64,000 nucleotides of DNA, from the NCBI RefSeq assembly GCF_008085915.1, contig NZ_VSJK01000009.1, positions 1 to 64,000 of the forward strand, in the 5' to 3' direction. Shown piece by piece: positions 1-64,000 of this stretch. Below the pieces are notes generated by a model. It did not search any database, had not been told where the DNA came from, and was given only the letters and a program-made list of their open reading frames with translations. Both the position numbers and the translations under genes were made by a program. Source of the DNA: Oceaniovalibus sp. ACAM 378. GTDB lineage: Bacteria; Pseudomonadota; Alphaproteobacteria; Rhodobacterales; Rhodobacteraceae. The number at the start of each line of letters is the position of its first letter. Positions within the stretch are counted from its first letter, which is position 1.

Positions 1-352
1 TGTCCTCTGTCAATCGAGGCAAAATCACCTCGATCAACAGCACACACCCAACATCACAAAACGCGAAACAAATCCCAGCTCAGCACATAGGCAGAAACAA
101 GCGCCCTATCGCGGAGCGATTTAGTGCAAGAGCCCAAAGTTACGTGATTCTGCATTATGCGCGAAGGTCCGGCTCGTTCATATGATTGACGTTCTGCCGT
201 GTTCAATTAAGCTGCGACTACCAGAAACAGGTTAGGTCGGTGCGGTTGGCCCGGCCCCCAATTCCTAGCGGGTCCTTACGTGCATCGGCGCTCCGATAGT
301 CGTGTCCCATGGTCCAGATACCCGCGCATGTCGTGCGGGCAGAGCAAAGGAC
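1..352. other. Non-coding upstream region, no gene seen
   Basis: No open frame here looks like a protein. The stretch is more AT-rich than the rest of the window. Near the left edge a 7-bp inverted repeat (13-19 with 28-34, loop of 8) could be the 3' hairpin of a gene ending outside the window, but no T-run follows it. The remainder presumably carries the promoter of the VOC gene that starts at 353; I see no convincing -35/-10 pair. Confidence 0.5.
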
Positions 353-781
353 ATGGAAATGCAGCAACAGATCGCAGTTGTAACACTTGGGATATCCGAC
401 CTCGAAAGATCAAAGGCTTTCTATCGCGACGGGTTCGGCTGGACTCCGGTCTTTGAGAACGCGGAAATCGCCTTCTACCAGATGAACGGATTTGTTTTAG
501 GCACATGGCTGAAATCGTCCCTTGAAGAAGACACAAAGCACCAAGTTCTTCCGGGATCGGGTGCTGTGGCGCTTGCGCACAATGTGTCTAAAGAAGGCGA
601 TGTTCAAACTGTCCTCGACAAGCTCGTTGCCGCCGGAGCGACGGTGCTTCGTGAAGCTGATGAGCCTCCCCAAGGCGGACGTCGCGGATATATCGCAGAC
701 CCGGACGGTCATATCTGGGAAATCGCATTTAACCCAATGTGGCCAATCGACGAAGACGGACATGTGACATTCAAAATGTAG
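353..781 (+). CDS. VOC (glyoxalase/bleomycin-resistance fold) family protein
   Basis: A 142-residue single-module vicinal-oxygen-chelate protein. The opening beta-strand and helix (residues 7-30, ending GFGW) and the closing DPDGHIWEIAFNP segment (117-129) are the usual VOC signatures; His120 and Glu123 fall where metal ligands often lie. VOC proteins include glyoxalases, dioxygenases and antibiotic-binding proteins, so the substrate cannot be read from the sequence. The frame is open from 302, but ATG 353 is preferred because an AAAGGA ribosome-binding site precedes it by two bases and the protein then begins directly at the first beta-strand. It stands alone and is followed by a clear terminator. 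Confidence 0.8.
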   Translation: MEMQQQIAVVTLGISDLERSKAFYRDGFGWTPVFENAEIAFYQMNGFVLGTWLKSSLEEDTKHQVLPGSGAVALAHNVSKEGDVQTVLDKLVAAGATVLREADEPPQGGRRGYIADPDGHIWEIAFNPMWPIDEDGHVTFKM

Positions 782-793
782 CGCGATGAAAGC

Positions 794-836
794 CTGTCGA
801 GCGTCGTGTCCGGTGCGTCGCTCGACAGATCTTTTA
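794..836 (+). terminator. Rho-independent terminator of the VOC gene
   Basis: A perfect 10-bp stem (794-803 with 819-828, CTGTCGAGCG and its complement) with a 15-base loop is followed by TCTTTT ending at 835. It starts 12 bases after the VOC stop codon. Confidence 0.75.
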
Positions 837-1009
837 AACCAGATGCGAAATGTCTTGCGACAATGTCAGACGGCAGCTTGGTCCGCACAGTAGACCTCGG
901 TGCCCCCGAGAACCCGGCAAGGTGATCGAATGGCCGATTTGAGGAAGCTATGATGCGCCGCCTGGAGAGCTGGTGAAGGTGGCGGTTGTCGCCAACAAGG
1001 GACCAGGAA

Positions 1010-1288
1010 TCAGGGCCCGCGATAGACGAACATCTTGTCCCGCGAAGTCTGACCACGCTGCAATGTCAGATGCGAAGGGGCGACTTTCATCGCACGCGCC
1101 AACACCCAGCGTACCGCGTCATTTGCTTTGCCGCCCTCTGGCACGGTCGTGACTGCGATCCGCACAACACCATCCATAACCGTCACGGCGTTTTGACGCG
1201 CTCCCGGCGTCACCTGAACCGTGATTTCAGCATCGGGACGGGCCAGATCGGAAAGGTCCGGCAGGTTACGAATTTTCGGTTTCGCCAT
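1010..1288 (-). CDS. DUF167 (YggU) family protein
   Basis: A 92-residue protein of the DUF167/YggU family, small alpha/beta proteins widespread in bacteria and of unknown biochemical role. The family signatures VTPGARQN (26-33) and VPEGGKANDAV (49-59) are both present. The frame continues upstream to 1360, but ATG 1288 is chosen because the family normally begins shortly before the DLARP segment and a GGAG motif lies about 12 bases upstream. No obvious operon partner is present. Confidence 0.85.
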   Translation of the reverse strand: MAKPKIRNLPDLSDLARPDAEITVQVTPGARQNAVTVMDGVVRIAVTTVPEGGKANDAVRWVLARAMKVAPSHLTLQRGQTSRDKMFVYRGP

Positions 1289-1669
1289 GGACACACTATG
1301 CTCCGGCGCGGGGCGAAAAACCATAGCTTGAATATTAATTGAACGGTAGAAATAGGCCAAGAATGGCGGTAGGGCGGGATATTACGAACGGCGGGAAAGT
1401 CCGCAGCGCGGCCGTTGATGATGCTGGATGCGACGCTCAGCTGCCCGGCGGTAAGGGCGAATCTGTTTGACGGATCGGCCGAGATTGCATGCCGGTAAAT
1501 GTGCACGGATTTCGCGATTTGTGCCAAATGTGTCGAGATCGGCTGAAGGTCCACACGCGGGCCATCTGGCACCTTGCCCAAAGACGCAAGGATGCGCCAT
1601 ATTCGCGATGGATTGACGGCGGGTGGGCGAGGCCCTAACTCCTGCGCCATATCACCGCAGGAGCCGCAG
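1289..1669. other. Intergenic region upstream of the aminotransferase; possible decayed minus-strand frame
   Basis: Contains the upstream regions of two divergent genes. An AGGAG ribosome-binding site at 1659-1663 belongs to the aminotransferase. On the minus strand, about 1380-1600 stays open in one frame with GC-rich third positions, but it has no convincing start or family match and runs into the DUF167 gene; see findings. Confidence 0.4.
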
Positions 1670-2878
1670 ATGAGCCTTTCGAACGGTCGCCAATATCTTG
1701 CCATTCCGGGTCCTTCGGTCGTGCCCGACCGGGTGTTGAACGCCATGCACCGCGCGTCGCCCAACATCTATGAGGGCGAGTTGGTTGAAATGATGCCCGG
1801 TCTGATCACAGGGCTGAAATCCATCGCCCGCACCCGCCACCACTGCGCGATCTACATCTCGAACGGGCATGGCGCATGGGAAGCGGCGCTGGCGAATGTG
1901 ATTTCGGACGGCGACCGGGTTCTGGTGCTGGCAACCGGACGTTTCGCGCTGGGCTGGTCCGAGGTCGCGACGCGGATGGGAGCCGTGTGCGAGATCATCG
2001 ACCATGGCCGCCAAGCGCCGGTGAATATGGGAAAACTGGCCGCGGCACTGGCGGCAGACCCGGATCACCGGATCAAGGCTGTAATGGCGGTACAGACCGA
2101 CACATCGACCAGCGTGCGCAATGATGTGGCGGCGATGCGCGCCACGCTGGATGCGGCAGGACACCCTGCGCTGCTGATGATCGATTGTATCGCCTCGCTG
2201 GCCTGTGATGATTTCCACATGGACGACTGGGGCGTCGATGTGATGGTCGCCGCTTGCCAGAAGGGGTTGATGGTGCCGCCAGGACTGGGATTTGTATTTT
2301 TCAACGATCGCGCCGACCGGGTGCGCGAAACCGCAGGTCGGGTGACGCATTACTGGGACTGGCGCCCGCGCGGCTCGGCCGACGAGTTGTGGCAGTATTT
2401 CGACGGCACGGCCCCGACGCACCACCTCTATGGGCTGCGCGAATCGCTGGCGATGATCGACGAGGAAGGGCTCGACAACGTATTGTCACGCCACGCCACT
2501 TTGTCGCGCATGATCTGGGCGGCCTTCGATGTCTGGGGGCAGGGCGGGCCGATGCAGTTGAATATTTCCGACCCCGCCCTGCGCAGCCATGCCGTAACGG
2601 CGGCCCGTCTGGGCGCTCCACACGGCAAGGCGTTGCGCGACTGGGTCACAGCAAACACCGGAGTCACACTGGGAATCGGGCTTGGCATGATCGAGCCCGG
2701 CGATCCGTTGGCAACCGGATACTTCCGGATCGGCCACATGGGCCACGTCAATGCACATATGGTGCTGGGCGTTCTGGCAAGCATCGATGCGGGGCTGAAA
2801 TCCATGGATATTCCCCACGGACGTGGCGCACTTGATGCCGCAGCCGAGATCTGTGCCGAGGCGGTCAGAAAGCGCTGA
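1670..2878 (+). CDS. Class V aminotransferase (alanine/serine-glyoxylate aminotransferase family)
   Basis: A 402-residue fold-type I PLP enzyme of the alanine-glyoxylate/serine-glyoxylate aminotransferase family, expected to be a cytoplasmic homodimer moving an amino group from alanine or serine to glyoxylate. Recognisable parts are the IPGPS start (12-16), the SNGHGAWEAAL phosphate-binding stretch, the MIDCIAS strand with its PLP-binding Asp, and the Schiff-base lysine K198 in ACQKGLMVPPG. The conserved late GHMGH segment is also present. Length is normal for the family. ATG 1670 was chosen over the longer open frame (from 1574) because of AGGAG seven bases before it. Exact amino donor is not determinable, and no glyoxylate-pathway neighbours help. 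Confidence 0.85.
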   Translation: MSLSNGRQYLAIPGPSVVPDRVLNAMHRASPNIYEGELVEMMPGLITGLKSIARTRHHCAIYISNGHGAWEAALANVISDGDRVLVLATGRFALGWSEVATRMGAVCEIIDHGRQAPVNMGKLAAALAADPDHRIKAVMAVQTDTSTSVRNDVAAMRATLDAAGHPALLMIDCIASLACDDFHMDDWGVDVMVAACQKGLMVPPGLGFVFFNDRADRVRETAGRVTHYWDWRPRGSADELWQYFDGTAPTHHLYGLRESLAMIDEEGLDNVLSRHATLSRMIWAAFDVWGQGGPMQLNISDPALRSHAVTAARLGAPHGKALRDWVTANTGVTLGIGLGMIEPGDPLATGYFRIGHMGHVNAHMVLGVLASIDAGLKSMDIPHGRGALDAAAEICAEAVRKR

Positions 2879-3038
2879 CGCGCTGCCTTCGGCGAGAGTA
2901 TTTTTGCAAAGAAGAAGCCGGGGGTCCGGATTCGTCAATTTGGCAGATTGCCGGAAGGGGCGGGCGGTGCGTGGCCTTGATCGCACCGGCGTCCGCTTTG
3001 CCCCGTTGCCGCCAGAGGTGCGGAACGGGGCGGACGGA

Positions 3039-4460
3039 TCAGGCCGCGCTGCCGCCCACGGTCAGGCCGCCGATCATCAGCGTTGGCTGGCCGACGCCCA
3101 CGGGCACCCATTGGCCCGCCTTGCCGCAATTGCCGATGCCGGGGTCCAGGGCGAGGTCGTTGCCGATGGCGCGGATCTGTTTCAGCGCGGTTGCGCCGTC
3201 ACCGATCAGGGTGGCACCGCGCACCGCCGCGCCGACCTTGCCGTTCTTGACCCGGTAAGCCTCGGTGCAGGAAAACACGAACTTGCCACTGGTGATATCC
3301 ACCTGTCCGCCACCGAACCCGACCGCATAGATGCCGTCCTTGAGATCGGCAACGATATCGCCCGGCGCGGCATCGCCCGACAGCATATAGGTGTTGGTCA
3401 TCCGCGGCATCGGGATATGCGCAAAGCTTTGCCGCCGCCCGTTGCCTGTGGGATGAACCCCCATCAGCCGCGCATTCTGCCGGTCCTGCATATAACCGAC
3501 CAGCACCCCGTCCTCGATCAGCAGGTTGCGCGCGCTTGGCGTGCCTTCGTCATCGACCGAGATCGACCCGCGCCGGTCAGGAATCGTGCCGTCGTCCAGT
3601 ACGGTCACGCCCTTTGATGCCACTTGTTGCCCCATCAGGCCCGAGAAGGCGCTGGACTGCTTGCGGTTGAAATCGCCCTCGAGCCCATGGCCCACCGCTT
3701 CGTGCAGCAGGATACCGGGCCAGCCCGGGCCAAGCACGACATCCATGATTCCTGCGGGGGCCGGTTCGGCCGAGAGGTTGACCAGCGCAATGCGCAGCGC
3801 CTCGCGCGTGACACCTTCCCAGTGATCGCGGATCAGCAGGCCAGTCAGCCCGGTGCGCCCGCCGCCGCCCATGCCGCCGGATTCGCGCCGGCCATTCTGT
3901 TCGACGATCACACTGACGTTCAGCCGGGTCATCGGGCGGATATCGCGCACGGAATGGCCCTCGGGGCGCAGAATTTCGACCTCCTGGATCGATGCCGCCA
4001 AAGTGGCCGAGACCTGCACAACGCGGGGATCCAGCGCCCGGGCGAAGGCATCAATCTCGCGCAGCGTATCAAGCTTTACCGCAAACACCGCGTCACCCAT
4101 CGGATCGCTGTCGGAATAGAGCCTGACGTTGGTGGCGCGGGGCGGTTCAGCCATCGTGCCGCCACCGTCGCCCACGGCAAGCCGGGCGGTTTCGGCGGCG
4201 CGGCGCAGCGCCGATTCTGAGATTTCCGTCGAATGGGCATATCCCGCCACTTCGCCGCGGACAGCGCGCAGGCCGAATCCTTCGGAGGCGTCATAGCTGG
4301 CGGTGCGCACCCGACCGTCGTCAAAGGCGATAACCTCGGAGCGGGCGCGTTCGAAGAACAGTTCCCCGTCGTCGGCCCCCGAAACGGCGCCGCGCAACAC
4401 AGACAGCGCGGTATCGGCGTCAAGCAGGGTGTCGAGCGGGCGGAAAGGCGTATCGGTCAT
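3039..4460 (-). CDS. tldD: Metalloprotease TldD
   Basis: A 473-residue TldD-family protein. In E. coli TldD pairs with TldE (PmbA) as a zinc protease that matures peptide antibiotics and degrades the CcdA antitoxin. The metal-binding motif HEAVGH is at residues 253-258, followed by EGD (261-263); glycine-rich N-terminal segments and the C-terminal GNCGKAGQWVPVGVGQP stretch match the family. Start 4460 has an AGGAG site six bases upstream. The same frame remains open for another 2.1 kb antisense to coxB and ctaB, but that part does not look like protein. The gene is divergent from coxB, an arrangement common in Rhodobacterales. pmbA is not in the window. Confidence 0.95.
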   Translation of the reverse strand: MTDTPFRPLDTLLDADTALSVLRGAVSGADDGELFFERARSEVIAFDDGRVRTASYDASEGFGLRAVRGEVAGYAHSTEISESALRRAAETARLAVGDGGGTMAEPPRATNVRLYSDSDPMGDAVFAVKLDTLREIDAFARALDPRVVQVSATLAASIQEVEILRPEGHSVRDIRPMTRLNVSVIVEQNGRRESGGMGGGGRTGLTGLLIRDHWEGVTREALRIALVNLSAEPAPAGIMDVVLGPGWPGILLHEAVGHGLEGDFNRKQSSAFSGLMGQQVASKGVTVLDDGTIPDRRGSISVDDEGTPSARNLLIEDGVLVGYMQDRQNARLMGVHPTGNGRRQSFAHIPMPRMTNTYMLSGDAAPGDIVADLKDGIYAVGFGGGQVDITSGKFVFSCTEAYRVKNGKVGAAVRGATLIGDGATALKQIRAIGNDLALDPGIGNCGKAGQWVPVGVGQPTLMIGGLTVGGSAA

Positions 4461-4586
4461 GGCGGCTCCTGGTCGGCTTTGCAACGGGTCGGGCGGAAAA
4501 ACACGGGAAGCGGCTGAATGCCGCAATAGACGTGCTTGTCCCTTCCGGTCTAATATGGTTTCACCACACGGGAACACAACGGGAGT

Positions 4587-4614
4587 CTGCCCGGGCAGCC
4601 GCCCGAGGGGCGGC
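4587..4614 (+). promoter_or_regulatory. Palindrome plus hairpin in the coxB leader
   Basis: A perfect 12-bp palindrome CTGCCCGGGCAG (4587-4598) abuts a 7-bp perfect stem (4598-4604 with 4608-4614, loop GAG) about 60 bases before the coxB start. No T-run follows. It may be an operator, a leader RNA structure or chance in GC-rich DNA. Confidence 0.3.
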
Positions 4615-4673
4615 AGCCGGATGAAGATCGGACGGGGCGGCGCAACCGCTCGCAGCCAAAGCAGGAACGGGAC

Positions 4674-5558
4674 ATGCGCATGAACACCAGGATCGCGGGC
4701 CTTCTGGCCGGATTTCACGGTCTTTTGATCCAGGGATTTTTCGTCGGGGCCGCCTCGGCCCAGGATGGAATCGACGGGCTTGAGATTGTCGGCAAGCCGA
4801 TCGCCGGCGGAGTCAATTTTCAGTTCGCCGCGACCGAACTGGCGCGCGACATCCACTGGCTGGACTGGGGGCTGGTGATTGTCTGCACCGTGATCACCCT
4901 GTTCGTCGTTGGTTTGCTGGCCATTGTGGCGATCCGTCACAACCACCGCGTCAATCCGGTGCCGGCAAAATTCACCCATAACACTCCGATCGAAATTGCC
5001 TGGACGATCGTTCCTATCGTCATTCTGGTGTTCATCGGTGCGTTTTCCCTGCCGGTTCTGTTCAAGCAGCAGGAAATTCCGACAGCGGATGTGACGATCA
5101 AGGCAACCGGGTATCAGTGGTACTGGGGCTATGAATATCCTGACAGCGAATTTGCCTTCGACAGCTTCATGCTGAAGCGCGACGAGCTTGAGGAATACGG
5201 CTATACTCAGGGCGAATACCTGCTTGCGACTAATGCCGCCATGGTGGTTCCGGTGAACAAGACGATCGTCGTACAGGTGACCGGTGCCGATGTGATCCAT
5301 TCGTGGACGATTCCCGCCTTTGGCGTGAAACAGGACGGAATTCCGGGGCGTCTGGCCGAACTTTGGTTCAAGGCCGAGCGTGAAGGCATCTATTTTGGCC
5401 AGTGTTCCGAACTTTGCGGTAAAGATCACGCCTTTATGCCGATCACCGTCAAGGTTGTCAGCCAGGAGGCGTATGACGCCTGGCTGCAACGCTCGATCGA
5501 GGAATATGCCGGAGTGCCGCAGGCCGTGACCGGTGTTCAGGTGGCCGCAGCCGAATAG
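4674..5558 (+). CDS. coxB: Cytochrome c oxidase subunit II
   Basis: A 294-residue subunit II of the aa3-type oxidase, which receives electrons from cytochrome c through its binuclear CuA centre. A signal peptide ends near residue 29 (AASA/QDG), two membrane helices cover about 65-87 and 107-128, and a periplasmic cupredoxin domain follows. CuA ligands are visible as His209, Cys244, Glu246, Cys248, His252 and Met255 in CSELCGKDHAFM; the aromatic electron-entry patch YQWYWGYEY (147-155) is present. It heads the cluster coxB-ctaB-small ORF-ctaG-coxC-surf1. ATG 4674 or 4680 could be the start; AGGAAC favours 4674. Subunit I is encoded elsewhere. Confidence 0.97.
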   Translation: MRMNTRIAGLLAGFHGLLIQGFFVGAASAQDGIDGLEIVGKPIAGGVNFQFAATELARDIHWLDWGLVIVCTVITLFVVGLLAIVAIRHNHRVNPVPAKFTHNTPIEIAWTIVPIVILVFIGAFSLPVLFKQQEIPTADVTIKATGYQWYWGYEYPDSEFAFDSFMLKRDELEEYGYTQGEYLLATNAAMVVPVNKTIVVQVTGADVIHSWTIPAFGVKQDGIPGRLAELWFKAEREGIYFGQCSELCGKDHAFMPITVKVVSQEAYDAWLQRSIEEYAGVPQAVTGVQVAAAE

Positions 5559-5615
5559 GTGACGTTCCGGGTGCCGAAGACCGGTTTTGATAAGCCGGTC
5601 CGCAGCCGCGAAACC

Positions 5616-5635
5616 GGCGGGGTGAAAGCCCCGCC
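5616..5635 (+). promoter_or_regulatory. Intergenic hairpin between coxB and ctaB
   Basis: A 7-bp GC-only stem (5616-5622 with 5629-5635, loop TGAAAG) lies 57 bases after coxB and 22 before ctaB. Without a T-run it is more likely an mRNA-stabilising or processing element, or an attenuator, than a full terminator. Confidence 0.35.
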
Positions 5636-5657
5636 CCTTAGTCAGTGAAAGCAAGCC

Positions 5658-6584
5658 ATGACCGACGCAACAACATTCGAGATGGAGAACGAAGCCAGCT
5701 TCGGTGATTATTTCGCCCTGTTGAAGCCGCGCGTGATGTCTCTGGTTGTCTTCACGGCCTTTGTCGGGTTGATGGTTGCGCCGGTCTCCGTTCATCCGAT
5801 GATCGGGTTCTGCGCGGTTTTGTTCATTGCTGTCGGGGCGGGCGCCGCCGGTTCGCTGAACATGTGGTGGGACGCCGATATCGACGCGGTGATGAACCGC
5901 ACCAAGAACCGTCCGATTCCGGCTGGCAAGGTCACCGGCGACGATGCGTTGGCAATCGGTCTGACATTGTCGGTGTTTTCGGTCGTCATGCTGTGGCTGG
6001 CGACCAACGTTCTGGCGGCTGCACTTCTGGCCTTCACCATATTTTTCTATGCCGTGGTCTATTCCATGTGGCTCAAGCGCAGCACGCCGCAAAACATCGT
6101 CATTGGTGGAGCCGCAGGGGCCTTTCCGCCGCTGGTCGGCTGGGTTGCGGCGACCGGCTCGGTCTCGCTTGAGGCGCTGTTGATGTTTGGGCTGATCTTC
6201 ATGTGGACGCCGCCGCATTTCTGGGCGCTCGCGCTGTTCCTGAAGAAAGATTACAACAACGCCAACGTGCCGATGCTCACAGTGACCCATGGGCGTCGCG
6301 TGACGCGGGCACATCTGCTGGTCTATACCCTGTTGCTGGCACCCTTGGCGGTTGGTCTGGGATTCACCACAATCGGCGGACCAGTCTATCTGGCGGTGGC
6401 GATCGGGGCGAACGCCTGGTTCGTCAAAGGCGCCTTCGACATTTTTCGTCGGGACGAGGAACAGGCCGAAGCCGACAGCTATCGGACGGAAAAGGCGTTT
6501 TTCCAGTTTTCGCTGCTGTATCTTTTCCTGCATTTTCTTGCGCTTCTGGCCGATGCCGGACTGCGTGCAGCGGGGGCAATCTGA
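5658..6584 (+). CDS. ctaB: Protohaem IX farnesyltransferase (haem O synthase)
   Basis: A 308-residue UbiA-superfamily membrane prenyltransferase that farnesylates haem B to haem O, the first step toward the haem A of the oxidase encoded around it. The first aspartate-rich motif NMWWDADIDAVMNRT (68-82) and the second conserved segment beginning KKDYNNANVPML are intact, and about nine hydrophobic helices are visible. Its stop codon overlaps the start of the next gene by one base (TGATG), implying coupled translation. No good ribosome-binding site precedes ATG 5658, but the N-terminus fits the family. Confidence 0.96.
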   Translation: MTDATTFEMENEASFGDYFALLKPRVMSLVVFTAFVGLMVAPVSVHPMIGFCAVLFIAVGAGAAGSLNMWWDADIDAVMNRTKNRPIPAGKVTGDDALAIGLTLSVFSVVMLWLATNVLAAALLAFTIFFYAVVYSMWLKRSTPQNIVIGGAAGAFPPLVGWVAATGSVSLEALLMFGLIFMWTPPHFWALALFLKKDYNNANVPMLTVTHGRRVTRAHLLVYTLLLAPLAVGLGFTTIGGPVYLAVAIGANAWFVKGAFDIFRRDEEQAEADSYRTEKAFFQFSLLYLFLHFLALLADAGLRAAGAI

Positions 6585-6772
6585 TGGCAATTCGGGTGGA
6601 ACATGAACTTCACAAGCGGCGGTTTTCCCGCAACTTGGGTGTCGGTCTGGTGCTGGTGGCCTTTGTCGTCATCGTATTCGGTCTGACCGTGGTCAAGGTC
6701 AAACAACTGGGCGCAGTACAGGGATTCGACCATGTCGTGCGCCCGGAACTGATTCCGGAGGTGAAACAGTAA
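6584..6772 (+). CDS. Small single-helix membrane protein of the cytochrome oxidase cluster (CoxF-like)
   Basis: A 62-residue protein with one membrane helix (about 18-37) after a basic N-terminus, and a short C-terminal tail. Proteins of this size and position, sometimes called CoxF, occur between ctaB and ctaG in Rhodobacterales and relatives; the function is not established, but assembly or minor-subunit roles are plausible. It is tied to both neighbours: its ATG overlaps the ctaB stop, and its TAA overlaps the ctaG ATG (TAATG). The composition, position and double overlap support a real gene despite its size. Confidence 0.8.
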   Translation: MAIRVEHELHKRRFSRNLGVGLVLVAFVVIVFGLTVVKVKQLGAVQGFDHVVRPELIPEVKQ

Positions 6773-7317
6773 TGGATGGCAAACTGCGTACATTGTGCCA
6801 GACGGTGACGGTTGTCGTCGGCATGGGCGCAATGGCCTGGGCTTCGGTGCCGCTTTACAGCTGGTTCTGTGCCGTGACCGGGTTTGGCGGCACGACGTTG
6901 GTCGGGGCGGGCAGCGATACGGTGCTGGACCAGACCATCGCCATCCGGTTTGACGGCTCGACCGAGCGCGGCATGCCGTGGGAATTCAAACCTGTCGAGC
7001 GGCAGATGACCGTAAAGATCGGCGAAACCGGGTTGGCCTTTTATGAGGCATACAACCCGACCGATCGTGTTGTCGCCGGATCGGCTGCCTATAATGTGGC
7101 GCCGTTCAGTGCGGGTGGTTTCTTTACCAAGATCGATTGTTTTTGCTTCGAGGAACAGGTTCTGCAACCCGGTGAACGGGTGTTGATGCCGGTTACCTTT
7201 TATGTCGATCCTGAAATTGTCGATGACCGTGACGGGAAGTTTGTCAAACACATCACACTGTCCTACACGTTCTATGAAATCGATCTGCCTGAACAGCAGG
7301 CATCGCTGATCCAATAA
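6772..7317 (+). CDS. ctaG: Cytochrome c oxidase assembly protein CtaG (Cox11 family)
   Basis: A 181-residue Cox11/CtaG protein, the membrane-tethered copper chaperone that delivers copper to the CuB site of subunit I. A single N-terminal helix (about 9-33) anchors a periplasmic beta-sandwich. The copper-binding CFC motif is at 123-125 in KIDCFCFEEQ, followed by the conserved MPVTFYVDPE stretch (139-148). It lies between the 62-residue ORF and coxC; length is normal. Confidence 0.96.
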   Translation: MDGKLRTLCQTVTVVVGMGAMAWASVPLYSWFCAVTGFGGTTLVGAGSDTVLDQTIAIRFDGSTERGMPWEFKPVERQMTVKIGETGLAFYEAYNPTDRVVAGSAAYNVAPFSAGGFFTKIDCFCFEEQVLQPGERVLMPVTFYVDPEIVDDRDGKFVKHITLSYTFYEIDLPEQQASLIQ

Positions 7318-7341
7318 GCCCGAACCGAGGGAACGCTCATC

Positions 7342-8142
7342 ATGGCGCACGAAAAGAACCACGACTATCACATCCTTCCGCCGTCGATCTGGCCTTTGAT
7401 CGGCGCTATCAGCGGCTTTATCATGCTGTTTGGTGCCGTCATGTGGATGAAGGGAATCACCGCCTTCATGTTCATGATCGGCCTGGCGGGTGTACTTTAC
7501 ACCATGTACGCTTGGTGGTCCGAAGTGGCGGTCGAGGGCAATCAGGGCGATCATACCCCGGTTGTGCAGATCGGCCTGCGGTACGGCGTCATCTTTTTCA
7601 TCATCTCCGAAGTGATGTTCTTTGCCGCTTGGTTCTGGAGCTTTTTCAAACACGCGATGTATCCCGGCGGCCCCGAGCAGCCGGCCGAGTTTCTGACCTG
7701 GCCCCCGACGGGTATCGAGACTTTTGATCCCTGGCACCTGCCATTGATCAATACGCTGATCCTGCTGTGTTCGGGCTGTGCCGCCACTTGGGCACACCAC
7801 GCCTTGGCCCATGAGAATAACCGCAAGGATACGGCAACCGGCCTGATCATCGCAGTGGTTCTTGGCCTGCTGTTCACCTTTTTTCAGGCCTATGAATACA
7901 GCCATGCGGCCTTCGGGTTCTCGGGCAATATCTATGGCGCCAACTTCTTTATGGCGACCGGGTTTCACGGGTTCCATGTGGTGATCGGAACGATCTTCCT
8001 GTTTATCTGCTATATGCGACTGCGGGCCGGGCATTTCACACCGGAGCAGCATGTCGGGTTTGAGGCGGCAGCCTGGTATTGGCACTTTGTCGATGTGGTC
8101 TGGTTGTTCCTGTTTGCCGCCATATATGTCTGGGGCAGCTGA
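7342..8142 (+). CDS. coxC: Cytochrome c oxidase subunit III
   Basis: A 266-residue subunit III with seven predicted helices, which stabilises subunit I and forms part of the proton-uptake region. Typical features are [11 protein letters not shown] at the N-terminus, the [14 protein letters not shown] helix with the conserved carboxylate, the EYSHAAFGF loop and the ending [26 protein letters not shown] site lies about ten bases before ATG 7342. It follows ctaG by 24 bases and precedes surf1 by 74. Confidence 0.97.
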
Positions 8143-8216
8143 ACCTTCGGGTTGTTATCAATACGGATTGAAAGGGGCGCGGGACATGGTCCGGCGCCCT
8201 TCCGGTTTCAGGGGGT

Positions 8217-8894
8217 ATGATGGGGCGGTTCATTCTGCCGGTTCTCTTCGGAGTTGTTGGCTGCGCGATCCTGCTGGCGCTGGGTGGCTGGCAGGTGCAA
8301 CGTTTGACGTGGAAAAACGAGATCCTGTCAGATCTGCGTTCCGCGATTACGGCAGCGCCTGTTGCTGTGCCCGAGTACCCAACGCCTGACATGCGGTATC
8401 TGCCGGTGCATCTGGCGGGGCGGCTCACGGGGGCTGAACTCCACATTCTCGCGTCGATCAAGGATCAGGGCGCGGTGTACCGTATCATCTCCGCCGTCGA
8501 ATCGGAGGCAGGGCGGCGGGTCATGGTCGATCTGGGCACCGTTCCAACCACGGCCAAGGATGTGGCCCGTGCTGGCACCGTCGCAGTGACCGGCAACTTG
8601 CACTGGCCCGAAGAAACCGACGGGTTCACTCCCGAACCCGATCTGCCGAAGAACATCTGGTTCGCCCGCGACGTGGCCACGATGGCCGCCGCACTGGACA
8701 CCGAACCGGTGCTGATCGTGGCCCGCAATATCGACGCGCCACTGCCGGGCGTCACGCCTTTGCCCGTGGGCACCGAAGGAATACCGAACGATCATCTGCA
8801 ATACGCCATCACCTGGTTTTCCCTCGCCGCGATCTGGGCGGGGATGACAGGGTATTTCCTGTGGCGTATGAGGCGGACGGAACAAGAGGGATGA
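8217..8894 (+). CDS. SURF1 family protein
   Basis: A 225-residue SURF1-family protein, a haem A-related assembly factor for cytochrome c oxidase. It has the classic two-helix layout: an N-terminal helix (about 5-23) leading to LGGWQVQRLTWK, a periplasmic domain, and a C-terminal helix in YAITWFSLAAIWAGMTGYF. Start could be ATG 8217 or 8220; both follow a GGGGG tract. It ends the oxidase cluster and is four bases from thrC. Confidence 0.93.
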   Translation: MMGRFILPVLFGVVGCAILLALGGWQVQRLTWKNEILSDLRSAITAAPVAVPEYPTPDMRYLPVHLAGRLTGAELHILASIKDQGAVYRIISAVESEAGRRVMVDLGTVPTTAKDVARAGTVAVTGNLHWPEETDGFTPEPDLPKNIWFARDVATMAAALDTEPVLIVARNIDAPLPGVTPLPVGTEGIPNDHLQYAITWFSLAAIWAGMTGYFLWRMRRTEQEG

Positions 8895-8898
8895 GCCG

Positions 8899-10284
8899 TT
8901 GAAATACGTTTCTACACGGGGCCGTGCGCCTGTGCTGTCGTTCGAGGATGCGATGCTGGCCGGGCTGGCCCGCGATGGCGGGTTGTATGTGCCCGAAACC
9001 GTGCCGCAGATGGCCGCTGATGACATCGCCGCACTTGCCGGGCTCAGTTATGAAGAGGTGGCGTTTCGCGTCATGCGCCCCTTTGTCGATCTGCCTGACG
9101 ATGTGTTCGCCGGGCTGATCGCCGATGCCTATGCTGGATTCGGCCACCCGGCCCGCGCGCCGCTGGTGCAACTCGCGCCGGGGCATTTCCTGCTGGAGCT
9201 GTTTCACGGCCCCACCTTGGCGTTCAAGGATTTCGCGATGCAACTGATCGGTCGGCTGTTCGCCGAGGCGATGGCCCGCAAAGGCGAGCGGATCACCATC
9301 GTCGGCGCCACATCGGGCGACACCGGGTCCGCGGCGATCGAGGCTTTCCGCGGCTTGGAAAATGTCGACGTTTTCATCTTGTTCCCCCATGGCCGGGTGT
9401 CCGAGGTGCAGCGTCGCCAGATGACCACACCGGTGGAAAGCAACGTTCACGCGCTGGCACTGCACGGCGATTTCGATGATTGTCAGGCGGCGGTAAAGGC
9501 GATGTTCAACGATCACGCTTTCCGCGATGCGGTGAACCTGACGGCGGTGAATTCGATCAACTGGGCGCGGGTTCTGGCGCAGGTGGTGTATTTCTTCACC
9601 TCTGCCGTCGCCTTGGGCGCGCCGCACCGCAAGGTCAGCTTTACCGTGCCGACGGGCAATTTCGGCGATATCTTTGCCGGGTATATCGCGCGCCGTATCG
9701 GGCTGCCGATCGACCGGCTGGTGGTGGCAACGAATCGCAACGACATCCTGCACCGCACTCTGGCCACCGGTGAGCATCGCAAAGAAGGCGTTGAGCCGAC
9801 GATCAGCCCGTCAATGGACATTCAGGTGTCGTCAAACTTTGAACGCGCGCTGTTTGATGCCTATGGCCGCGATGGTGCTGCGGTGACGCAACTGATGGAC
9901 GAATTGCGCGACAATGGCGGGTTCCCGGTGTCTCAGGGTGCGTTACAATCCCTGCGCGAAGTCTTTGATTCGGGCCGCGCATCTGAGGATGAGACCGGCG
10001 CGACGATCCGCGCCACCCATGCCGAAACCGGCGAACTTCTGTGCCCCCATTCTGCCGTTGGGGTCAAGGTGGCGGCGGAACATCTGGACCCCGCGGTGCC
10101 AATGATCACGCTGGCCACCGCCCATCCGGCAAAGTTTCCCGATGCAGTTGAGGCTGCAACGGGGTATCGTCCGCCTCTTCCCAACCGCATGGCCGATCTT
10201 TATGACAGGCCCGAGCGGATGACCGAGGTCGCCAACGACCTGACCGACATCCAGTCCCTGATCCGAAAGCGTATTGCCTCGTGA
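8899..10284 (+). CDS. thrC: Threonine synthase
   Basis: A 461-residue fold-type II PLP enzyme converting O-phosphohomoserine to threonine. The N-terminus KYVSTRGRAPVLSFEDAML is typical of the longer bacterial ThrC. The Schiff-base lysine is K110 in FHGPTLAFKDFAMQ, and later NSINWAR and TGNFGD stretches match the family. The start is read as TTG 8899, preceded by GAGGG with eight bases spacing; no ATG exists near. It follows surf1 closely and overlaps the next gene by four bases (GTGA). Confidence 0.96.
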   Translation: MKYVSTRGRAPVLSFEDAMLAGLARDGGLYVPETVPQMAADDIAALAGLSYEEVAFRVMRPFVDLPDDVFAGLIADAYAGFGHPARAPLVQLAPGHFLLELFHGPTLAFKDFAMQLIGRLFAEAMARKGERITIVGATSGDTGSAAIEAFRGLENVDVFILFPHGRVSEVQRRQMTTPVESNVHALALHGDFDDCQAAVKAMFNDHAFRDAVNLTAVNSINWARVLAQVVYFFTSAVALGAPHRKVSFTVPTGNFGDIFAGYIARRIGLPIDRLVVATNRNDILHRTLATGEHRKEGVEPTISPSMDIQVSSNFERALFDAYGRDGAAVTQLMDELRDNGGFPVSQGALQSLREVFDSGRASEDETGATIRATHAETGELLCPHSAVGVKVAAEHLDPAVPMITLATAHPAKFPDAVEAATGYRPPLPNRMADLYDRPERMTEVANDLTDIQSLIRKRIAS

Positions 10285-11543
10285 ACGTCCAGATACATAC
10301 CCTGAAGAACGGTCTGCGCATCGTCACCGAAAACATGCCCGGGCTGAAATCGGCCAGCGTCGGCGTCTGGGTGTCGGCAGGCGGGCGACATGAACGCCCC
10401 GAACAGAACGGCATCGCGCATTTTCTGGAGCATATGGCCTTCAAAGGCACGGCCCGGCGCAGCTCGCTTCAGATCGCCGAGGCGATCGAGGATGTCGGCG
10501 GCTATATCAATGCCTATACCAGCCGCGAAACCACCGCCTATTATGCCCGGGTGCTTGAGGCCGATGTGCCGCTGGCCTTGGATGTGATTGCGGATATCGT
10601 GTTAAATCCAGTGTTTGCCGAGTCCGAGATCGAAGTCGAGCGGGGCGTCATCCTGCAGGAAATCGGCCAGGTTCTGGACACACCCGACGACATCGTGTTC
10701 GATTGGTTGCAGGAAGTTGCATACCCGGATCAACCCATGGGCCGCTCGATCCTTGGCCCCGCCGAGCGGGTTTCGGGGTTTGCCCGCTCTGATCTGTCCA
10801 CTTTTGTCAAAGAACGTTATGGCCCCGGCGAAATGATCGTTGCGGCGGCGGGTGCGGTCGATCACGACGCCATCGTCAAGGCGGCTGAAAAACTGTTCGG
10901 CGATCTGGCACCGCGCCCCTCGGACCCGTTTACTCCGGCGCTGTTTTCGGGCGGCGAACGCCATGAAACCCGTCAGTTGGAGCAGGTGCACTTTGCACTG
11001 GCCTTCGAATCGCCAGGTTACCGCGATCCCGCGTTCTTTACCTCGCAGATCTACGCCAGCGCATTGGGCGGCGGCATGTCGTCGCGACTGTTTCAGGAGG
11101 CGCGTGAAAAGCGCGGTCTGTGCTATTCGATCTTTGCCCAGTCCGGCGCCTATGCCGATACGGGAATGATTACCGTCTATGCCGGCACCAGCGCGGCACA
11201 GATCGGCGAACTGGCGGATCTGACGGTTGATGAACTGGCCCGGGCCGCCCGCGACATGACCCCAGAAGAGGTGGCCCGCGCCCGCGCGCAGATGAAGGCC
11301 GGGCTGCTGATGGGGTTGGAAAGCCCGTCATCGCGGGCCGAGCGGCTGGCGCGGCTGCTGTCGATCTGGGACCGTATTCCCGACCTCGACGAAACCATCG
11401 CCCGGATTGATGCCGTCACCACGGGTGACGTGCGCGATTTCGCCGCGACTCTGGCGGGGGGCGGGCGTGCTGCGCTGGCGCTGTATGGTCCGCTTAAGGG
11501 AGGGCCGCGTCTGGCCGAACTGACAGGCAGATTGGCCGCGTGA
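10281..11543 (+). CDS. M16 family zinc peptidase (processing-peptidase-like)
   Basis: A 420-residue single-chain M16B peptidase related to the beta subunit of mitochondrial processing peptidase. The inverted zinc motif HFLEH is at 47-51 (His47, His51, catalytic Glu50), with the distal glutamate expected in ESEIEVERGVILQEI. A second M16 half contains the conserved glycine-rich GGGMSSRLFQEAREKRGLCYSI. GTG 10281 overlaps the thrC stop. Bacterial members usually act on small peptides; its actual substrate is unknown. The thrC-M16-acetyltransferase order is common in Rhodobacterales. Confidence 0.93.
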   Translation: MNVQIHTLKNGLRIVTENMPGLKSASVGVWVSAGGRHERPEQNGIAHFLEHMAFKGTARRSSLQIAEAIEDVGGYINAYTSRETTAYYARVLEADVPLALDVIADIVLNPVFAESEIEVERGVILQEIGQVLDTPDDIVFDWLQEVAYPDQPMGRSILGPAERVSGFARSDLSTFVKERYGPGEMIVAAAGAVDHDAIVKAAEKLFGDLAPRPSDPFTPALFSGGERHETRQLEQVHFALAFESPGYRDPAFFTSQIYASALGGGMSSRLFQEAREKRGLCYSIFAQSGAYADTGMITVYAGTSAAQIGELADLTVDELARAARDMTPEEVARARAQMKAGLLMGLESPSSRAERLARLLSIWDRIPDLDETIARIDAVTTGDVRDFAATLAGGGRAALALYGPLKGGPRLAELTGRLAA

Positions 11544-11564
11544 TGGCAGTTTGGGGCTGACGCG

Positions 11565-12149
11565 GTGTTTGCGGGGCGGAAGAGGTTTCGGATCGACGCC
11601 GAGCGCTTGGTCCTGCGCGCGCCTCAGCATGGAGATTTTCGTGCCTGGTCGTCCCTGCGCCATGACAGTGCGGGTTTCCTGACCCCTTGGGAACCCACGT
11701 GGTCGGCTGACCACCTGTCGCGCAAGAGTTTCACCAATCGGGTGTATTGGGCGCAACGCTCGATCAGCAACAGCACGGCGATGCCGCTGCTTCTTGTGCG
11801 GCGGGCCGATGACATGCTGCTTGGGGCGGTAACGCTTGATAATATCCGCCGTGGCCCGGCGCAGGCGGGCACTATCGGATATTGGATCGGAGAACCCTTT
11901 GCGCGTATGGGATATATGCGCGAGGCGGTTCTGGCGGTGATCCACCACGCCTTTGCGCAACTTGACCTGTCGCGGATTGAAAGCGCCTGTCTGCCGGAAA
12001 ACACCGCCTCGCGGGCGCTTTTGGAACGTTGCGGATACAAATACGAAGGTGTCGCGCAGAGTTACCTGCAGATCGCCGGGCGGTGGCGCAATCATGTTCT
12101 ATACGCCAACCTGCGCAATGACCGGCGCGGCAAGACCACTGTCGGATAG
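11565..12149 (+). CDS. GNAT acetyltransferase, RimJ/RimL type
   Basis: A 194-residue acetyl-CoA-dependent N-acetyltransferase of the RimJ/RimL ribosomal-protein acetyltransferase group. The order RLVLRAP (strand 1), GYWIGEPFARMGYMREAV (acetyl-CoA loop) and ENTASRALLERCGYKYEG (C-terminal helix) is diagnostic. Start is GTG 11565, 21 bases after the M16 gene; no in-frame ATG is available upstream. Physiological substrate unknown. Probably in one transcript with thrC and the peptidase. Confidence 0.88.
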   Translation: MFAGRKRFRIDAERLVLRAPQHGDFRAWSSLRHDSAGFLTPWEPTWSADHLSRKSFTNRVYWAQRSISNSTAMPLLLVRRADDMLLGAVTLDNIRRGPAQAGTIGYWIGEPFARMGYMREAVLAVIHHAFAQLDLSRIESACLPENTASRALLERCGYKYEGVAQSYLQIAGRWRNHVLYANLRNDRRGKTTVG

Positions 12150-12366
12150 CCCGGCGGGTGACTTTGTCATCGGCGACGCAGTCGGTTGGCGATCTGCGTC
12201 CGGTCTGCACCGTCCCCCTCGGGGATCGTCCGGAAAATGCAGGCTTTCCTTCTGTGATCCGACTGGCCGAAGGGCGGCCCGTGATGTTTCCGCCAATGTG
12301 CCGCATCCGAAGTTTCTGGGCGATCGGTGACTTGCAGTCGGCGGCACCGGAGCGTTAAATCGCGCC

Positions 12367-13791
12367 ATGCTGAATCCCATGACCGATGCCCTGACCGCCG
12401 ATCTTGCCGCGTTGCTGCCACCCGGCACAATGCGCGAGGTGACTCCGACCTATCTTGAGGAACCGCGCGGCAGATGGCGCGGTCAGGCGGGATGCGTTGT
12501 GGCGCCTGCCGACACCGAACAGGTGGCGGCAGTGGTGCGGTTCGCCGCCGCGCAGCGTGTCGGTATCGTGCCATGGAGCGGCGGCACCGGTCTGGTTGGC
12601 GGACAGTTGATGTCCGAGGGGCCGGATGCAGGGCCGGTGCCGATCCTGCTGACGCTGGAACGGATGAACCGGGTACGTGCGATTTACCCCGAGGAAAACG
12701 TGATCCTGGCCGAGGCGGGCGTGATTCTGGCCGAGGTTCAGCGCGTTGCGGATGAGGCGGGCCGCCTGTTTCCACTGTCGCTGGCCTCGGAAGGATCATG
12801 CCGTATCGGCGGCAACCTTTCGACCAATGCAGGTGGGGTGAATGTCCTGCGTTATGGCAATGCACGCGAATTGTGTCTGGGGGTCGAGGCGGTGCTGCCC
12901 GACGGATCGATCCTGAATGGCGCACGGCGGCTGCGAAAAGACAACACCGGCTATGATCTGCGGCATCTGCTGATCGGAGCCGAGGGCACGCTGGGTGTGA
13001 TCACTGCCGCGTCCCTGCGCCTGTCGCCCCGGCCCGCCCGCATGGGGGCGGCGCTAATCGTGGTGCGCGATCCTGCGGCGGCCCTGTCATTGCTGGCGCT
13101 GGCACAGGATGTGGCGGGGGGCGCCGTTTCGGCGTTCGAGCTGATTTCGGGCATGGGGCTGCGGTTTCTGGCCGAATCCGGACTGGCACCCCGCGCACCG
13201 TTTGCCGAAATTCCCGACTGGATGGTGTTGATTGATCTTGGCCTGACGGCGGCACAGGATCCGGCGGACCTGCTCGAGACGATTTTTGCCGAAGCTGCCG
13301 AGAGGGAGTTGGTCAGCGACGGTGTGATTGCCAGTTCACTGGCCCAGCGTGATGCATTCTGGGCGATCCGCGAAACCATTCCGGCGGCAAACAAAAAGGT
13401 CGGAGCGATACTGTCGAACGACATATCTTTGCCCCTGTCCGCAATACCCGGTTTCGTCACAGCGATGGCACAGAAGATTGCCGCATTAGGCGACTTCCGG
13501 ATCAACGCCTTTGGCCATTTGGGCGACGGCAACCTGCACTACAACGTCTTTCCGCCAAAGGGCCGGGACCGGGCCGAATACGCCGCTCAGGCCGAGCGCC
13601 TGCGCATGCTGATCAACGATGAAGTCGCGGCATTGGACGGGTCATTCAGCGCCGAACACGGCATCGGCAGGCTCAAGGTCGCCGATTTGGAGCGTTACGG
13701 CGACCCGGCCAAACTGGCGGCGATGCGGGCGATAAAGGCGGCTCTTGATCCGCTGGGAATCATGAACCCCGGCGCGGTGTTGCGCGGCTGA
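12367..13791 (+). CDS. FAD-linked 2-hydroxyacid dehydrogenase (GlcD/D-2-hydroxyglutarate dehydrogenase family)
   Basis: A 474-residue PCMH-type FAD oxidoreductase of the GlcD/D-lactate/D-2-hydroxyglutarate dehydrogenase family. The FAD pyrophosphate segment PWSGGTGLVGGQL and GNLSTNAGGVNVLRYGN are followed by the C-terminal substrate domain with HLGDGNLHYNVFPP, SAEHGIGR and the ending DPLGIMNPGAVL. Substrate cannot be fixed; glcE and glcF, which accompany glycolate oxidase, are not adjacent, so a single-subunit D-lactate or D-2-hydroxyglutarate dehydrogenase is more likely. Start could be 12367 or ATG 12382. It converges on apt with an 18-base gap. Confidence 0.88.
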   Translation: MLNPMTDALTADLAALLPPGTMREVTPTYLEEPRGRWRGQAGCVVAPADTEQVAAVVRFAAAQRVGIVPWSGGTGLVGGQLMSEGPDAGPVPILLTLERMNRVRAIYPEENVILAEAGVILAEVQRVADEAGRLFPLSLASEGSCRIGGNLSTNAGGVNVLRYGNARELCLGVEAVLPDGSILNGARRLRKDNTGYDLRHLLIGAEGTLGVITAASLRLSPRPARMGAALIVVRDPAAALSLLALAQDVAGGAVSAFELISGMGLRFLAESGLAPRAPFAEIPDWMVLIDLGLTAAQDPADLLETIFAEAAERELVSDGVIASSLAQRDAFWAIRETIPAANKKVGAILSNDISLPLSAIPGFVTAMAQKIAALGDFRINAFGHLGDGNLHYNVFPPKGRDRAEYAAQAERLRMLINDEVAALDGSFSAEHGIGRLKVADLERYGDPAKLAAMRAIKAALDPLGIMNPGAVLRG

Positions 13792-13809
13792 TCCCAACCG
13801 CGCATCAGA

Positions 13810-14343
13810 TCACGCGCCGTCGAATTCACACAGGGCGTGAACCTCCATGCCCAACGTTTCCAACAGTTTGCGCCCACCCAGCTCGGGCAGGTCGATGATG
13901 AAGGCGCAGCCAACGATCTCGGCTCCCAGCCGTTCGATCAGCGAAATCCCTGCCCCGGCGGTACCGCCGGTCGCCAGAAGATCATCGACCAGCAGCACCC
14001 GGTCGCCGGGCTTCAGAGCGTCATCGTGGATTTCGACAATCGCCTCGCCATACTCCAGCCTATAGTCCTGACTGATCACCCTGCCGGGCAGCTTGCCCTT
14101 CTTGCGGATCGGCACGAATCCGGTCCCCAGCTGATGCGCGATGGCCCCGCCCAGAATGAACCCCCGCGCCTCAAGCCCGACCACCTTGTCGATGTCCAGC
14201 CCGGCATAGGGGTGCAGCATCTGATCGACACACATGCGAAACCCGCGCGGATCGGCGAACAGGGTGGTCACATCACGGAACATGATTCCCTCGTGGGGGA
14301 AATCGACGATGGTGCGGATATAATCGCGGACGGATTTTGGCAT
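13810..14343 (-). CDS. apt: Adenine phosphoribosyltransferase
   Basis: A 177-residue type I phosphoribosyltransferase converting adenine plus PRPP to AMP. The PRPP-binding motif [17 protein letters not shown] (116-132), the [11 protein letters not shown] stretch (56-65) and the flexible-loop YRLEYG segment (95-100) are intact. It lies downstream of mtnP, whose reaction releases adenine, so the two genes form a functional pair for salvaging the by-product of polyamine or homoserine-lactone synthesis. Confidence 0.96.
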
Positions 14344-14423
14344 GGGATGCCCTCTTGGCTGGCGGGGGAAGGGGTGTTGCGCCCCTGTTTTCCCCTCTGA
14401 AGATGTGAGAAATTGAGGTCTTG

Positions 14424-15296
14424 TCAGGCGAACATGCGTCCCGCGACGGCGTCAAGTTTTGCGACAAGTTCGGGGTCGCGTTTTTCGGGGGCGGTCATGA
14501 TGGCAAATTCCAGTGCGCGGTCGCAGCCGTGCGGGCAGGGGGCCCGGTCAGCGCCCAAAAGCGCGGGCAGCCGGGCGACAAGCCCCCGCGCCTTGGCGGC
14601 ATTTCCGGTAAGCGTCTTGATGATGTCAGTGACGTCAACTTCGCCGTGGTCGGGGTGCCAGCTGTCGAAATCGGTGATCATCGCCACGCTGGCGTAACAA
14701 AGCTCGGCCTCGCGGGCCAGTTTCGCCTCGGGCATGTTGGTCATGCCGATCACGTCGGCGCCCCAGACTTCGCGGTACATCCGCGATTCGGCCAGCGACG
14801 AGAATTGCGGCCCTTCCATCGCCAGATAGGTGCCGCCGCGATGCACGGTCACGCCCTGCGCCTCGGCCGCCGTGAAACAGGCATCACCCAGACGCGGACA
14901 GGTCGGGTGGGCAACCGACACATGGGCCACGCAGCCCGCGCCGAAGAACGACTTTTCCCGAGCGAAGGTTCGGTCGATGAACTGATCCACGATCACGAAA
15001 TCCCCCGGCGCCATGGTTTCGCGGAATGATCCGCAAGCCGAAACCGAGATCACATCCGTTACGCCGATCCGTTTCAGCGCATCGATATTGGCGCGGTAGG
15101 GTACTGAACTCGGCGAATGCACGTGGCCGCGCCCATGGCGGGGCAGAAAGGCCATTTTTACGCCGTCCAGCGTGCCGGTCAGGATCGCGTCCGAGGGTGC
15201 CCCCCAAGGACTGTCCACAGTAATCCATTCGGCGTCCGACAGCCCGTCGATCTCGTAAATCCCCGATCCGCCGATCACACCCAACATCGTTTCCAT
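14424..15296 (-). CDS. mtnP: S-methyl-5'-thioadenosine phosphorylase
   Basis: A 290-residue member of the PNP/MTAP phosphorylase family that splits methylthioadenosine into adenine and methylthioribose-1-phosphate. Visible signatures are [10 protein letters not shown] near the N-terminus, PRHGRGH with the phosphate-binding Arg-His, [16 protein letters not shown], and [30 protein letters not shown]. Start is ATG 15296, with ATG 15287 (before LGVIGGSG) an alternative. It sits 80 bases upstream of apt in the same direction; the gap contains a GC hairpin. Confidence 0.96.
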
Positions 15297-15552
15297 ATCC
15301 GCCCCGTCTTTCGTTTCGCCAACTGTCTAGAGCAAGATGTCTTTGCAATGAATCGAAATCCGCCCGAAGGTCTGGCAAATTGCGACCCCACAGCCCCCAG
15401 AGGAAGCCATCCCGCAGTAGTGCAGGAGCAGCGCGGTGAAAAGTTCCCTGCCGACGGCGGTATCGGGCAAGAATCCCCGTGCCTTTTTGGCCGATGCCTG
15501 CTAGGGGCGTGCTTCATAGCAAAAAATTTGAGACGGAAACGAGGTCATTCCC

Positions 15553-17187
15553 TTGGCAAGATCGCTTTTGGCAACGTTCGGCGACGCGCTGAACCTGAAA
15601 ACCCAGGCCTTAAAGTCGCAGGCGGTCGATCTGTCGCCCGCGCTGTTGAAAACCGAGATCTTGTCGGGACTTACCGTTGCTTTGGCGCTGGTGCCCGAGG
15701 CTGTGGCCTTTTCCTTTGTTGCCGGGGTTCACCCGCTGGTCGGGCTTTATGCGGCGTTCATCGTCGGGCTGATCACCGCGCTGATCGGCGGGCGGCCCGG
15801 AATGATTTCTGGTGCTACGGGCGCATTGGCCGTGGTCATGGTGTCGTTGGTCAGCCGTCACGGCGTGGAATATCTGTTTGCAACCGTTGTTCTGATGGGG
15901 CTGATCCAGATTTTCGCAGGCGTCATGCGCTGGGGGAAATTCATCCGGCTTGTGCCGCATCCCGTGATGCTTGGCTTTGTCAACGGATTGGCCATCGTGA
16001 TCTTCCTTGCGCAAATGACCCAGTTCAAGGTTCCCGGCACCGCCGAAGTGGGTGCCCATGGCATGTCCGGCGGTGACTGGATGACCGGGCTGCCGCTGAT
16101 CCTGATGCTGGGGCTGGTGGCGCTGACCATGGCAATCATCTATGCGATGCCAAAACTGACCAACGCCATTCCCGCACCATTGGCCGGAATCGGGATCGTC
16201 GCGGCGATTGTCATCGCTTTTGGCATTGATGTGCCGCGCGTCGGCGATCTGGCCAGCATCGAGGGTGGGCTGCCGACCTTTCACATCCCCATGGTGCCGC
16301 TGACGTGGGAAACGTTCAAAATCATCCTGCCGTTTTCGATGATCCTTGCGGCGATCGGGTTGATCGAATCTTTGCTGACCCTGAATCTGGTGGGTGAAAT
16401 CACCGGCAAGCGGGGCGGGGCGTCGCAGGAATGCGTGGCTCAGGGCGTCGCCAACACCGTCACCGGGTTTTTCGGTGGTATGGGGGGGTGCGCAATGATC
16501 GGCCAGTCAATGATCAACGTGAAATCCGGCGGGCGCACACGCATCGCCGGGGTTGCGGCGGCATTGTTCCTGCTGGCCTTCATCGTTGTCGCCAGCCCGG
16601 TAATTGAAATCATTCCGCTCGCGGCGCTTGTCGGCGTGATGTTCATGGTGGTGATCGGCACCTTCGCCTGGTCGTCGCTGATGATCCTGCGCAAGGTACC
16701 TTTGGTCGATGCCTTCGTGATCATTCTGGTGACGGTGGTGACGGTGATGACCGATTTGGCCACTGCCGTGGTTGTCGGGGTGATCGTCAGTGCGCTTGCC
16801 TATGCCTGGCAGAATGCCACGCGGATCCACGCGAAGACCTATACCACGCCCGAAGGCGCCAAAGTGTATCAGGTGCAGGGGCCGCTGTTCTTTGGATCGG
16901 CAGACGGTTTCACCGAACTGTTCGATCCCGAGGATGACCCCGAAACCGTGATCGTTGACTTTGAAGGCAGCCGTGTTGCCGATCAATCAGCGTTGAGCGC
17001 GATCGAAACCATGGCCGCCCGGTATGAATCCGCAGGCAAGCGGCTACAGTTGCGCCATCTGTCGCGCGATTGCCATTATCTGCTGACCAAGGCCGGGCAA
17101 CTGGTGATCGACAGCGACGATGACCCCGATTACGAGATCGCCACGGATTACGGCGTGCGCACCGGACAGCTAAGCAGCGGGCACTGA
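15553..17187 (+). CDS. SulP family anion transporter with STAS domain
   Basis: A 544-residue SLC26/SulP inner-membrane transporter for sulfate, bicarbonate or similar anions. The first helices carry GLTVALALVPEAVAFSFVAG (a family hallmark), followed by PLVGLYAAFIVGLITAL and GRPGMISGATGALAVVM; GFFGGMGGCAMIGQSMINVKSGG is the conserved central segment. About residues 425-530 form the cytoplasmic STAS domain. The start is TTG 15553 with GAGG eight bases upstream; no ATG gives a proper N-terminus. Substrate unknown: no sulfate-assimilation genes and no carbonic anhydrase are nearby. Confidence 0.92.
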   Translation: MARSLLATFGDALNLKTQALKSQAVDLSPALLKTEILSGLTVALALVPEAVAFSFVAGVHPLVGLYAAFIVGLITALIGGRPGMISGATGALAVVMVSLVSRHGVEYLFATVVLMGLIQIFAGVMRWGKFIRLVPHPVMLGFVNGLAIVIFLAQMTQFKVPGTAEVGAHGMSGGDWMTGLPLILMLGLVALTMAIIYAMPKLTNAIPAPLAGIGIVAAIVIAFGIDVPRVGDLASIEGGLPTFHIPMVPLTWETFKIILPFSMILAAIGLIESLLTLNLVGEITGKRGGASQECVAQGVANTVTGFFGGMGGCAMIGQSMINVKSGGRTRIAGVAAALFLLAFIVVASPVIEIIPLAALVGVMFMVVIGTFAWSSLMILRKVPLVDAFVIILVTVVTVMTDLATAVVVGVIVSALAYAWQNATRIHAKTYTTPEGAKVYQVQGPLFFGSADGFTELFDPEDDPETVIVDFEGSRVADQSALSAIETMAARYESAGKRLQLRHLSRDCHYLLTKAGQLVIDSDDDPDYEIATDYGVRTGQLSSGH

Positions 17188-17234
17188 GCGCCCGCGCGGC
17201 AGAGCCCCCAGAGCAGTGAGTGCCGGTCAGGCGG

Positions 17235-17840
17235 TCACTCTCCGGGACGTTTCAGGCTGAACAAATCGGTCACCCGCGCATAATCGCGGTATCCCAGCCG
17301 GGAGAGCGGTTGAAACCGGGTCACATCGAATTGCCCGTCGACCATGCAATCGTCGCGCAGATGCACGCCCGTCACCTCGCCCAATACCATGAAATTTGCC
17401 GCGCCGGGCAATTGCACAATCTGCGTCAGGCGGCATTCCAGATTGGCGGGCGCGGCGGCGACGCGTGAACATGGGATCGTGTCGCATTCCGCCTTCTCAA
17501 GGTTGGCGACGACGAATTCGTCGGTTCCGGCGGGCAACATGGCCGATGTCGCGTTCATCGCGTCGCGCATGGCGTATTCCACGATGTTGACGCAAAACAC
17601 ACCGGTCTCGCGGATTTGTGCAACGCTGTCCTTGGTGTCGCCACGGTCGTCCTTGGCGCTGGTCGAGGCAAACATCACCTGCGGCGGGACATAGGCGACG
17701 GCGTTGAAGAACGAATAGGGCGCGAGATTGTCAGCCCCGTCTTTCCCTCGGGTAGAGATCCATCCGATCGGGCGCGGGGTGACGACAGCATTGAAAGGAT
17801 TGTGCGGCAGACCGTGACCGTTTTCGGGACGATAGAACAT
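17235..17840 (-). CDS. Flavin reductase-like (FMN-binding split-barrel) protein
   Basis: A 201-residue protein of the flavoredoxin/flavin reductase DIM6-NTAB group. NAVVTPRPIGWISTRGKDG and LAPYSFFNAVAYVPPQVMF near the N-terminus are typical of the FMN-binding split barrel, as is the central KDSVAQIRETGVFCVNIV. The open frame extends to 18491, but only the part from ATG 17840 looks like protein. The partner oxygenase, if any, is not adjacent. It converges with the SulP gene and is divergent from the acetyltransferase at 17936. Confidence 0.88.
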   Translation of the reverse strand: MFYRPENGHGLPHNPFNAVVTPRPIGWISTRGKDGADNLAPYSFFNAVAYVPPQVMFASTSAKDDRGDTKDSVAQIRETGVFCVNIVEYAMRDAMNATSAMLPAGTDEFVVANLEKAECDTIPCSRVAAAPANLECRLTQIVQLPGAANFMVLGEVTGVHLRDDCMVDGQFDVTRFQPLSRLGYRDYARVTDLFSLKRPGE

Positions 17841-17935
17841 GGGCAGGCCTTTGCTTTCTGGGTTCGGGCAGGGATCGGACAGGGATCGGGTTTGAACCTG
17901 ACCTAACCTCATGCTAGGGGCGATTCCAATGGCAA

Positions 17936-18433
17936 ATGGGGGCGCGCTTGATCCGGCTTGAGGAAGAAACCGGCGAAGACTGGTGGGAGGTCGAGGCCCT
18001 GTATGACCTGTGTTTCGCCCCGGGCCGCGAGGCGCTGTCGTCGTACCGTCTGCGCGAAGGTGTCGAGAAGGTAAGCGCTCTGTGTCTGGTCGCCCGTGAT
18101 GACGGCGGTGTTCTGGCCGCGGTGATCCGCTACTGGCCGGTGCGGGTGGCGGGGCGCGAGGTGCTGCTTCTGGGGCCGATTGCCGTGCATCCGACGCGGC
18201 AGGGCGAAGGCTTGGCGGCGCTGCTGATGATGGAATCGCTGGTTCTGGCCACGGGTTTGGGATGGCAACGGGTGTTGTTGGTGGGGGATGAACCGTTCTA
18301 TGGACGCTTCGGGTTTCACCGGCTTGACGCGGTGGTGATGCCGCCGCCAACCAATCCCGCGCGCGTGCTTGGTATGGCGTTGCAGCCGCGTGCCTGGGAC
18401 GGGGTGGTCGGGCCGGTGGAAAAGGCTGACTGA
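17936..18433 (+). CDS. GNAT family N-acetyltransferase (YhbS-like)
   Basis: A 165-residue acetyltransferase of the YhbS type. LLLGPIAVHPTRQGEGLAA is the acetyl-CoA pyrophosphate-binding motif, and LVGDEPFYGRFGF is the characteristic ending of the catalytic core. ATG 17936 starts seven bases after another ATG in a different frame. Substrate unknown. It is 41 bases upstream of the EcsC gene and may share its transcript. Confidence 0.85.
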   Translation: MGARLIRLEEETGEDWWEVEALYDLCFAPGREALSSYRLREGVEKVSALCLVARDDGGVLAAVIRYWPVRVAGREVLLLGPIAVHPTRQGEGLAALLMMESLVLATGLGWQRVLLVGDEPFYGRFGFHRLDAVVMPPPTNPARVLGMALQPRAWDGVVGPVEKAD

Positions 18434-18474
18434 CGGCCCTTGCCAAGCGTGGGTGATCGAACCATCTACATTGC

Positions 18475-19257
18475 ATGAACAGCGATAACACCGATCAATT
18501 TGACGACATGAGGCTGGACCCGGCGATCCGGGCCGAACTGGAGCGTTTGGCGCGACGCCACCGCGAGGCTGACGGGCTTGGCATGAAAGTCCTGAGCCTT
18601 GTCGGAACCCAGGCCGAGAACCTTTTGGAACGACTGCCGATGCCGGTGCGTCAGGGACTGGACAGCACCACGCGCAAGGCGCTCGAACTGGCCTTTCGTG
18701 CTGCGCGCCGGTCGCGTGACAATGTGGCCGACAGGTCTGACTGGCTGAACACCGTGGTGACGACCGCCATGGGTGCGGCAGGGGGCATGGGCGGGCTGCC
18801 GACTGCGCTTGCTGAAATTCCGGTGACGACGACCGTCCTGTTGCGCGCGATCCAAGGCATCGCTGCCGATTGCGGTTTCGATCCCGACGATGAGGTTGTG
18901 CGGATTCAATGCCTTCAGGTATTCACCGCCGCCGGACCATTGTCACGTGATGACGGCACAGACGTTGCATTTTTGACCACACGGATCGCTTTGAACGGCG
19001 CGGCTGTTCACGGAATGATCGCCCGGATCGCGCCCCGTCTGGCGACGGTCATGGGGCAAAAGCTGGCCACGCAAACCGTGCCGGTGATCGGTGCTGTGGC
19101 AGGTGCGGCCACCAACTATGCGTTTACCAGCTATTATCAGGAAATGGCGCGGGTGTATTTTGGCCTGCGTGCCATTGCGCGGGACAGCGGCATAGAGACT
19201 GAGGTTTTAATGCGCGAGTTCCGCATGATGGTCGATCCACCCAAGGTGCTGCGCTGA
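18475..19257 (+). CDS. EcsC family protein
   Basis: A 260-residue EcsC-domain protein. EcsC was named for a protein of the Bacillus ecs ABC-transporter operon, but the biochemical role of the domain is unknown. The core contains TVVTTAMGAAGGMGGLPTAL followed by EIPVTTTVLLRAIQGIAADCGF, and a hydrophobic QTVPVIGAVAGAATNYAFTSYYQ stretch suggests membrane association. No ABC-transporter genes are nearby. Start at ATG 18475 is plausible though without a strong ribosome-binding site. Confidence 0.85.
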   Translation: MNSDNTDQFDDMRLDPAIRAELERLARRHREADGLGMKVLSLVGTQAENLLERLPMPVRQGLDSTTRKALELAFRAARRSRDNVADRSDWLNTVVTTAMGAAGGMGGLPTALAEIPVTTTVLLRAIQGIAADCGFDPDDEVVRIQCLQVFTAAGPLSRDDGTDVAFLTTRIALNGAAVHGMIARIAPRLATVMGQKLATQTVPVIGAVAGAATNYAFTSYYQEMARVYFGLRAIARDSGIETEVLMREFRMMVDPPKVLR

Positions 19258-19303
19258 TTGACCTGTGGCGGCGCGGGTTCGCGCAAGGACAGGTGAAGTG
19301 GCG

Positions 19304-21550
19304 TTACGACTGACTGCGCAGCCAATCCATGATTGCCGGGCGTGCCGATTGTTCGCCGCTCTCAAAGACGCCGTCGATCACCTCTTTGACCTGACCCAGA
19401 TCGACGCGGCGCAACAGATGTTTCACCGGTCCGATCGACGCCGGACGCATCGACAGGGTGCGCAATCCCATGGCGGCGAAACACATCGCCTCGATCGGAC
19501 GACCCGCGTCTTCGCCACAGAATGAAACCGGCGTGCCGGTATCGGCGCAACGCCCGACGATGTGTTCAATGATCGACAGATAACTGACGTTCAGGGTGTC
19601 ATAACGCCGGCGCACCCGTTCGTTTTCACGATCAGCGGCAAAGAAGAACTGTTTCAGATCGTTGCCGCCGATCGAGATGAAATCAGCCATTTCAAAGAAC
19701 TGTTTTGGCGCGAACGCCAGGCTGGGGGTTTCCAGCATCGCGCCTATCCGGGTTTCCGACGGCAATATGCGGCCCAGCTTGTCCTCGCGCTCAAGCTGAT
19801 CCAGCAAATGCTGCCGGGCCTCCCTGAACTCGTCGAATTGGGCGACGAAGGGGAACATCACCGTCAGGGGGCGGCCATTCGCCGCGCGGATCAACGCCTG
19901 CAACTGCATCCGCATGACACCGGGCATGTCCAGCCCGACACGGATCGCCCGCCAGCCGAGCGCCGGATTGGGCTCATCATCCTGTGGCTTCATATAGGAC
20001 AGAACCTTGTCCGACCCGATATCGAGCGTTCGGAAAATCACCGGTCTGCCCATGGCCGCGTCGATCACCCGTGAATACAGCGCTGCCAACTCGCCCCGGC
20101 GTGGCATGTGGTTGCGGATGAGGAACTGCAATTCGGTGCGAAACAGGCCAACGCCCTCGGCCCCCGATCCGGTCAGCGACGGCAGATCGGCCATCAGCCC
20201 CGCATTCATCATCAGCCGGACGGTCGTACCGCATGTCGATTGGGCGGGCAGATCGCGGATCGAGGCATAGCGTTCCTGCGCCTTTGCCTGCATCAGGATC
20301 TTGTCGCGAAATGCGTTGGCCACGTTGTCTTCGGGGCGCAGGTGAATGATGCCCTGATCGCCGTCGATCAGAATTCGGTCACCGTTCAACGCCTCGGACG
20401 TGATTCCCGCGGCGTGAATCACCAGCGGAATCGCCAGCGCCCGGGCGACGATGGCTGCATGCGAGCCGACCGATCCCTTTTCCAACACGACGCCGCGCAG
20501 CCTGCGACCGTACTCCAACAGATCACCGGGGCCGATGTTTCGCGCGACCAGAATCGGATTCAAGGGCATTTCCGCCCCAGTTTCATTGCCCTGACCGGTC
20601 AGGATCCGCAGCAGCCGGTTCGACAGGTCATCGAGATCCTGCAACCGTTCGCGCATATAGGCATCGGGCACCGATTGAAGACGCGCACGGGCAAGCGACT
20701 GTTCCTTTTCCACCGCAGCCTCGGCGGAAAGGCCGCTGGCGATATCCTCTTGCATGCGGCGCATCCAACTGCGCGAATTGGCGAACATTCGATAGGTTTC
20801 AAGAACCTGCCGGCTGTCCGTGTCACGGGTTACCGTATGGCCGAGCATTTCGTCCACCGACATGCGCAGGTTTTCAACCGCTTCGGTAAGGCGCACTGCC
20901 TCGCGGTCGGGATCGTCGGCAATGGGGTTGGTGACGACAACACGGGGTTCGTGCAGGAAGACATTCCCGTCTGCCGCGCCCTCCTGACCGATGGTGCCGC
21001 GAAACATCACCGGTTGCATGTGGCGGGCCGACAATGCGGCACCTTCGCCGACAAAGGCGCCCAGCTCGGTCATCTCGGCCAGAACCATGGCCACGACTTC
21101 CAGCGCATAGACTTCGTCTTCGGAATAGATCCGTGCGTCTTTCGATTGCACCACCAGCACGCCCAGACGTTCGCCCAGCCGTTGAATCGGCACCCCGAGG
21201 AACGAGGAATAGATTTCCTCGCCGGTCTCGGGCATGAAGCGGAAACCGCGCTCTTGCGGGGCATTGGCGCTGTTCACCGGCCGCGCCGTACGGGCCACCC
21301 GCCCGACCAGACCCTCGCCCAGACGCATGCGCGTCTGATGCACAGCCTCTTGGTTCAATCCTTCGGTCGCACACAGTTCCAGCGTCTCCGAATCGCGGAA
21401 AAGATAGATCGAACAGACCTCGGTTTGCATGGAATCGGCGGTCAGGTCGGTGATCCTGTTCAGCCGGGCCTGACCCGCACTGCTTTCGGCCAGCGCCTCG
21501 CGGAGGCGGCCCAGCAGTTTACGACTCTCGCTTTCGGTTCTTTCGGGCAT
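19304..21550 (-). CDS. ptsP: Phosphoenolpyruvate-protein phosphotransferase PtsP (EI-Ntr)
   Basis: A 748-residue EI-Ntr enzyme, the first component of the nitrogen phosphotransferase system, which takes phosphate from PEP and hands it to NPr. A GAF sensory domain covers about 20-165, followed by the phosphohistidine domain with His364 in GSVGSHAAIVARA and the C-terminal PEP-binding barrel (GVGLFRTEL, DIGSDK, SIGGNDLKQF, SFCGEDAGRP). GAF domains of this family respond to glutamine in other Alphaproteobacteria. ATG 21550 is preferred to the open frame from 21607 because homologues begin at this point. In relatives ptsP follows lysC directly; here two genes intervene. Confidence 0.95.
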   Translation of the reverse strand: MPERTESESRKLLGRLREALAESSAGQARLNRITDLTADSMQTEVCSIYLFRDSETLELCATEGLNQEAVHQTRMRLGEGLVGRVARTARPVNSANAPQERGFRFMPETGEEIYSSFLGVPIQRLGERLGVLVVQSKDARIYSEDEVYALEVVAMVLAEMTELGAFVGEGAALSARHMQPVMFRGTIGQEGAADGNVFLHEPRVVVTNPIADDPDREAVRLTEAVENLRMSVDEMLGHTVTRDTDSRQVLETYRMFANSRSWMRRMQEDIASGLSAEAAVEKEQSLARARLQSVPDAYMRERLQDLDDLSNRLLRILTGQGNETGAEMPLNPILVARNIGPGDLLEYGRRLRGVVLEKGSVGSHAAIVARALAIPLVIHAAGITSEALNGDRILIDGDQGIIHLRPEDNVANAFRDKILMQAKAQERYASIRDLPAQSTCGTTVRLMMNAGLMADLPSLTGSGAEGVGLFRTELQFLIRNHMPRRGELAALYSRVIDAAMGRPVIFRTLDIGSDKVLSYMKPQDDEPNPALGWRAIRVGLDMPGVMRMQLQALIRAANGRPLTVMFPFVAQFDEFREARQHLLDQLEREDKLGRILPSETRIGAMLETPSLAFAPKQFFEMADFISIGGNDLKQFFFAADRENERVRRRYDTLNVSYLSIIEHIVGRCADTGTPVSFCGEDAGRPIEAMCFAAMGLRTLSMRPASIGPVKHLLRRVDLGQVKEVIDGVFESGEQSARPAIMDWLRSQS

Positions 21551-21700
21551 GCGGGCGCGCGGTCTCCAATGGGTATCGCCATTTGCTTTAATCACAGGTG
21601 GCGGCAAAGTGGAACGTTCGTCAATCGTGTTGGAAGAAACGCGGGTTCACGCAGGGCGTGTGGGGAAATGGCTGCGGGGTGCGCGGAAATCCGGCCCGGC

Positions 21701-22456
21701 CTATCGCCCGCCTGCCACATCCACCACGGCGCCGGTGACATAGCTGGCCGCCTCGGTGCACAGCCAGAACACCGCTTCGCCGGTTTCCCGCGCCGTGCCC
21801 GCGCGTTGCATCGGAACCAAGGGCGCCATCCGTTGCGCGCGCCCGGGTTCACCGCCGCTGGCGTGAATGTCGGTTTCGATGATCCCGGGGCGCACTCCGT
21901 TGACGCGGATGTTGTTCGCCGCCAATTCTTTTGACAAGCCGATGGTCAGCGTATCGATTGCGCCTTTGGATGCGGCGTAATCGACATATTCATTGGCCCC
22001 ACCCAGCCGCGACGCCGCGGAGGAGATCAACACAATCGATGCGGCCGGTTGATCCAGAGGGCGGGGCAGGTGGCGTGCGGCGGCCCGCGCGCACAACAGC
22101 GCGCCGATCAGATTGGTGTCGATCACCCGGCGCATCCGTTCAAGGGTCATCTCTGCGATCGGGGATGCGGGGGCGACGATTCCCGCGTTCACCACAACCG
22201 CGTCAATCGCGCCAAAGGCGGTACGCGTCGCGTCAAACATGGCGTCGACTGCCGCTTCGTCACTGACGTCGCCCTGTACGGTGATGGCTTGCCCGCCCGC
22301 CGCACGCACCCGTTCGGCACAGGCCTCGGCAGCGGCGCTGTCGGAGCGGAAGTTAACGGCGACATTCCAGCCTGCCGCCCCGGCGATTTCGGCTGTGGCA
22401 GCCCCGATGCCCCGCGATCCGCCGGTGACAAGGATGGTTCTGGCGCGCCCGGTCAT
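21701..22456 (-). CDS. SDR family oxidoreductase
   Basis: A 251-residue classical short-chain dehydrogenase/reductase resembling FabG-like sugar or 3-oxoacyl reductases. The cofactor motif TGGSRGIG (11-18), NAG strand (VVNAGI), catalytic Ser (ISSAAS), YVDYAASKG and the C-terminal GAVVDVAGG are intact; Arg after the first beta-strand helix suggests NADPH. Its ATG overlaps the stop of the upstream phosphodiesterase gene by four bases (ATGA), so the two are probably co-translated. The substrate is unknown. Confidence 0.88.
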   Translation of the reverse strand: MTGRARTILVTGGSRGIGAATAEIAGAAGWNVAVNFRSDSAAAEACAERVRAAGGQAITVQGDVSDEAAVDAMFDATRTAFGAIDAVVVNAGIVAPASPIAEMTLERMRRVIDTNLIGALLCARAAARHLPRPLDQPAASIVLISSAASRLGGANEYVDYAASKGAIDTLTIGLSKELAANNIRVNGVRPGIIETDIHASGGEPGRAQRMAPLVPMQRAGTARETGEAVFWLCTEAASYVTGAVVDVAGGR

Positions 22457-23445
22457 TGTGCACCAAGCGCAAGCAGCGCACCCTGCTGTGGCATGATGAA
22501 CCGCAGGCCGAGGGTGTCCATGCTTTGCAATTCGTCCAACACCTGCTGTTGCGGCGAGGCGCCGGTCTTCAGCGAGTATTTCACATGACTGATGATGACC
22601 GGCATGTCTTTCAACGTGTCCTCACCGGCAAGGGCGGCAAGCTGGCCGAGTTCGGCAAGGATATGTCGCGGGGTCAGATGACCGAACAACAGATCGTCCG
22701 GACGCTCCGAGGTATAAGAACTTTCGATGATCACGCCTTTCAGCGCGCCATTTGTCGCCAGCGGGGCGACGGCCTGCCACAGGGCCGCCAAGGCACCCGA
22801 GCCGTTGACGCTGTCCGGGCCGGTGTCACCAAGGCAAAGCAGTGCGTCGCCGCCATGTTCCAGCAGGAACGCAGTGGATTCAACGCCGCTGTGCAGCAGC
22901 GGAAAGGCAGTGACCAACATCCCGGTGCCCTCGACCTTGGTCTGTTCTGCGGGGGTCAGAACCGTCGCCGGATATTTTCCCAGATGCGGTTCAACCCCCG
23001 ACGTGCCAAAGTTGGGCCAGGCTTTCCAGTTGAAATAGGTATCGCGGATGTCGTCATGCACCGAGGCCAGACCATAGATCGGTTTCGCTGAATCGTCGGG
23101 CGAGGCGGCGATCAGCCCGGCGATATGATCCAGATGGGCGTGACTGATCAAATAGCCCTGGATCACTTCGGTCAGGGTGTGGCCGATGCGGGTAAAGTCC
23201 GAACCCTCCGGCGGTGTGATCCCATCAAGGCTGCCCTGAGCGTCGGCAGCGATAAGGCCCGCGACCAGCGCACCCGCGTCGCAGGTCACAGCGCGCGGAT
23301 CGCCCTTTGGCGCAATCATGAAGGCCGACAGGTTGCCATCCTGAATACCGCCGGTGGCGCCCAGCACGGTGACGTCAAACCCTTGGGCATAGGCGGCGGG
23401 GGCACACAGAAGCGCGGCGAGCGAAGTGGCAAGGATACGGTTCAT
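22453..23445 (-). CDS. Exported metallo-beta-lactamase-fold phosphodiesterase (class II cyclic-nucleotide PDE-like)
   Basis: A 330-residue protein similar to class II 3',5'-cyclic-nucleotide phosphodiesterases (CpdP/PDE1 type). A signal peptide occupies about 1-20 (ending AAYA/QG). The metal motif SHAHLDH places His102, His104, Asp106 and His107; later LLHSGVESTAF and CLGDTGPD supply further ligands. Periplasmic cyclic-nucleotide phosphodiesterases let bacteria use external cAMP or cGMP, so that is the likely role. The frame opens at 23520 but ATG 23445 gives a clean signal peptide. It overlaps the SDR gene by four bases. Confidence 0.85.
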   Translation of the reverse strand: MNRILATSLAALLCAPAAYAQGFDVTVLGATGGIQDGNLSAFMIAPKGDPRAVTCDAGALVAGLIAADAQGSLDGITPPEGSDFTRIGHTLTEVIQGYLISHAHLDHIAGLIAASPDDSAKPIYGLASVHDDIRDTYFNWKAWPNFGTSGVEPHLGKYPATVLTPAEQTKVEGTGMLVTAFPLLHSGVESTAFLLEHGGDALLCLGDTGPDSVNGSGALAALWQAVAPLATNGALKGVIIESSYTSERPDDLLFGHLTPRHILAELGQLAALAGEDTLKDMPVIISHVKYSLKTGASPQQQVLDELQSMDTLGLRFIMPQQGALLALGAQ

Positions 23446-23601
23446 CGTCAGGACTCCGGGCTGTGATCCATTGATCGGCCCGTCCATGGTGCGACGAAAA
23501 AGCAGCCCGCGCCAGAGCAAGATAACGTGGGGAGAAATCTTATTCCGTCCCGAAATCAGACGAATTCAGCTCCGACACCCGCCACCCAAGGGCACCGCGT
23601 T

Positions 23602-24846
23602 TCAGGTCGGATCGGGTTTTTCCAGCTCGAAGCAATCGTGCAGCGCCTGCACCGCAAGTTCCATGTACTTCCTGTCGATCAGGACCGAGATCTTGATTTC
23701 AGAGGTCGAGATCACCTTTATGTTGATGTTCTCGTCCCGCAGGCTCTGGAACATCCGGGCGGCGACGCCTGCATGGCTGCGCATGCCGATGCCCACGACA
23801 GATACCTTTGCCACCTCGGTGTCAGCGACGAGTTCGGTATAGTCGATCTTGCCCTCGGCTTTGGCCTGCGACATCGCACGATCGGCGCGTTTCACCTGAT
23901 CCACGGGGCAGGAGAACGTCATGTCGGTGCGCCCTTCCTCGGATATGTTCTGCACGATCATATCCACGTTCACCCCCGCCTCGGCCAGCGGACCGAAAAT
24001 CGCGGCGGCGATGCCGGGTTTGTCGGCGACCGAAATCAGGGTCATTTTTGCCTCGTCACGGGAATAGGCCACACCGGCCACGGCCTTGGATTCCATGATT
24101 TCCTCCTCGTCGCAGACCAGCGTGCCTGCATTTTCATCGTATTCGTCAAAGCTGCTCAGGACACGCAGTTTCACCTTGTACCGCATCGCCAGCTCGACGC
24201 TGCGGGTTTGCAGAACCTTGGCGCCGAGACTGGAAAGCTCCAGCATTTCTTCAAAGCAGATGCGGTCCAGCTTGCGCGCCTTGGCGCTGATCCGGGGGTC
24301 GGTGGTGTATACGCCATCGACGTCGGTATAGATATCACAGCGCACCGCACCGAATGCGGCGGCAAAGGCCACGGCGGTGGTGTCGGACCCGCCCCGGCCA
24401 AGGGTGGCGATGCGGCCTTCGGGGCTGACGCCCTGAAACCCGGCGACCACGGCAACCCTCATCCCGTCAGCGAATTTGGCGTTCAGGTTGGCGGTCGGGA
24501 TGTCCAGAATACGTGCGGCGCTGTGGGCGCCGTTGGTCAGCAGCGGCACCTGCCAGCCCTGCCAACTGCGGGCCGGAATTTCCATTTCCTGCAAGGTCAG
24601 CGCCATCAACCCGGCCGTCACGTTTTCACCGCTGCTGACGACGGCGTCGTATTCACGTGCGTCGTATATGGGCGAGGTTTCGTTGACCCAGCCGACCAGT
24701 TCGTTTGTCTTGCCCGCCATGGCAGATACGATGACGATCACGTTATGGCCATTGGCCACCTCGCGTCCCACACGTTTCGCCACCCGTTTGATCCGGTCGG
24801 GCGTGGCAACAGAGGTGCCGCCGAATTTCATTACCAGAATTGTCAT
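23602..24846 (-). CDS. lysC: Aspartate kinase
   Basis: A 414-residue aspartokinase catalysing the first step of the aspartate pathway to lysine, threonine, methionine and diaminopimelate. KFGGTSVA (7-14), VVSSGENVTAGLM and FQGVSPEGRIATLGRGGSD mark the kinase domain, and two ACT domains occupy about 265-414, where lysine or threonine feedback normally acts. It supplies the same pathway as thrC at 8.9 kb. It shares direction with the downstream phosphodiesterase, SDR and ptsP genes. Confidence 0.97.
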   Translation of the reverse strand: MTILVMKFGGTSVATPDRIKRVAKRVGREVANGHNVIVIVSAMAGKTNELVGWVNETSPIYDAREYDAVVSSGENVTAGLMALTLQEMEIPARSWQGWQVPLLTNGAHSAARILDIPTANLNAKFADGMRVAVVAGFQGVSPEGRIATLGRGGSDTTAVAFAAAFGAVRCDIYTDVDGVYTTDPRISAKARKLDRICFEEMLELSSLGAKVLQTRSVELAMRYKVKLRVLSSFDEYDENAGTLVCDEEEIMESKAVAGVAYSRDEAKMTLISVADKPGIAAAIFGPLAEAGVNVDMIVQNISEEGRTDMTFSCPVDQVKRADRAMSQAKAEGKIDYTELVADTEVAKVSVVGIGMRSHAGVAARMFQSLRDENINIKVISTSEIKISVLIDRKYMELAVQALHDCFELEKPDPT

Positions 24847-24975
24847 CAGTCCCCGGGCCTTCCCGCGCTTTTGGGGCGGTATTTACGGCCTGTGCCGGGG
24901 CGAGGCAAGGGGATGTGGAGCGGCGGGCGTCAGCGTTGCGTTTTCTCGGGGGTGGACCGGAACCGGGGGGGCGGA

Positions 24976-25617
24976 TCAGAAGGCCAGCGCCCGGCCTTCC
25001 CAGTTTTCAAAGCATCCGGTTGTCGCAAGATCAAGCGCCGCGAACCGTTGCAAAAGGCCCTTGGCCGACTGTTCCGGGGTGATGTGGGCGCTGCTGCTGC
25101 CCATGTCGGTCTGAACCCAGCCGGGATGATAGATACCGACAGCAATACCGTCATCCTTCAGATCGGCGGCCAGATTGCGCCCGAGGTTCAGCGCCGCCGC
25201 CTTGGATGCGCGATAGATATACGAACCACCGGGCGCCTTTTCCTGGCTGGCCATCTGGCTGGAGATGATCGCGATCTTGCCCTTTGCGGCGCGCAGGTTG
25301 GGCAGCAGCGACTGGACGGCAAAAAACACTCCGGCGACATTCGTGGCAAAGGTATCCGCCCAGAGCGGTGCGGCATAGCCAGTGTCAAGCGGCTGTCCCT
25401 TGTCGCGGTAGACGCCGGCATTGCACACCAACAAATCCAGCGGCGTCGTGCCGAAGGTGGCGGCCAGCGCGGCGTGAGAGGCCGGATCGGTCACGTCCAG
25501 TGTCAGCAGCCCCGGATCGGAACGCCCTGTGCCCTGAGCCTCGTGGCCGTCCGCCTTGGCGCGGTTCAAAAGCGCGGCACCGATACCACGGCTTGCTCCG
25601 GTGATGAGGATGCGCAT
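24976..25617 (-). CDS. Short-chain dehydrogenase (C-signal-like SDR)
   Basis: A 213-residue short SDR. LITGASRGIG (4-13) binds the cofactor, LVCNAGVY is the NAG strand, IISSQMAS gives the catalytic serine and YIYRASKAAALN the Tyr-x3-Lys pair. The short helix after strand 2 and the overall length resemble the C-signal/carbonyl-reductase-like group rather than FabG. Function unknown. It is 12 bases downstream of the DUF1178 gene, probably in one operon with the Nudix hydrolase further upstream. Confidence 0.85.
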   Translation of the reverse strand: MRILITGASRGIGAALLNRAKADGHEAQGTGRSDPGLLTLDVTDPASHAALAATFGTTPLDLLVCNAGVYRDKGQPLDTGYAAPLWADTFATNVAGVFFAVQSLLPNLRAAKGKIAIISSQMASQEKAPGGSYIYRASKAAALNLGRNLAADLKDDGIAVGIYHPGWVQTDMGSSSAHITPEQSAKGLLQRFAALDLATTGCFENWEGRALAF

Positions 25618-25628
25618 GGACGTTCCTT

Positions 25629-26072
25629 TCAGTTTGATTTTCGGGTCGGGAAAAACGGCAGGGGGACAATGGGAATGCCATCTTCGATCAGCGCGCGCGC
25701 CTGATCCGGGCGTGCCTGACCACGGATTGCGCGTGCGGGCCGGTCGCCCAGATGGATCGCCCGGGCCTCGGCCACGAAACCTGTGCCCACATCGTCGCTG
25801 TTCGCCTCGATCTGGCGGCGCAGTTCGGCAATCGCGGCATGGGAAGGATGGTTGGGCGGGCCGGAAAGGGGGCGGGATGGCACCGCAACAGGCGCCGGGC
25901 CGGTATCCGAAGTGCGCACTGGCGGCGCCATCGGGGCCTTTGTGATCACTGTGTCGTCACATTCGGGACAGGCCAGCGTGCCGGATGCGGCCAGCCGGTC
26001 AAAATCGTCGCCAGAGCGGAACCAGCTGTCAAACCGGTGGTCTTTGGCGCAGCGCAGGGAAAAAAGGATCAA
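25629..26072 (-). CDS. DUF1178 family protein
   Basis: A 147-residue DUF1178 protein; the family is alphaproteobacterial/betaproteobacterial, of unknown function, with a putative zinc ribbon. LRCAKDHRFDSWFRS at the N-terminus, the CPEC pair and TKAPMAPPV match it, and EANSDDVGTGFVAEARAIHLGD is the conserved middle. The start is uncertain: TTG 26072 gives ILFSLRC directly after the initiator, as in homologues, whereas ATG 26114 would add 14 residues that do not look conserved. Neither has a good ribosome-binding site. Confidence 0.82.
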   Translation of the reverse strand: MILFSLRCAKDHRFDSWFRSGDDFDRLAASGTLACPECDDTVITKAPMAPPVRTSDTGPAPVAVPSRPLSGPPNHPSHAAIAELRRQIEANSDDVGTGFVAEARAIHLGDRPARAIRGQARPDQARALIEDGIPIVPLPFFPTRKSN

Positions 26073-26155
26073 TGGGTTGCCCGTCCGGTGCTTGTCCGCG
26101 TCGTGGTTGCCCATCTGGCGGACTTGGAAATAAAGTAAGACACAACCACCTGCGT

Positions 26156-26629
26156 TCAAGCCTTGCCGGACAGGTGTCTGGGATCAAAGTCACGCAGAAG
26201 GCGGCGCAATTCGGGTTCTTTGACGCTGGCGGCTGCCTTTTTAGGGCACATCCATTTGCGCCGCCGCTGGTGCATTTCGGGCCATACCGCGTGCACTTTG
26301 GTCACCCGGATCGCGAACAAGGCGACGACACAGGGCAGATCATCCCCGGGCATTTCCTTGGTATAGGTATAGATTCCCAGACAGGCACCGTTAGACTCGC
26401 CCTCGACACCCGCTTCCTCGAAGGCCTCGACGGCGGCGGCGCCTGCGGGGGTCGCGCCATCCATGGGCCAGCCCTTGGGCGGAATCCAGCGGCCGGTGCC
26501 ACGGGTGGTGACCAGCATCACCTGAACCTCTCCCTTTTTTCTGCGCCAGCACAGGGCACCGAATTGCGTACGCACGTCACGCTTGCCGGTTGGGCCCAAT
26601 CGCAGGGGATGTTCTTTCTCTCTGGACAT
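26156..26629 (-). CDS. Nudix hydrolase
   Basis: A 157-residue Nudix protein. The Nudix box is readable as GATPAGAAAVEAFEEAGVEG (58-77), preceded by WIPPKGWPM; the short WxxPKG opening resembles the diphosphoinositol-polyphosphate/Ap4A-type subgroup. A conserved Arg-Glu in the box appears as Ala-Phe (AVEAFEEAGV), a variation common to this subgroup in Alphaproteobacteria. Start at ATG 26629 or 26647 is undecided, since neither has a clear ribosome-binding site. It is divergent from the deacetylase-like gene and upstream of DUF1178. Confidence 0.82.
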   Translation of the reverse strand: MSREKEHPLRLGPTGKRDVRTQFGALCWRRKKGEVQVMLVTTRGTGRWIPPKGWPMDGATPAGAAAVEAFEEAGVEGESNGACLGIYTYTKEMPGDDLPCVVALFAIRVTKVHAVWPEMHQRRRKWMCPKKAAASVKEPELRRLLRDFDPRHLSGKA

Positions 26630-26773
26630 CAAGGGGCGTGGCACCATTCTGTTGATTGTTTCGGGCGCGGGCCGGTATGTGACAGTCGCGCAAGTCCGCT
26701 CAACTTTAGCATAACGGGGCGGTATGACAATCGGCAAGATAGTGCGCATAGCCTTGATAATCAGGTGTTTGCG

Positions 26774-27907
26774 GTGATCCGACCTTGGCCGCACGCACCG
26801 CGATTCATTGGATCAGAGATCTATCGCGGATCCAGCTATGGAGCGCATCATCCGTTGCGCGTGGCGCGGGTGTCAACGGTGATTGATCTGGCCCGTGCGC
26901 TGGGTTGGTTCGCCGATGGGCAATATGTGATCAGCCCCCGGGCGAAACCTTCTGCCCTGGCCGCATGGCACGACCCCGCCTATCTGTCGGCGCTTATGCG
27001 GGCCGAAAACGGTACATTGGCGAGCGATGAGGCGCGCCGTCATCACTTGGGCACCGCGTCGAACCCGATCTTCCCCGAGATGTTCCGCCGGCCCGCGACA
27101 GCGGCGGGGGGCTCGATCCTTGCGGGGCAGATGCTGCGCCATGGTGGCGTGATCCATTCCCCCGGGGGCGGCACACATCATGGGCTGCCCGACCGGGCCA
27201 ATGGTTTTTGCTATCTCAACGATCCGGCTCTGGCGATCCTCTCGCTCAGGTCAGTGGGGGTGCGGCGGATCGCCTATGTCGATATCGATGCCCACCATTG
27301 TGACGGGGTGGAGCACGGATTTGCCGAAGATCCGGATGTGATGCTGATTTCGGTACACGAGGAACGCCGCTGGCCGTTTACCGGCGCGCTGGAGGATCGC
27401 GGTGCGGGGCAGGTCTGGAACCTGCCGGTGCCGCGTGGGTTCAATGACACCGAAATGTCTGCGGTGCTGGACCGGCTGATCCTGCTGCGTCTGGCCGATT
27501 TTCGCCCCGAGGCTGTGATCCTGCAATGTGGCGCGGATGCCTTGATGGAGGATCCTCTGTCGCGCCTTGCCCTGTCGAACAATGCCCATCTGGAGGTCGT
27601 CGCCGCGCTGCAACAGGTTGCGCCGCGTTATCTGGTGCTGGGCGGCGGTGGCTACAATCCGTGGTCGGTCGGACGGTGCTGGGCGGCGGTCTGGGGGGTG
27701 CTGAACGGGCATAGTCTGCCGGAGCGCCTGCCACCCGTGGCCGAAGCCATCCTGCGTGCGCTGAGCTTTCCCGGGCACCGGATGGGCAAGGCGCCGCCGG
27801 ACCACTGGTTCACCACCCTGCGCGACACTCAGCGCACCGGAAAGGTCAGCGAGACCGTCGACGCGCGGTTGCACAGGCTCGAAGCCCGGGCCGTTGTCTG
27901 GCATTAG
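26774..27907 (+). CDS. Histone deacetylase-like amidohydrolase (AcuC/HDAC family)
   Basis: A 377-residue member of the zinc arginase/deacetylase superfamily; bacterial relatives deacetylate acetyl-CoA synthetase lysines or acetylpolyamines. The active-site His pair is GGTHHG (133-138), zinc ligands Asp172 and His174 lie in VDIDAHHCDGVE, and a third ligand in QCGADALMEDPL; the late GGGGYN contains the expected region before the catalytic tyrosine. The start is GTG 26774, with AGGTG six bases upstream; GTG 26765 is possible. The frame is open from 25985 but overlaps the Nudix gene antisense. Target protein or metabolite unknown. Confidence 0.88.
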   Translation: MIRPWPHAPRFIGSEIYRGSSYGAHHPLRVARVSTVIDLARALGWFADGQYVISPRAKPSALAAWHDPAYLSALMRAENGTLASDEARRHHLGTASNPIFPEMFRRPATAAGGSILAGQMLRHGGVIHSPGGGTHHGLPDRANGFCYLNDPALAILSLRSVGVRRIAYVDIDAHHCDGVEHGFAEDPDVMLISVHEERRWPFTGALEDRGAGQVWNLPVPRGFNDTEMSAVLDRLILLRLADFRPEAVILQCGADALMEDPLSRLALSNNAHLEVVAALQQVAPRYLVLGGGGYNPWSVGRCWAAVWGVLNGHSLPERLPPVAEAILRALSFPGHRMGKAPPDHWFTTLRDTQRTGKVSETVDARLHRLEARAVVWH

Positions 27908-27916
27908 CGGGCCGTG

Positions 27917-31102
<3,186 letters not shown>

Positions 31103-31106
<4 letters not shown>

Positions 31107-31810
31107 CGGTCTGCCTGATACCGGCGCGGGGCGGCTCAAAGCGTATTCCGCGCAAGAATATCCTGAAATTTGCCGGGCGCCCGATGATTGCCTGGTCCAT
31201 CGCAGCGGCGCACGAGGCTGGATGTTTTGAGCGGATCATCGTTTCGACCGACGATGACGAGATCGCCGAGATTGCCACCGCTGAAGGTGCCGAGGTGCCG
31301 TTCCGTCGCCCGGTTGCCCTGTCGGACGATCACGCGACGACGGTTGACGTGATCCGGCATGCCCTTGATTGGCTGGAAGAATCCGCGATGGTGCCCGATA
31401 CCTTGTGCTGTCTCTATGCGACCGCGCCATTTGTGCGGGCACAGGACATTCGCGCCGGGGCCGACATGCTGAAGGATGCGCAGTTCGCGATTCCGGTCAC
31501 CAGTTTCGGATTTCCGATACAGCGTGCCGTGCGGATCGAACAGGGGCGACTTGCCATGTTCGATCCGCAAAACTATGCGACCCGCAGTCAGGATCTGGAG
31601 GAGGCGTATCACGACGCCGGGCAGTTCTATTGGGGTCGGTCAGAAGCCTGGCGCGGTGACATCAACCCGTTCGGGGCGGAAAGCGCGCCGATCCTTCTGC
31701 CGCGCTGGCGGGTGCAGGACATCGACACGCCCGAAGACTGGGTCCGGGCCGAACTGATGTTTCAGGCGCTCAGCTCTGGCGATCGGTCAACTGACGGGTC
31801 AGATCGCTGA
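31103..31810 (+). CDS. pseF: CMP-pseudaminic acid cytidylyltransferase PseF
   Basis: A 235-residue nucleotidyltransferase that activates pseudaminic acid with CTP. The N-terminal LIPARGGSKRIPRKNI (5-20) is the CTP-binding signature of sialic/pseudaminic acid synthetases; YATAPFVRAQDI and DAGQFYWG favour PseF over Kdo synthetase (KdsB). Start is GTG 31103, overlapping the pseC stop. The 3' end overlaps the convergent small ORF by 41 bases. It produces the donor a transferase would use. Confidence 0.94.
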
Positions 31811-31970
31811 CGGCCCGATCCTCTTTATAGATCTCGGCCAGGATCGCTGCCGCCTCATCGGGCGAATGGCGGAAAGCCAGACGCAGAATATCCATCCAGT
31901 TCTTGTTGTTCTTGGTCCGGACAGCTTCGATCTGGTCGATGACTTCGTCGTATTGGCTTTTCTCGGTCAT
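31770..31970 (-). CDS. 66-residue protein of unknown function ending the pseG-pseI operon
   Basis: I do not recognise a named family. The protein is 66 residues, mostly alpha-helical and charged, with a central KNNKNWMDILRLAF (20-33) and DEAAAILAEIYKEDRAVSDL behind it; no signal peptide or membrane segment is seen. From memory, similar short helical proteins accompany nonulosonic-acid clusters in other marine bacteria, but I cannot verify that here. Support for a real gene: its ATG overlaps the pseH stop (ATGA), continuing the coupling of the operon, and it starts at MTEKSQ. Its last 41 bases are antisense to the end of pseF. An adaptor or regulatory role is possible. Confidence 0.72.
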   Translation of the reverse strand: MTEKSQYDEVIDQIEAVRTKNNKNWMDILRLAFRHSPDEAAAILAEIYKEDRAVSDLTRQLTDRQS

Positions 31971-32536
31971 GGGGTTTTGTCCTTTATTGCGGCGGGACGG
32001 ATGGCCTGCCATTCTTGCGCTGTAATGCCCAGAAGATACACGTCATGGAAGACCCCGTCGCGCAGCACATGGTCGCGGCGGCGGCCCTCTTCGATGAACC
32101 CAAAGCCTTTGTGCATGGCGATGACGGCGGTGTTCCAGGCGATGACCTCGCAGTTGAGCTTGTTCAACCCAAGCGATCCGAAGGCCAGGTCAAGCGCCCG
32201 CAGCTCCAGCGCACGACCAAGCCCCTGTCCACGCACCGCGGCGGTCAGATAGAACGCCCAGTCGGCGCGCCGGTGTGTGCCGTCGATCGCGCTGAAGGCG
32301 AGGGCGCCGATCAGCGTGTTATGGTAGCGGACCAGATAGAGACGTCGCGCCGGATCGTCGCGCACTCCAGACAGCCAGCGGCGGTGTTCTTCGGGCCCGA
32401 TTTCACGGTGGGTATACATGTTGGCCCGCACGCCATCTTCGTTGCGGATGTCGCGCAGGGCCAGAGCCTGGTCGTCCGGGGCATCGGACAGCGCGCAAAG
32501 GCTCAGTGTATCGGCGCGTGATTGAAGAATACTCAT
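31967..32536 (-). CDS. pseH: UDP-4-amino-4,6-dideoxy-N-acetyl-beta-L-altrosamine N-acetyltransferase PseH
   Basis: A 189-residue GNAT-fold acetyltransferase, third step of the pathway. The PseH-type sequence IRNEDGVRANMYTHREIGPEEHRRWL (about 34-59) marks the nucleotide-sugar side, DWAFYLTAAVRGQGLGRAL is the acetyl-CoA motif, and NTAVIAMHKGFGFIEEGRRRDHV is the closing part. The start at ATG 32536 overlaps the GT30 gene's stop by four bases (ATGA), and the stop overlaps the next gene the same way. The longer frame to 32671 lies inside the GT30 gene and is not needed. Confidence 0.9.
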   Translation of the reverse strand: MSILQSRADTLSLCALSDAPDDQALALRDIRNEDGVRANMYTHREIGPEEHRRWLSGVRDDPARRLYLVRYHNTLIGALAFSAIDGTHRRADWAFYLTAAVRGQGLGRALELRALDLAFGSLGLNKLNCEVIAWNTAVIAMHKGFGFIEEGRRRDHVLRDGVFHDVYLLGITAQEWQAIRPAAIKDKTP

Positions 32537-33894
32537 GATGCCAAATCCGGAAGATAAGGGCGCAGGGCGGTGACGGTAAGATCTGCCGCCCCCGTATGAT
32601 GGATTGTAAACGCGCGGGCAGCGGCGGTCATTTGCGCAAGCTCTGCCGGTGAGGACAATAGCGCGGCACAACGCGCCGTCAGGGCAGCGGCGGTGGGCAG
32701 GCTTTGGAATGCCCCCGCAGCAGACGCGGCGTCGGCGGCAAAGCGGATGCCAAAGATGCTCGGCCCCATGAGAACCGGCTTGCCCTGAGCCAGCGGCTCC
32801 ATGATGTTATGGCCTCCATGATCCACGAGCGATGCGCCGACCACGACCAGATTCGCCAGGCCGAGGTAAAAGTCCATCTCGCCCAGCGAGTCGCCGATCA
32901 GTATGTCACAGTCGTCCAAGAGAGTGCCGCCAAGATCCTTGTCCAGCGATGTCGACCGTCTGGCGCAGGTCCATCCCTGTGCGATGCAGAGATCGGCAAC
33001 CGCATTGAACCGGCCAGGACTGCGCGGCACCCAGACAATGCGCGCAGCCGAATCCAGTTGGCGCAGGGCGGTGATCAGATCGCGGAATGCGGGTTCCTCG
33101 CCCTCGACAGAGCTGGCGATGGTCAGGACCAGCCGCGAACTTTCGGTCGCCCATTGACTGCAAATTCGTTCGGCAGCACTGCTTTGGATCGCATTGACCG
33201 GTTGGTCGAATTTCAACTCGCCCACCACACGGATCTTCTCGCTATCCACTCCGATGGCGCGAAATCTGTCAGCGAAATCATCGGTTTTGGTGCAGATCAC
33301 ATCAAACAGGCGATACAGCGCAAGGCGGGCGCCCCCGGTTCGTGCGCGGTCGCGCAGGATGGACCGTTCGACCAGATTGCCGTTCACATGAGCCAGCGGA
33401 ATTGACCGGCGCGCGGTTTCAATCAACATCGCGGGCCAGAGTTCAATCTCGACCACCACCAGAACGGCAGGCTGAATGCGCGCCAGAAACAGGCGCACCG
33501 CCCAGAAAAGATCCATCGGCGCATAGTGCGATGTGATGCGTGCATCATCGCCGAACAACCGCTGAGCCGTCTCGAGTCCGGCTGGTGTCGAATGGGTCAG
33601 GGTTACGCGGTGGCCCTCGGACAGCAGCCGGTCGATGACGGGACCGACTGCCTTGGTCTCGCCCGCCGAAGCAGCAAAAATCCAGATAGAACCGGGGGTG
33701 ACTCGTGGCACGAGACCAAATCGGCACGCGAGCCCTTGCCGATATCCCGGCTCGCGACGCGCGCGTATCAACAGATAAAGCAGTGTAATCGGCAAAAGCA
33801 GGTGCGCGGCGATTTGCCAGATGACATAGCCAAGCCAGAACCGAGCACCCTGCTTATCTCGGGGCAAGATCATCGTCCGTGATCGGGTCGCCAC
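32533..33894 (-). CDS. GT30 family glycosyltransferase (WaaA/KdtA-like), candidate pseudaminic acid transferase
   Basis: A 453-residue enzyme of the Kdo-transferase family GT30. It has the N-terminal membrane anchor (about 20-43), an ASAGE segment with the presumed catalytic base Glu79, EIELWP (149-154), SVEGEEPAF (262-270) and GASLVDHGGHNIMEP (353-367). It departs from ordinary WaaA: NGNLVERS (171-178) stands where NARLSxRS is usual, and VPRSPGRF (289-296) has Ser for the common His. It sits inside the pseudaminic acid operon between pseI and pseH, with no lpxK beside it. GT30 enzymes use a CMP-activated ulosonic acid, the same chemistry as CMP-pseudaminic acid. A lipid A Kdo transferase remains the alternative. 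Start 33894 or 33873; both overlap pseI. Confidence 0.85.
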   Translation of the reverse strand: MATRSRTMILPRDKQGARFWLGYVIWQIAAHLLLPITLLYLLIRARREPGYRQGLACRFGLVPRVTPGSIWIFAASAGETKAVGPVIDRLLSEGHRVTLTHSTPAGLETAQRLFGDDARITSHYAPMDLFWAVRLFLARIQPAVLVVVEIELWPAMLIETARRSIPLAHVNGNLVERSILRDRARTGGARLALYRLFDVICTKTDDFADRFRAIGVDSEKIRVVGELKFDQPVNAIQSSAAERICSQWATESSRLVLTIASSVEGEEPAFRDLITALRQLDSAARIVWVPRSPGRFNAVADLCIAQGWTCARRSTSLDKDLGGTLLDDCDILIGDSLGEMDFYLGLANLVVVGASLVDHGGHNIMEPLAQGKPVLMGPSIFGIRFAADAASAAGAFQSLPTAAALTARCAALLSSPAELAQMTAAARAFTIHHTGAADLTVTALRPYLPDLAS

Positions 33895-34903
33895 GGGCCA
33901 CCGTCCGGGACAAATGCGCTGCGATCAGGCGTTCGGGCCGGTTGGCCGGCCAGCCAGCGCCCGGTCGCACAAAGCGATAGTCTTCCGGGGTCAGGGTATG
34001 GCCGGCGGGAAGATCACGCAGGGCAAAGGCAGAGCGTCGACCGGCCGCCTTGGACACCTGTTCGGCCTCGGTCGTGTGTTTCAGACCAGTGCCCCGTGCC
34101 GCGTGAATTTCGGCCACGCCATATGCGATTTCGGCCATCACTTCGGGCGTGGCCGAAAAGCGGTGGTCGGGGCCGGGGCGGGAGGGATCGTTGGTAAAGT
34201 GTTTCTCGATGGCAACCGCCCCCATGGCAGCGGCGGCAAGGGGGCCGCGCGCTCCTATGGTGTGGTCGGAAAACCCGACCATCCGACCAAAGGCATCGCC
34301 CATGGCGGTCATCGCCCGCAGGTTGATCTGATCCAGTGGGGCCGGATAGCTGGAACAACAGTGCAGCAACACGACCGTCCCGGAGCCAGCCCCGTCAAGC
34401 ACGTCGAGCGCATGGGAAACTTCGTCCAGCGTGGCCATGCCTGTGGATAGGATTACCGGTTTTTTCGTGCCCGCGACGGCGCGCAACAGGTCGTCAAACG
34501 TCATTTCGAAACTGGCAATCTTATAGACGGCGCAGCCAAGGTTTTCGATGAAATCCAGATCGCGCGGATCATAGATTGAAGTGAAAGGCAGCAGTCCCCG
34601 TTCCCGGGCGCGATCAAACAGAGGGGCGTGAAACTCCATCGGCATGCCGGCGGACTGATACAATTCGTACAGGTTTTCCTTGCCCCAGACCGGATCGATT
34701 TTCATCGACGGATGATCGGACCGGATCGTCAGACTGTCTGCGTCATAGGTTTGCAACTTGAGACAATCCCATCCCGCATCGGCGGCGATATCGACCAGCG
34801 CCAGCGCCTGATCCAGATCGCGGTCGTGATTTGCGCTGATCTCGGCGATCAACAGCGGCGGGGCCTCGCGGCCGATTGTCTTGCCTTCCAGGGTCAGCGT
34901 CAC
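33854..34903 (-). CDS. pseI: Pseudaminic acid synthase PseI
   Basis: A 349-residue NeuB-family synthase that condenses PEP with the 6-deoxy-AltdiNAc sugar. A TIM barrel covers about 1-275 with PLLIAEISANHDRDLDQA, LKLQTYDADSLT, KIASFEMT and KHFTNDPSRPGPDHRFS; a C-terminal antifreeze-like SAF domain (about 285-349) begins with RSAFALRDLPAGHTLTPED. The text DADSLTI and the N-terminus indicate PseI rather than sialic acid NeuB or legionaminic LegI. Start is GTG 34903, overlapping the pseG stop (GTGA). Confidence 0.95.
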   Translation of the reverse strand: MTLTLEGKTIGREAPPLLIAEISANHDRDLDQALALVDIAADAGWDCLKLQTYDADSLTIRSDHPSMKIDPVWGKENLYELYQSAGMPMEFHAPLFDRARERGLLPFTSIYDPRDLDFIENLGCAVYKIASFEMTFDDLLRAVAGTKKPVILSTGMATLDEVSHALDVLDGAGSGTVVLLHCCSSYPAPLDQINLRAMTAMGDAFGRMVGFSDHTIGARGPLAAAAMGAVAIEKHFTNDPSRPGPDHRFSATPEVMAEIAYGVAEIHAARGTGLKHTTEAEQVSKAAGRRSAFALRDLPAGHTLTPEDYRFVRPGAGWPANRPERLIAAHLSRTVARGDPITDDDLAPR

Positions 34904-35967
34904 GGTGATCTCCGGTCTTGTGTCAGTACCCGGTCAACCACATTTGCCGCGCCTTGGCCATGCACGGCGGCCATGGCGGGCGAATTGAGCGCGAAAAGGG
35001 CGTCACGGATTTTCGGGTCGGACAGGGATGAAAGCCGCTCCAGAAACGGACCGTCGCCGGTGGGGGGATCGGAAAAATACACCTCGGCCAAGCCCGACCG
35101 GTCGAAGTGTTCAAGATAGACGCGATATTCCGGACCCTCAAACAGATAGATGCCCGTGCGTCCCAGCATCGCCGCCTGATATCGCAACAGCCCGATCCGT
35201 CCGACAACCAGCCCACAGCATTCGATCAGCCCGGACAGCCCGGATTTAGGGCCGTGCAGGGTCAAATTTGGGTGATCGTTTGCCATCCGGGTTAACGCAG
35301 CGCGGACATCCGGCGGATAAAGCGGGCCAAGAACCAGATCGATCGCGGCCCCGGTGGGTGCCAAACGTGCGGCGACGCGCTGTGACAATCCGGTCGGATC
35401 CGCACCGCCGCAAAATACAAGAATCCGGTGGGGCAGGGGCGGCGCAATGCGCGCCCGGGCAGCGGCATAGGCGGGGTCCATCACCGCAAAATCGGCACCT
35501 GCCGCCCAGTCGGGCGTGCGCGGAGGCGGGCGAAGGTGCTGCGCGCCCAGATAGGGCGTGACGACACAGGCAGGGGGAATCGCGCTGTCGGGCGTGACAA
35601 AGTGATCGGGCGGCATTGAATCGATGACAGTGACGGGCAGACCGGTCGCGGTCAGGGCTGAAACCTCGCGCGCGGCAGAAAAAGCGTTACCCGACCACAT
35701 GATATCAGTGACGATATGAGTGGTGCCGGATGGCGCAGTCCAATTCGAGCCGTCGGCTACTGTGATGATCGATGCCGCAGGAATGCCCTGCGCCCGCAGC
35801 ACGGAGTGCGATTCAAGCCGGCAGGCATAACTGCAGGTCGCGCCGCGCGCCGCGAACTCTGCCGCCAGATCGCGCATCCGCATCAGATGCCCCATGCCGA
35901 TGGCGCGGGATGCATCCACCCGCAAGACGACATGCGCGGCGATGTTCGGATCTTTTGACCCGGTCAT
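34900..35967 (-). CDS. pseG: UDP-2,4-diacetamido-2,4,6-trideoxy-beta-L-altropyranose hydrolase PseG
   Basis: A 355-residue GT-B-fold nucleotide-sugar hydrolase, step four of the pathway. RVDASRAIGMGHLMRMRDLA holds the family motif with catalytic His27; VTDIMWSG, VFCGGADPTGLS and the late GRIGLLRYQAAMLG followed by FEGPEYR mark the UDP-binding half. Start is ATG 35967, with GGAG eleven bases upstream; GTG 35988 would add seven residues. It opens the minus-strand half of the pse locus, so the operon promoter should lie just above 35968. Confidence 0.93.
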   Translation of the reverse strand: MTGSKDPNIAAHVVLRVDASRAIGMGHLMRMRDLAAEFAARGATCSYACRLESHSVLRAQGIPAASIITVADGSNWTAPSGTTHIVTDIMWSGNAFSAAREVSALTATGLPVTVIDSMPPDHFVTPDSAIPPACVVTPYLGAQHLRPPPRTPDWAAGADFAVMDPAYAAARARIAPPLPHRILVFCGGADPTGLSQRVAARLAPTGAAIDLVLGPLYPPDVRAALTRMANDHPNLTLHGPKSGLSGLIECCGLVVGRIGLLRYQAAMLGRTGIYLFEGPEYRVYLEHFDRSGLAEVYFSDPPTGDGPFLERLSSLSDPKIRDALFALNSPAMAAVHGQGAANVVDRVLTQDRRSP

Positions 35968-36667
35968 TTGATCGTCCGCTCCGGACACGCGCGTCGGGCT
36001 GCGCCAAGATTCGCCGCACTCACGCCGGGTGCACGGAATTGAAAAGCGGCCACCGCATCAGAGGCGCCAGATGTTGCTGCCGGACCTTGGGCACTCCTCT
36101 GCATTTCACCTTGTGATGACGCCTGTCTGGCTGGGGCAGCAGTGAAACAGAGGCAGGGGGCGGTGACCACGCGCCATTCCCGCACCAAAAATTCTCTGAC
36201 GTTGCGCCAGCGCGTGTTGCCAAGGGGCAAGCCCACCGACACCATATCAGCCATCGCATAGGAAACTTCCATTCCGCCCACCAATCGCCCCGGGGCAGGA
36301 TCGATCCCCGCCCGCACACAGCCGTCGATACGCCGGAGTGTTGGTGAGCGCCAGCGCCAGCCCTTTCAAGAGGAGCCATCGCAAACGTCCGGTCGCCTTT
36401 GATTGATCCCGCCTTGGCGAGCGTTCGTTCCGGTTTACGTAAGCCTCGGCGACGGGAACGCCCACATTCAGACAGGCGGTGATCTGCGCTGGCCCAAGTT
36501 GTGAACCCGCGATCCGGGCAACGCCGGACGGACGTGGGCATCGCAATGTCTGAGGGAGATTTCTGCAAGCTTGCCCAGACGGCCCAAAGCATAGGCCGGT
36601 TTGTAGACTGCCCGGTTTTGGAGACGGGTTCGGACGGAACCCGTGCCATATGTTCATGAAAATAAGG
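35968..36667. other. About 700 bases with no supportable gene, between pseG and tRNA-Cys
   Basis: Minus-strand frames are open across parts of this stretch (one even runs through the tRNA), but the translations are rich in Trp, Arg, Cys and Pro with no family signature, and no frame has a good start. The stretch may be leader DNA of the pseG operon plus decayed material next to the tRNA gene. Its base composition is like the surroundings. Confidence 0.45.
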
Positions 36668-36741
36668 TGGAGGCGAGTGGGGGAATCGAACCCCCATACA
36701 CGGATTTGCAATCCGCTGCGTAACCACTCCGCCAACTCGCC
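36668..36741 (-). tRNA. tRNA-Cys (anticodon GCA)
   Basis: A 74-base cloverleaf on the minus strand. The 7-bp acceptor stem GGCGAGT/ACTCGCC is perfect, the anticodon stem-loop GCGGATTGCAAATCCGT reads GCA, the T arm is GGGGGTTCGATTCCCCC, and discriminator T is followed by an encoded CCA (36668-36670). It is the only tRNA gene in the window. Confidence 0.97.
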
Positions 36742-37464
36742 AAAGCCGTGGTTTCTTTAGCTTTGCCAGTGAAAAGGTGCAAGGGGTATCACTCGTGTTG
36801 TCGGGTTCGCGTTCTGTGACCCTTTGGGTTAGCGGCATTCCAGCCGAGTTTGGCACGTCCGGATGATCGGTCGCACCCCGCCTGCATACCTGCGAAATAG
36901 GGTGATTGGGGGGGGGCCGCTAAGTCAGCAACGCCGCCTCAGCTGTACGCCGCTCAGGGAATTATCATCCGCGGCGCTGGGAGGTTTCAGGCTGACATTC
37001 GCAATTCCCTCCCTCAACCCTTTGAAGGAACATTTAAACAGACGTATCAATAGCGTCGTGATCGGAGCCAAACTGACATGGCGGTTCATGGTGCTGATTG
37101 TCCGACCCCGTGCCGGGGGAGGCCATCGCGGTGGAAGGCGCCGGTTTGCCGGAGGCTGTCCAATCTAGGGGATTGGAACGTGTCGGTTCGCGCATTGAGG
37201 GCATGGAACTTTGCGTTTGCATCGGCCAGCGGCACAGCACCCGACCGAAAAACCGTAAATGGCGGCTCAGCTTTAAATGCTGCACCGCTTCGGAGATCAC
37301 GAAATTACCAACCTGTCACAGGTTTTGCGGTGTCCGGTGGTCTGCCGATTAAGTCATGCGTGTATCGCTGCAACGCTGGGCAGGATACGCTGGGCACCCT
37401 GTTGCCCAGCCCGGATGATTGTGTCAAACCGATGAGAACGTCAACGAACGGATGAGTTTAGTCC
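36742..37464. other. About 720 bases with no supportable gene, between tRNA-Cys and pcm
   Basis: No frame has protein-like composition or a usable start. The stretch contains a run of nine G (36908-36916) and an 8-bp inverted repeat GCTGGGCA (37389-37396 with 37403-37410, loop of six) about 55 bases before pcm, without a T-run. The upstream promoter of tRNA-Cys and the promoter of pcm-tolC must lie here, but I cannot place them. Confidence 0.45.
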
Positions 37465-38118
37465 ATGCCCGACTTTGTCACACGCCGCACGATGATGGTG
37501 GATACTCAGGTTCGCACGTCCGACGTGACGAAGTTTCCGATTATCGACGCCATGCTGCGCATAGAGCGTGAACGCTTTGTACCCGCCGGTCTTACCGAGG
37601 CGGCCTATGTTGGTGAAAACATCGAACTTGGGGGCGGGCGCTGCATTCTCGATCCGCGCACTTTGTCCAAGATGCTCGATGCGCTGGATGTGCAGCCTCA
37701 CGAACTCGTGTTGGATATCGGCTGTGCCCAAGGTTATTCTGCGGCGGTCCTGTCGCGTCTCGCCGAGGCGGTTGTCGCGGTTGAGGAAGATGCGGACATG
37801 GCGCGCGACGCAACCGCGATTCTCAGCGAGGTGAACGCTGACAATGTCGCCGTCATCGCCGCGCCATTGGCCGAAGGATCCGCGAAACACGGACCCTATG
37901 ACGTCATTACAATTCAAGGTGCGGTCGAACAACTGCCCGAAGCTCTGATTGCGCAACTGCATGAGGGCGGGCGCATCGCCTGCATTTTCATGGAGGGCGC
38001 TCTGGGGATCTGCCGGATCGGACGAAAGTTCGACGGGCGGATCAGTTGGCGCTTTGGATTCAACGCAACAGCGCCGGTGCTGCCTGGATTTGCAAGTCAG
38101 CCGGCGTTTGTATTCTGA
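37465..38118 (+). CDS. Protein-L-isoaspartate O-methyltransferase family protein
   Basis: A 217-residue SAM-dependent methyltransferase of the PCMT family, which repairs isoaspartyl residues in aged proteins. The SAM-binding motif I is VLDIGCAQGY (82-91); the acidic end of strand 2 is VVAVEED; ITIQGAVEQLPEALIAQLHEGGRI follows the family order. The N-terminal MMVDTQVRTSDVT (Gln and Arg near the start) is the alphaproteobacterial form found directly upstream of tolC, diverged from E. coli Pcm. It is 36 bases upstream of the TolC gene and likely co-transcribed. Confidence 0.9.
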   Translation: MPDFVTRRTMMVDTQVRTSDVTKFPIIDAMLRIERERFVPAGLTEAAYVGENIELGGGRCILDPRTLSKMLDALDVQPHELVLDIGCAQGYSAAVLSRLAEAVVAVEEDADMARDATAILSEVNADNVAVIAAPLAEGSAKHGPYDVITIQGAVEQLPEALIAQLHEGGRIACIFMEGALGICRIGRKFDGRISWRFGFNATAPVLPGFASQPAFVF

Positions 38119-38154
38119 TCCGGTCACCGAAGTGACCACGAAGGAGATTTCCAA

Positions 38155-39534
38155 ATGAAAACGGATCGGATTGTAAGGCGGCTCTGGTCAGTCGTGTTGG
38201 TTGCCGGGATGGGTCTGGCCCCCCTCAGCGTCTCAGCCGAATCCCTGACCGATGCGATGATCGGCGCCTATCGCCACAGCGGACTTCTCGAACAGAACCG
38301 CGCCACCCTGCGCGCGGCGGATGAGGACGTGGCACAGGCCATGGCCACCCTGCGCCCGGTGATCAACTATGTCGGGACATTCACCTATAACAACTCGTTT
38401 TCGTCGGGACGTGACAGTTCTGACACCACACTCGCGCTCACCATGGAGCAGTTGCTGTACGACTTCGGTACATCGCGTCTGGGCATCGACATTGCCAAGG
38501 AATCCGTCCTGGCAACGCGAGAGGCGCTGATCGGCATTGAACAGGATGTTCTGCTGGCCGCGATCACCGCATTTCTGAACGTGCGGCGCGATTCTGCACA
38601 GGTGAACCTGCGCAACAGCAACCTGCGTTTGATCGACCGTGAATTGTCCGCCGCCCGTGACCGGTTCGAAGTGGGCGAGGTGACACGCACCGATGTCGCC
38701 ATCGCCGAATCGCGCCTTGCCGCCGCCCGTTCGGGTCTTGCGCTGGCCAAGGGCAACCTGGAACGTTCGAATGAAGCATACCGCAACGCGGTCGGGCGCT
38801 ATCCCGGCACGCTGAGCCAGCCGCCGCTCCCGCCGCAAAGTGCGAAAACGCTTGACGACGCCCGCGCTGTCGGGCGCCGCACCCATCCGAATATCCGCCG
38901 CTCCATGCGATTGGTCACTGTACAGGAATTGGCGATCGAGCGGGCGATGGCGGGAATGATGCCGCGGATTACCGCCGAAGGCCGGGTCGGCGTGAACGAG
39001 AATTTCGACAATGCGTCCTCGATCGGCATCCGTATCGGCGGCCCGATCTATCAGGGCGGGCGGCTCAGTTCCGGCGTGCGCAAGGCGCAGGCGGGGCGTG
39101 ATGGCGCAAGGGCCGGATTGCACACGACCCAGCATCTGGTCGAACAGAATATCGGCAACGCCTGGGCGCAACTCGCCGTTTCGCGCGCCAGCCTCTCGGC
39201 AAGTGACGAACAGGTGCGTGCCTCGACCGTCGCCTTTCGCGGCGTCCAGGAAGAGGCGACGTTGGGCGCCCGGACCACGCTGGACGTGCTGAACGCCGAG
39301 CAGGAACTGCTGAACGCCCGTGCGGCGCGGATCACTTCGGATACGGATCAGGTGACCTCGGTCTATACCCTGCTGGCCGCCATGGGCCTGCTGACCGTCG
39401 AGCATCTGGGACTTGATATCGTCACCTATGATCCCAACGCCTATTACAACGCTGTGCGTGACGCACCGACCCGTTTTGTCAGCCCGCAGGGCGAGAAACT
39501 GGACCGGATCATGAAATCGCTTGGCAAGAAATGA
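38155..39534 (+). CDS. tolC: TolC family outer-membrane efflux/secretion protein
   Basis: A 459-residue outer-membrane channel of the TolC family, the exit duct for type I secretion and tripartite efflux. A signal peptide ends around residue 28 (SVSA/ES). Two repeated halves are visible: ESLTDAMIGAYRHSGLL starts the first, and ALAKGNLERSNEAYRNAVG, the YQGGRLSSGVRKAQ coil and ARTTLDVLNAEQELLNAR are standard landmarks. A strong AAGGAG site precedes the ATG. No inner-membrane transporter or adaptor gene is adjacent, so it probably serves several systems. Confidence 0.94.
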   Translation: MKTDRIVRRLWSVVLVAGMGLAPLSVSAESLTDAMIGAYRHSGLLEQNRATLRAADEDVAQAMATLRPVINYVGTFTYNNSFSSGRDSSDTTLALTMEQLLYDFGTSRLGIDIAKESVLATREALIGIEQDVLLAAITAFLNVRRDSAQVNLRNSNLRLIDRELSAARDRFEVGEVTRTDVAIAESRLAAARSGLALAKGNLERSNEAYRNAVGRYPGTLSQPPLPPQSAKTLDDARAVGRRTHPNIRRSMRLVTVQELAIERAMAGMMPRITAEGRVGVNENFDNASSIGIRIGGPIYQGGRLSSGVRKAQAGRDGARAGLHTTQHLVEQNIGNAWAQLAVSRASLSASDEQVRASTVAFRGVQEEATLGARTTLDVLNAEQELLNARAARITSDTDQVTSVYTLLAAMGLLTVEHLGLDIVTYDPNAYYNAVRDAPTRFVSPQGEKLDRIMKSLGKK

Positions 39535-39595
39535 TCGGATTCTGCAGATATTCGGTTTCTGCCAAGCCTTCCTAAACCTTTCCGGTGTCTACCAG

Positions 39596-39624
39596 TTGTG
39601 CGCGGACCCGTCTGCGCTTACACT
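39596..39624 (+). promoter_or_regulatory. Putative promoter of the PopZ-like gene
   Basis: TTGTGC (39596-39601) and TACACT (39619-39624) are separated by 17 bases, matching a vegetative promoter, about 28 bases upstream of ATG 39652. Confidence 0.4.
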
Positions 39625-39651
39625 CACTGGTGAGCAGACAGAGGCAGACCA

Positions 39652-40557
39652 ATGTCCGATCCCGTCCAGAACGTTGAGATTGAAGATGTCCTTTCGTCGA
39701 TCCGGCGATTGGTCACAGTGGATGCCGGGCGCCCTGCGCGTAAGACGGCGCGCGATATCGCAACCGACTCCCTTGCAACCGCGCCTGCGATCAGGCGCGA
39801 CGACAAGCTGGTCCTGACGGCGGATCTGCGAATTCCCGACGCCGAGGTTGACCCTGCACCGTCTCAGATTGCTTCCGAACCTGCGCAAACCCATGCGACA
39901 GAAGATTTTAATACCGACATTGCCGGGGATACGACGGGGCGTCTGACGCTGACCCTTGAGCAGCGGATCGCCGAACTTGAGGCCGCCGTGACAGCCCAAG
40001 CCGCCGACTATGAGCCCGACGGGAGCGAGGACACGTCGCAGCACCGCCCCTCGGCGGTTCCGTTGCGGCGCATCATTGTTCAGGAAATTGAGCGGTCCAC
40101 AGCTTCGTTGGATCCGCATTCCGATGGCGCGGTCGATCTTGAAACCCTTGTCGCCCACAGTATGCAGGCAGGCGTCGAAGAACACGCCCTGCCGCTGGTT
40201 GAACCCCGGTCACACCAGACTGACCCGGTGCCACCAACGGCATCTGACGCCGCGCTGGACGTAGCAGACGCGGGAAACTCCGGGTCGACCCTGCCGGAAC
40301 ACCAGTTGTTTATTCACAATCCCACACGCGACCATGGCCCGACCGAGGCCGACGGGTCGGATAGGGCTGCAGAGTCAGATGGGATCGATCTGGCCTCTGA
40401 CGAAGCTTTGCTCGATGAAGAGGCGCTGCGCGACATGGTGGCGGAAATCGTGCGCGAAGAACTGCAAGGCGCACTGGGCGAGCGGATCACGCGCAATGTG
40501 CGCAAACTGGTCCGGCGTGAAATCATGCGTGCAATCTCGATTCGCGATTTCGAATAA
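39652..40557 (+). CDS. Acidic PopZ/DUF2497-like protein
   Basis: A 301-residue acidic protein with three parts: a short N-terminal helix motif VEIEDVLSSIRRLV (8-21) like the MEEILASIRRII start of PopZ/DUF2497 proteins, a long low-complexity middle rich in Asp, Glu, Ala, Thr and Pro, and a C-terminal helix bundle DEEALRDMVAEIVREELQ through TRNVRKLVRREIMRAI (about 262-295). PopZ organises the cell pole and anchors the chromosome in Caulobacter by this same short-helix/acidic-linker/helical-end design. Homology to PopZ itself is an inference; relatives of this gene lie between tolC and valS in Rhodobacterales. AGAGG precedes the ATG. Confidence 0.6.
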   Translation: MSDPVQNVEIEDVLSSIRRLVTVDAGRPARKTARDIATDSLATAPAIRRDDKLVLTADLRIPDAEVDPAPSQIASEPAQTHATEDFNTDIAGDTTGRLTLTLEQRIAELEAAVTAQAADYEPDGSEDTSQHRPSAVPLRRIIVQEIERSTASLDPHSDGAVDLETLVAHSMQAGVEEHALPLVEPRSHQTDPVPPTASDAALDVADAGNSGSTLPEHQLFIHNPTRDHGPTEADGSDRAAESDGIDLASDEALLDEEALRDMVAEIVREELQGALGERITRNVRKLVRREIMRAISIRDFE

Positions 40558-40956
40558 CGGCTTTGCCGGGCCGGGGCGGCCTTGTTCAACGACTTTTGCG
40601 TTGACCGCCGGATCTCTCGAGGCCTGATCAAGAACGTCTAAACGCGCTATCCTGCTCAGATTAAACGCAATATCCGGCTCAGTCGCAGAACCGCGATCCG
40701 GGACGATTTGCCCGGGCGGTTGTGGATGTGCATCACGTCTTCGGCGGGCAACGTCAGGCATCTGTGCACGTCTCCCAGAGAAGCCCAGCCGGTGCGCGTC
40801 AAATCACCCTCACAGTTGCATATCCGACATGAACGGGGCGAGCGGTGCCCGAACTGGCATGTCTGCGCAAAAGCCGTGAGGCAGCACAGAGCATATCAGA
40901 CGAACGGGCCGCCAGTTTTTCAAATCGCGGCCACAGCGGCACCCGACAGCGGCAAC
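40558..40956. other. About 400 bases without a gene after the PopZ-like gene
   Basis: Nothing protein-like is seen in any frame. The right end carries the terminator of the minus-strand gene at 41008. In relatives valS follows at this place; here it does not. Confidence 0.45.
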
Positions 40957-40985
40957 GAAAAAGCGCCGGCAAGATACACCGGCGC
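40957..40985 (-). terminator. Rho-independent terminator of the DUF6280-like gene
   Basis: Read on the minus strand, stem GCGCCGG (40979-40985 with 40963-40969), a nine-base loop and a run of five T (40958-40962) lie 22 bases beyond the stop codon at 41008. Confidence 0.75.
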
Positions 40986-41007
40986 CCGTTCGATCTGAAA
41001 GGTTTTT

Positions 41008-41325
41008 TCAGGCGGCTTCTGCTTGGGCGGCGTTGCGACGCTCGCTTTCTTCGCGTGACAGGGCCACCGACGTGCGGATCCCCTTGGACACGAAATCCAT
41101 CAGGCCGGTCACAACCCGTTCGTTGGGGTCAATCCCGGCGCAGGACAGCACCTCGCGGCCATCGCGCGACCGTGCCCACCGGGCGATCTGCTCGGGGCCG
41201 TTACCATATTTTTTGTCATCGGCGATTGCATCATCCAGCGCAGCCAGAACAACAGCGGCAAAGAGTTTGCGCGCCCGGTTGCCCTGCTCGTGATTGAAAG
41301 CAGTTCCGTCAACGAAATCTGACAT
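41008..41325 (-). CDS. Small conserved Rhodobacterales protein (DUF6280-like)
   Basis: A 105-residue soluble protein with no enzyme motif. The sequence [20 protein letters not shown] through [20 protein letters not shown] looks strongly conserved in style and matches, from memory, a short Rhodobacterales-restricted family annotated DUF6280; I hold that name with moderate confidence. It has its own terminator and is divergent from efp. Two 14-base direct repeats lie immediately upstream (41340-41373). Function unknown; predicted all-helical. Confidence 0.72.
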
Positions 41326-41339
41326 CTCGTCGTATCCTT

Positions 41340-41373
41340 ATTCTTGCACTTGCATATTCATTCTTGCACTTGC
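41340..41373. repeat. Two 14-base direct repeats, 20-base period, in the DUF6280-like/efp divergent region
   Basis: ATTCTTGCACTTGC occurs at 41340-41353 and again at 41360-41373. The period of 20 bases is near two helical turns. They lie 15 bases before the start codon of the minus-strand gene, so they could bind a regulator or be part of its leader RNA. Confidence 0.7.
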
Positions 41374-41490
41374 GTTTTCGGCATGACGTCCCTTATGGAC
41401 GCGATCGAACTGATTCTGTGACACTCATTTCGCATATCGCCTATGCGCCTTGCGCATGGCTCGCGGGTGACCCAACCCTAATTGTGCGGC

Positions 41491-41519
41491 TTGCCAGTCC
41501 TGCCTATGCAAGATATAGG
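41491..41519 (+). promoter_or_regulatory. Putative vegetative promoter of efp
   Basis: TTGCCA (41491-41496) and TATAGG (41514-41519) are separated by exactly 17 bases. Transcription would begin near 41526, leaving a leader of about 36 bases before ATG 41562. Confidence 0.5.
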
Positions 41520-41561
41520 GTTTGCCAAATTCCGATCAACCTTTTGACATGGTTTTGCCAC

Positions 41562-42125
41562 ATGCCTAAAATTAACGGTAACGAAATTCGTCCGGGCAAT
41601 GTGCTCGAACACAACGGTGGTCTTTGGGCCGCTGTAAAGGTGGATCATGTAAAGCCGGGCAAGGGCGGAGCCTTTGCCCAGGTCGAAATGCGTAACCTTC
41701 GTAATGGCTCAAAGCTTAACGAACGGTTTCGTTCCGCTGACAAGGTCGAAAAAGTCCGTCTGGATCAGAAAGATCAACAGTTTCTTTACGAATCCGACGG
41801 TATGTTGGTGTTCATGGACACTGAAACCTATGAACAAATCGAACTCCCGACCGAACTGTTGGGCGAACGTCGCCCGTTTCTTCAGGACGGTATGACGATC
41901 CACATTGAATACTACGACAGCGAGGCGCTGAGCGCGACGCTGCCGCAAAAAGTAACCTGCAGAATTGCCGAGACCGAGCCTGTGGTCAAAGGCCAGACGG
42001 CCGCTAACAGTTTCAAACCTGCGATTCTGGACAATGGAATCAAGGTGATGGTGCCGCCTTTCGTCGGGCAGGACGTAGATATCATCGTTAACACCGAGAC
42101 GATGGAATACGCCGAACGCGCCTGA
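41562..42125 (+). CDS. efp: Translation elongation factor P
   Basis: A 187-residue three-domain EF-P that rescues ribosomes stalled at polyproline. The modification loop [12 protein letters not shown] (30-41) carries Lys34, the residue beta-lysylated by EpmA in many bacteria. Domain II-III signatures include [13 protein letters not shown] and the ending [24 protein letters not shown]. The frame is open from 41364, but ATG 41562 is the family start. Several genes here (DegP, HflC tail, the lipoprotein) have Pro-rich stretches that could depend on it; epmA is not in the window. Confidence 0.97.
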
Positions 42126-42298
42126 CGCGACGGCGTGACCTACTTTGCGTCAGCGAAGTGTGAGGGAAAGAACAGGATTATCGAGGGGCGCGACTCCGGC
42201 AATGTAGGGGCGAACTTGCCGGGTCGGTGGGTTCGCTTTCTGAATTTACGAACGAAACCAACCGAAAGTTGAGCCAAGATTCTAACGCCGCGCCGCGC

Positions 42299-43051
42299 TC
42301 AGGTGTCGAGCGTCAGTTCGGTTTCGCCAGCATGCATCACACCCGTTGCCCGGTTGAACCGCAACCAGGCCAGCGCCCGGTCGCCCGACCTTGTGCCCAA
42401 ACGGCCCGCCGGTTTTCCATCTGCCAGAATCTCGCTGCCCAACTCAGGCTCTGATCCGCTTGAACCGATGATGCGCACCCGTCCCAATCCCTTTTTCAGA
42501 TCGATCTTGTGCTTCATCCGTGCGGTGACTTCCTGCCCGACATAGCATCCCTTGCGGAAATCCACACCGTTCAGCGTCTCGAAACCAAATTCCAGGATAT
42601 AACTGTCGTTTGGAATCAACTCACTGATCGCCTCGGGGATCAGGTGCTGGACCCGTATCGCGTTAAAATCACTGTTGTCTGTGGTGCCATTGCCATACAG
42701 CCGCCAACCCAGTGCGGGATGCCGGGGGTCGGCCAATGCGCCCGCGGGGGCGGGGCCCGTCCCTCGATGGAGCCCTATGTCCGCCTCGCTCAGCGTCACC
42801 TTGCGGCGCAGGCGATACATGGTCAGGCGTTTGACTAAATCGTCGAAAAGCACGGCAGGGGCATCGAGGAACAGCGTGTCGTCCTGTTCTAACATCATGA
42901 AATCGCACAGATACTTGCCCTGCGGCGACAACAGCGCGGAGTATCGCAGATTGCCCGGATCGCTGGGAACGTCGTTGGTGACCAGCCCTTGCAGGAAATC
43001 GCGCCGGTCGTCGCCGCCGATGGCCAATATGCGCCTGTTGCTGTCGTTCAT
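42299..43051 (-). CDS. YgfZ/GcvT-like folate-binding Fe-S cluster protein
   Basis: A 250-residue YgfZ (IBA57-like) protein, a tetrahydrofolate-binding homologue of GcvT that helps maintain certain iron-sulfur enzymes. The family signature KGCYVGQE is at 167-174 with the essential Cys169; RDFLQGLVTNDV and LLSPQGKYLCDFM are typical N-terminal elements. The frame is open to 43252, but ATG 43051 (MNDSNRRILAIGG) is the proper start. It is divergent from the glycosyltransferase gene 58 bases away. Confidence 0.9.
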   Translation of the reverse strand: MNDSNRRILAIGGDDRRDFLQGLVTNDVPSDPGNLRYSALLSPQGKYLCDFMMLEQDDTLFLDAPAVLFDDLVKRLTMYRLRRKVTLSEADIGLHRGTGPAPAGALADPRHPALGWRLYGNGTTDNSDFNAIRVQHLIPEAISELIPNDSYILEFGFETLNGVDFRKGCYVGQEVTARMKHKIDLKKGLGRVRIIGSSGSEPELGSEILADGKPAGRLGTRSGDRALAWLRFNRATGVMHAGETELTLDT

Positions 43052-43109
43052 TCTGTCTGCTCCTGTGCCAAGGCTTGCCTTTATATAGGATCCGTCAGAC
43101 ATCTTGGCC

Positions 43110-43793
43110 ATGCCCGCACCCCTGACTGTTGTCATTCCCACACTGAACGCCGCCGATGACCTGCCTGCCACCGCCTCGGCGCTGATGCCGGGGGTTGCGG
43201 CGGGGCTGATCCGTGCGCTGATCGTGTCTGACGGCGGGTCAGAGGATGGCACACTGGCGCTGGCGGATGCGCTGGGGGCGGTGGTGGTGAGCGGACCGGC
43301 AGGGCGGGGCGGTCAGATCCGGCGCGGGGTGGCGGCCGCCGACACCGACTGGGTGCTGATCCTGCACGCCAATACATGGCCTGCGGGCGATTGGGTGGCG
43401 GCGCTTACCGCGCATCTGGCGAAACATCCCGACAAGGCCGGTTATTTCCATCTGCGGTTTCGCGCCGAAGGCATCGCACCCCGATTGGTCGAAGGCTGGG
43501 CCAACCTGCGCTCACGTCTGTTCAAACTACCCTACGGCGATCAGGGGCTGGTCATTTCGCGCCATGTACTGGCCGAAGTCGGCGGCATGCCTGACCTGCC
43601 GATCATGGAAGATGTCGCCCTTGCACGGGTGTTGAGGCGCCGGTTGCGCCCAATGCCCGCCTTGGCGGTGACCAGCGCCGAAAGATACCAACGTGCCGGG
43701 TGGCTGCGACGTGGTTCACGCAACTTGCTGACCCTGCTGCGCTATCTTGCAGGGGCATCGCCCAAGGATCTTGCCCGCACCGATCACCTCTGA
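43110..43793 (+). CDS. Family 2 glycosyltransferase (GT-A fold)
   Basis: A 227-residue GT2-like transferase. The start TVVIPTLNAADDLPA and IVSDGGSEDGTLALADALGA are the nucleotide-binding strands; the usual DxD position reads LHANT, as in a small group of short GT2 enzymes (TIGR04283-like). GDQGLVISRHVLAEVGG and DVALARVLRRR match that group. ATG 43110 is chosen; TTG 43104 is in frame two codons earlier. Sugar and acceptor unknown. The lost acidic DxD may mean unusual metal use. Confidence 0.82.
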   Translation: MPAPLTVVIPTLNAADDLPATASALMPGVAAGLIRALIVSDGGSEDGTLALADALGAVVVSGPAGRGGQIRRGVAAADTDWVLILHANTWPAGDWVAALTAHLAKHPDKAGYFHLRFRAEGIAPRLVEGWANLRSRLFKLPYGDQGLVISRHVLAEVGGMPDLPIMEDVALARVLRRRLRPMPALAVTSAERYQRAGWLRRGSRNLLTLLRYLAGASPKDLARTDHL

Positions 43794-43837
43794 AGGCGGG
43801 ATCGGGCGGGGGCAGGATGTTGCGCGGATCGAACCGG

Positions 43838-44881
43838 TCAGCGCACCATGCCGACGATTTTATAAACATCGCGCAGGATCGGTTCGGCGATGACGCGGGC
43901 GCGTTCGGCACCGCGCGAAAGAATCGCGTCGATTTCATCGGGATGCTGCATCAACCGCGCCATTTCCGCCGAGATGGGCGACAGTTTTGCCACAGCCAGA
44001 TCGGCCAGCATCGGTTTGAACGTGCCAAACTGCTGACCCGCCACTTCGACAATCGCGGCTTCCGAGGTGATATCCTGCAACGCGGCATAGATATTGATCA
44101 GGTTTCGCGCCTCGGGCCGGTCGGTCAGACCTTCCAGCGTGTCGGGCAGCGGCTCGGGGTCGGTCTTGGCCTTGCGAATTTTCTTGGCGATGGTGTCGGC
44201 GTCGTCGGTCATGTTGATCCGGCTGGCGTCTGAAGGGTCGGATTTGCTCATCTTTTTTGTGCCGTCGCGAAAGCTCATCACCCGGGTGGCGGCGCCTTCG
44301 ATCACGGGTTCGGTCATCGGAAAGAACTCGACGCCGTAGTCGTGGTTGAACTTGGCCGCGATGTCGCGGGTCAGCTCAAGATGCTGTTTCTGGTCCTCGC
44401 CCACGGGAACATGGGTCGCGTGATAGATCAGGATGTCGGCGGCCATCAGCGCGGGATATGCGAACAGGCCCAGCGATGCATTCTGCGTGTTCTTGCCGGC
44501 CTTGTCTTTCCACTGGGTCATCCGCTGCATCCAGCCCATGCGCGCGACGGTGTTGAAGATCCACGCCAGTTGCGCATGTTCGGGCACCTGGGATTGGTTG
44601 ATCAGCACCGATTTTTCCGGATCGACGCCCGAGGCGATGAACCCTGCGCACAACTCGCGGGTGTTCTGACGCAGCGCCGCCGGATCCTGCCAGACGGTGA
44701 TCGCGTGCAGATCGACCATGCAATAAATCGTCTCGATCGGCGTGCCGTTCAGCCCGCGATCCTGCATGTCGACAAAGCGTTTGATCGCGCCAAGGTAATT
44801 GCCAAGATGCAGACCACCCGAGGGCTGGATGCCCGAAAAAACGCGGGGGGTGAAAGTGCTTGATGCCGCGGCTTCGGTCAT
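43838..44881 (-). CDS. trpS: Tryptophanyl-tRNA synthetase
   Basis: A 347-residue class Ic aminoacyl-tRNA synthetase charging tRNA-Trp. The HIGH-equivalent is [10 protein letters not shown] (22-31) and the KMSKS loop is [10 protein letters not shown] (209-218); [15 protein letters not shown] (161-175) is the standard tryptophan-pocket region. Length is normal. ATG 44881 is chosen rather than the open frame to 44944, which overlaps the leader of the divergent rhomboid-like gene. Confidence 0.97.
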
Positions 44882-44956
44882 GATGCGCGCTCCGTCTGGA
44901 TATTCCGGTTGCGCTCGCTTACCCATGGCACCAATCGCCGTCAAGGAAGGCCCGAT

Positions 44957-45643
44957 ATGAACACTGACCGCAACGCGCCCCCGTTCAACCCCATTCCGCC
45001 CGTCGTTCTGGGGCTGGCAGTGGCGATCGTACTAATCGAACTTGTTTTTCAGGCCGGAGCGCGCGGATTCGCCGGTGGGGCAGGTGGCGTTGGATGGCGG
45101 ATCGCCGCGTTCAACGACTATGCCTTTTTGCCCGAGCTGTTCGACCGTGCCATTGCGACCGGTGACTGGGGGAACAACGCGCCGCTGCGGATGGTCAGTT
45201 ATCTGTTCCTGCATCAGGGCTTCTCGCATCTGATCTTTGTCGTAGTGTTTCTGCTCGCATTGGGGAAATTCGTCGGCGAAATGTTTCATCCGCTGGCGGT
45301 TCTGGCGATCTTTTTCGGTGCCGGCGCAGTGGGGGCGGCGACCTATGGACTGGTGCTGGACGATCCCGTGGCGCTGATTGGCGGCTATCCCGGAGTTTAT
45401 GGCTTGATCGGCGGCTATACCTTTATCCTGTGGACCGGGCTGGGCGCGATGCAGCAGAATCGCGGCAAGGCGTTCATCCTGATCGGGTTCCTGATGGCGT
45501 TTCAGCTGTTGTTCGGCTTGCTGTTCGGCGGTGGCAACTACTGGGTGGCGGAATTGGGCGGGTTCGTTGCTGGGTTTCTTCTGTCCTTTGCGGTCAGCCC
45601 GGGCGGCGTGGCGCGACTGCTTGGCAAGGTGCGTGAGCGATAA
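44957..45643 (+). CDS. Rhomboid-family membrane protein lacking catalytic residues
   Basis: A 228-residue protein with six predicted helices in the rhomboid order. The active-site serine motif GxSG reads GGYPG (142-146), so serine is replaced by Pro145; the catalytic His on the last helix (usually WVAHLGG) reads WVAELGG, with Glu199; and the oxyanion Asn of HxxxxHxxxN is Val95 (H86, H91 kept). The fold is otherwise well kept ([17 protein letters not shown]). It should be a non-proteolytic rhomboid pseudoprotease, possibly a membrane chaperone or binding protein. AAGGAAGG precedes ATG 44957. It is divergent from trpS. Confidence 0.88.
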
Positions 45644-45965
45644 CGGCCACTGCAACGACCCGGCCAAGGACATAAGAACGGTGCGTGTGACAGACATGGC
45701 GGGTGCATTGGCCCCGCCAGTGCGCTCAGCACCGCAAAGACTCATCTGCGGGCCGAATTGCGCGGCGGGCTGGCGGGTTTGGCCAATCGATTGATCGGTT
45801 TTGGCTGAAATCTGGTCTCCGGTTCAACGCTGTTGTCGGTCGGGACCGGGAGAACAGCAGTTTCACTGCGGCCAGGATGCCGCAAACCGATCCGGCGAAA
45901 ACGCGCGACGACGCGGGCAACGCATTGTATGGTGCGCCCGATCACATAGTAGCGGAGTGCCCCCG
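45644..45965. other. About 320 bases without a supportable gene before the Rieske oxygenase
   Basis: No frame has protein-like composition with a start. A GGAG ribosome-binding site for the oxygenase lies at the right end. I see no terminator for the rhomboid-like gene and no clear promoter. Confidence 0.4.
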
Positions 45966-47105
45966 ATGAACGATCAATCGCCCCCCGACGCCGCAGGTGA
46001 ACTGGCCCGCAACGTCGCCCGCCCTTTCGATCAGGCGCGGGCAATGCCAAGCAGCGTTTACACGTCAGAAGAATTTCTGGCGCAGGAGCTGTCGGGAATT
46101 TTTGCCAAGGAATGGCTGTGTGTGGGTCGGGTGGATCAGTTTGCCAAAGCGGGCGATTATGTGACGACCGAAATCGCCGGACGCCCGATCATGGTGATCC
46201 GTGACGGCGACGGCACGCTGCGCGCGCAATCCAACGTCTGCCTGCACCGGATGTCGACCCTGCTGGAAGGCCAGGGAAACGTTCGCTCGGTGGTCTGCCC
46301 CTATCACGCCTGGACCTATAATCTGGACGGTACGTTGCGCGGCGCGCCCGGCATGGGGCGCAACGAAGGGTTCAAACGCGGCGACTATTGCCTGCCGCAA
46401 CTCAGGTGCGAAACATGGCTGGGCTGGGTGCTTGTCTCGCTCAATCCCGACGCCCCGGACCCGCAAAGCCATCTGTCCGAGGTCGAGGCGCTGATCGCAC
46501 CCTATGGCATGGAAAACTATGCCCAGACATTTCAAGAGCACCATCACTGGAACACCAACTGGAAGGTGCTGGCCGAGAATTTCATGGAGAGTTACCATCT
46601 GCCGGTCTGCCATGCGGGCACCATCGGCGGTTTCGTCAAACTGGAAGAAATGGATTGCCCGCCATCCGGGGCAGCGTGGAATTATCACACGATCCTCAAG
46701 GATCCGAACGCCCCGCTGACCAACGCCCATCCCGACAACACCACGTTGCAGGGCGACATGCGCCGCACCACCGTACTGCTCACCATCTATCCCGCGCTGA
46801 TGATCACGCTGACGCCGGGATATTTCTGGTATCTCTCGCTGCGTCCCGACGGACCGGACCATGTGCATATCACTTACGGCGGCGGACTGTCGCCCGATTA
46901 TGTCAATGATCCCAAGTCACAGGAGCATTTCGCGGCGCTGAAATCACTGTTGGACCGGGTGAATGACGAAGACCGGGGCTGTACCGAAAAAGTGTATCGC
47001 GGTTTGTGCTCGGATCTGGCGCGGCCCGGACATCTGAGCCATCTGGAGCGTCCGAACTACGACTTTGCCACCTATATCAATGCCCGGATTCAGGACCGGG
47101 CATAG
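45966..47105 (+). CDS. Rieske-type aromatic-ring-hydroxylating oxygenase, alpha subunit
   Basis: A 379-residue Rieske non-haem iron oxygenase. The [2Fe-2S] ligands are Cys92, His94, Cys111 and His114 (CLH...CPYH). The mononuclear iron site is ENFMESYHLPVCH with His211 and His216. The order and the ESYHLPVCH wording resemble choline monooxygenase/glycine betaine oxygenase relatives more than naphthalene-type dioxygenases, so a quaternary-amine demethylase is a fair guess. No ferredoxin reductase or beta subunit is adjacent; the ferredoxin at 56.9 kb is of adrenodoxin type. The open frame starts at 45801, but ATG 45966 has GGAG and the family-like N-terminus. Confidence 0.87.
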   Translation: MNDQSPPDAAGELARNVARPFDQARAMPSSVYTSEEFLAQELSGIFAKEWLCVGRVDQFAKAGDYVTTEIAGRPIMVIRDGDGTLRAQSNVCLHRMSTLLEGQGNVRSVVCPYHAWTYNLDGTLRGAPGMGRNEGFKRGDYCLPQLRCETWLGWVLVSLNPDAPDPQSHLSEVEALIAPYGMENYAQTFQEHHHWNTNWKVLAENFMESYHLPVCHAGTIGGFVKLEEMDCPPSGAAWNYHTILKDPNAPLTNAHPDNTTLQGDMRRTTVLLTIYPALMITLTPGYFWYLSLRPDGPDHVHITYGGGLSPDYVNDPKSQEHFAALKSLLDRVNDEDRGCTEKVYRGLCSDLARPGHLSHLERPNYDFATYINARIQDRA

Positions 47106-47180
47106 TGATCGCGTTGCGTGGTCGGTGTCATGGGGCGGGGAGCGGTGCGCAATTTGACCACCGCTCCTCGGTTCACCGGT

Positions 47181-48554
47181 TCAGCAGTTCGGCACGTTGA
47201 CCGCCAGCCCGCCAAGCGAGGTTTCCTTGTATTTCTCGCTCATGTCCGCGCCGGTCTGGCGCATGGTTTCGATCGCAGCGTCCAGTGGCACCAGATGCGT
47301 GCCGTCACCGCGCAGGGCAAGCGATGCCGCCGAGACTGCCTTGATCGTGCCAAGACCGTTCCGTTCGATACAGGGCACCTGAACCAGACCGCGCACCGGA
47401 TCGCAGGTCATGCCAAGGTGATGTTCCAAAGCGATTTCTGCGGCGTTTTCCACCTGTTCCGGAGTGCCGCCCAGAACCGCGGCCAGACCGGCGGCGGCCA
47501 TTGCGGCGGCGCTGCCGACCTCGGCCTGACAGCCGGCTTCTGCGCCTGAAATGCTGGCGTTATGCTTGACCAATCCGCCAATGGCGGCGGCGGTCAACAG
47601 AAAGTCGGGGATCCGGGCGGGGTTGGCCCCCGGCACATGGTCCAGCCAATACCGGATCGTCGCGGGAATCACCCCCGCCGCGCCGTTGGTCGGCGCGGTG
47701 ACCACCTGTCCACCGGCGGCGTTTTCCTCGTTCACCGCCATGGCATAGGCGGACATCCAGTCGTTGATCGTGTGCGGTGCCTTTTGGTTCATGCCCCGTT
47801 CGGCAATCAGCTCTCGATGAATGCCTGCCGCGCGCCGCCGCACATTCAGCCCGCCGGGCAGAACGCCGTCGGTCTCTAGCCCCCGGTCGACGCAATCGTT
47901 CATCACCTGCCAGATCCGCATGATTCCCTTGTCGAGCGTCGCGGCATCCCGACGGGTGAGTTCATTGGCGCGTTTCAACTGGGCGATGCTGCACCCCGTG
48001 GTGGCACACATGTCCAGCATCTCGGCTGCCGATTTGAACGCAAACGGAACGGGCGGGCCGTCGTTGGTGTTTTTGCCCGCCGCCAGTTCGGCCTCGGAGA
48101 GCACGAAACCACCGCCGATGGAATAATATGTCTCGCGTACGATCACGTCGCCTTGGGCATCGGTGGCCATCAGGATCATCCCGTTGGCGTGACCGGGCAG
48201 GGGCGGGCCATAGTCAAAGGTCAGATCGCTGTCGGGGTCGAAGCTCAGGGGGGGCAGACCGTCGGGCAGCACTTTCTTGTCGGCCCGGATGGCCGCAAGC
48301 GCGATGTTTGCAGTCTCGGCGTCATAGGTGTCGGGTGCGAATCCGGCGAGCCCCAGGATCACCGCGCGGTCGGTCGCATGGCCAACGCCGGTAAAGGCCA
48401 GCGAGCCGTGCAGCGATGCGCGCACCCCATGCGGGGTGAACGGACGGTCGCGCAGCAGGTCGATAAACCGCGCCGCCGCGACCATCGGGCCCATGGTGTG
48501 CGATGAGGACGGACCAATGCCGACCTTGAACATTTCGAAGACGGACAGGAACAT
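47181..48554 (-). CDS. sdaA: L-serine ammonia-lyase (iron-sulfur type)
   Basis: A 457-residue single-chain L-serine dehydratase that converts serine to pyruvate and ammonia using a [4Fe-4S] cluster. FLSVFEMFKVGIGPSSSHTMGPM at the N-terminus belongs to the beta domain; the alpha domain carries GVIPATIRYWL, AGCQAEVGSAAAMAAAGL, GMTCDPVRGLVQVPCIERN (two cluster cysteines) and the C-terminal cysteine that caps the cluster. ATG 48554 follows GGAGGC at a suitable distance. It converges with the Rieske gene. Confidence 0.96.
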   Translation of the reverse strand: MFLSVFEMFKVGIGPSSSHTMGPMVAAARFIDLLRDRPFTPHGVRASLHGSLAFTGVGHATDRAVILGLAGFAPDTYDAETANIALAAIRADKKVLPDGLPPLSFDPDSDLTFDYGPPLPGHANGMILMATDAQGDVIVRETYYSIGGGFVLSEAELAAGKNTNDGPPVPFAFKSAAEMLDMCATTGCSIAQLKRANELTRRDAATLDKGIMRIWQVMNDCVDRGLETDGVLPGGLNVRRRAAGIHRELIAERGMNQKAPHTINDWMSAYAMAVNEENAAGGQVVTAPTNGAAGVIPATIRYWLDHVPGANPARIPDFLLTAAAIGGLVKHNASISGAEAGCQAEVGSAAAMAAAGLAAVLGGTPEQVENAAEIALEHHLGMTCDPVRGLVQVPCIERNGLGTIKAVSAASLALRGDGTHLVPLDAAIETMRQTGADMSEKYKETSLGGLAVNVPNC

Positions 48555-48804
48555 GGAGCCTCCTTTTGACGCGAACATCACAGCCTATAACCCGCCGGGG
48601 AGGCGGCGGCTATGACCCGTCCGGGCGGCAGGCGGGATATTCACCCTGCGGCAGGGAATCCTCAGGGTGCCATTGCCTGGCAGCCGGGCAGGCAAAACTC
48701 ATCGCCAAACGCAGGGGTAAATTCACTGATCGGCGGCGAAAGGCACTCGCGCCCCGGTGCCGCCATGACTATAAGCCCGCTGAACCCATCCAAGGAGTCA
48801 GCCC

Positions 48805-49593
48805 ATGTCAGGCCGCCTTTCCCCGATCGACACAGCGAAATTTGTCGCCGCCAAACGCGCCTGCGACTTTGTCGAGGACGGAATGCGCGTCGGGCTTGGC
48901 ACCGGATCAACCGCTGCATGGCTGGTGCGGTGCCTTGGCGAAATGGTGCGCGACGACGGGTTGCGGATCACCGGTGTGCCCACATCCACCCGCACCGCCG
49001 AACTTGCGCGCAAGGTGGGAATCAAGGTGGTCAGCCTGGACGAGGCAAAGTGGCTGGATGTCACCATCGACGGGACCGATGAATTCGATGACGAACTGAA
49101 CCTGATAAAGGGCGGCGGTGGTGCCCTGCTGCAGGAAAAGATCGTCGCGACGGCCAGCGACCGGATGGTGGTGATCGCCGACAAAAGCAAACAGGTGTTG
49201 ACCCTTGGCGCATTCCCGCTGCCGATCGAGGTGGTGCCCTTCGGCTGGCAGACCACCAAGGCGCTGGTGGAGGAGACTCTGGCCGCGCTGGACGTGCTGG
49301 GCGATTCCGGCACGCTGCGGCTGAATGGCGAGGCGCCGTTCATCACTGATGAGGGCAATTATATCGTCGATCTGCACCTGAACCGCATCGGCAATGCGCG
49401 GCAATTGGCATTGATCCTGAATCAAATCCCGGGAATCGTCGAAAACGGTTTGTTCATCGACATCTGCGATATTGTCGTGATTGGCCACGGCGATGGCCGG
49501 GTCGAAGTGAAGGATGTGAACACCGGGGTCAGCACCGAAGACCGGGTGGAATTTGTGGATACCGAGAATCTGTTCCGCGATCTGGGTGAGTGA
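48805..49593 (+). CDS. rpiA: Ribose-5-phosphate isomerase A
   Basis: A 262-residue RpiA interconverting ribose-5-phosphate and ribulose-5-phosphate in the pentose phosphate pathway. GLGTGSTAAWLV (30-41) binds phosphate, DGTDEFDDELNLIKGGGGALLQEK holds the catalytic Asp and Lys, and ADKSKQV is conserved. AAGGAG lies nine bases before the ATG. The protein is about 40 residues longer than E. coli RpiA at the C-terminus, which is normal for this group. It lies 267 bases upstream of gor. Confidence 0.96.
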   Translation: MSGRLSPIDTAKFVAAKRACDFVEDGMRVGLGTGSTAAWLVRCLGEMVRDDGLRITGVPTSTRTAELARKVGIKVVSLDEAKWLDVTIDGTDEFDDELNLIKGGGGALLQEKIVATASDRMVVIADKSKQVLTLGAFPLPIEVVPFGWQTTKALVEETLAALDVLGDSGTLRLNGEAPFITDEGNYIVDLHLNRIGNARQLALILNQIPGIVENGLFIDICDIVVIGHGDGRVEVKDVNTGVSTEDRVEFVDTENLFRDLGE

Positions 49594-49860
49594 CGGCGCG
49601 CCAAACTTCATGCCAGAGGTTGTGCGGGTCGCGAAACCTGCTCTGATCTGGGTGCGGGGTCGGTCCTGTGGGTTGGAATGATCCGCAAACCGGTCCGGTT
49701 ATGCCCACAATACCCTGCCATCTGCGCGCTGCATCGTCTCTGCCGTCCCCTGTACCTGCCCGGGTCATTCGACATCCACCGCACCGGCGCCGCCGCGTGC
49801 TCTGGCTATCTCGCGCCACTTGTGTGATACCCTGCGGCGCAAACTCGGGAACCTGAAAAC

Positions 49861-51219
49861 ATGACCTTCGACTTCGACCTTTTTGTGATCGGCGGCGGCT
49901 CGGGCGGCGTGCGCGCAGCGCGTATTGCGGCGGCCGAACACGGGGCCAAGGTGGCTCTGGCAGAAGAATTCCGCATGGGCGGCACCTGTGTGATCCGCGG
50001 CTGCGTCCCGAAAAAGCTGATGGTATTCGCCAGCAACTTTGCGCAAAGCGTCGAGGATGGCCGTGAATACGGCTGGGACATCCGCCAGAACGGTTTTGAC
50101 TGGAGCAAGTTCCGCCCAAGGCTGGACACCGAACTTGACCGGCTTGAGGCGGCGTATCGGCGCACCCTCCATAACGCGAATGTAACAGTCTTTGACAGCC
50201 GCGCCGTGCTGGACGATGCCCATACCGTCCGGTTGGCCGATGGCTCGGTGAAAACCGCAAAACACATTCTGATCGCCACGGGGGGCCATCCCTTCGTGTT
50301 CGATTTCCCCGGCAGCGAACTGGCGATCACCAGCAACGACATATTCCTGCTGGACGAATTGCCGAAATCAATCCTGATTGTCGGTGGCGGTTATATCGCC
50401 TGTGAATTCGCCTGTATTCTGAACGGTCTGGGGGTTCAGGTAACACAATACTATCGCGGCGATCAGATCCTGCGCGGCTTCGACGATGAGGTGCGCGGGC
50501 ATATTTCTGATCTGATCTCCAAGCAGGGCGTCGACCTGCGTCTCAACGCGGACGTCGCCGAAATGCAGCGGAACGAGCATGGAGTCTCTGTGACCGCGAC
50601 GGATGGCGGGATCCATCAGTTCGGCGCGGCGATGTTTGCAACGGGGCGCATTCCCAACACCTTGGGTCTGGGGCTTGAAGATATCGGCGTCAAGATTGGC
50701 AAGCGCGGCGAAATTCAGGTTGATGAATGGTCGCAAACCAGCGTGCCTTCGATCTTTGCCGTGGGCGATGTGACCGACCGGATCAACCTGACACCCGTGG
50801 CGATCCGCGAAGGCCACGCCTTTGCCGACACGGTGTTCGGCGGCAATCCGACAAGGGCCGATCACGATCAGGTGCCCGGCGCGGTGTTCACTCAGCCCGA
50901 ATACGGCTATGTTGGCATGTCCGAGGAAGAAGCACAGAAGGAACACCGGATCGAGGTCTATGCGACCGCCTTCCGCCCCATGCGCGGCGCGTTCATCGGG
51001 CGTGACGAAAAAGTGCTGTTCAAGCTGATCGTCGACGCCGACACCGACAGGGTGCTCGGAGTTCATATCGTCGCCGACGGCGCGGGCGAATTGATCCAGC
51101 TGGCCGCGATTGCGGTCAAGATGGGCGCCACCAAAAAGGATTTCGACCGCACTGTTGCGGTTCACCCGACGATCGCCGAAGAACTGGTGACGATGCGCAC
51201 TCCGGTGCGGACAGCTTGA
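49861..51219 (+). CDS. gor: Glutathione-disulfide reductase
   Basis: A 452-residue FAD-dependent pyridine-nucleotide disulfide oxidoreductase. VIGGGSGGVRAARIAA binds FAD, the redox-active pair is Cys43/Cys48 in GGTCVIRGCVPKKL, and the C-terminal VAVHPTIAEELVTMRT supplies the active-site His-Glu. GGGYIACEFA is the NADPH-binding loop; the downstream GDQILRGFDDEVR arginines favour NADPH. It regenerates glutathione in the cytoplasm. It is 60 bases upstream of hflK. Confidence 0.94.
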   Translation: MTFDFDLFVIGGGSGGVRAARIAAAEHGAKVALAEEFRMGGTCVIRGCVPKKLMVFASNFAQSVEDGREYGWDIRQNGFDWSKFRPRLDTELDRLEAAYRRTLHNANVTVFDSRAVLDDAHTVRLADGSVKTAKHILIATGGHPFVFDFPGSELAITSNDIFLLDELPKSILIVGGGYIACEFACILNGLGVQVTQYYRGDQILRGFDDEVRGHISDLISKQGVDLRLNADVAEMQRNEHGVSVTATDGGIHQFGAAMFATGRIPNTLGLGLEDIGVKIGKRGEIQVDEWSQTSVPSIFAVGDVTDRINLTPVAIREGHAFADTVFGGNPTRADHDQVPGAVFTQPEYGYVGMSEEEAQKEHRIEVYATAFRPMRGAFIGRDEKVLFKLIVDADTDRVLGVHIVADGAGELIQLAAIAVKMGATKKDFDRTVAVHPTIAEELVTMRTPVRTA

Positions 51220-51279
51220 TTTCGGCGCAAAGATGCACAGTTACAAATGACACTGACCGACAAGAGGGAAACAACCTTA

Positions 51280-52461
51280 ATGGCCAGCAATAATGGCGGA
51301 CCCTGGGGCGGCGGCTCCCGCGGGGGCGACGGCGATGGAAACGGCGATGGGAATGGCGGCGACCGTCGGCCCGGCAGCGGACGACGTCCCGGTGAAGGCC
51401 CGCAAATGCCCGAGATCGACGAACTCATGAAGAAGGGGCAGGAACATCTCCGTGTCCTGATGGGCGGGCGCGGCGGACGCCGCAACAATGGCGGGGGCTC
51501 CGGAGACGGCAGTGGCGGTGGGCCCGCAATGACCCGCGGCACAGTCGGCATCGCGGCGCTGGCGGTCATCGGGCTGTGGGCATTCTCCAGCTTTTACACC
51601 GTGAAACCAGAAGAACAGTCAGTTGAATTGTTCCTTGGCAAGTACTCTTCCACGGGTGGGCCGGGTCTGAACTTTGCGCCATGGCCGCTGGTCACCGCCG
51701 AAGTGCTGCCGGTGACGCGCGAACAAACGATCCCGATCGGAGTAGGCGGGGCAGGCGGGCGCAATTCCGAGGGCCTGATGCTGACCACTGACGAAAACAT
51801 CGTCGACATCGACTTTGAAGTTGTGTGGAATATCAGCGATCCGGCGCAATATCTGTTCAACCTGCGTGACCCGCAGCAAACCATCTCTGCTGTGGCCGAA
51901 TCCGCCATGCGTGAGGTGATTGCGCGTTCCGAACTGGCGCCGATCCTGAACCGCGACCGTGCGCTGATCGCCGATACTGTTCAGCTACTGATCCAGACCA
52001 CGTTGGACAGCTATAGTTCCGGCGTTAACGTCGTGCGGCTGAACCTCGACAAGGCCGACCCCCCGCGTGAGGTCATCGATGCCTTCCGCGAGGTGCAGGC
52101 CGCCGAACAGAAACGCGACACGCTGCAACGTCAGGCCGATGCCTATGCCAACAAGGCGCTTGCCGGTGCACGCGGTGAATCCGCCAGGCTGCTCGAAGAG
52201 GCCGAGGCGTACCGCGCTCAGGTTGTCAACGAAGCATCGGGTGAGGCCAGCCGTTTCTCTGCCGTTCTGGCCGAATATACCAAGGCGCCCGAGGTGACGC
52301 GCAAGCGTCTTTATCTTGAAACCATGGAAGAAGTGCTGGGCCGCGTCGAGAAGATCATCCTTGACGATACCGCTGGCGGCGGGCAGGGCGTCGTGCCCTA
52401 TCTGCCCCTGAACGAACTGCGACGGAACACTCCCGCCGCTCCTGCCACCGGAGGCAACTGA
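51280..52461 (+). CDS. hflK: FtsH protease modulator HflK
   Basis: A 393-residue SPFH-domain membrane protein that, with HflC, forms a large cage around FtsH and controls membrane-protein turnover. A glycine-rich, low-complexity N-terminal tail (about 1-80) is followed by one helix (TVGIAALAVIGLWAFSSFYTV), the band-7 domain and a coiled coil (FREVQAAEQKRDTLQRQADAYANKAL). ATG 51280 gives the standard MASNNGGPWGGG start; the frame from 51247 is less likely. It overlaps hflC by one base (TGATG). Confidence 0.95.
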   Translation: MASNNGGPWGGGSRGGDGDGNGDGNGGDRRPGSGRRPGEGPQMPEIDELMKKGQEHLRVLMGGRGGRRNNGGGSGDGSGGGPAMTRGTVGIAALAVIGLWAFSSFYTVKPEEQSVELFLGKYSSTGGPGLNFAPWPLVTAEVLPVTREQTIPIGVGGAGGRNSEGLMLTTDENIVDIDFEVVWNISDPAQYLFNLRDPQQTISAVAESAMREVIARSELAPILNRDRALIADTVQLLIQTTLDSYSSGVNVVRLNLDKADPPREVIDAFREVQAAEQKRDTLQRQADAYANKALAGARGESARLLEEAEAYRAQVVNEASGEASRFSAVLAEYTKAPEVTRKRLYLETMEEVLGRVEKIILDDTAGGGQGVVPYLPLNELRRNTPAAPATGGN

Positions 52462-53525
52462 TGCGCAAAACGACTCTTCTGATCCCGATCATCGTGATCA
52501 TCGGCGCCGTGCTGGTGTCCTCGGTGTTCATCGTTGACGAACGGCAAAAGGCGCTGGTGCTTCAGTTCGGCCAGATCAAGGCCGTCAAGGAGAACCCCGG
52601 TCTGGCGTTCAAGATTCCTCTGATCCAGGACGTCGTGCGGTATGACGACCGGATCCTGTCTATCGACACCGACCCGATCGAGGTGACGCCCTCGGACGAC
52701 CGGCGGCTCGTGGTCGATGCCTTTGCACGATATCGCATTTCTGATGTGGTGCAGTTCCGTCAGGCCGTTGGTCTGGGAGGCGAACGCGCAGCCGAAGACC
52801 GGCTGGAAGGTATCCTGAACCCGCAGATCCGCGCAGTTCTGGGTTCGGAAGGCGTGACTTCGAACACCATCCTGTCGGCTGACCGTTCCATTCTGATGGA
52901 GCGGATCACAGCGCAGGCAAGAACCCGTGCAGCACCTCTGGGGCTGGAAGTGATCGACGTACGGCTCAAGCAAACCGCGCTGCCCGAACAGAACCTCGAA
53001 GCCACATTCGACCGGATGCGGGCCGAGCGTGAGCGTGAAGCAGCGGACGAAATCGCCCGCGGTGAAGAAGCCGCGCAGCGGGTTCGTGCAACCGCCGACC
53101 GGACCGTGGTCGAACTGGTATCCGAGGCAACACGCGACGCCGAAGTAACACGCGGTGAAGCTGACGCCGAGCGGAACGGGATCTTTGCCGAAGCCTTTGG
53201 CGCAGATCAGGAATTCTTTGAATTCTATCGCTCGCTCACAGCCTATCAGCGGGCGCTGAAGGCCAACAACTCCACGATGGTCCTGTCGCCGGACAGCGAG
53301 TTCTTCAACTATCTGCGGTCCGACAATCCACGCGATATCGACACGACATCGAACCAGACGGCGGCCACCGATACTCCGGCCACCGATAGCCCCGAGGCTG
53401 AAGCTCCGGCGGCTGAGTTACCGGTCACCGAGACACCATCTACGCCAGCCCCGGTCGCCCCAACCCCTGAGGAGGGCGCGGATGCGACCGAGGAAGGCGC
53501 CGCAGACGCCACGGTCGGACAGTAA
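52461..53525 (+). CDS. hflC: FtsH protease modulator HflC with an acidic C-terminal tail
   Basis: A 354-residue SPFH protein partner of HflK. A single N-terminal helix (about 5-22) leads to FIVDERQKALVLQFGQIK, the band-7 domain, and a coiled coil up to FYRSLTAYQRALKANNSTMVLSPDSEFF. The last 60 residues or so are an acidic, Pro/Ala/Thr-rich tail (TDTPATDSPEAEAPAAELPV and similar repeats) not found in E. coli HflC, presumably disordered in the periplasm. It starts on the hflK stop and is six bases upstream of the DUF2065 gene. Confidence 0.94.
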   Translation: MRKTTLLIPIIVIIGAVLVSSVFIVDERQKALVLQFGQIKAVKENPGLAFKIPLIQDVVRYDDRILSIDTDPIEVTPSDDRRLVVDAFARYRISDVVQFRQAVGLGGERAAEDRLEGILNPQIRAVLGSEGVTSNTILSADRSILMERITAQARTRAAPLGLEVIDVRLKQTALPEQNLEATFDRMRAEREREAADEIARGEEAAQRVRATADRTVVELVSEATRDAEVTRGEADAERNGIFAEAFGADQEFFEFYRSLTAYQRALKANNSTMVLSPDSEFFNYLRSDNPRDIDTTSNQTAATDTPATDSPEAEAPAAELPVTETPSTPAPVAPTPEEGADATEEGAADATVGQ

Positions 53526-53531
53526 CCGCCA

Positions 53532-53729
53532 ATGCTGGCCGCCACTCTGACGGCGCTCGGCCTTGTATTATGTCTTGAGGGGCTGGTGTTCGCACTGGCC
53601 CCTTCGCGTCTCGAAGATCTGCTGAAGACGCTGGCGGATCTGTCACAAGACAAACGACGTCTGCTGGGGTTGGGCGCTCTGGCACTGGGCGTGGCTCTGA
53701 TCTGGCTTGCCCGATCGCTTGGCGGTTAG
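53532..53729 (+). CDS. DUF2065 (YjeT) family small membrane protein
   Basis: A 65-residue protein with two hydrophobic helices (about 3-22 and 44-61) joined by LAPSRLEDLLKTLADLSQDKRR. This is the DUF2065/YjeT layout, a family almost always next to hflC or degP and of unknown function. It starts six bases after hflC and ends 155 bases before degP, so it belongs to the hflKC operon and may be an accessory factor of the HflKC-FtsH assembly. Confidence 0.88.
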   Translation: MLAATLTALGLVLCLEGLVFALAPSRLEDLLKTLADLSQDKRRLLGLGALALGVALIWLARSLGG

Positions 53730-53884
53730 GCAAAAAACGATTCACGACCGGTTCACGTCATGTTGACAGAACGCGATTGGGGTTTGCGTTGCGGCCAGAC
53801 AGACCTATCTACACATTATGCCCGAGCGGGACAAACGCGCAGACCGGATGTTCCCGCGACACAATGCCTGCTGGAGGAGCAATC

Positions 53885-55375
53885 GTGAACCAGAGACCAC
53901 AGATTCCAAAAGGGTCCGGCGTCGCCGTCGCCCGATCCGTTGATGCCCACCATCCGCTGCGCGCCCTCTGGGTGCTGGTGCTTGGTCTGGTGTTGCTGCT
54001 GGCGCAAGCCATGTCGGCGAGCGCTCAGGCCACTCCCAAAAGCTTTGCTGATCTGGCTGACAAGATCAGCCCGGCTGTGGTGAACATCACCACGACCACC
54101 ACAGTCGAGTCGCGCAGCGGGCCAAGCCCGATCGTGCCCGAAGGCTCCCCGTTCGAGGATTTCTTTCGCGAGTTCAATGATCGCAACAACGGCAACCGCA
54201 ACGGCTCCCCGCGCCGCAGTCAGGCGCTGGGATCTGGTTTCGTGATTTCCGAAGACGGTTATATCGTCACCAACAACCACGTCATCGACGGGGCCGACGA
54301 AATCATGATCGAGTTCTTCTCGGGCGGCGAACTTCCCGCCACCGTGATCGGCACCGATCCCAACACCGACATTGCCCTGCTCAAGGTCAAGGGTGACGCA
54401 GCGCTTCCCTTTGTGCCCTTCGGCGACAGCGACACCATGCGCGTTGGCGACTGGGTTGTGGCCATGGGCAACCCTCTGGGGCAGGGATTCTCTGTCTCGG
54501 CGGGTATCGTCTCGGCGCGTAACCGGGCGCTTTCGGGCACCTATGACGACTATATCCAGACCGACGCGGCGATCAATCGCGGCAACTCGGGCGGCCCGCT
54601 GTTCAACCTCGACGGCGAAGTGATCGGCGTGAACACCGCGATCCTGTCTCCGAATGGCGGATCGATCGGCATCGGGTTCGCCATGTCGAGCAAGGTTGTG
54701 ACCAAGGTTGTCGAACAGCTCAAGGAATTCGGCGAGACCCGGCGCGGCTGGTTGGGTGTGCGGATTCAGGATGTGACATCCGACATCGCCGAATCCATCG
54801 GTCTGGAAAAAGCGGCGGGTGCGCTGGTGACAGATGTGCCCGAAGGTCCGGCCATGGTCGCGGGAATGAAGGCCGGTGACGTGATCACCAGTTTCGATGG
54901 GGTCGAAGTGGTCGACACCCGCGGTCTTGTACGCACCGTCGGCAACACGAAAGTCGGCAAATCGGTGCGCGTCGTGGTGTACCGCGATGGCAAGACCGAG
55001 ACGCTGAAGATCACCCTTGGTCGTCGCGAAAACGCGGAAGGCGCCGTGCCTGCTTCGGCCCCGGCCGACGCACCGGTCGAATCCGATGTGTTGGGCCTGA
55101 CCGTTTCGACGATCACGCCCGAGCTGAGTGAACAGCTGAACCTGTCAGGGCCGAATGACGGTCTGGTGGTCACTGACGTGGCCGAAGACAGCGAAGCCTT
55201 TGAAAAGAACATCCGTACCGGTGACATCATCACCGAGGCGGGTCAGCAAAAGGTGAAGGATGTGGGCGATCTGGATGACCGGATTGCCGATGCGCGCGAA
55301 GCCGGTCGCAAGTCTATCCTGCTGCTGGTGCGCCGTGCGGGCGAGCCGCGGTTTGTGGCGCTGACGCTGCAATAA
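53885..55375 (+). CDS. degP: DegP/HtrA periplasmic serine protease
   Basis: A 496-residue DegP/HtrA protease-chaperone. A membrane-anchor or signal segment covers about 26-48, ending SASA/QATP. The catalytic triad is His132 (TNNHVIDG), Asp162 (DPNTDIALLK) and Ser235 (NRGNSGGPL). Two PDZ domains follow at about 285-375 and 395-490. The start is GTG 53885, with an ideal GGAGGAG site six bases before; the longer frame from 53777 has none. It degrades or refolds damaged periplasmic proteins, in line with the adjacent hflKC genes. A terminator closes the gene. Confidence 0.96.
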   Translation: MNQRPQIPKGSGVAVARSVDAHHPLRALWVLVLGLVLLLAQAMSASAQATPKSFADLADKISPAVVNITTTTTVESRSGPSPIVPEGSPFEDFFREFNDRNNGNRNGSPRRSQALGSGFVISEDGYIVTNNHVIDGADEIMIEFFSGGELPATVIGTDPNTDIALLKVKGDAALPFVPFGDSDTMRVGDWVVAMGNPLGQGFSVSAGIVSARNRALSGTYDDYIQTDAAINRGNSGGPLFNLDGEVIGVNTAILSPNGGSIGIGFAMSSKVVTKVVEQLKEFGETRRGWLGVRIQDVTSDIAESIGLEKAAGALVTDVPEGPAMVAGMKAGDVITSFDGVEVVDTRGLVRTVGNTKVGKSVRVVVYRDGKTETLKITLGRRENAEGAVPASAPADAPVESDVLGLTVSTITPELSEQLNLSGPNDGLVVTDVAEDSEAFEKNIRTGDIITEAGQQKVKDVGDLDDRIADAREAGRKSILLLVRRAGEPRFVALTLQ

Positions 55376-55398
55376 CACGCGCGCAGTCAATGAATGAT

Positions 55399-55426
55399 AA
55401 AAGGCGCCTTTCGAGGCGCCTTTTTT
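55399..55426. terminator. Rho-independent terminator between degP and the convergent lipoprotein gene
   Basis: Stem AAAAGGCGCC/GGCGCCTTTT with loop TTTCGA and six T (55421-55426). It lies 24 bases after degP; the A-rich left arm lets it act on both strands. Confidence 0.92.
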
Positions 55427-55504
55427 ATGGCTCAGCAGTGCTTGCGTGCGTCGCTTGGGTGAGGGTGCAAAGATCAGGGCAGGCGGGGTGGTTGCGGCAG
55501 TGCC

Positions 55505-56074
55505 TCACCGGGGTGGTTGTGGCAGTGCTTCTCCGGGATGATAGACGGCCAGTCCCAGTCGTTTCGCTGCGGCCACCGACAGTGTGCTGCTGGCCAGACC
55601 CTCGGGGCGCTGAAACGCCCGCACAGCGGCGCGGGTGGCGCTGTCGACCTGTCCGGTGATTTCGCCCCGGTAATGTCCGCGAACCGCCAGCGCCCGTTGC
55701 AGGCTGGCTGTAAACGCGGGGGTCATCGTCTCGGGACACACGGTTTCGAACCAGATCTCGCGCCTGTCCTCGACAATCTTCTGATGCGTTTCTGTGCGAA
55801 AGGCGGTCGGGCGCTGGGTCGTGCTGTCCTGCGTGGGGTCGGGCGAGGTGACGATTACCTGCTCGGTCACGGTTTCGATCACCGCCGGGGTGACATCGCG
55901 GTCATAGCATGCATCGGGATCGACCTGTGCCGGACGCTCGGCACTGGTGTGGGCAACCATTTCGGGTTCCAGAAATCGCGAGACATCAGGCCGGGATATG
56001 GCAACGCACCCCGTGACAAGCACGAGTCCGACCGCCGGGCCAACAAGGGCCGGGATCCTGCGAAATAAGGTCAT
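55505..56074 (-). CDS. Lipoprotein with C-terminal peptidoglycan-binding-like domain
   Basis: A 189-residue exported lipoprotein. The N-terminus MTLFRRIPALVGPAVGLVLV leads to the lipobox VTGC with Cys23 as the acylated residue. A middle part of charged residues is followed by a peptidoglycan-binding-like helical domain (SLQRALAVRGHYRGEITGQVDSATRAAVRAFQ, about residues 128-160). No hydrolase domain is present. It probably tethers or senses the cell wall. ATG 56074 is preferred to the open frame to 56200 because it gives a clean signal sequence. Confidence 0.8.
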   Translation of the reverse strand: MTLFRRIPALVGPAVGLVLVTGCVAISRPDVSRFLEPEMVAHTSAERPAQVDPDACYDRDVTPAVIETVTEQVIVTSPDPTQDSTTQRPTAFRTETHQKIVEDRREIWFETVCPETMTPAFTASLQRALAVRGHYRGEITGQVDSATRAAVRAFQRPEGLASSTLSVAAAKRLGLAVYHPGEALPQPPR

Positions 56075-56291
56075 ACGACTGCTCGGCCTCTTGCGGGACG
56101 TGCCGGAACCTAGCCCCCGGCAGGGCCGGTGCAAAGAAGTATTACCCCGGATGCCGGCCGTGGGCGGCTTTGTGTTGCTGCGTTGCGTGCTCCGGGCCAC
56201 AACCGTGGGCCAGTGCCGCCGGGCAAATCATCCGCCATATCGCGATACCGGTGCAGTCGGCTGCCGTGCCATCGGATCAGACCGTCTGTCG

Positions 56292-56339
56292 CGGCCAAAT
56301 TGTCCGGGCGGATCACCCGGCCAATTCATCCGGCCAAAT

Positions 56340-56344
<5 letters not shown>
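56292..56344. repeat. Three near copies of a 13-14 base motif CGGCCAAATTCATC
   Basis: Near copies lie at 56292-56304 (CGGCCAAATTGTC), 56318-56330 (CGGCCAATTCATC) and 56331-56344 (CGGCCAAATTCATC), the last two in direct tandem. They are at the 3' end of the OB-fold gene and just after it. Small and of uncertain meaning. Confidence 0.5.
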
Positions 56345-57205
<861 letters not shown>

Positions 57206-57210
57206 CGCTG

Positions 57211-57996
57211 TTGGGCCGCGGTTTGCACCCGGCGTGGGCGATCCTCGCGCTTTTCGCCCTGACGGGGGCGGGGCTGGCGCAGGATGGCACTGTCGTCAGA
57301 GCGCCGTCCGCCGATTGTCTGGGCGTGATCACTGCCGCCGAATACGACGGTCCGACCCGCCGCTATGACCACGGAATTCTCGGCGATGCCGTTGAATGGG
57401 GCGCGCTGCACCTCACCACGCGAGGCAGTGGCACCTGCACGGGGCAAACCCCGGACGTCGAAGTAACCCTACCCGTAACGATGGTGTTTGAAGATACCGC
57501 CCCCCGTCTGGCCGATATCACCGGTGACGGTACGCCCGAGGTGATCACGGTGGAAACGCGGATCGACCTTGGCGCGCGACTGGCCGTCTGGGGCATCACC
57601 GCCACCGGAGTCGCGCGTATCGCGGTCACGCCGTTCATCGGAGCCACGCACCGCTGGCTGGCGCCTGTCGGTGCGGCCGATCTGGATGGTGACGGAACGG
57701 TCGAAATCGCCTTTGTCGACCGCCCGCATCTGACGCGCGAGCTGGCGGTCTGGCGCTATGACAACGGCAGTTTTGCGGAAATCGCCCGCACGCCCGGCCT
57801 AACCAACCACCGTATCGGCGATTCCAGCATCTCTGGTGGCATCCGTGACTGCGGCGATGGCCCCGAGTTGATTACTGCGGATTCACGCTGGCAGACTGTC
57901 ATGGCGACACGACTGGTCGGCACGCGGCTTGTCTCGCGCTCTGTCGGCAGCCTGACGGGACGTGACGGGTTTACCAAAGCGTTGGCCTGCCGGTGA
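57211..57996 (+). CDS. Exported FG-GAP/VCBS-like repeat protein
   Basis: A 261-residue exported protein. An N-terminal hydrophobic stretch AILALFALTGAGLAQ gives a signal peptide cleaved near residue 24. At least two FG-GAP/VCBS-type loops are visible: LADITGDGTPEVITVE (about residues 100-115) and AADLDGDGTVEIAFVD (about 155-170), both calcium-binding-like DxDGDGxxE motifs. These repeats form part of a beta-propeller in other proteins; function here is unknown. The start is TTG 57211, the only one giving the signal peptide; it lies five bases after the ferredoxin, so the pair may share a transcript. Confidence 0.75.
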   Translation: MGRGLHPAWAILALFALTGAGLAQDGTVVRAPSADCLGVITAAEYDGPTRRYDHGILGDAVEWGALHLTTRGSGTCTGQTPDVEVTLPVTMVFEDTAPRLADITGDGTPEVITVETRIDLGARLAVWGITATGVARIAVTPFIGATHRWLAPVGAADLDGDGTVEIAFVDRPHLTRELAVWRYDNGSFAEIARTPGLTNHRIGDSSISGGIRDCGDGPELITADSRWQTVMATRLVGTRLVSRSVGSLTGRDGFTKALACR

Positions 57997-58024
57997 CAGC
58001 AGCCACCTGCCGGCGCGATCCTGC

Positions 58025-59290
58025 CTAACCCAGCGCCCGCCAACCGATATCGCGGCGCACCACCGCCCCGGGCCACTCGACCGCGTCGACCATGGCATAG
58101 GCCCGCGCCCGTGCCTGCGCCAAAGTATCACCACGCGCCGTCGCACCCAACGCGCGTCCGCCCGCCACCACAAAGCGGCCATCCTGCCTTGCCGTGCCTG
58201 CGTGAAACATCATCGCAAAGCTGTCGCCGGTCATCGCATCCAGCCCGCCGATCAGGTCGCCGGTCCGCGCGGCCTCGGGGTAACCCGGCGCCGCCATCAC
58301 CACGCACATGGCGTGATCGTCGGCCCAGTTCACCCGCGCCTTGGCCAACTGCCCCCGGGCGCAGGCCAACATCAGGTCCAGCGCCTGTGCGCCAAGCCGC
58401 AGCATCAGGCACTGACATTCCGGATCGCCGAACCGCACGTTGTATTCCACCAGCCGGGGTTGGCCGTTCTCGATCATCAGACCAACGAACAACACTCCCT
58501 GAAACGGCGTGCCGCGCCGCGCCATCTCGGCCATGGTGGGAAGCACAATCCGATCCAGCGTTGTTTGAACGATCTCATCGCTCATCACCGGCGCGGGGGA
58601 ATAGGCGCCCATTCCGCCGGTGTTGAGGCCAGTATCGCCCGCGCCCACACGTTTGTGATCCTGTGCGGTGCCGAACGGCAGAACGGTTTTTCCGTCACAC
58701 AGCACGAAGAACGACGCCTCTTCGCCCTGCATGAATTCTTCGATCACCACTTCGGCTCCGGCCGCGCCAAAGCTGCCCGAAAACATGTCATCAACAGCGG
58801 CCAGAGCGGTGTCTATGTCCATTGCCACGACCACACCCTTGCCCGCAGCCAGCCCGTCCGCCTTGACCACGATGGGCGCGCCTTTTTCGATGACATGGGC
58901 GCGGGCCGATTCGGCATCGGTGAACCGCGCCCAGGCTGCGGTCGGCGCGCCCGCCGCATCGCAGATTTCCTTGGTGAAGGCCTTTGACGCCTCAAGCTGT
59001 GCCGCATCGGCGCCCGGGCCCAAAACGAGAATTCCTGCCTCGCGCAGACGGTCGGCCACCCCAGCGGCGAGCGGGGCTTCGGGGCCGATAATCACGAAAT
59101 CGATTGATTCCTCTTCGGCAAAATTAACCACTGCGCCGCCGTCCATGATATCCAGCGCGGCGCAATCGGCGATCAGAGCGATCCCGGCGTTGCCCGGCGC
59201 CACGATCAGCCGGTCGCATTTGGGGTTCTGCAATACGGCCCAGGCAAGCGAATGCTCGCGCCCGCCGCCGCCCAGGATCAGAATGTTCAT
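58025..59290 (-). CDS. purD: Phosphoribosylamine-glycine ligase (GAR synthetase)
   Basis: A 421-residue ATP-grasp enzyme, second step of de novo purine synthesis. MNILILGGGGREHSLAWAV is the family N-terminus; IVVKADGLAAGKGVVVA and VIEEFMQGEEASFFVL are ATP-grasp segments, and LVEYNVRFGDPECQ binds the metal-ATP. ATG 59290 is chosen because the longer frame would not begin at the conserved NILILGGG. It is divergent from xseA, with a 91-base gap, a frequent arrangement in the group. It adds to the purine salvage genes apt and mtnP at 14 kb. Confidence 0.97.
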   Translation of the reverse strand: MNILILGGGGREHSLAWAVLQNPKCDRLIVAPGNAGIALIADCAALDIMDGGAVVNFAEEESIDFVIIGPEAPLAAGVADRLREAGILVLGPGADAAQLEASKAFTKEICDAAGAPTAAWARFTDAESARAHVIEKGAPIVVKADGLAAGKGVVVAMDIDTALAAVDDMFSGSFGAAGAEVVIEEFMQGEEASFFVLCDGKTVLPFGTAQDHKRVGAGDTGLNTGGMGAYSPAPVMSDEIVQTTLDRIVLPTMAEMARRGTPFQGVLFVGLMIENGQPRLVEYNVRFGDPECQCLMLRLGAQALDLMLACARGQLAKARVNWADDHAMCVVMAAPGYPEAARTGDLIGGLDAMTGDSFAMMFHAGTARQDGRFVVAGGRALGATARGDTLAQARARAYAMVDAVEWPGAVVRRDIGWRALG

Positions 59291-59381
59291 CGCGGTGACC
59301 TTTCCCTTGCCGTCGTGGGGTTCTAGGGTGGTGGGGATTTCTGCACAAGCCAATCCAAAGGCCCCGACCCATGTCTGACCC

Positions 59382-60944
59382 ATGTCCGATCTGATCGACG
59401 ATATCCCGCCGGGCGACAACCCGGATCAAGGCGGCAATGCCCCCGAATTCACCGTGTCCGAAATTGCCGGCGCGGTGAAACGGGTGATCGAGGGCGAATT
59501 TGGTCGGGTCCGCGTGCGTGGCGAAGTGGGGCGCGTGTTCAAAGCGCGTTCCGGGCATCTGTATTTCGACATCAAGGATGACCGCAACGTATTGGCCTCG
59601 GTCACCTGGAAGGGGCAGGTGAGCGCGCTGTCCACCCTGCCCGAGGAAGGGATGGAGGTTGTCGCCACCGGTCAGCTGACCACCTTTGGCTCGCAGTCGA
59701 AATATCAGCTGACGGTCGATGATCTGCGCCCTGCCGGGGTGGGCGCGCTGATGGCGATGCTCGAGAAACGCAAGGCACAGTTGCAGGCCGAAGGGTTGTT
59801 CGACGAGTCCCGTAAGCGCCCGTTGCCGTTCCTGCCCGATGTGATCGGTGTCGTCACGTCGCCCTCGGGCGCGGTGATTCGCGATATCCTGCACCGGTTG
59901 CGCGAGCGTTTTCCCCGACAGGTCCTGATCTGGCCGGTGGCGGTGCAGGGCAAGGAATGCGCGCCCCAGGTCGCGCGGGCGATCCGCGGGTTCAATGCGC
60001 TGACGCCCGGCGGGGCGATTCCGCGCCCGGATCTGATTATCGTCGCAAGGGGGGGCGGCAGCATCGAGGATCTGTGGGGGTTCAACGAAGAAATCGTTGC
60101 CCGCGCCGCCGCCGAAAGTGAGATTCCGCTGATCTCAGCCGTGGGGCACGAAACCGACACCACGCTGATCGATTTCGTATCCGACAAACGCGCACCCACC
60201 CCGACGGCAGCCGCCGAACTGGCGGTTCCGGTGCGCGCCGATCTATTGGCATGGGTCACCGGGCAGGGGGCACGGATGACCGGGGCGTCCGGGCGCAGTC
60301 TGGCGCAGCGCGGCCAGCGGTTGCGCGATATTGCCCGGGTGTTGCCCCGCCCCGAGACCCTGTTGGCACCGGCGCGTCAGCGGCTGGATCTGGCTGCGTC
60401 GCGCCTTCCGACGGCTCTGGAACGACGGATCGACCGCGAGCGGTTGCGCCTTGGCACGGCCACGGCAGTGCTGCGCCCCCGCACGCTGGCGCAGCGTCTG
60501 GCGGATGAACGCCAGCGTTTGGACCGGCTGACAGCGCGACTTGATCCCGGCTTGCAACGCGCTTTGGCGTTGCAGGGCGAACGCTTGGCGCAACGGGCGG
60601 GGCGGCTGACCCCGGTGCCGATTGTGCGGGCACTGGCGCAGGGGCGGCGCGATTTGGCGGCTCTGTGGCCCCGTGCCGGACGGTCGCAGGCCGACCGTCT
60701 GACCACTGCGGCATCGCGGCTGGCTGGGCTCGAGAGGTTGCGCCGGACTTTGGGGTACGAGGCGACGTTGCAGCGCGGCTATGCGGTGGTGCGCAGCGAC
60801 GGCGATGTGATCACCACCAAGGCGGCGGCGCAGAATGCGGCGCAACTGGATATTCAGTTTGCCGATGGCACGATCACGCTTGGGGCCGCACCGAAACGGC
60901 GCAAACCGCGCGATACACCGCCCGAGCAGGGCGAACTTCTCTGA
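59382..60944 (+). CDS. xseA: Exodeoxyribonuclease VII large subunit
   Basis: A 520-residue ExoVII large subunit, which with XseB degrades single-stranded DNA. The OB-fold N-domain (FTVSEIAGAVKRVIEGEFG) starts at about residue 24; the catalytic domain contains GVVTSPSGAVIRDILHRL, IIVARGGGSIEDLWGFNEE and PLISAVGHETDTTLIDFVSD. The rest is a long coiled-coil arm rich in Arg, Leu and Ala. xseB is not nearby. Overall slightly longer than in E. coli. Confidence 0.96.
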   Translation: MSDLIDDIPPGDNPDQGGNAPEFTVSEIAGAVKRVIEGEFGRVRVRGEVGRVFKARSGHLYFDIKDDRNVLASVTWKGQVSALSTLPEEGMEVVATGQLTTFGSQSKYQLTVDDLRPAGVGALMAMLEKRKAQLQAEGLFDESRKRPLPFLPDVIGVVTSPSGAVIRDILHRLRERFPRQVLIWPVAVQGKECAPQVARAIRGFNALTPGGAIPRPDLIIVARGGGSIEDLWGFNEEIVARAAAESEIPLISAVGHETDTTLIDFVSDKRAPTPTAAAELAVPVRADLLAWVTGQGARMTGASGRSLAQRGQRLRDIARVLPRPETLLAPARQRLDLAASRLPTALERRIDRERLRLGTATAVLRPRTLAQRLADERQRLDRLTARLDPGLQRALALQGERLAQRAGRLTPVPIVRALAQGRRDLAALWPRAGRSQADRLTTAASRLAGLERLRRTLGYEATLQRGYAVVRSDGDVITTKAAAQNAAQLDIQFADGTITLGAAPKRRKPRDTPPEQGELL

Positions 60945-60971
60945 AATCGGCGCGGGGGTGGCTGGCGGTGA

Positions 60972-61736
60972 TCAGCCTGCCGTCCATCCCCCATCGATCA
61001 GCAGCGCAGTGCCGGTGACCATCTGCGCCGCATCCGACGCCAGAAAGACGACCGCGCCCATGATGTCGGTCACTTCGCCCATGCGGCCAACCTTGATCTT
61101 GTCTTCGATCCATTTCACCCGTTCTGGATTGGCAAAGGTGGGTTCAGTCAGCGGCGTGCGGATGAAGGTCGGGCAGATCGTGTTTACCCGGATACCCAAC
61201 CGGCCCCATTCAATCGCCATCGCCTTGGTGAACCCCTCAAGCGCATGTTTTGTGCCGCAATAGACCGCACGCTCGATCCCGCCCACATGGGCCATCTGCG
61301 ACGATATGTTGATCAGGCTGCCGGGCTTTCCCGCCTCGATCAGACCTCTCGCGACCGCCCGTGTCAGGAAATACGCGCCCCGCAGGTTTACATCTGCCAC
61401 CGCATCGAAATCCGCGATGGTGGTGTCGAGCGCGGGTGTGTGACGGGCCAGCCCGGCGGAATTCACCAGCACGTCGAACGGCCCATGGGCGGCCACCGCT
61501 GCCTCGGTTGCCGCGATGTCGGCGACGTCCATCGTCAATGTGTCGGCCAACCCGCCTTCGGCATGGATCTGTTCGGCAAGGGTATTCAACGCCGCGTGCC
61601 CGCGGGCGGCAAGTGTTACATGCGCTCCGGCTTCGGCCAAGGCCACGGCACAGCCGAGCCCGATGCCCGAGGATGCGCCGGTCACAAGCGCGCGGCGCCC
61701 GTCCAGACGGAAAGACGGAGTTCGGGGCAGGGTCAT
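60972..61736 (-). CDS. SDR family oxidoreductase (gluconate/3-ketoacyl reductase-like)
   Basis: A 254-residue classical SDR. ALVTGASSGIGLG binds NAD(P), VNSAGLARH is the NAG-type strand, ISSQMAHVGGIERAVYCGTKHAL provides Ser, Tyr and Lys of the catalytic triad, and TGTALLIDGGWTAG ends the protein. The pattern is near glucose/gluconate dehydrogenases and 3-oxoacyl reductases. ATG 61736 overlaps the stop codon of the next gene upstream (ATGA), so the two are co-translated. Confidence 0.88.
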   Translation of the reverse strand: MTLPRTPSFRLDGRRALVTGASSGIGLGCAVALAEAGAHVTLAARGHAALNTLAEQIHAEGGLADTLTMDVADIAATEAAVAAHGPFDVLVNSAGLARHTPALDTTIADFDAVADVNLRGAYFLTRAVARGLIEAGKPGSLINISSQMAHVGGIERAVYCGTKHALEGFTKAMAIEWGRLGIRVNTICPTFIRTPLTEPTFANPERVKWIEDKIKVGRMGEVTDIMGAVVFLASDAAQMVTGTALLIDGGWTAG

Positions 61737-62398
61737 GTTGGATTGCTTTCGGGCAGGGAGGGATAGGCGATGCCCCGGAACGGCGGAAAATCGGCATAAC
61801 GCGCCGCACGATCGCGCAGGGGCTCTGCCGGATCGGTGCCGGGTTTCAACAGGGTGATGCGGTGCGGCATATAGCCGGAAATGGCGCGCGCCGGTTCCTC
61901 GCGCCATGTCAGGTTGCAGGCGGCGAGGCGCGGGAAAAAGAACATCTCGTGATAGGGCAGGTGGTCATGCACCCACCACGCCAGATCGCGCCAATCGCGA
62001 CCCCGGTCATATTGATCGGCGAACCATGGCACGACGATACAGGCGGTGGCACCCATCCGGCCCTTGTGATCGCGATGATCCCAGATATGCCCGGCGAAAT
62101 TGGCCGGATTGCGCGCGCATTTCTGCGGCCGCACCCCGGTTGCGCCGAAATGGTTCAGATCGGCAGACCGGAACGAAGATCGCACATGGATCGGCCCGAA
62201 AGTCTCGACCAGCGGGTCAAGCAATTCACGGCACAACGCGCCCCCGGCGGCGATAGCAAGGTCGGGATTGTCGGGAATGTTGCGGCGGGTGTGGAAATTG
62301 GCGATTTCCGAATAGAGAAAATCCCGCATGAAGAAATACTGTGACAACCGCACGCGGCCAAATGTCTCCAGCGATACAAAGGAGCGGGGCGGGCGCAT
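61733..62398 (-). CDS. Conserved protein of unknown function, possibly a degenerate M15/hedgehog-like peptidase fold
   Basis: A 221-residue protein with no sure family. After FMRDFLYSEIANFH come GALCRELLDPLVETFGPIHVRSSFRSADLN (about 56-85), which resembles the SxYRSxxxN stretch of M15/VanY DD-peptidases, then GHIWDHRDHKGRMGATACIVV in place of the usual SxHxxGxAxDI, and a Trp/His-rich C-terminal half (YHEMFFFPRLAACNLTW). The zinc-ligand pattern is not clean, so activity cannot be claimed. ATG 62398 has AAGGAG ten bases before it. The gene is coupled by a 4-base overlap to the SDR gene downstream. Confidence 0.6.
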   Translation of the reverse strand: MRPPRSFVSLETFGRVRLSQYFFMRDFLYSEIANFHTRRNIPDNPDLAIAAGGALCRELLDPLVETFGPIHVRSSFRSADLNHFGATGVRPQKCARNPANFAGHIWDHRDHKGRMGATACIVVPWFADQYDRGRDWRDLAWWVHDHLPYHEMFFFPRLAACNLTWREEPARAISGYMPHRITLLKPGTDPAEPLRDRAARYADFPPFRGIAYPSLPESNPT

Positions 62399-62438
62399 GA
62401 TCTTGCATCTCCTTGGGTGAAACACGACGGGGAGGGTG

Positions 62439-62909
62439 TCAGCGCGGAATGTCGAACCCCGGATCGGCGAGTGTGAATCCGTCAAAGGTGAACCCCGGCG
62501 ACACGGTGCAACCCACCAGCGCCCAGCCATCCGGCGGCGCACGCCCGTCAAGTCTCGCCGCTTGCCAGTGGTCCTTCGGCACAATCACCTGTGGCGACTG
62601 CCCGGCCAACAGATCAGGGCCCAACAGGTGGTCGCGGGCCGGACCGGCAGCCGTTTCGGCGAGTGAAAGAACCACCGGATACCCGGCGTAAAAATGCCAG
62701 ATTTCAACAGCATCGACCCGGTGCCAGTGGCTGCTTTCGCCCTGTTTCAACAGGAAATAGATGCAGGTGCCCGTGGCGCGCGGTGTTTCGTCGCCCGCCC
62801 ATGTCACGCGATACCAGCCGCCTTCGGGGTGGGGCTGCAGCTTCAGGCGGGCGATGATGTCGTCGCCCGTCATCTGGTCAGCACCGAATGTCGCCTTGGA
62901 TTGGTTCAT
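62439..62909 (-). CDS. DUF985 cupin-family protein
   Basis: A 156-residue RmlC-like cupin of the DUF985 family. LKLQPHPEGGWYRVTW is the family opening, then YFLLKQGESSHWHRVDAVEIWHFYAG gives the cupin histidines, and VGCTVSPGFTFDGFTLAD ends it. Function unknown; members are sometimes linked to sugar metabolism. A good AAGGA site lies eight bases before ATG 62909. It precedes the M15-like/SDR pair by 40 bases. Confidence 0.86.
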   Translation of the reverse strand: MNQSKATFGADQMTGDDIIARLKLQPHPEGGWYRVTWAGDETPRATGTCIYFLLKQGESSHWHRVDAVEIWHFYAGYPVVLSLAETAAGPARDHLLGPDLLAGQSPQVIVPKDHWQAARLDGRAPPDGWALVGCTVSPGFTFDGFTLADPGFDIPR

Positions 62910-62980
62910 CGAACGGTCCTTCCAGCAGCGACACTCCCGCCAGATACAGGAAAGACATTCGCACGGCCCCGGTCAAGGGA

Positions 62981-63130
62981 TCAGTGGGGGCGGAAATCCG
63001 ATTGCGTGACGGCTAGAATTGTGTGGCCCACAACGGTGCCCGCGGCCTTGACCGGCAGTTTGACCACCGCGCACCCCGCCAGAGCCAGCGCAAGAAACAG
63101 GCCCGGAAGAATGCGCGGCAGTCCTTGCAT
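62981..63130 (-). CDS. 49-residue lipoprotein, unknown function
   Basis: A tiny lipoprotein with a signal sequence PGLFLALALAGC (lipobox LAGC, Cys at about residue 20) and mature part VVKLPVKAAGTVVGHTILAV. No named family recognised. Its ATG shares one base with the stop of the preceding gene (TGATG), which argues strongly for co-translation. Confidence 0.7.
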   Translation of the reverse strand: MQGLPRILPGLFLALALAGCAVVKLPVKAAGTVVGHTILAVTQSDFRPH

Positions 63131-63276
63131 CACTTGTCGTCCTCGCCCGAACCGGTGACTTTTTTGGCAACGTATTTCGTGCCGCCGTAAACGTCCTTGG
63201 CGGCGCCGACGGCGGTGTTGCAGGCGACAAGACCGGTCAGGGCCAGGATCGCGATCGCGATTTTGGTCAGTTTCAT
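63130..63276 (-). CDS. Entericidin-like 48-residue lipoprotein
   Basis: A 48-residue lipoprotein of the entericidin EcnA/B type: positive start MKLTK, hydrophobic IAIAILALTGLVAC with the lipobox cysteine, and a short mature peptide TAVGAAKDVYGGTKYVAKKV. Entericidins are small envelope lipoproteins of stationary phase, described as an antidote/toxin pair in enterics. ATG 63276 follows an excellent GGAGGG site. The stop overlaps the next small lipoprotein gene. The open frame to 63369 is not needed. Confidence 0.78.
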   Translation of the reverse strand: MKLTKIAIAILALTGLVACNTAVGAAKDVYGGTKYVAKKVTGSGEDDK

Positions 63277-63402
63277 TTCGTTCCCTCCAAAGGGTGCAGA
63301 CCGGGTTTGGCCCTGCGGAAGGGCGCATATAAACATGCGAACAGGCGATTCACATGAAAGATTGCCCATGTTTCACACCTGCAACGCAATGTTATGTGCC
63401 GT

Positions 63403-64000
<598 letters not shown>

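Follow-up and report, generated by a model that had tools for sequence, protein, structure and literature searches.

A GT30 clade linked to nonulosonic acid genes in Rhodobacterales includes a candidate pseudaminic acid transferase

There are few transferases for pseudaminic acid and the related nine-carbon acids, and recognising them is difficult. One flagellin system in which the sugar is pseudaminic acid is that of FlmG. According to the papers cited, FlmG of Caulobacter is an alphaproteobacterial flagellin glycosyltransferase (PMC7591256), a Maf protein of Clostridium also accepts Kdo (PMC11339370), and KpsS1 (GT118) of Acinetobacter baumannii is a relative of Kdo transferases that uses a pseudaminic acid donor (PMC12887879). 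For WaaA of Aquifex, the passage cited names E31 as the base and R212 as a residue that binds the CMP phosphate, and gives the contacts made with the phosphate and ribose of CMP (PMC6286764). A review passage reports Neu5Ac in the LPS of Rhodobacter capsulatus (PMC9631793). Among the titles and abstract openings listed from the open-licence literature, we found none that ties GT30 or WaaA to the transfer of pseudaminic or other nonulosonic acids.

The DNA analysed here (the window) is a stretch of 64,000 nucleotides from Oceaniovalibus sp. ACAM 378, in which a GT30 gene lies among genes for CMP-pseudaminic acid. We propose that this protein belongs to a branch of GT30 that probably takes nonulosonic acids from their CMP form, in this case pseudaminic acid, and places them on membrane-bound lipid A or core; the donor we infer from the neighbouring genes.

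The pse cluster and its GT30 gene

The first-pass annotation had placed a 453-residue GT30 protein between pseI and pseH, overlapping both, and this was confirmed by the coordinates of the open reading frames and by a match to PF04413 (Glycos_transf_N) of 151 bits against a cut-off of 23.9. The genes of the cluster are the following.

28966..29964, plus strand: pseB, dehydratase; TIGR03589, 539.8 bits (cut-off 407.75)
29961..31106, plus strand: pseC, aminotransferase; TIGR03588, 524.3 bits (cut-off 423.5)
31103..31810, plus strand: pseF, CMP-pseudaminic acid synthetase; TIGR03584, 318.8 bits (cut-off 205.7)
31967..32536, minus strand: pseH, N-acetyltransferase, start ATG 32536; TIGR03585, 123.6 bits (cut-off 93.1)
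32533..33894, minus strand: GT30 protein, candidate pseudaminic acid transferase; 453 aa, GTG start
33854..34903, minus strand: pseI-like pseudaminic acid synthase of the NeuB family; PF03102, 259 bits; TIGR03586, 326.6 bits, below the cut-off of 340.25
34900..35988, minus strand: pseG-like UDP-sugar hydrolase, divergent; TIGR03590, 78.7 bits, below the cut-off of 153.55; no Pfam match

Four of the six pse genes (pseB, pseC, pseF and pseH) pass their NCBIfam cut-offs, and pseI and pseG fall below them. For pseB, the start chosen is the ATG at the beginning of the TIGR03589 match. The pseH frame extends upstream as far as TTG 32671, and its ATG at 32536 overlaps the stop codon of the GT30 gene. 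The GT30 frame has an alternative in-frame start, ATG at 33873, and shares 41 bases (from GTG 33894) or 20 bases (from ATG 33873) with the 3' end of pseI. The junction of GT30 and pseH is an ATGA overlap and that of pseG and pseI a GTGA overlap. The cluster had been described as a single pse operon, but its genes form two convergent halves, pseB-pseC-pseF on the plus strand and the coupled genes pseG-pseI-GT30-pseH on the minus strand. The same order (pseI, GT30, pseH, with pseF, pseC and pseB opposed) was found in Oceaniglobus indicus, the nearest named relative among the matches listed, whose GT30 is 71% identical.

Three pse clusters of the same family (L187, L188 and L189) hold no GT30 gene, and a scan of six ORFs near them found no Pfam glycosyltransferase.

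The GT30 clade, its distribution and its loci

The window protein served as query against 149 genomes from its family, with each genus represented once. The boundary of the clade was set at a gap in the scores, 19 genomes reaching at least 202.7 bits and the others at most 137.6. The clade was present in 19/149 genomes, some GT30 in 138/149 and NeuB (PF03102) in 35/149. All 19 genomes with the clade had a NeuB-family synthase, against 16 of the 130 without it (Fisher p 8e-15, the kinship of the genera being ignored). By coordinates, NeuB lay within 10 kb of the clade gene in 15 of the 19; in two (G022 and G056) the genes were on different, short contigs, and in two more (G003 and G045) they were 0.7-1.1 Mb apart. 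The association with pse genes expected from the first-pass annotation was found in a broader form, with nonulosonic acid genes in 19/19 genomes, but it does not hold for pse genes as such: PseC was above its cut-off in 11/149 genomes, and only two of these (G000 and G079) carried the clade. The nine others count against nonulosonic acid transfer by the clade, and indicate that pse loci often manage without a clade GT30.

The main rival explanation is that the clade provides an additional Kdo transferase, found in LPS core loci that also hold nonulosonic acid genes, and that another enzyme transfers the nonulosonic acid. In its favour are kdsA, present in 24/24 genomes searched, and kds genes in two neu loci (kdsD, kdsA and kdsB in L113, kdsA and kdsD in L078). 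It fits poorly with the survey, in which some GT30 was present in 138/149 family genomes but the clade was absent from all 114 that lack NeuB, and we consider it unlikely.

In a class-wide search, 3 of 289 genomes matched at 1e-50, all from the family of the window, and a search of a plasmid collection for signs of plasmid spread gave no match at 1e-40. The clade set comprised 96 distinct members, that is 101 loci (80 named loci, the best 80 of 275, with 18 from the family survey, 2 from the class-wide search and the window) minus 5 duplicates. The 80 named loci were retrieved with patterns derived from the clade and therefore served for linkage only, frequencies resting on the 149-genome survey; three of the named records are labelled only as Alphaproteobacteria, and the others bear Rhodobacterales names.

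A FastTree phylogeny of 213 rows recovered the clade of 96 with support 1.0, a pse branch of 14 with 0.998 and a neu branch of 82 with 0.984; in an IQ-TREE phylogeny of 87 rows (36 from the clade), the SH-aLRT values were 100, 99 and 96. X-type GT30 rows other than that of contig C99 were left out of the trees. The clade groups with WaaA from other classes of the phylum. Constraining it with the Rhodobacterales K rows was rejected (AU p 0.024, with long branches in play), which disfavours an origin from the resident Rhodobacterales waaA, so the recruitment from a resident waaA suggested earlier probably did not take place. The idea that pse-linked copies form a GT30 clade of their own was right in that they fall outside housekeeping WaaA, but the clade is far wider and sits mostly in sialic-type loci.

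Locus classes were defined by marker searches with identity thresholds of our own choosing. Among the 96 distinct members, which include the best 80 of 275 named loci, the locus held neuB, neuC or neuA in 67 and was a pse locus in 13 (neu or pse, 80/96); another cytidylyltransferase adjoined the gene in 7, and 9 had none of these. Twelve of the 14 members that share the PRS stretch of the window GT30 are in a pse locus, and for a thirteenth (L067) a pse cluster was found in another part of the genome. Locus L083 holds a member of the neu branch inside a pse cluster that comprises pseB, pseC, pseF, pseG, pseH and pseI. For its sister L072, another locus of the genome (L230) carries pseC, pseF, pseH and pseI. 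That one clade pairs with two pathways, and that a neu-branch member stands with pse where the genome has pse, is best explained if the donor of each enzyme is the CMP-nonulosonic acid that its partner genes produce; that the clade goes with pse, not neu, in L083 and L072 speaks against the Kdo explanation.

The loci with no marker and those with another cytidylyltransferase were followed up by genome searches. NeuB was found elsewhere in the genome for seven of the former (L067, L072, L076, L086, L112, L125 and L055, the last in G056) and five of the latter (L044, L054, L128, L130 and L134). The searches found no NeuB for L060 and L103, or for L084 and L107, and these four count against nonulosonic acid transfer. 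In the last two, both from Aliiroseovarius (L084, 10001-12983, and L107), the clade GT30 is followed by an ORF without a Pfam match, which we read as HAD-like, and then by a PF02348 cytidylyltransferase.

A further possibility is that the window GT30 adds a third CMP-activated ulosonic acid and that pseudaminic acid goes elsewhere. The seven members that adjoin other cytidylyltransferases agree with it, as does a run of DegT aminotransferase, cytidylyltransferase and GMC oxidoreductase genes in L108, but PseF was the sole cytidylyltransferase recognised among the ORFs at 24000-42000 of the window (ten of them Pfam-scanned), and we regard this possibility as very improbable. The run as scanned in L108 (6478-11275) includes a clade GT30 that keeps PRH. 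A similar arrangement was seen in L054 (8901-13529), where the aminotransferase and cytidylyltransferase were scanned, and in L044 and L128, where their matches are weak. These genes may encode a new pathway for an amino-ulosonic acid, 8-amino-Kdo being one candidate.

The usual order in neu loci is neuB ... neuC-K'-GT30, while neuA, an SDR gene and a Gfo-type gene lie on the other strand. Here K' denotes a further GT30, found in 61/67 neu loci (drawn from the 96 members that include the best 80 of 275 named loci), for example in L095 (8680-9939); its motifs are VGLGE and EQxxWP. Some neu loci hold other transferases, such as a GT25 in L120, which counts against transfer by the clade GT30. K' is absent from the Amylibacter loci L039/L070 and L087, and L070 is a compact run, neuB-neuC-GT30-gfo-neuA-sdr, with no other transferase among its ORFs. 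Its neuC passes the NCBIfam cut-off, but NeuB (351.3 against 399.65) and the cytidylyltransferase (108.1 against 205.7) fall below theirs, so the gene labels do not fix the exact acid.

Conserved and altered residues, and the other GT30 genes

The window GT30 has the catalytic and CMP-binding residues of its family: G78, E79, P290, R291, N363 and E366. In the alignment with Aquifex WaaA, Glu79 corresponds to E31, Glu149 to E98, Arg291 to R212, Asn363 to N273 and Glu366 to E276. Glu79 is kept in all 95 clade rows that reach this position, Glu149, Arg291 and Glu366 in 96/96 members and Asn363 in 95/96 (the best 80 of 275 named loci included). The retention of the WaaA catalytic residues is also what a second Kdo transferase would show. 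The predicted model (pLDDT 94.3) has WaaA (2xci) as its best solved match, with a VIA Z of 34.3 and an rmsd of 3.8 over 350 residues, and the long N-terminal helix of WaaA is retained, as is its acceptor Trp (Trp153 in the window GT30).

The motifs quoted in the first-pass annotation were all found in the translation, and its reading of two altered stretches, NGN where WaaA has NAR and PRS where WaaA has PRH, agrees with the 31/31 outgroup WaaA that have Arg at the second Asn of NGN (position 173) and His at the Ser of PRS (position 292, directly after Arg291). Family K copies (n=13) have His at 292 in 13/13 and Arg at 173 in 12/13. Clade members have His at 292 in 5/96 (changed in 91/96) and Arg at 173 in 0/96, again including the best 80 of 275 named loci. 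This complete loss of the Arg of NAR argues against the Kdo explanation, though Aquifex WaaA itself lacks that Arg. The His of PRH is lost in 64 of 67 K' copies as well (3/67 K' rows keep PRH), which we count against nonulosonic acid transfer; since K' has mostly lost it too, the change is not diagnostic of the donor, and as the sole mark of nonulosonic acid use it is ruled out.

Also on the opposing side are five clade members that retain PRH (L044, L054, L108, L109 and L128). No NeuB match was found within their fetched loci; L108 and L109 have neuC in the locus, and for L044, L054, L108 and L128 the genome contains NeuB outside it. Lys162 of Aquifex is Lys228 in the window GT30, and at this position the clade has Lys in 15/96 and Arg in 81/96, which counts against our proposal too. 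The putative acceptor-phosphate residue Arg56 of Aquifex is Ala in the window GT30, and E. coli also has a residue other than Arg. The best NCBIfam WaaA equivalog scores 310.9 bits on the window GT30, against a cut-off of 524; this cut-off cannot separate it from the genome's own kds-linked GT30, because that copy falls short as well (313 bits, cut-off 617).

That genome holds three GT30 genes by PF04413 search, the window copy included, which rules out the window copy as its only waaA and bears out the expectation of a second waaA elsewhere. One of the two others, on contig C9, comes after kdsD-kdsA-kdsB (kdsA labelled by TIGR01362, kdsB confirmed, kdsD of KpsF/GutQ type). The other, on contig C99, is placed between DUF4170 and lpxK and has lost the GE, ExExWP and PRH motifs. 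PRH is found in none of the three, which we also count against our proposal; the kds-linked copy has PRQ and the window copy PRS. The working Kdo transferase is most simply the kds-linked GT30, though it has PRQ and not PRH. We count this separate Kdo route, kdsD-kdsA-kdsB-GT30, in favour of a nonulosonic acid donor for the window copy.

Among the 19 clade-carrying genomes, 18 yielded a GT30 copy adjoining lpxK, that of the window being one of them; none was found in G014. The GE, ExExWP and PRH motifs are in place in 0/18 of them. The Glu at the base position is present in 3/18, the Glu98 counterpart in 1/18, the Arg212 counterpart in 5/18, and all three together in 0/18. The gene is retained despite this loss of motifs, for example in L005 (8884-10131, minus strand) and in L190-L207, and to judge from its sequence is probably a WaaA pseudoenzyme.

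Two GT30 matches were found in the Amylibacter genome G120, the clade member and an lpxK-linked copy that is without counterparts of Arg212 and Glu98 and keeps the Glu at the base position. The full motif set is thus found in the clade member alone, which in this genome may also be needed for Kdo transfer; this speaks for the Kdo explanation. An Amylibacter without Kdo is ruled out by the kdsA present in G120.

Donor, acceptor and known systems

In the mechanism that we consider probable, the window GT30 would be a GT-B glycosyltransferase of the WaaA fold with a changed donor. The six flanking pse enzymes would, by their families, make CMP-pseudaminic acid; conserved Arg291, Asn363 and Glu366 would hold the CMP, and Glu79, by homology to Aquifex WaaA, would act as the base. 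Pseudaminic acid would then pass to an acceptor at the cytoplasmic membrane; retention of the long N-terminal helix and of Trp153 makes lipid A-Kdo or the inner core the likeliest. The chemistry of the linkage we infer along with donor and acceptor. Other clade members would pair with the pathway of their own genome, one branch with that for pseudaminic acid and most of the other branch with one of the neuB/neuC/neuA type.

Flagellin, lipid A and a surface glycan had all been named as acceptors, and among these lipid A or core is the likelier and flagellin the poorer candidate. Transfer to flagellin, with the window GT30 replacing Maf or FlmG, would suit a genome that has one flagellin match and no Maf match: PF01973, which we take to be the Maf domain, had no match in the window GT30 (Pfam scan) or in the genome, the controls recovered being all archaeal. 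A search of the flagellin contig over its first 16 kb found no pse or GT30 match, the WaaA-like N-terminal helix and Trp are kept, and two orthologous loci hold Kdo genes, all of which make flagellin a very doubtful acceptor. Taken as a whole, the first-pass annotation is partly supported, and the genomic tests that could have refuted it did not.

A wider reading, for which we would give slightly less than even chances, is that the Rhodobacterales clade consists of general CMP-ulosonate transferases onto lipid A or core with at least three classes of donor (pseudaminic acid, neuB/neuC sialic-type acids, and an acid made by the DegT, GMC and cytidylyltransferase genes, perhaps an amino-Kdo), and that in Amylibacter no GT30 other than the clade member has the full motif set. 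If nonulosonic acid transfer is correct, this branch of GT30 would supply the transferase needed for sialic acid in LPS of the Rhodobacter type (R. capsulatus lies outside the species searched), and the naming of every GT30 gene as a Kdo transferase would come into question. The clade is also a clean sequence set for finding the determinants of ulosonic acid donor choice.

Compared with the known systems, the window GT30 is like the lipid IVA Kdo transferase WaaA/KdtA (GT30), which begins the LPS core, in its predicted fold (2xci), in its base and CMP phosphate and ribose residues and in its N-terminal helix, and unlike it in falling in a separate clade, in its changed NAR and PRH stretches and in its adjoining nonulosonic acid genes. 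Maf flagellin transferases share with our proposal the use of nonulosonic acid donors, and FlmG differs from it in acting on flagellin. KpsS1 resembles the proposed enzyme as a Kdo-transferase relative with a pseudaminic acid donor, but is by its description set apart as a retaining enzyme related to KpsC and WbbB.
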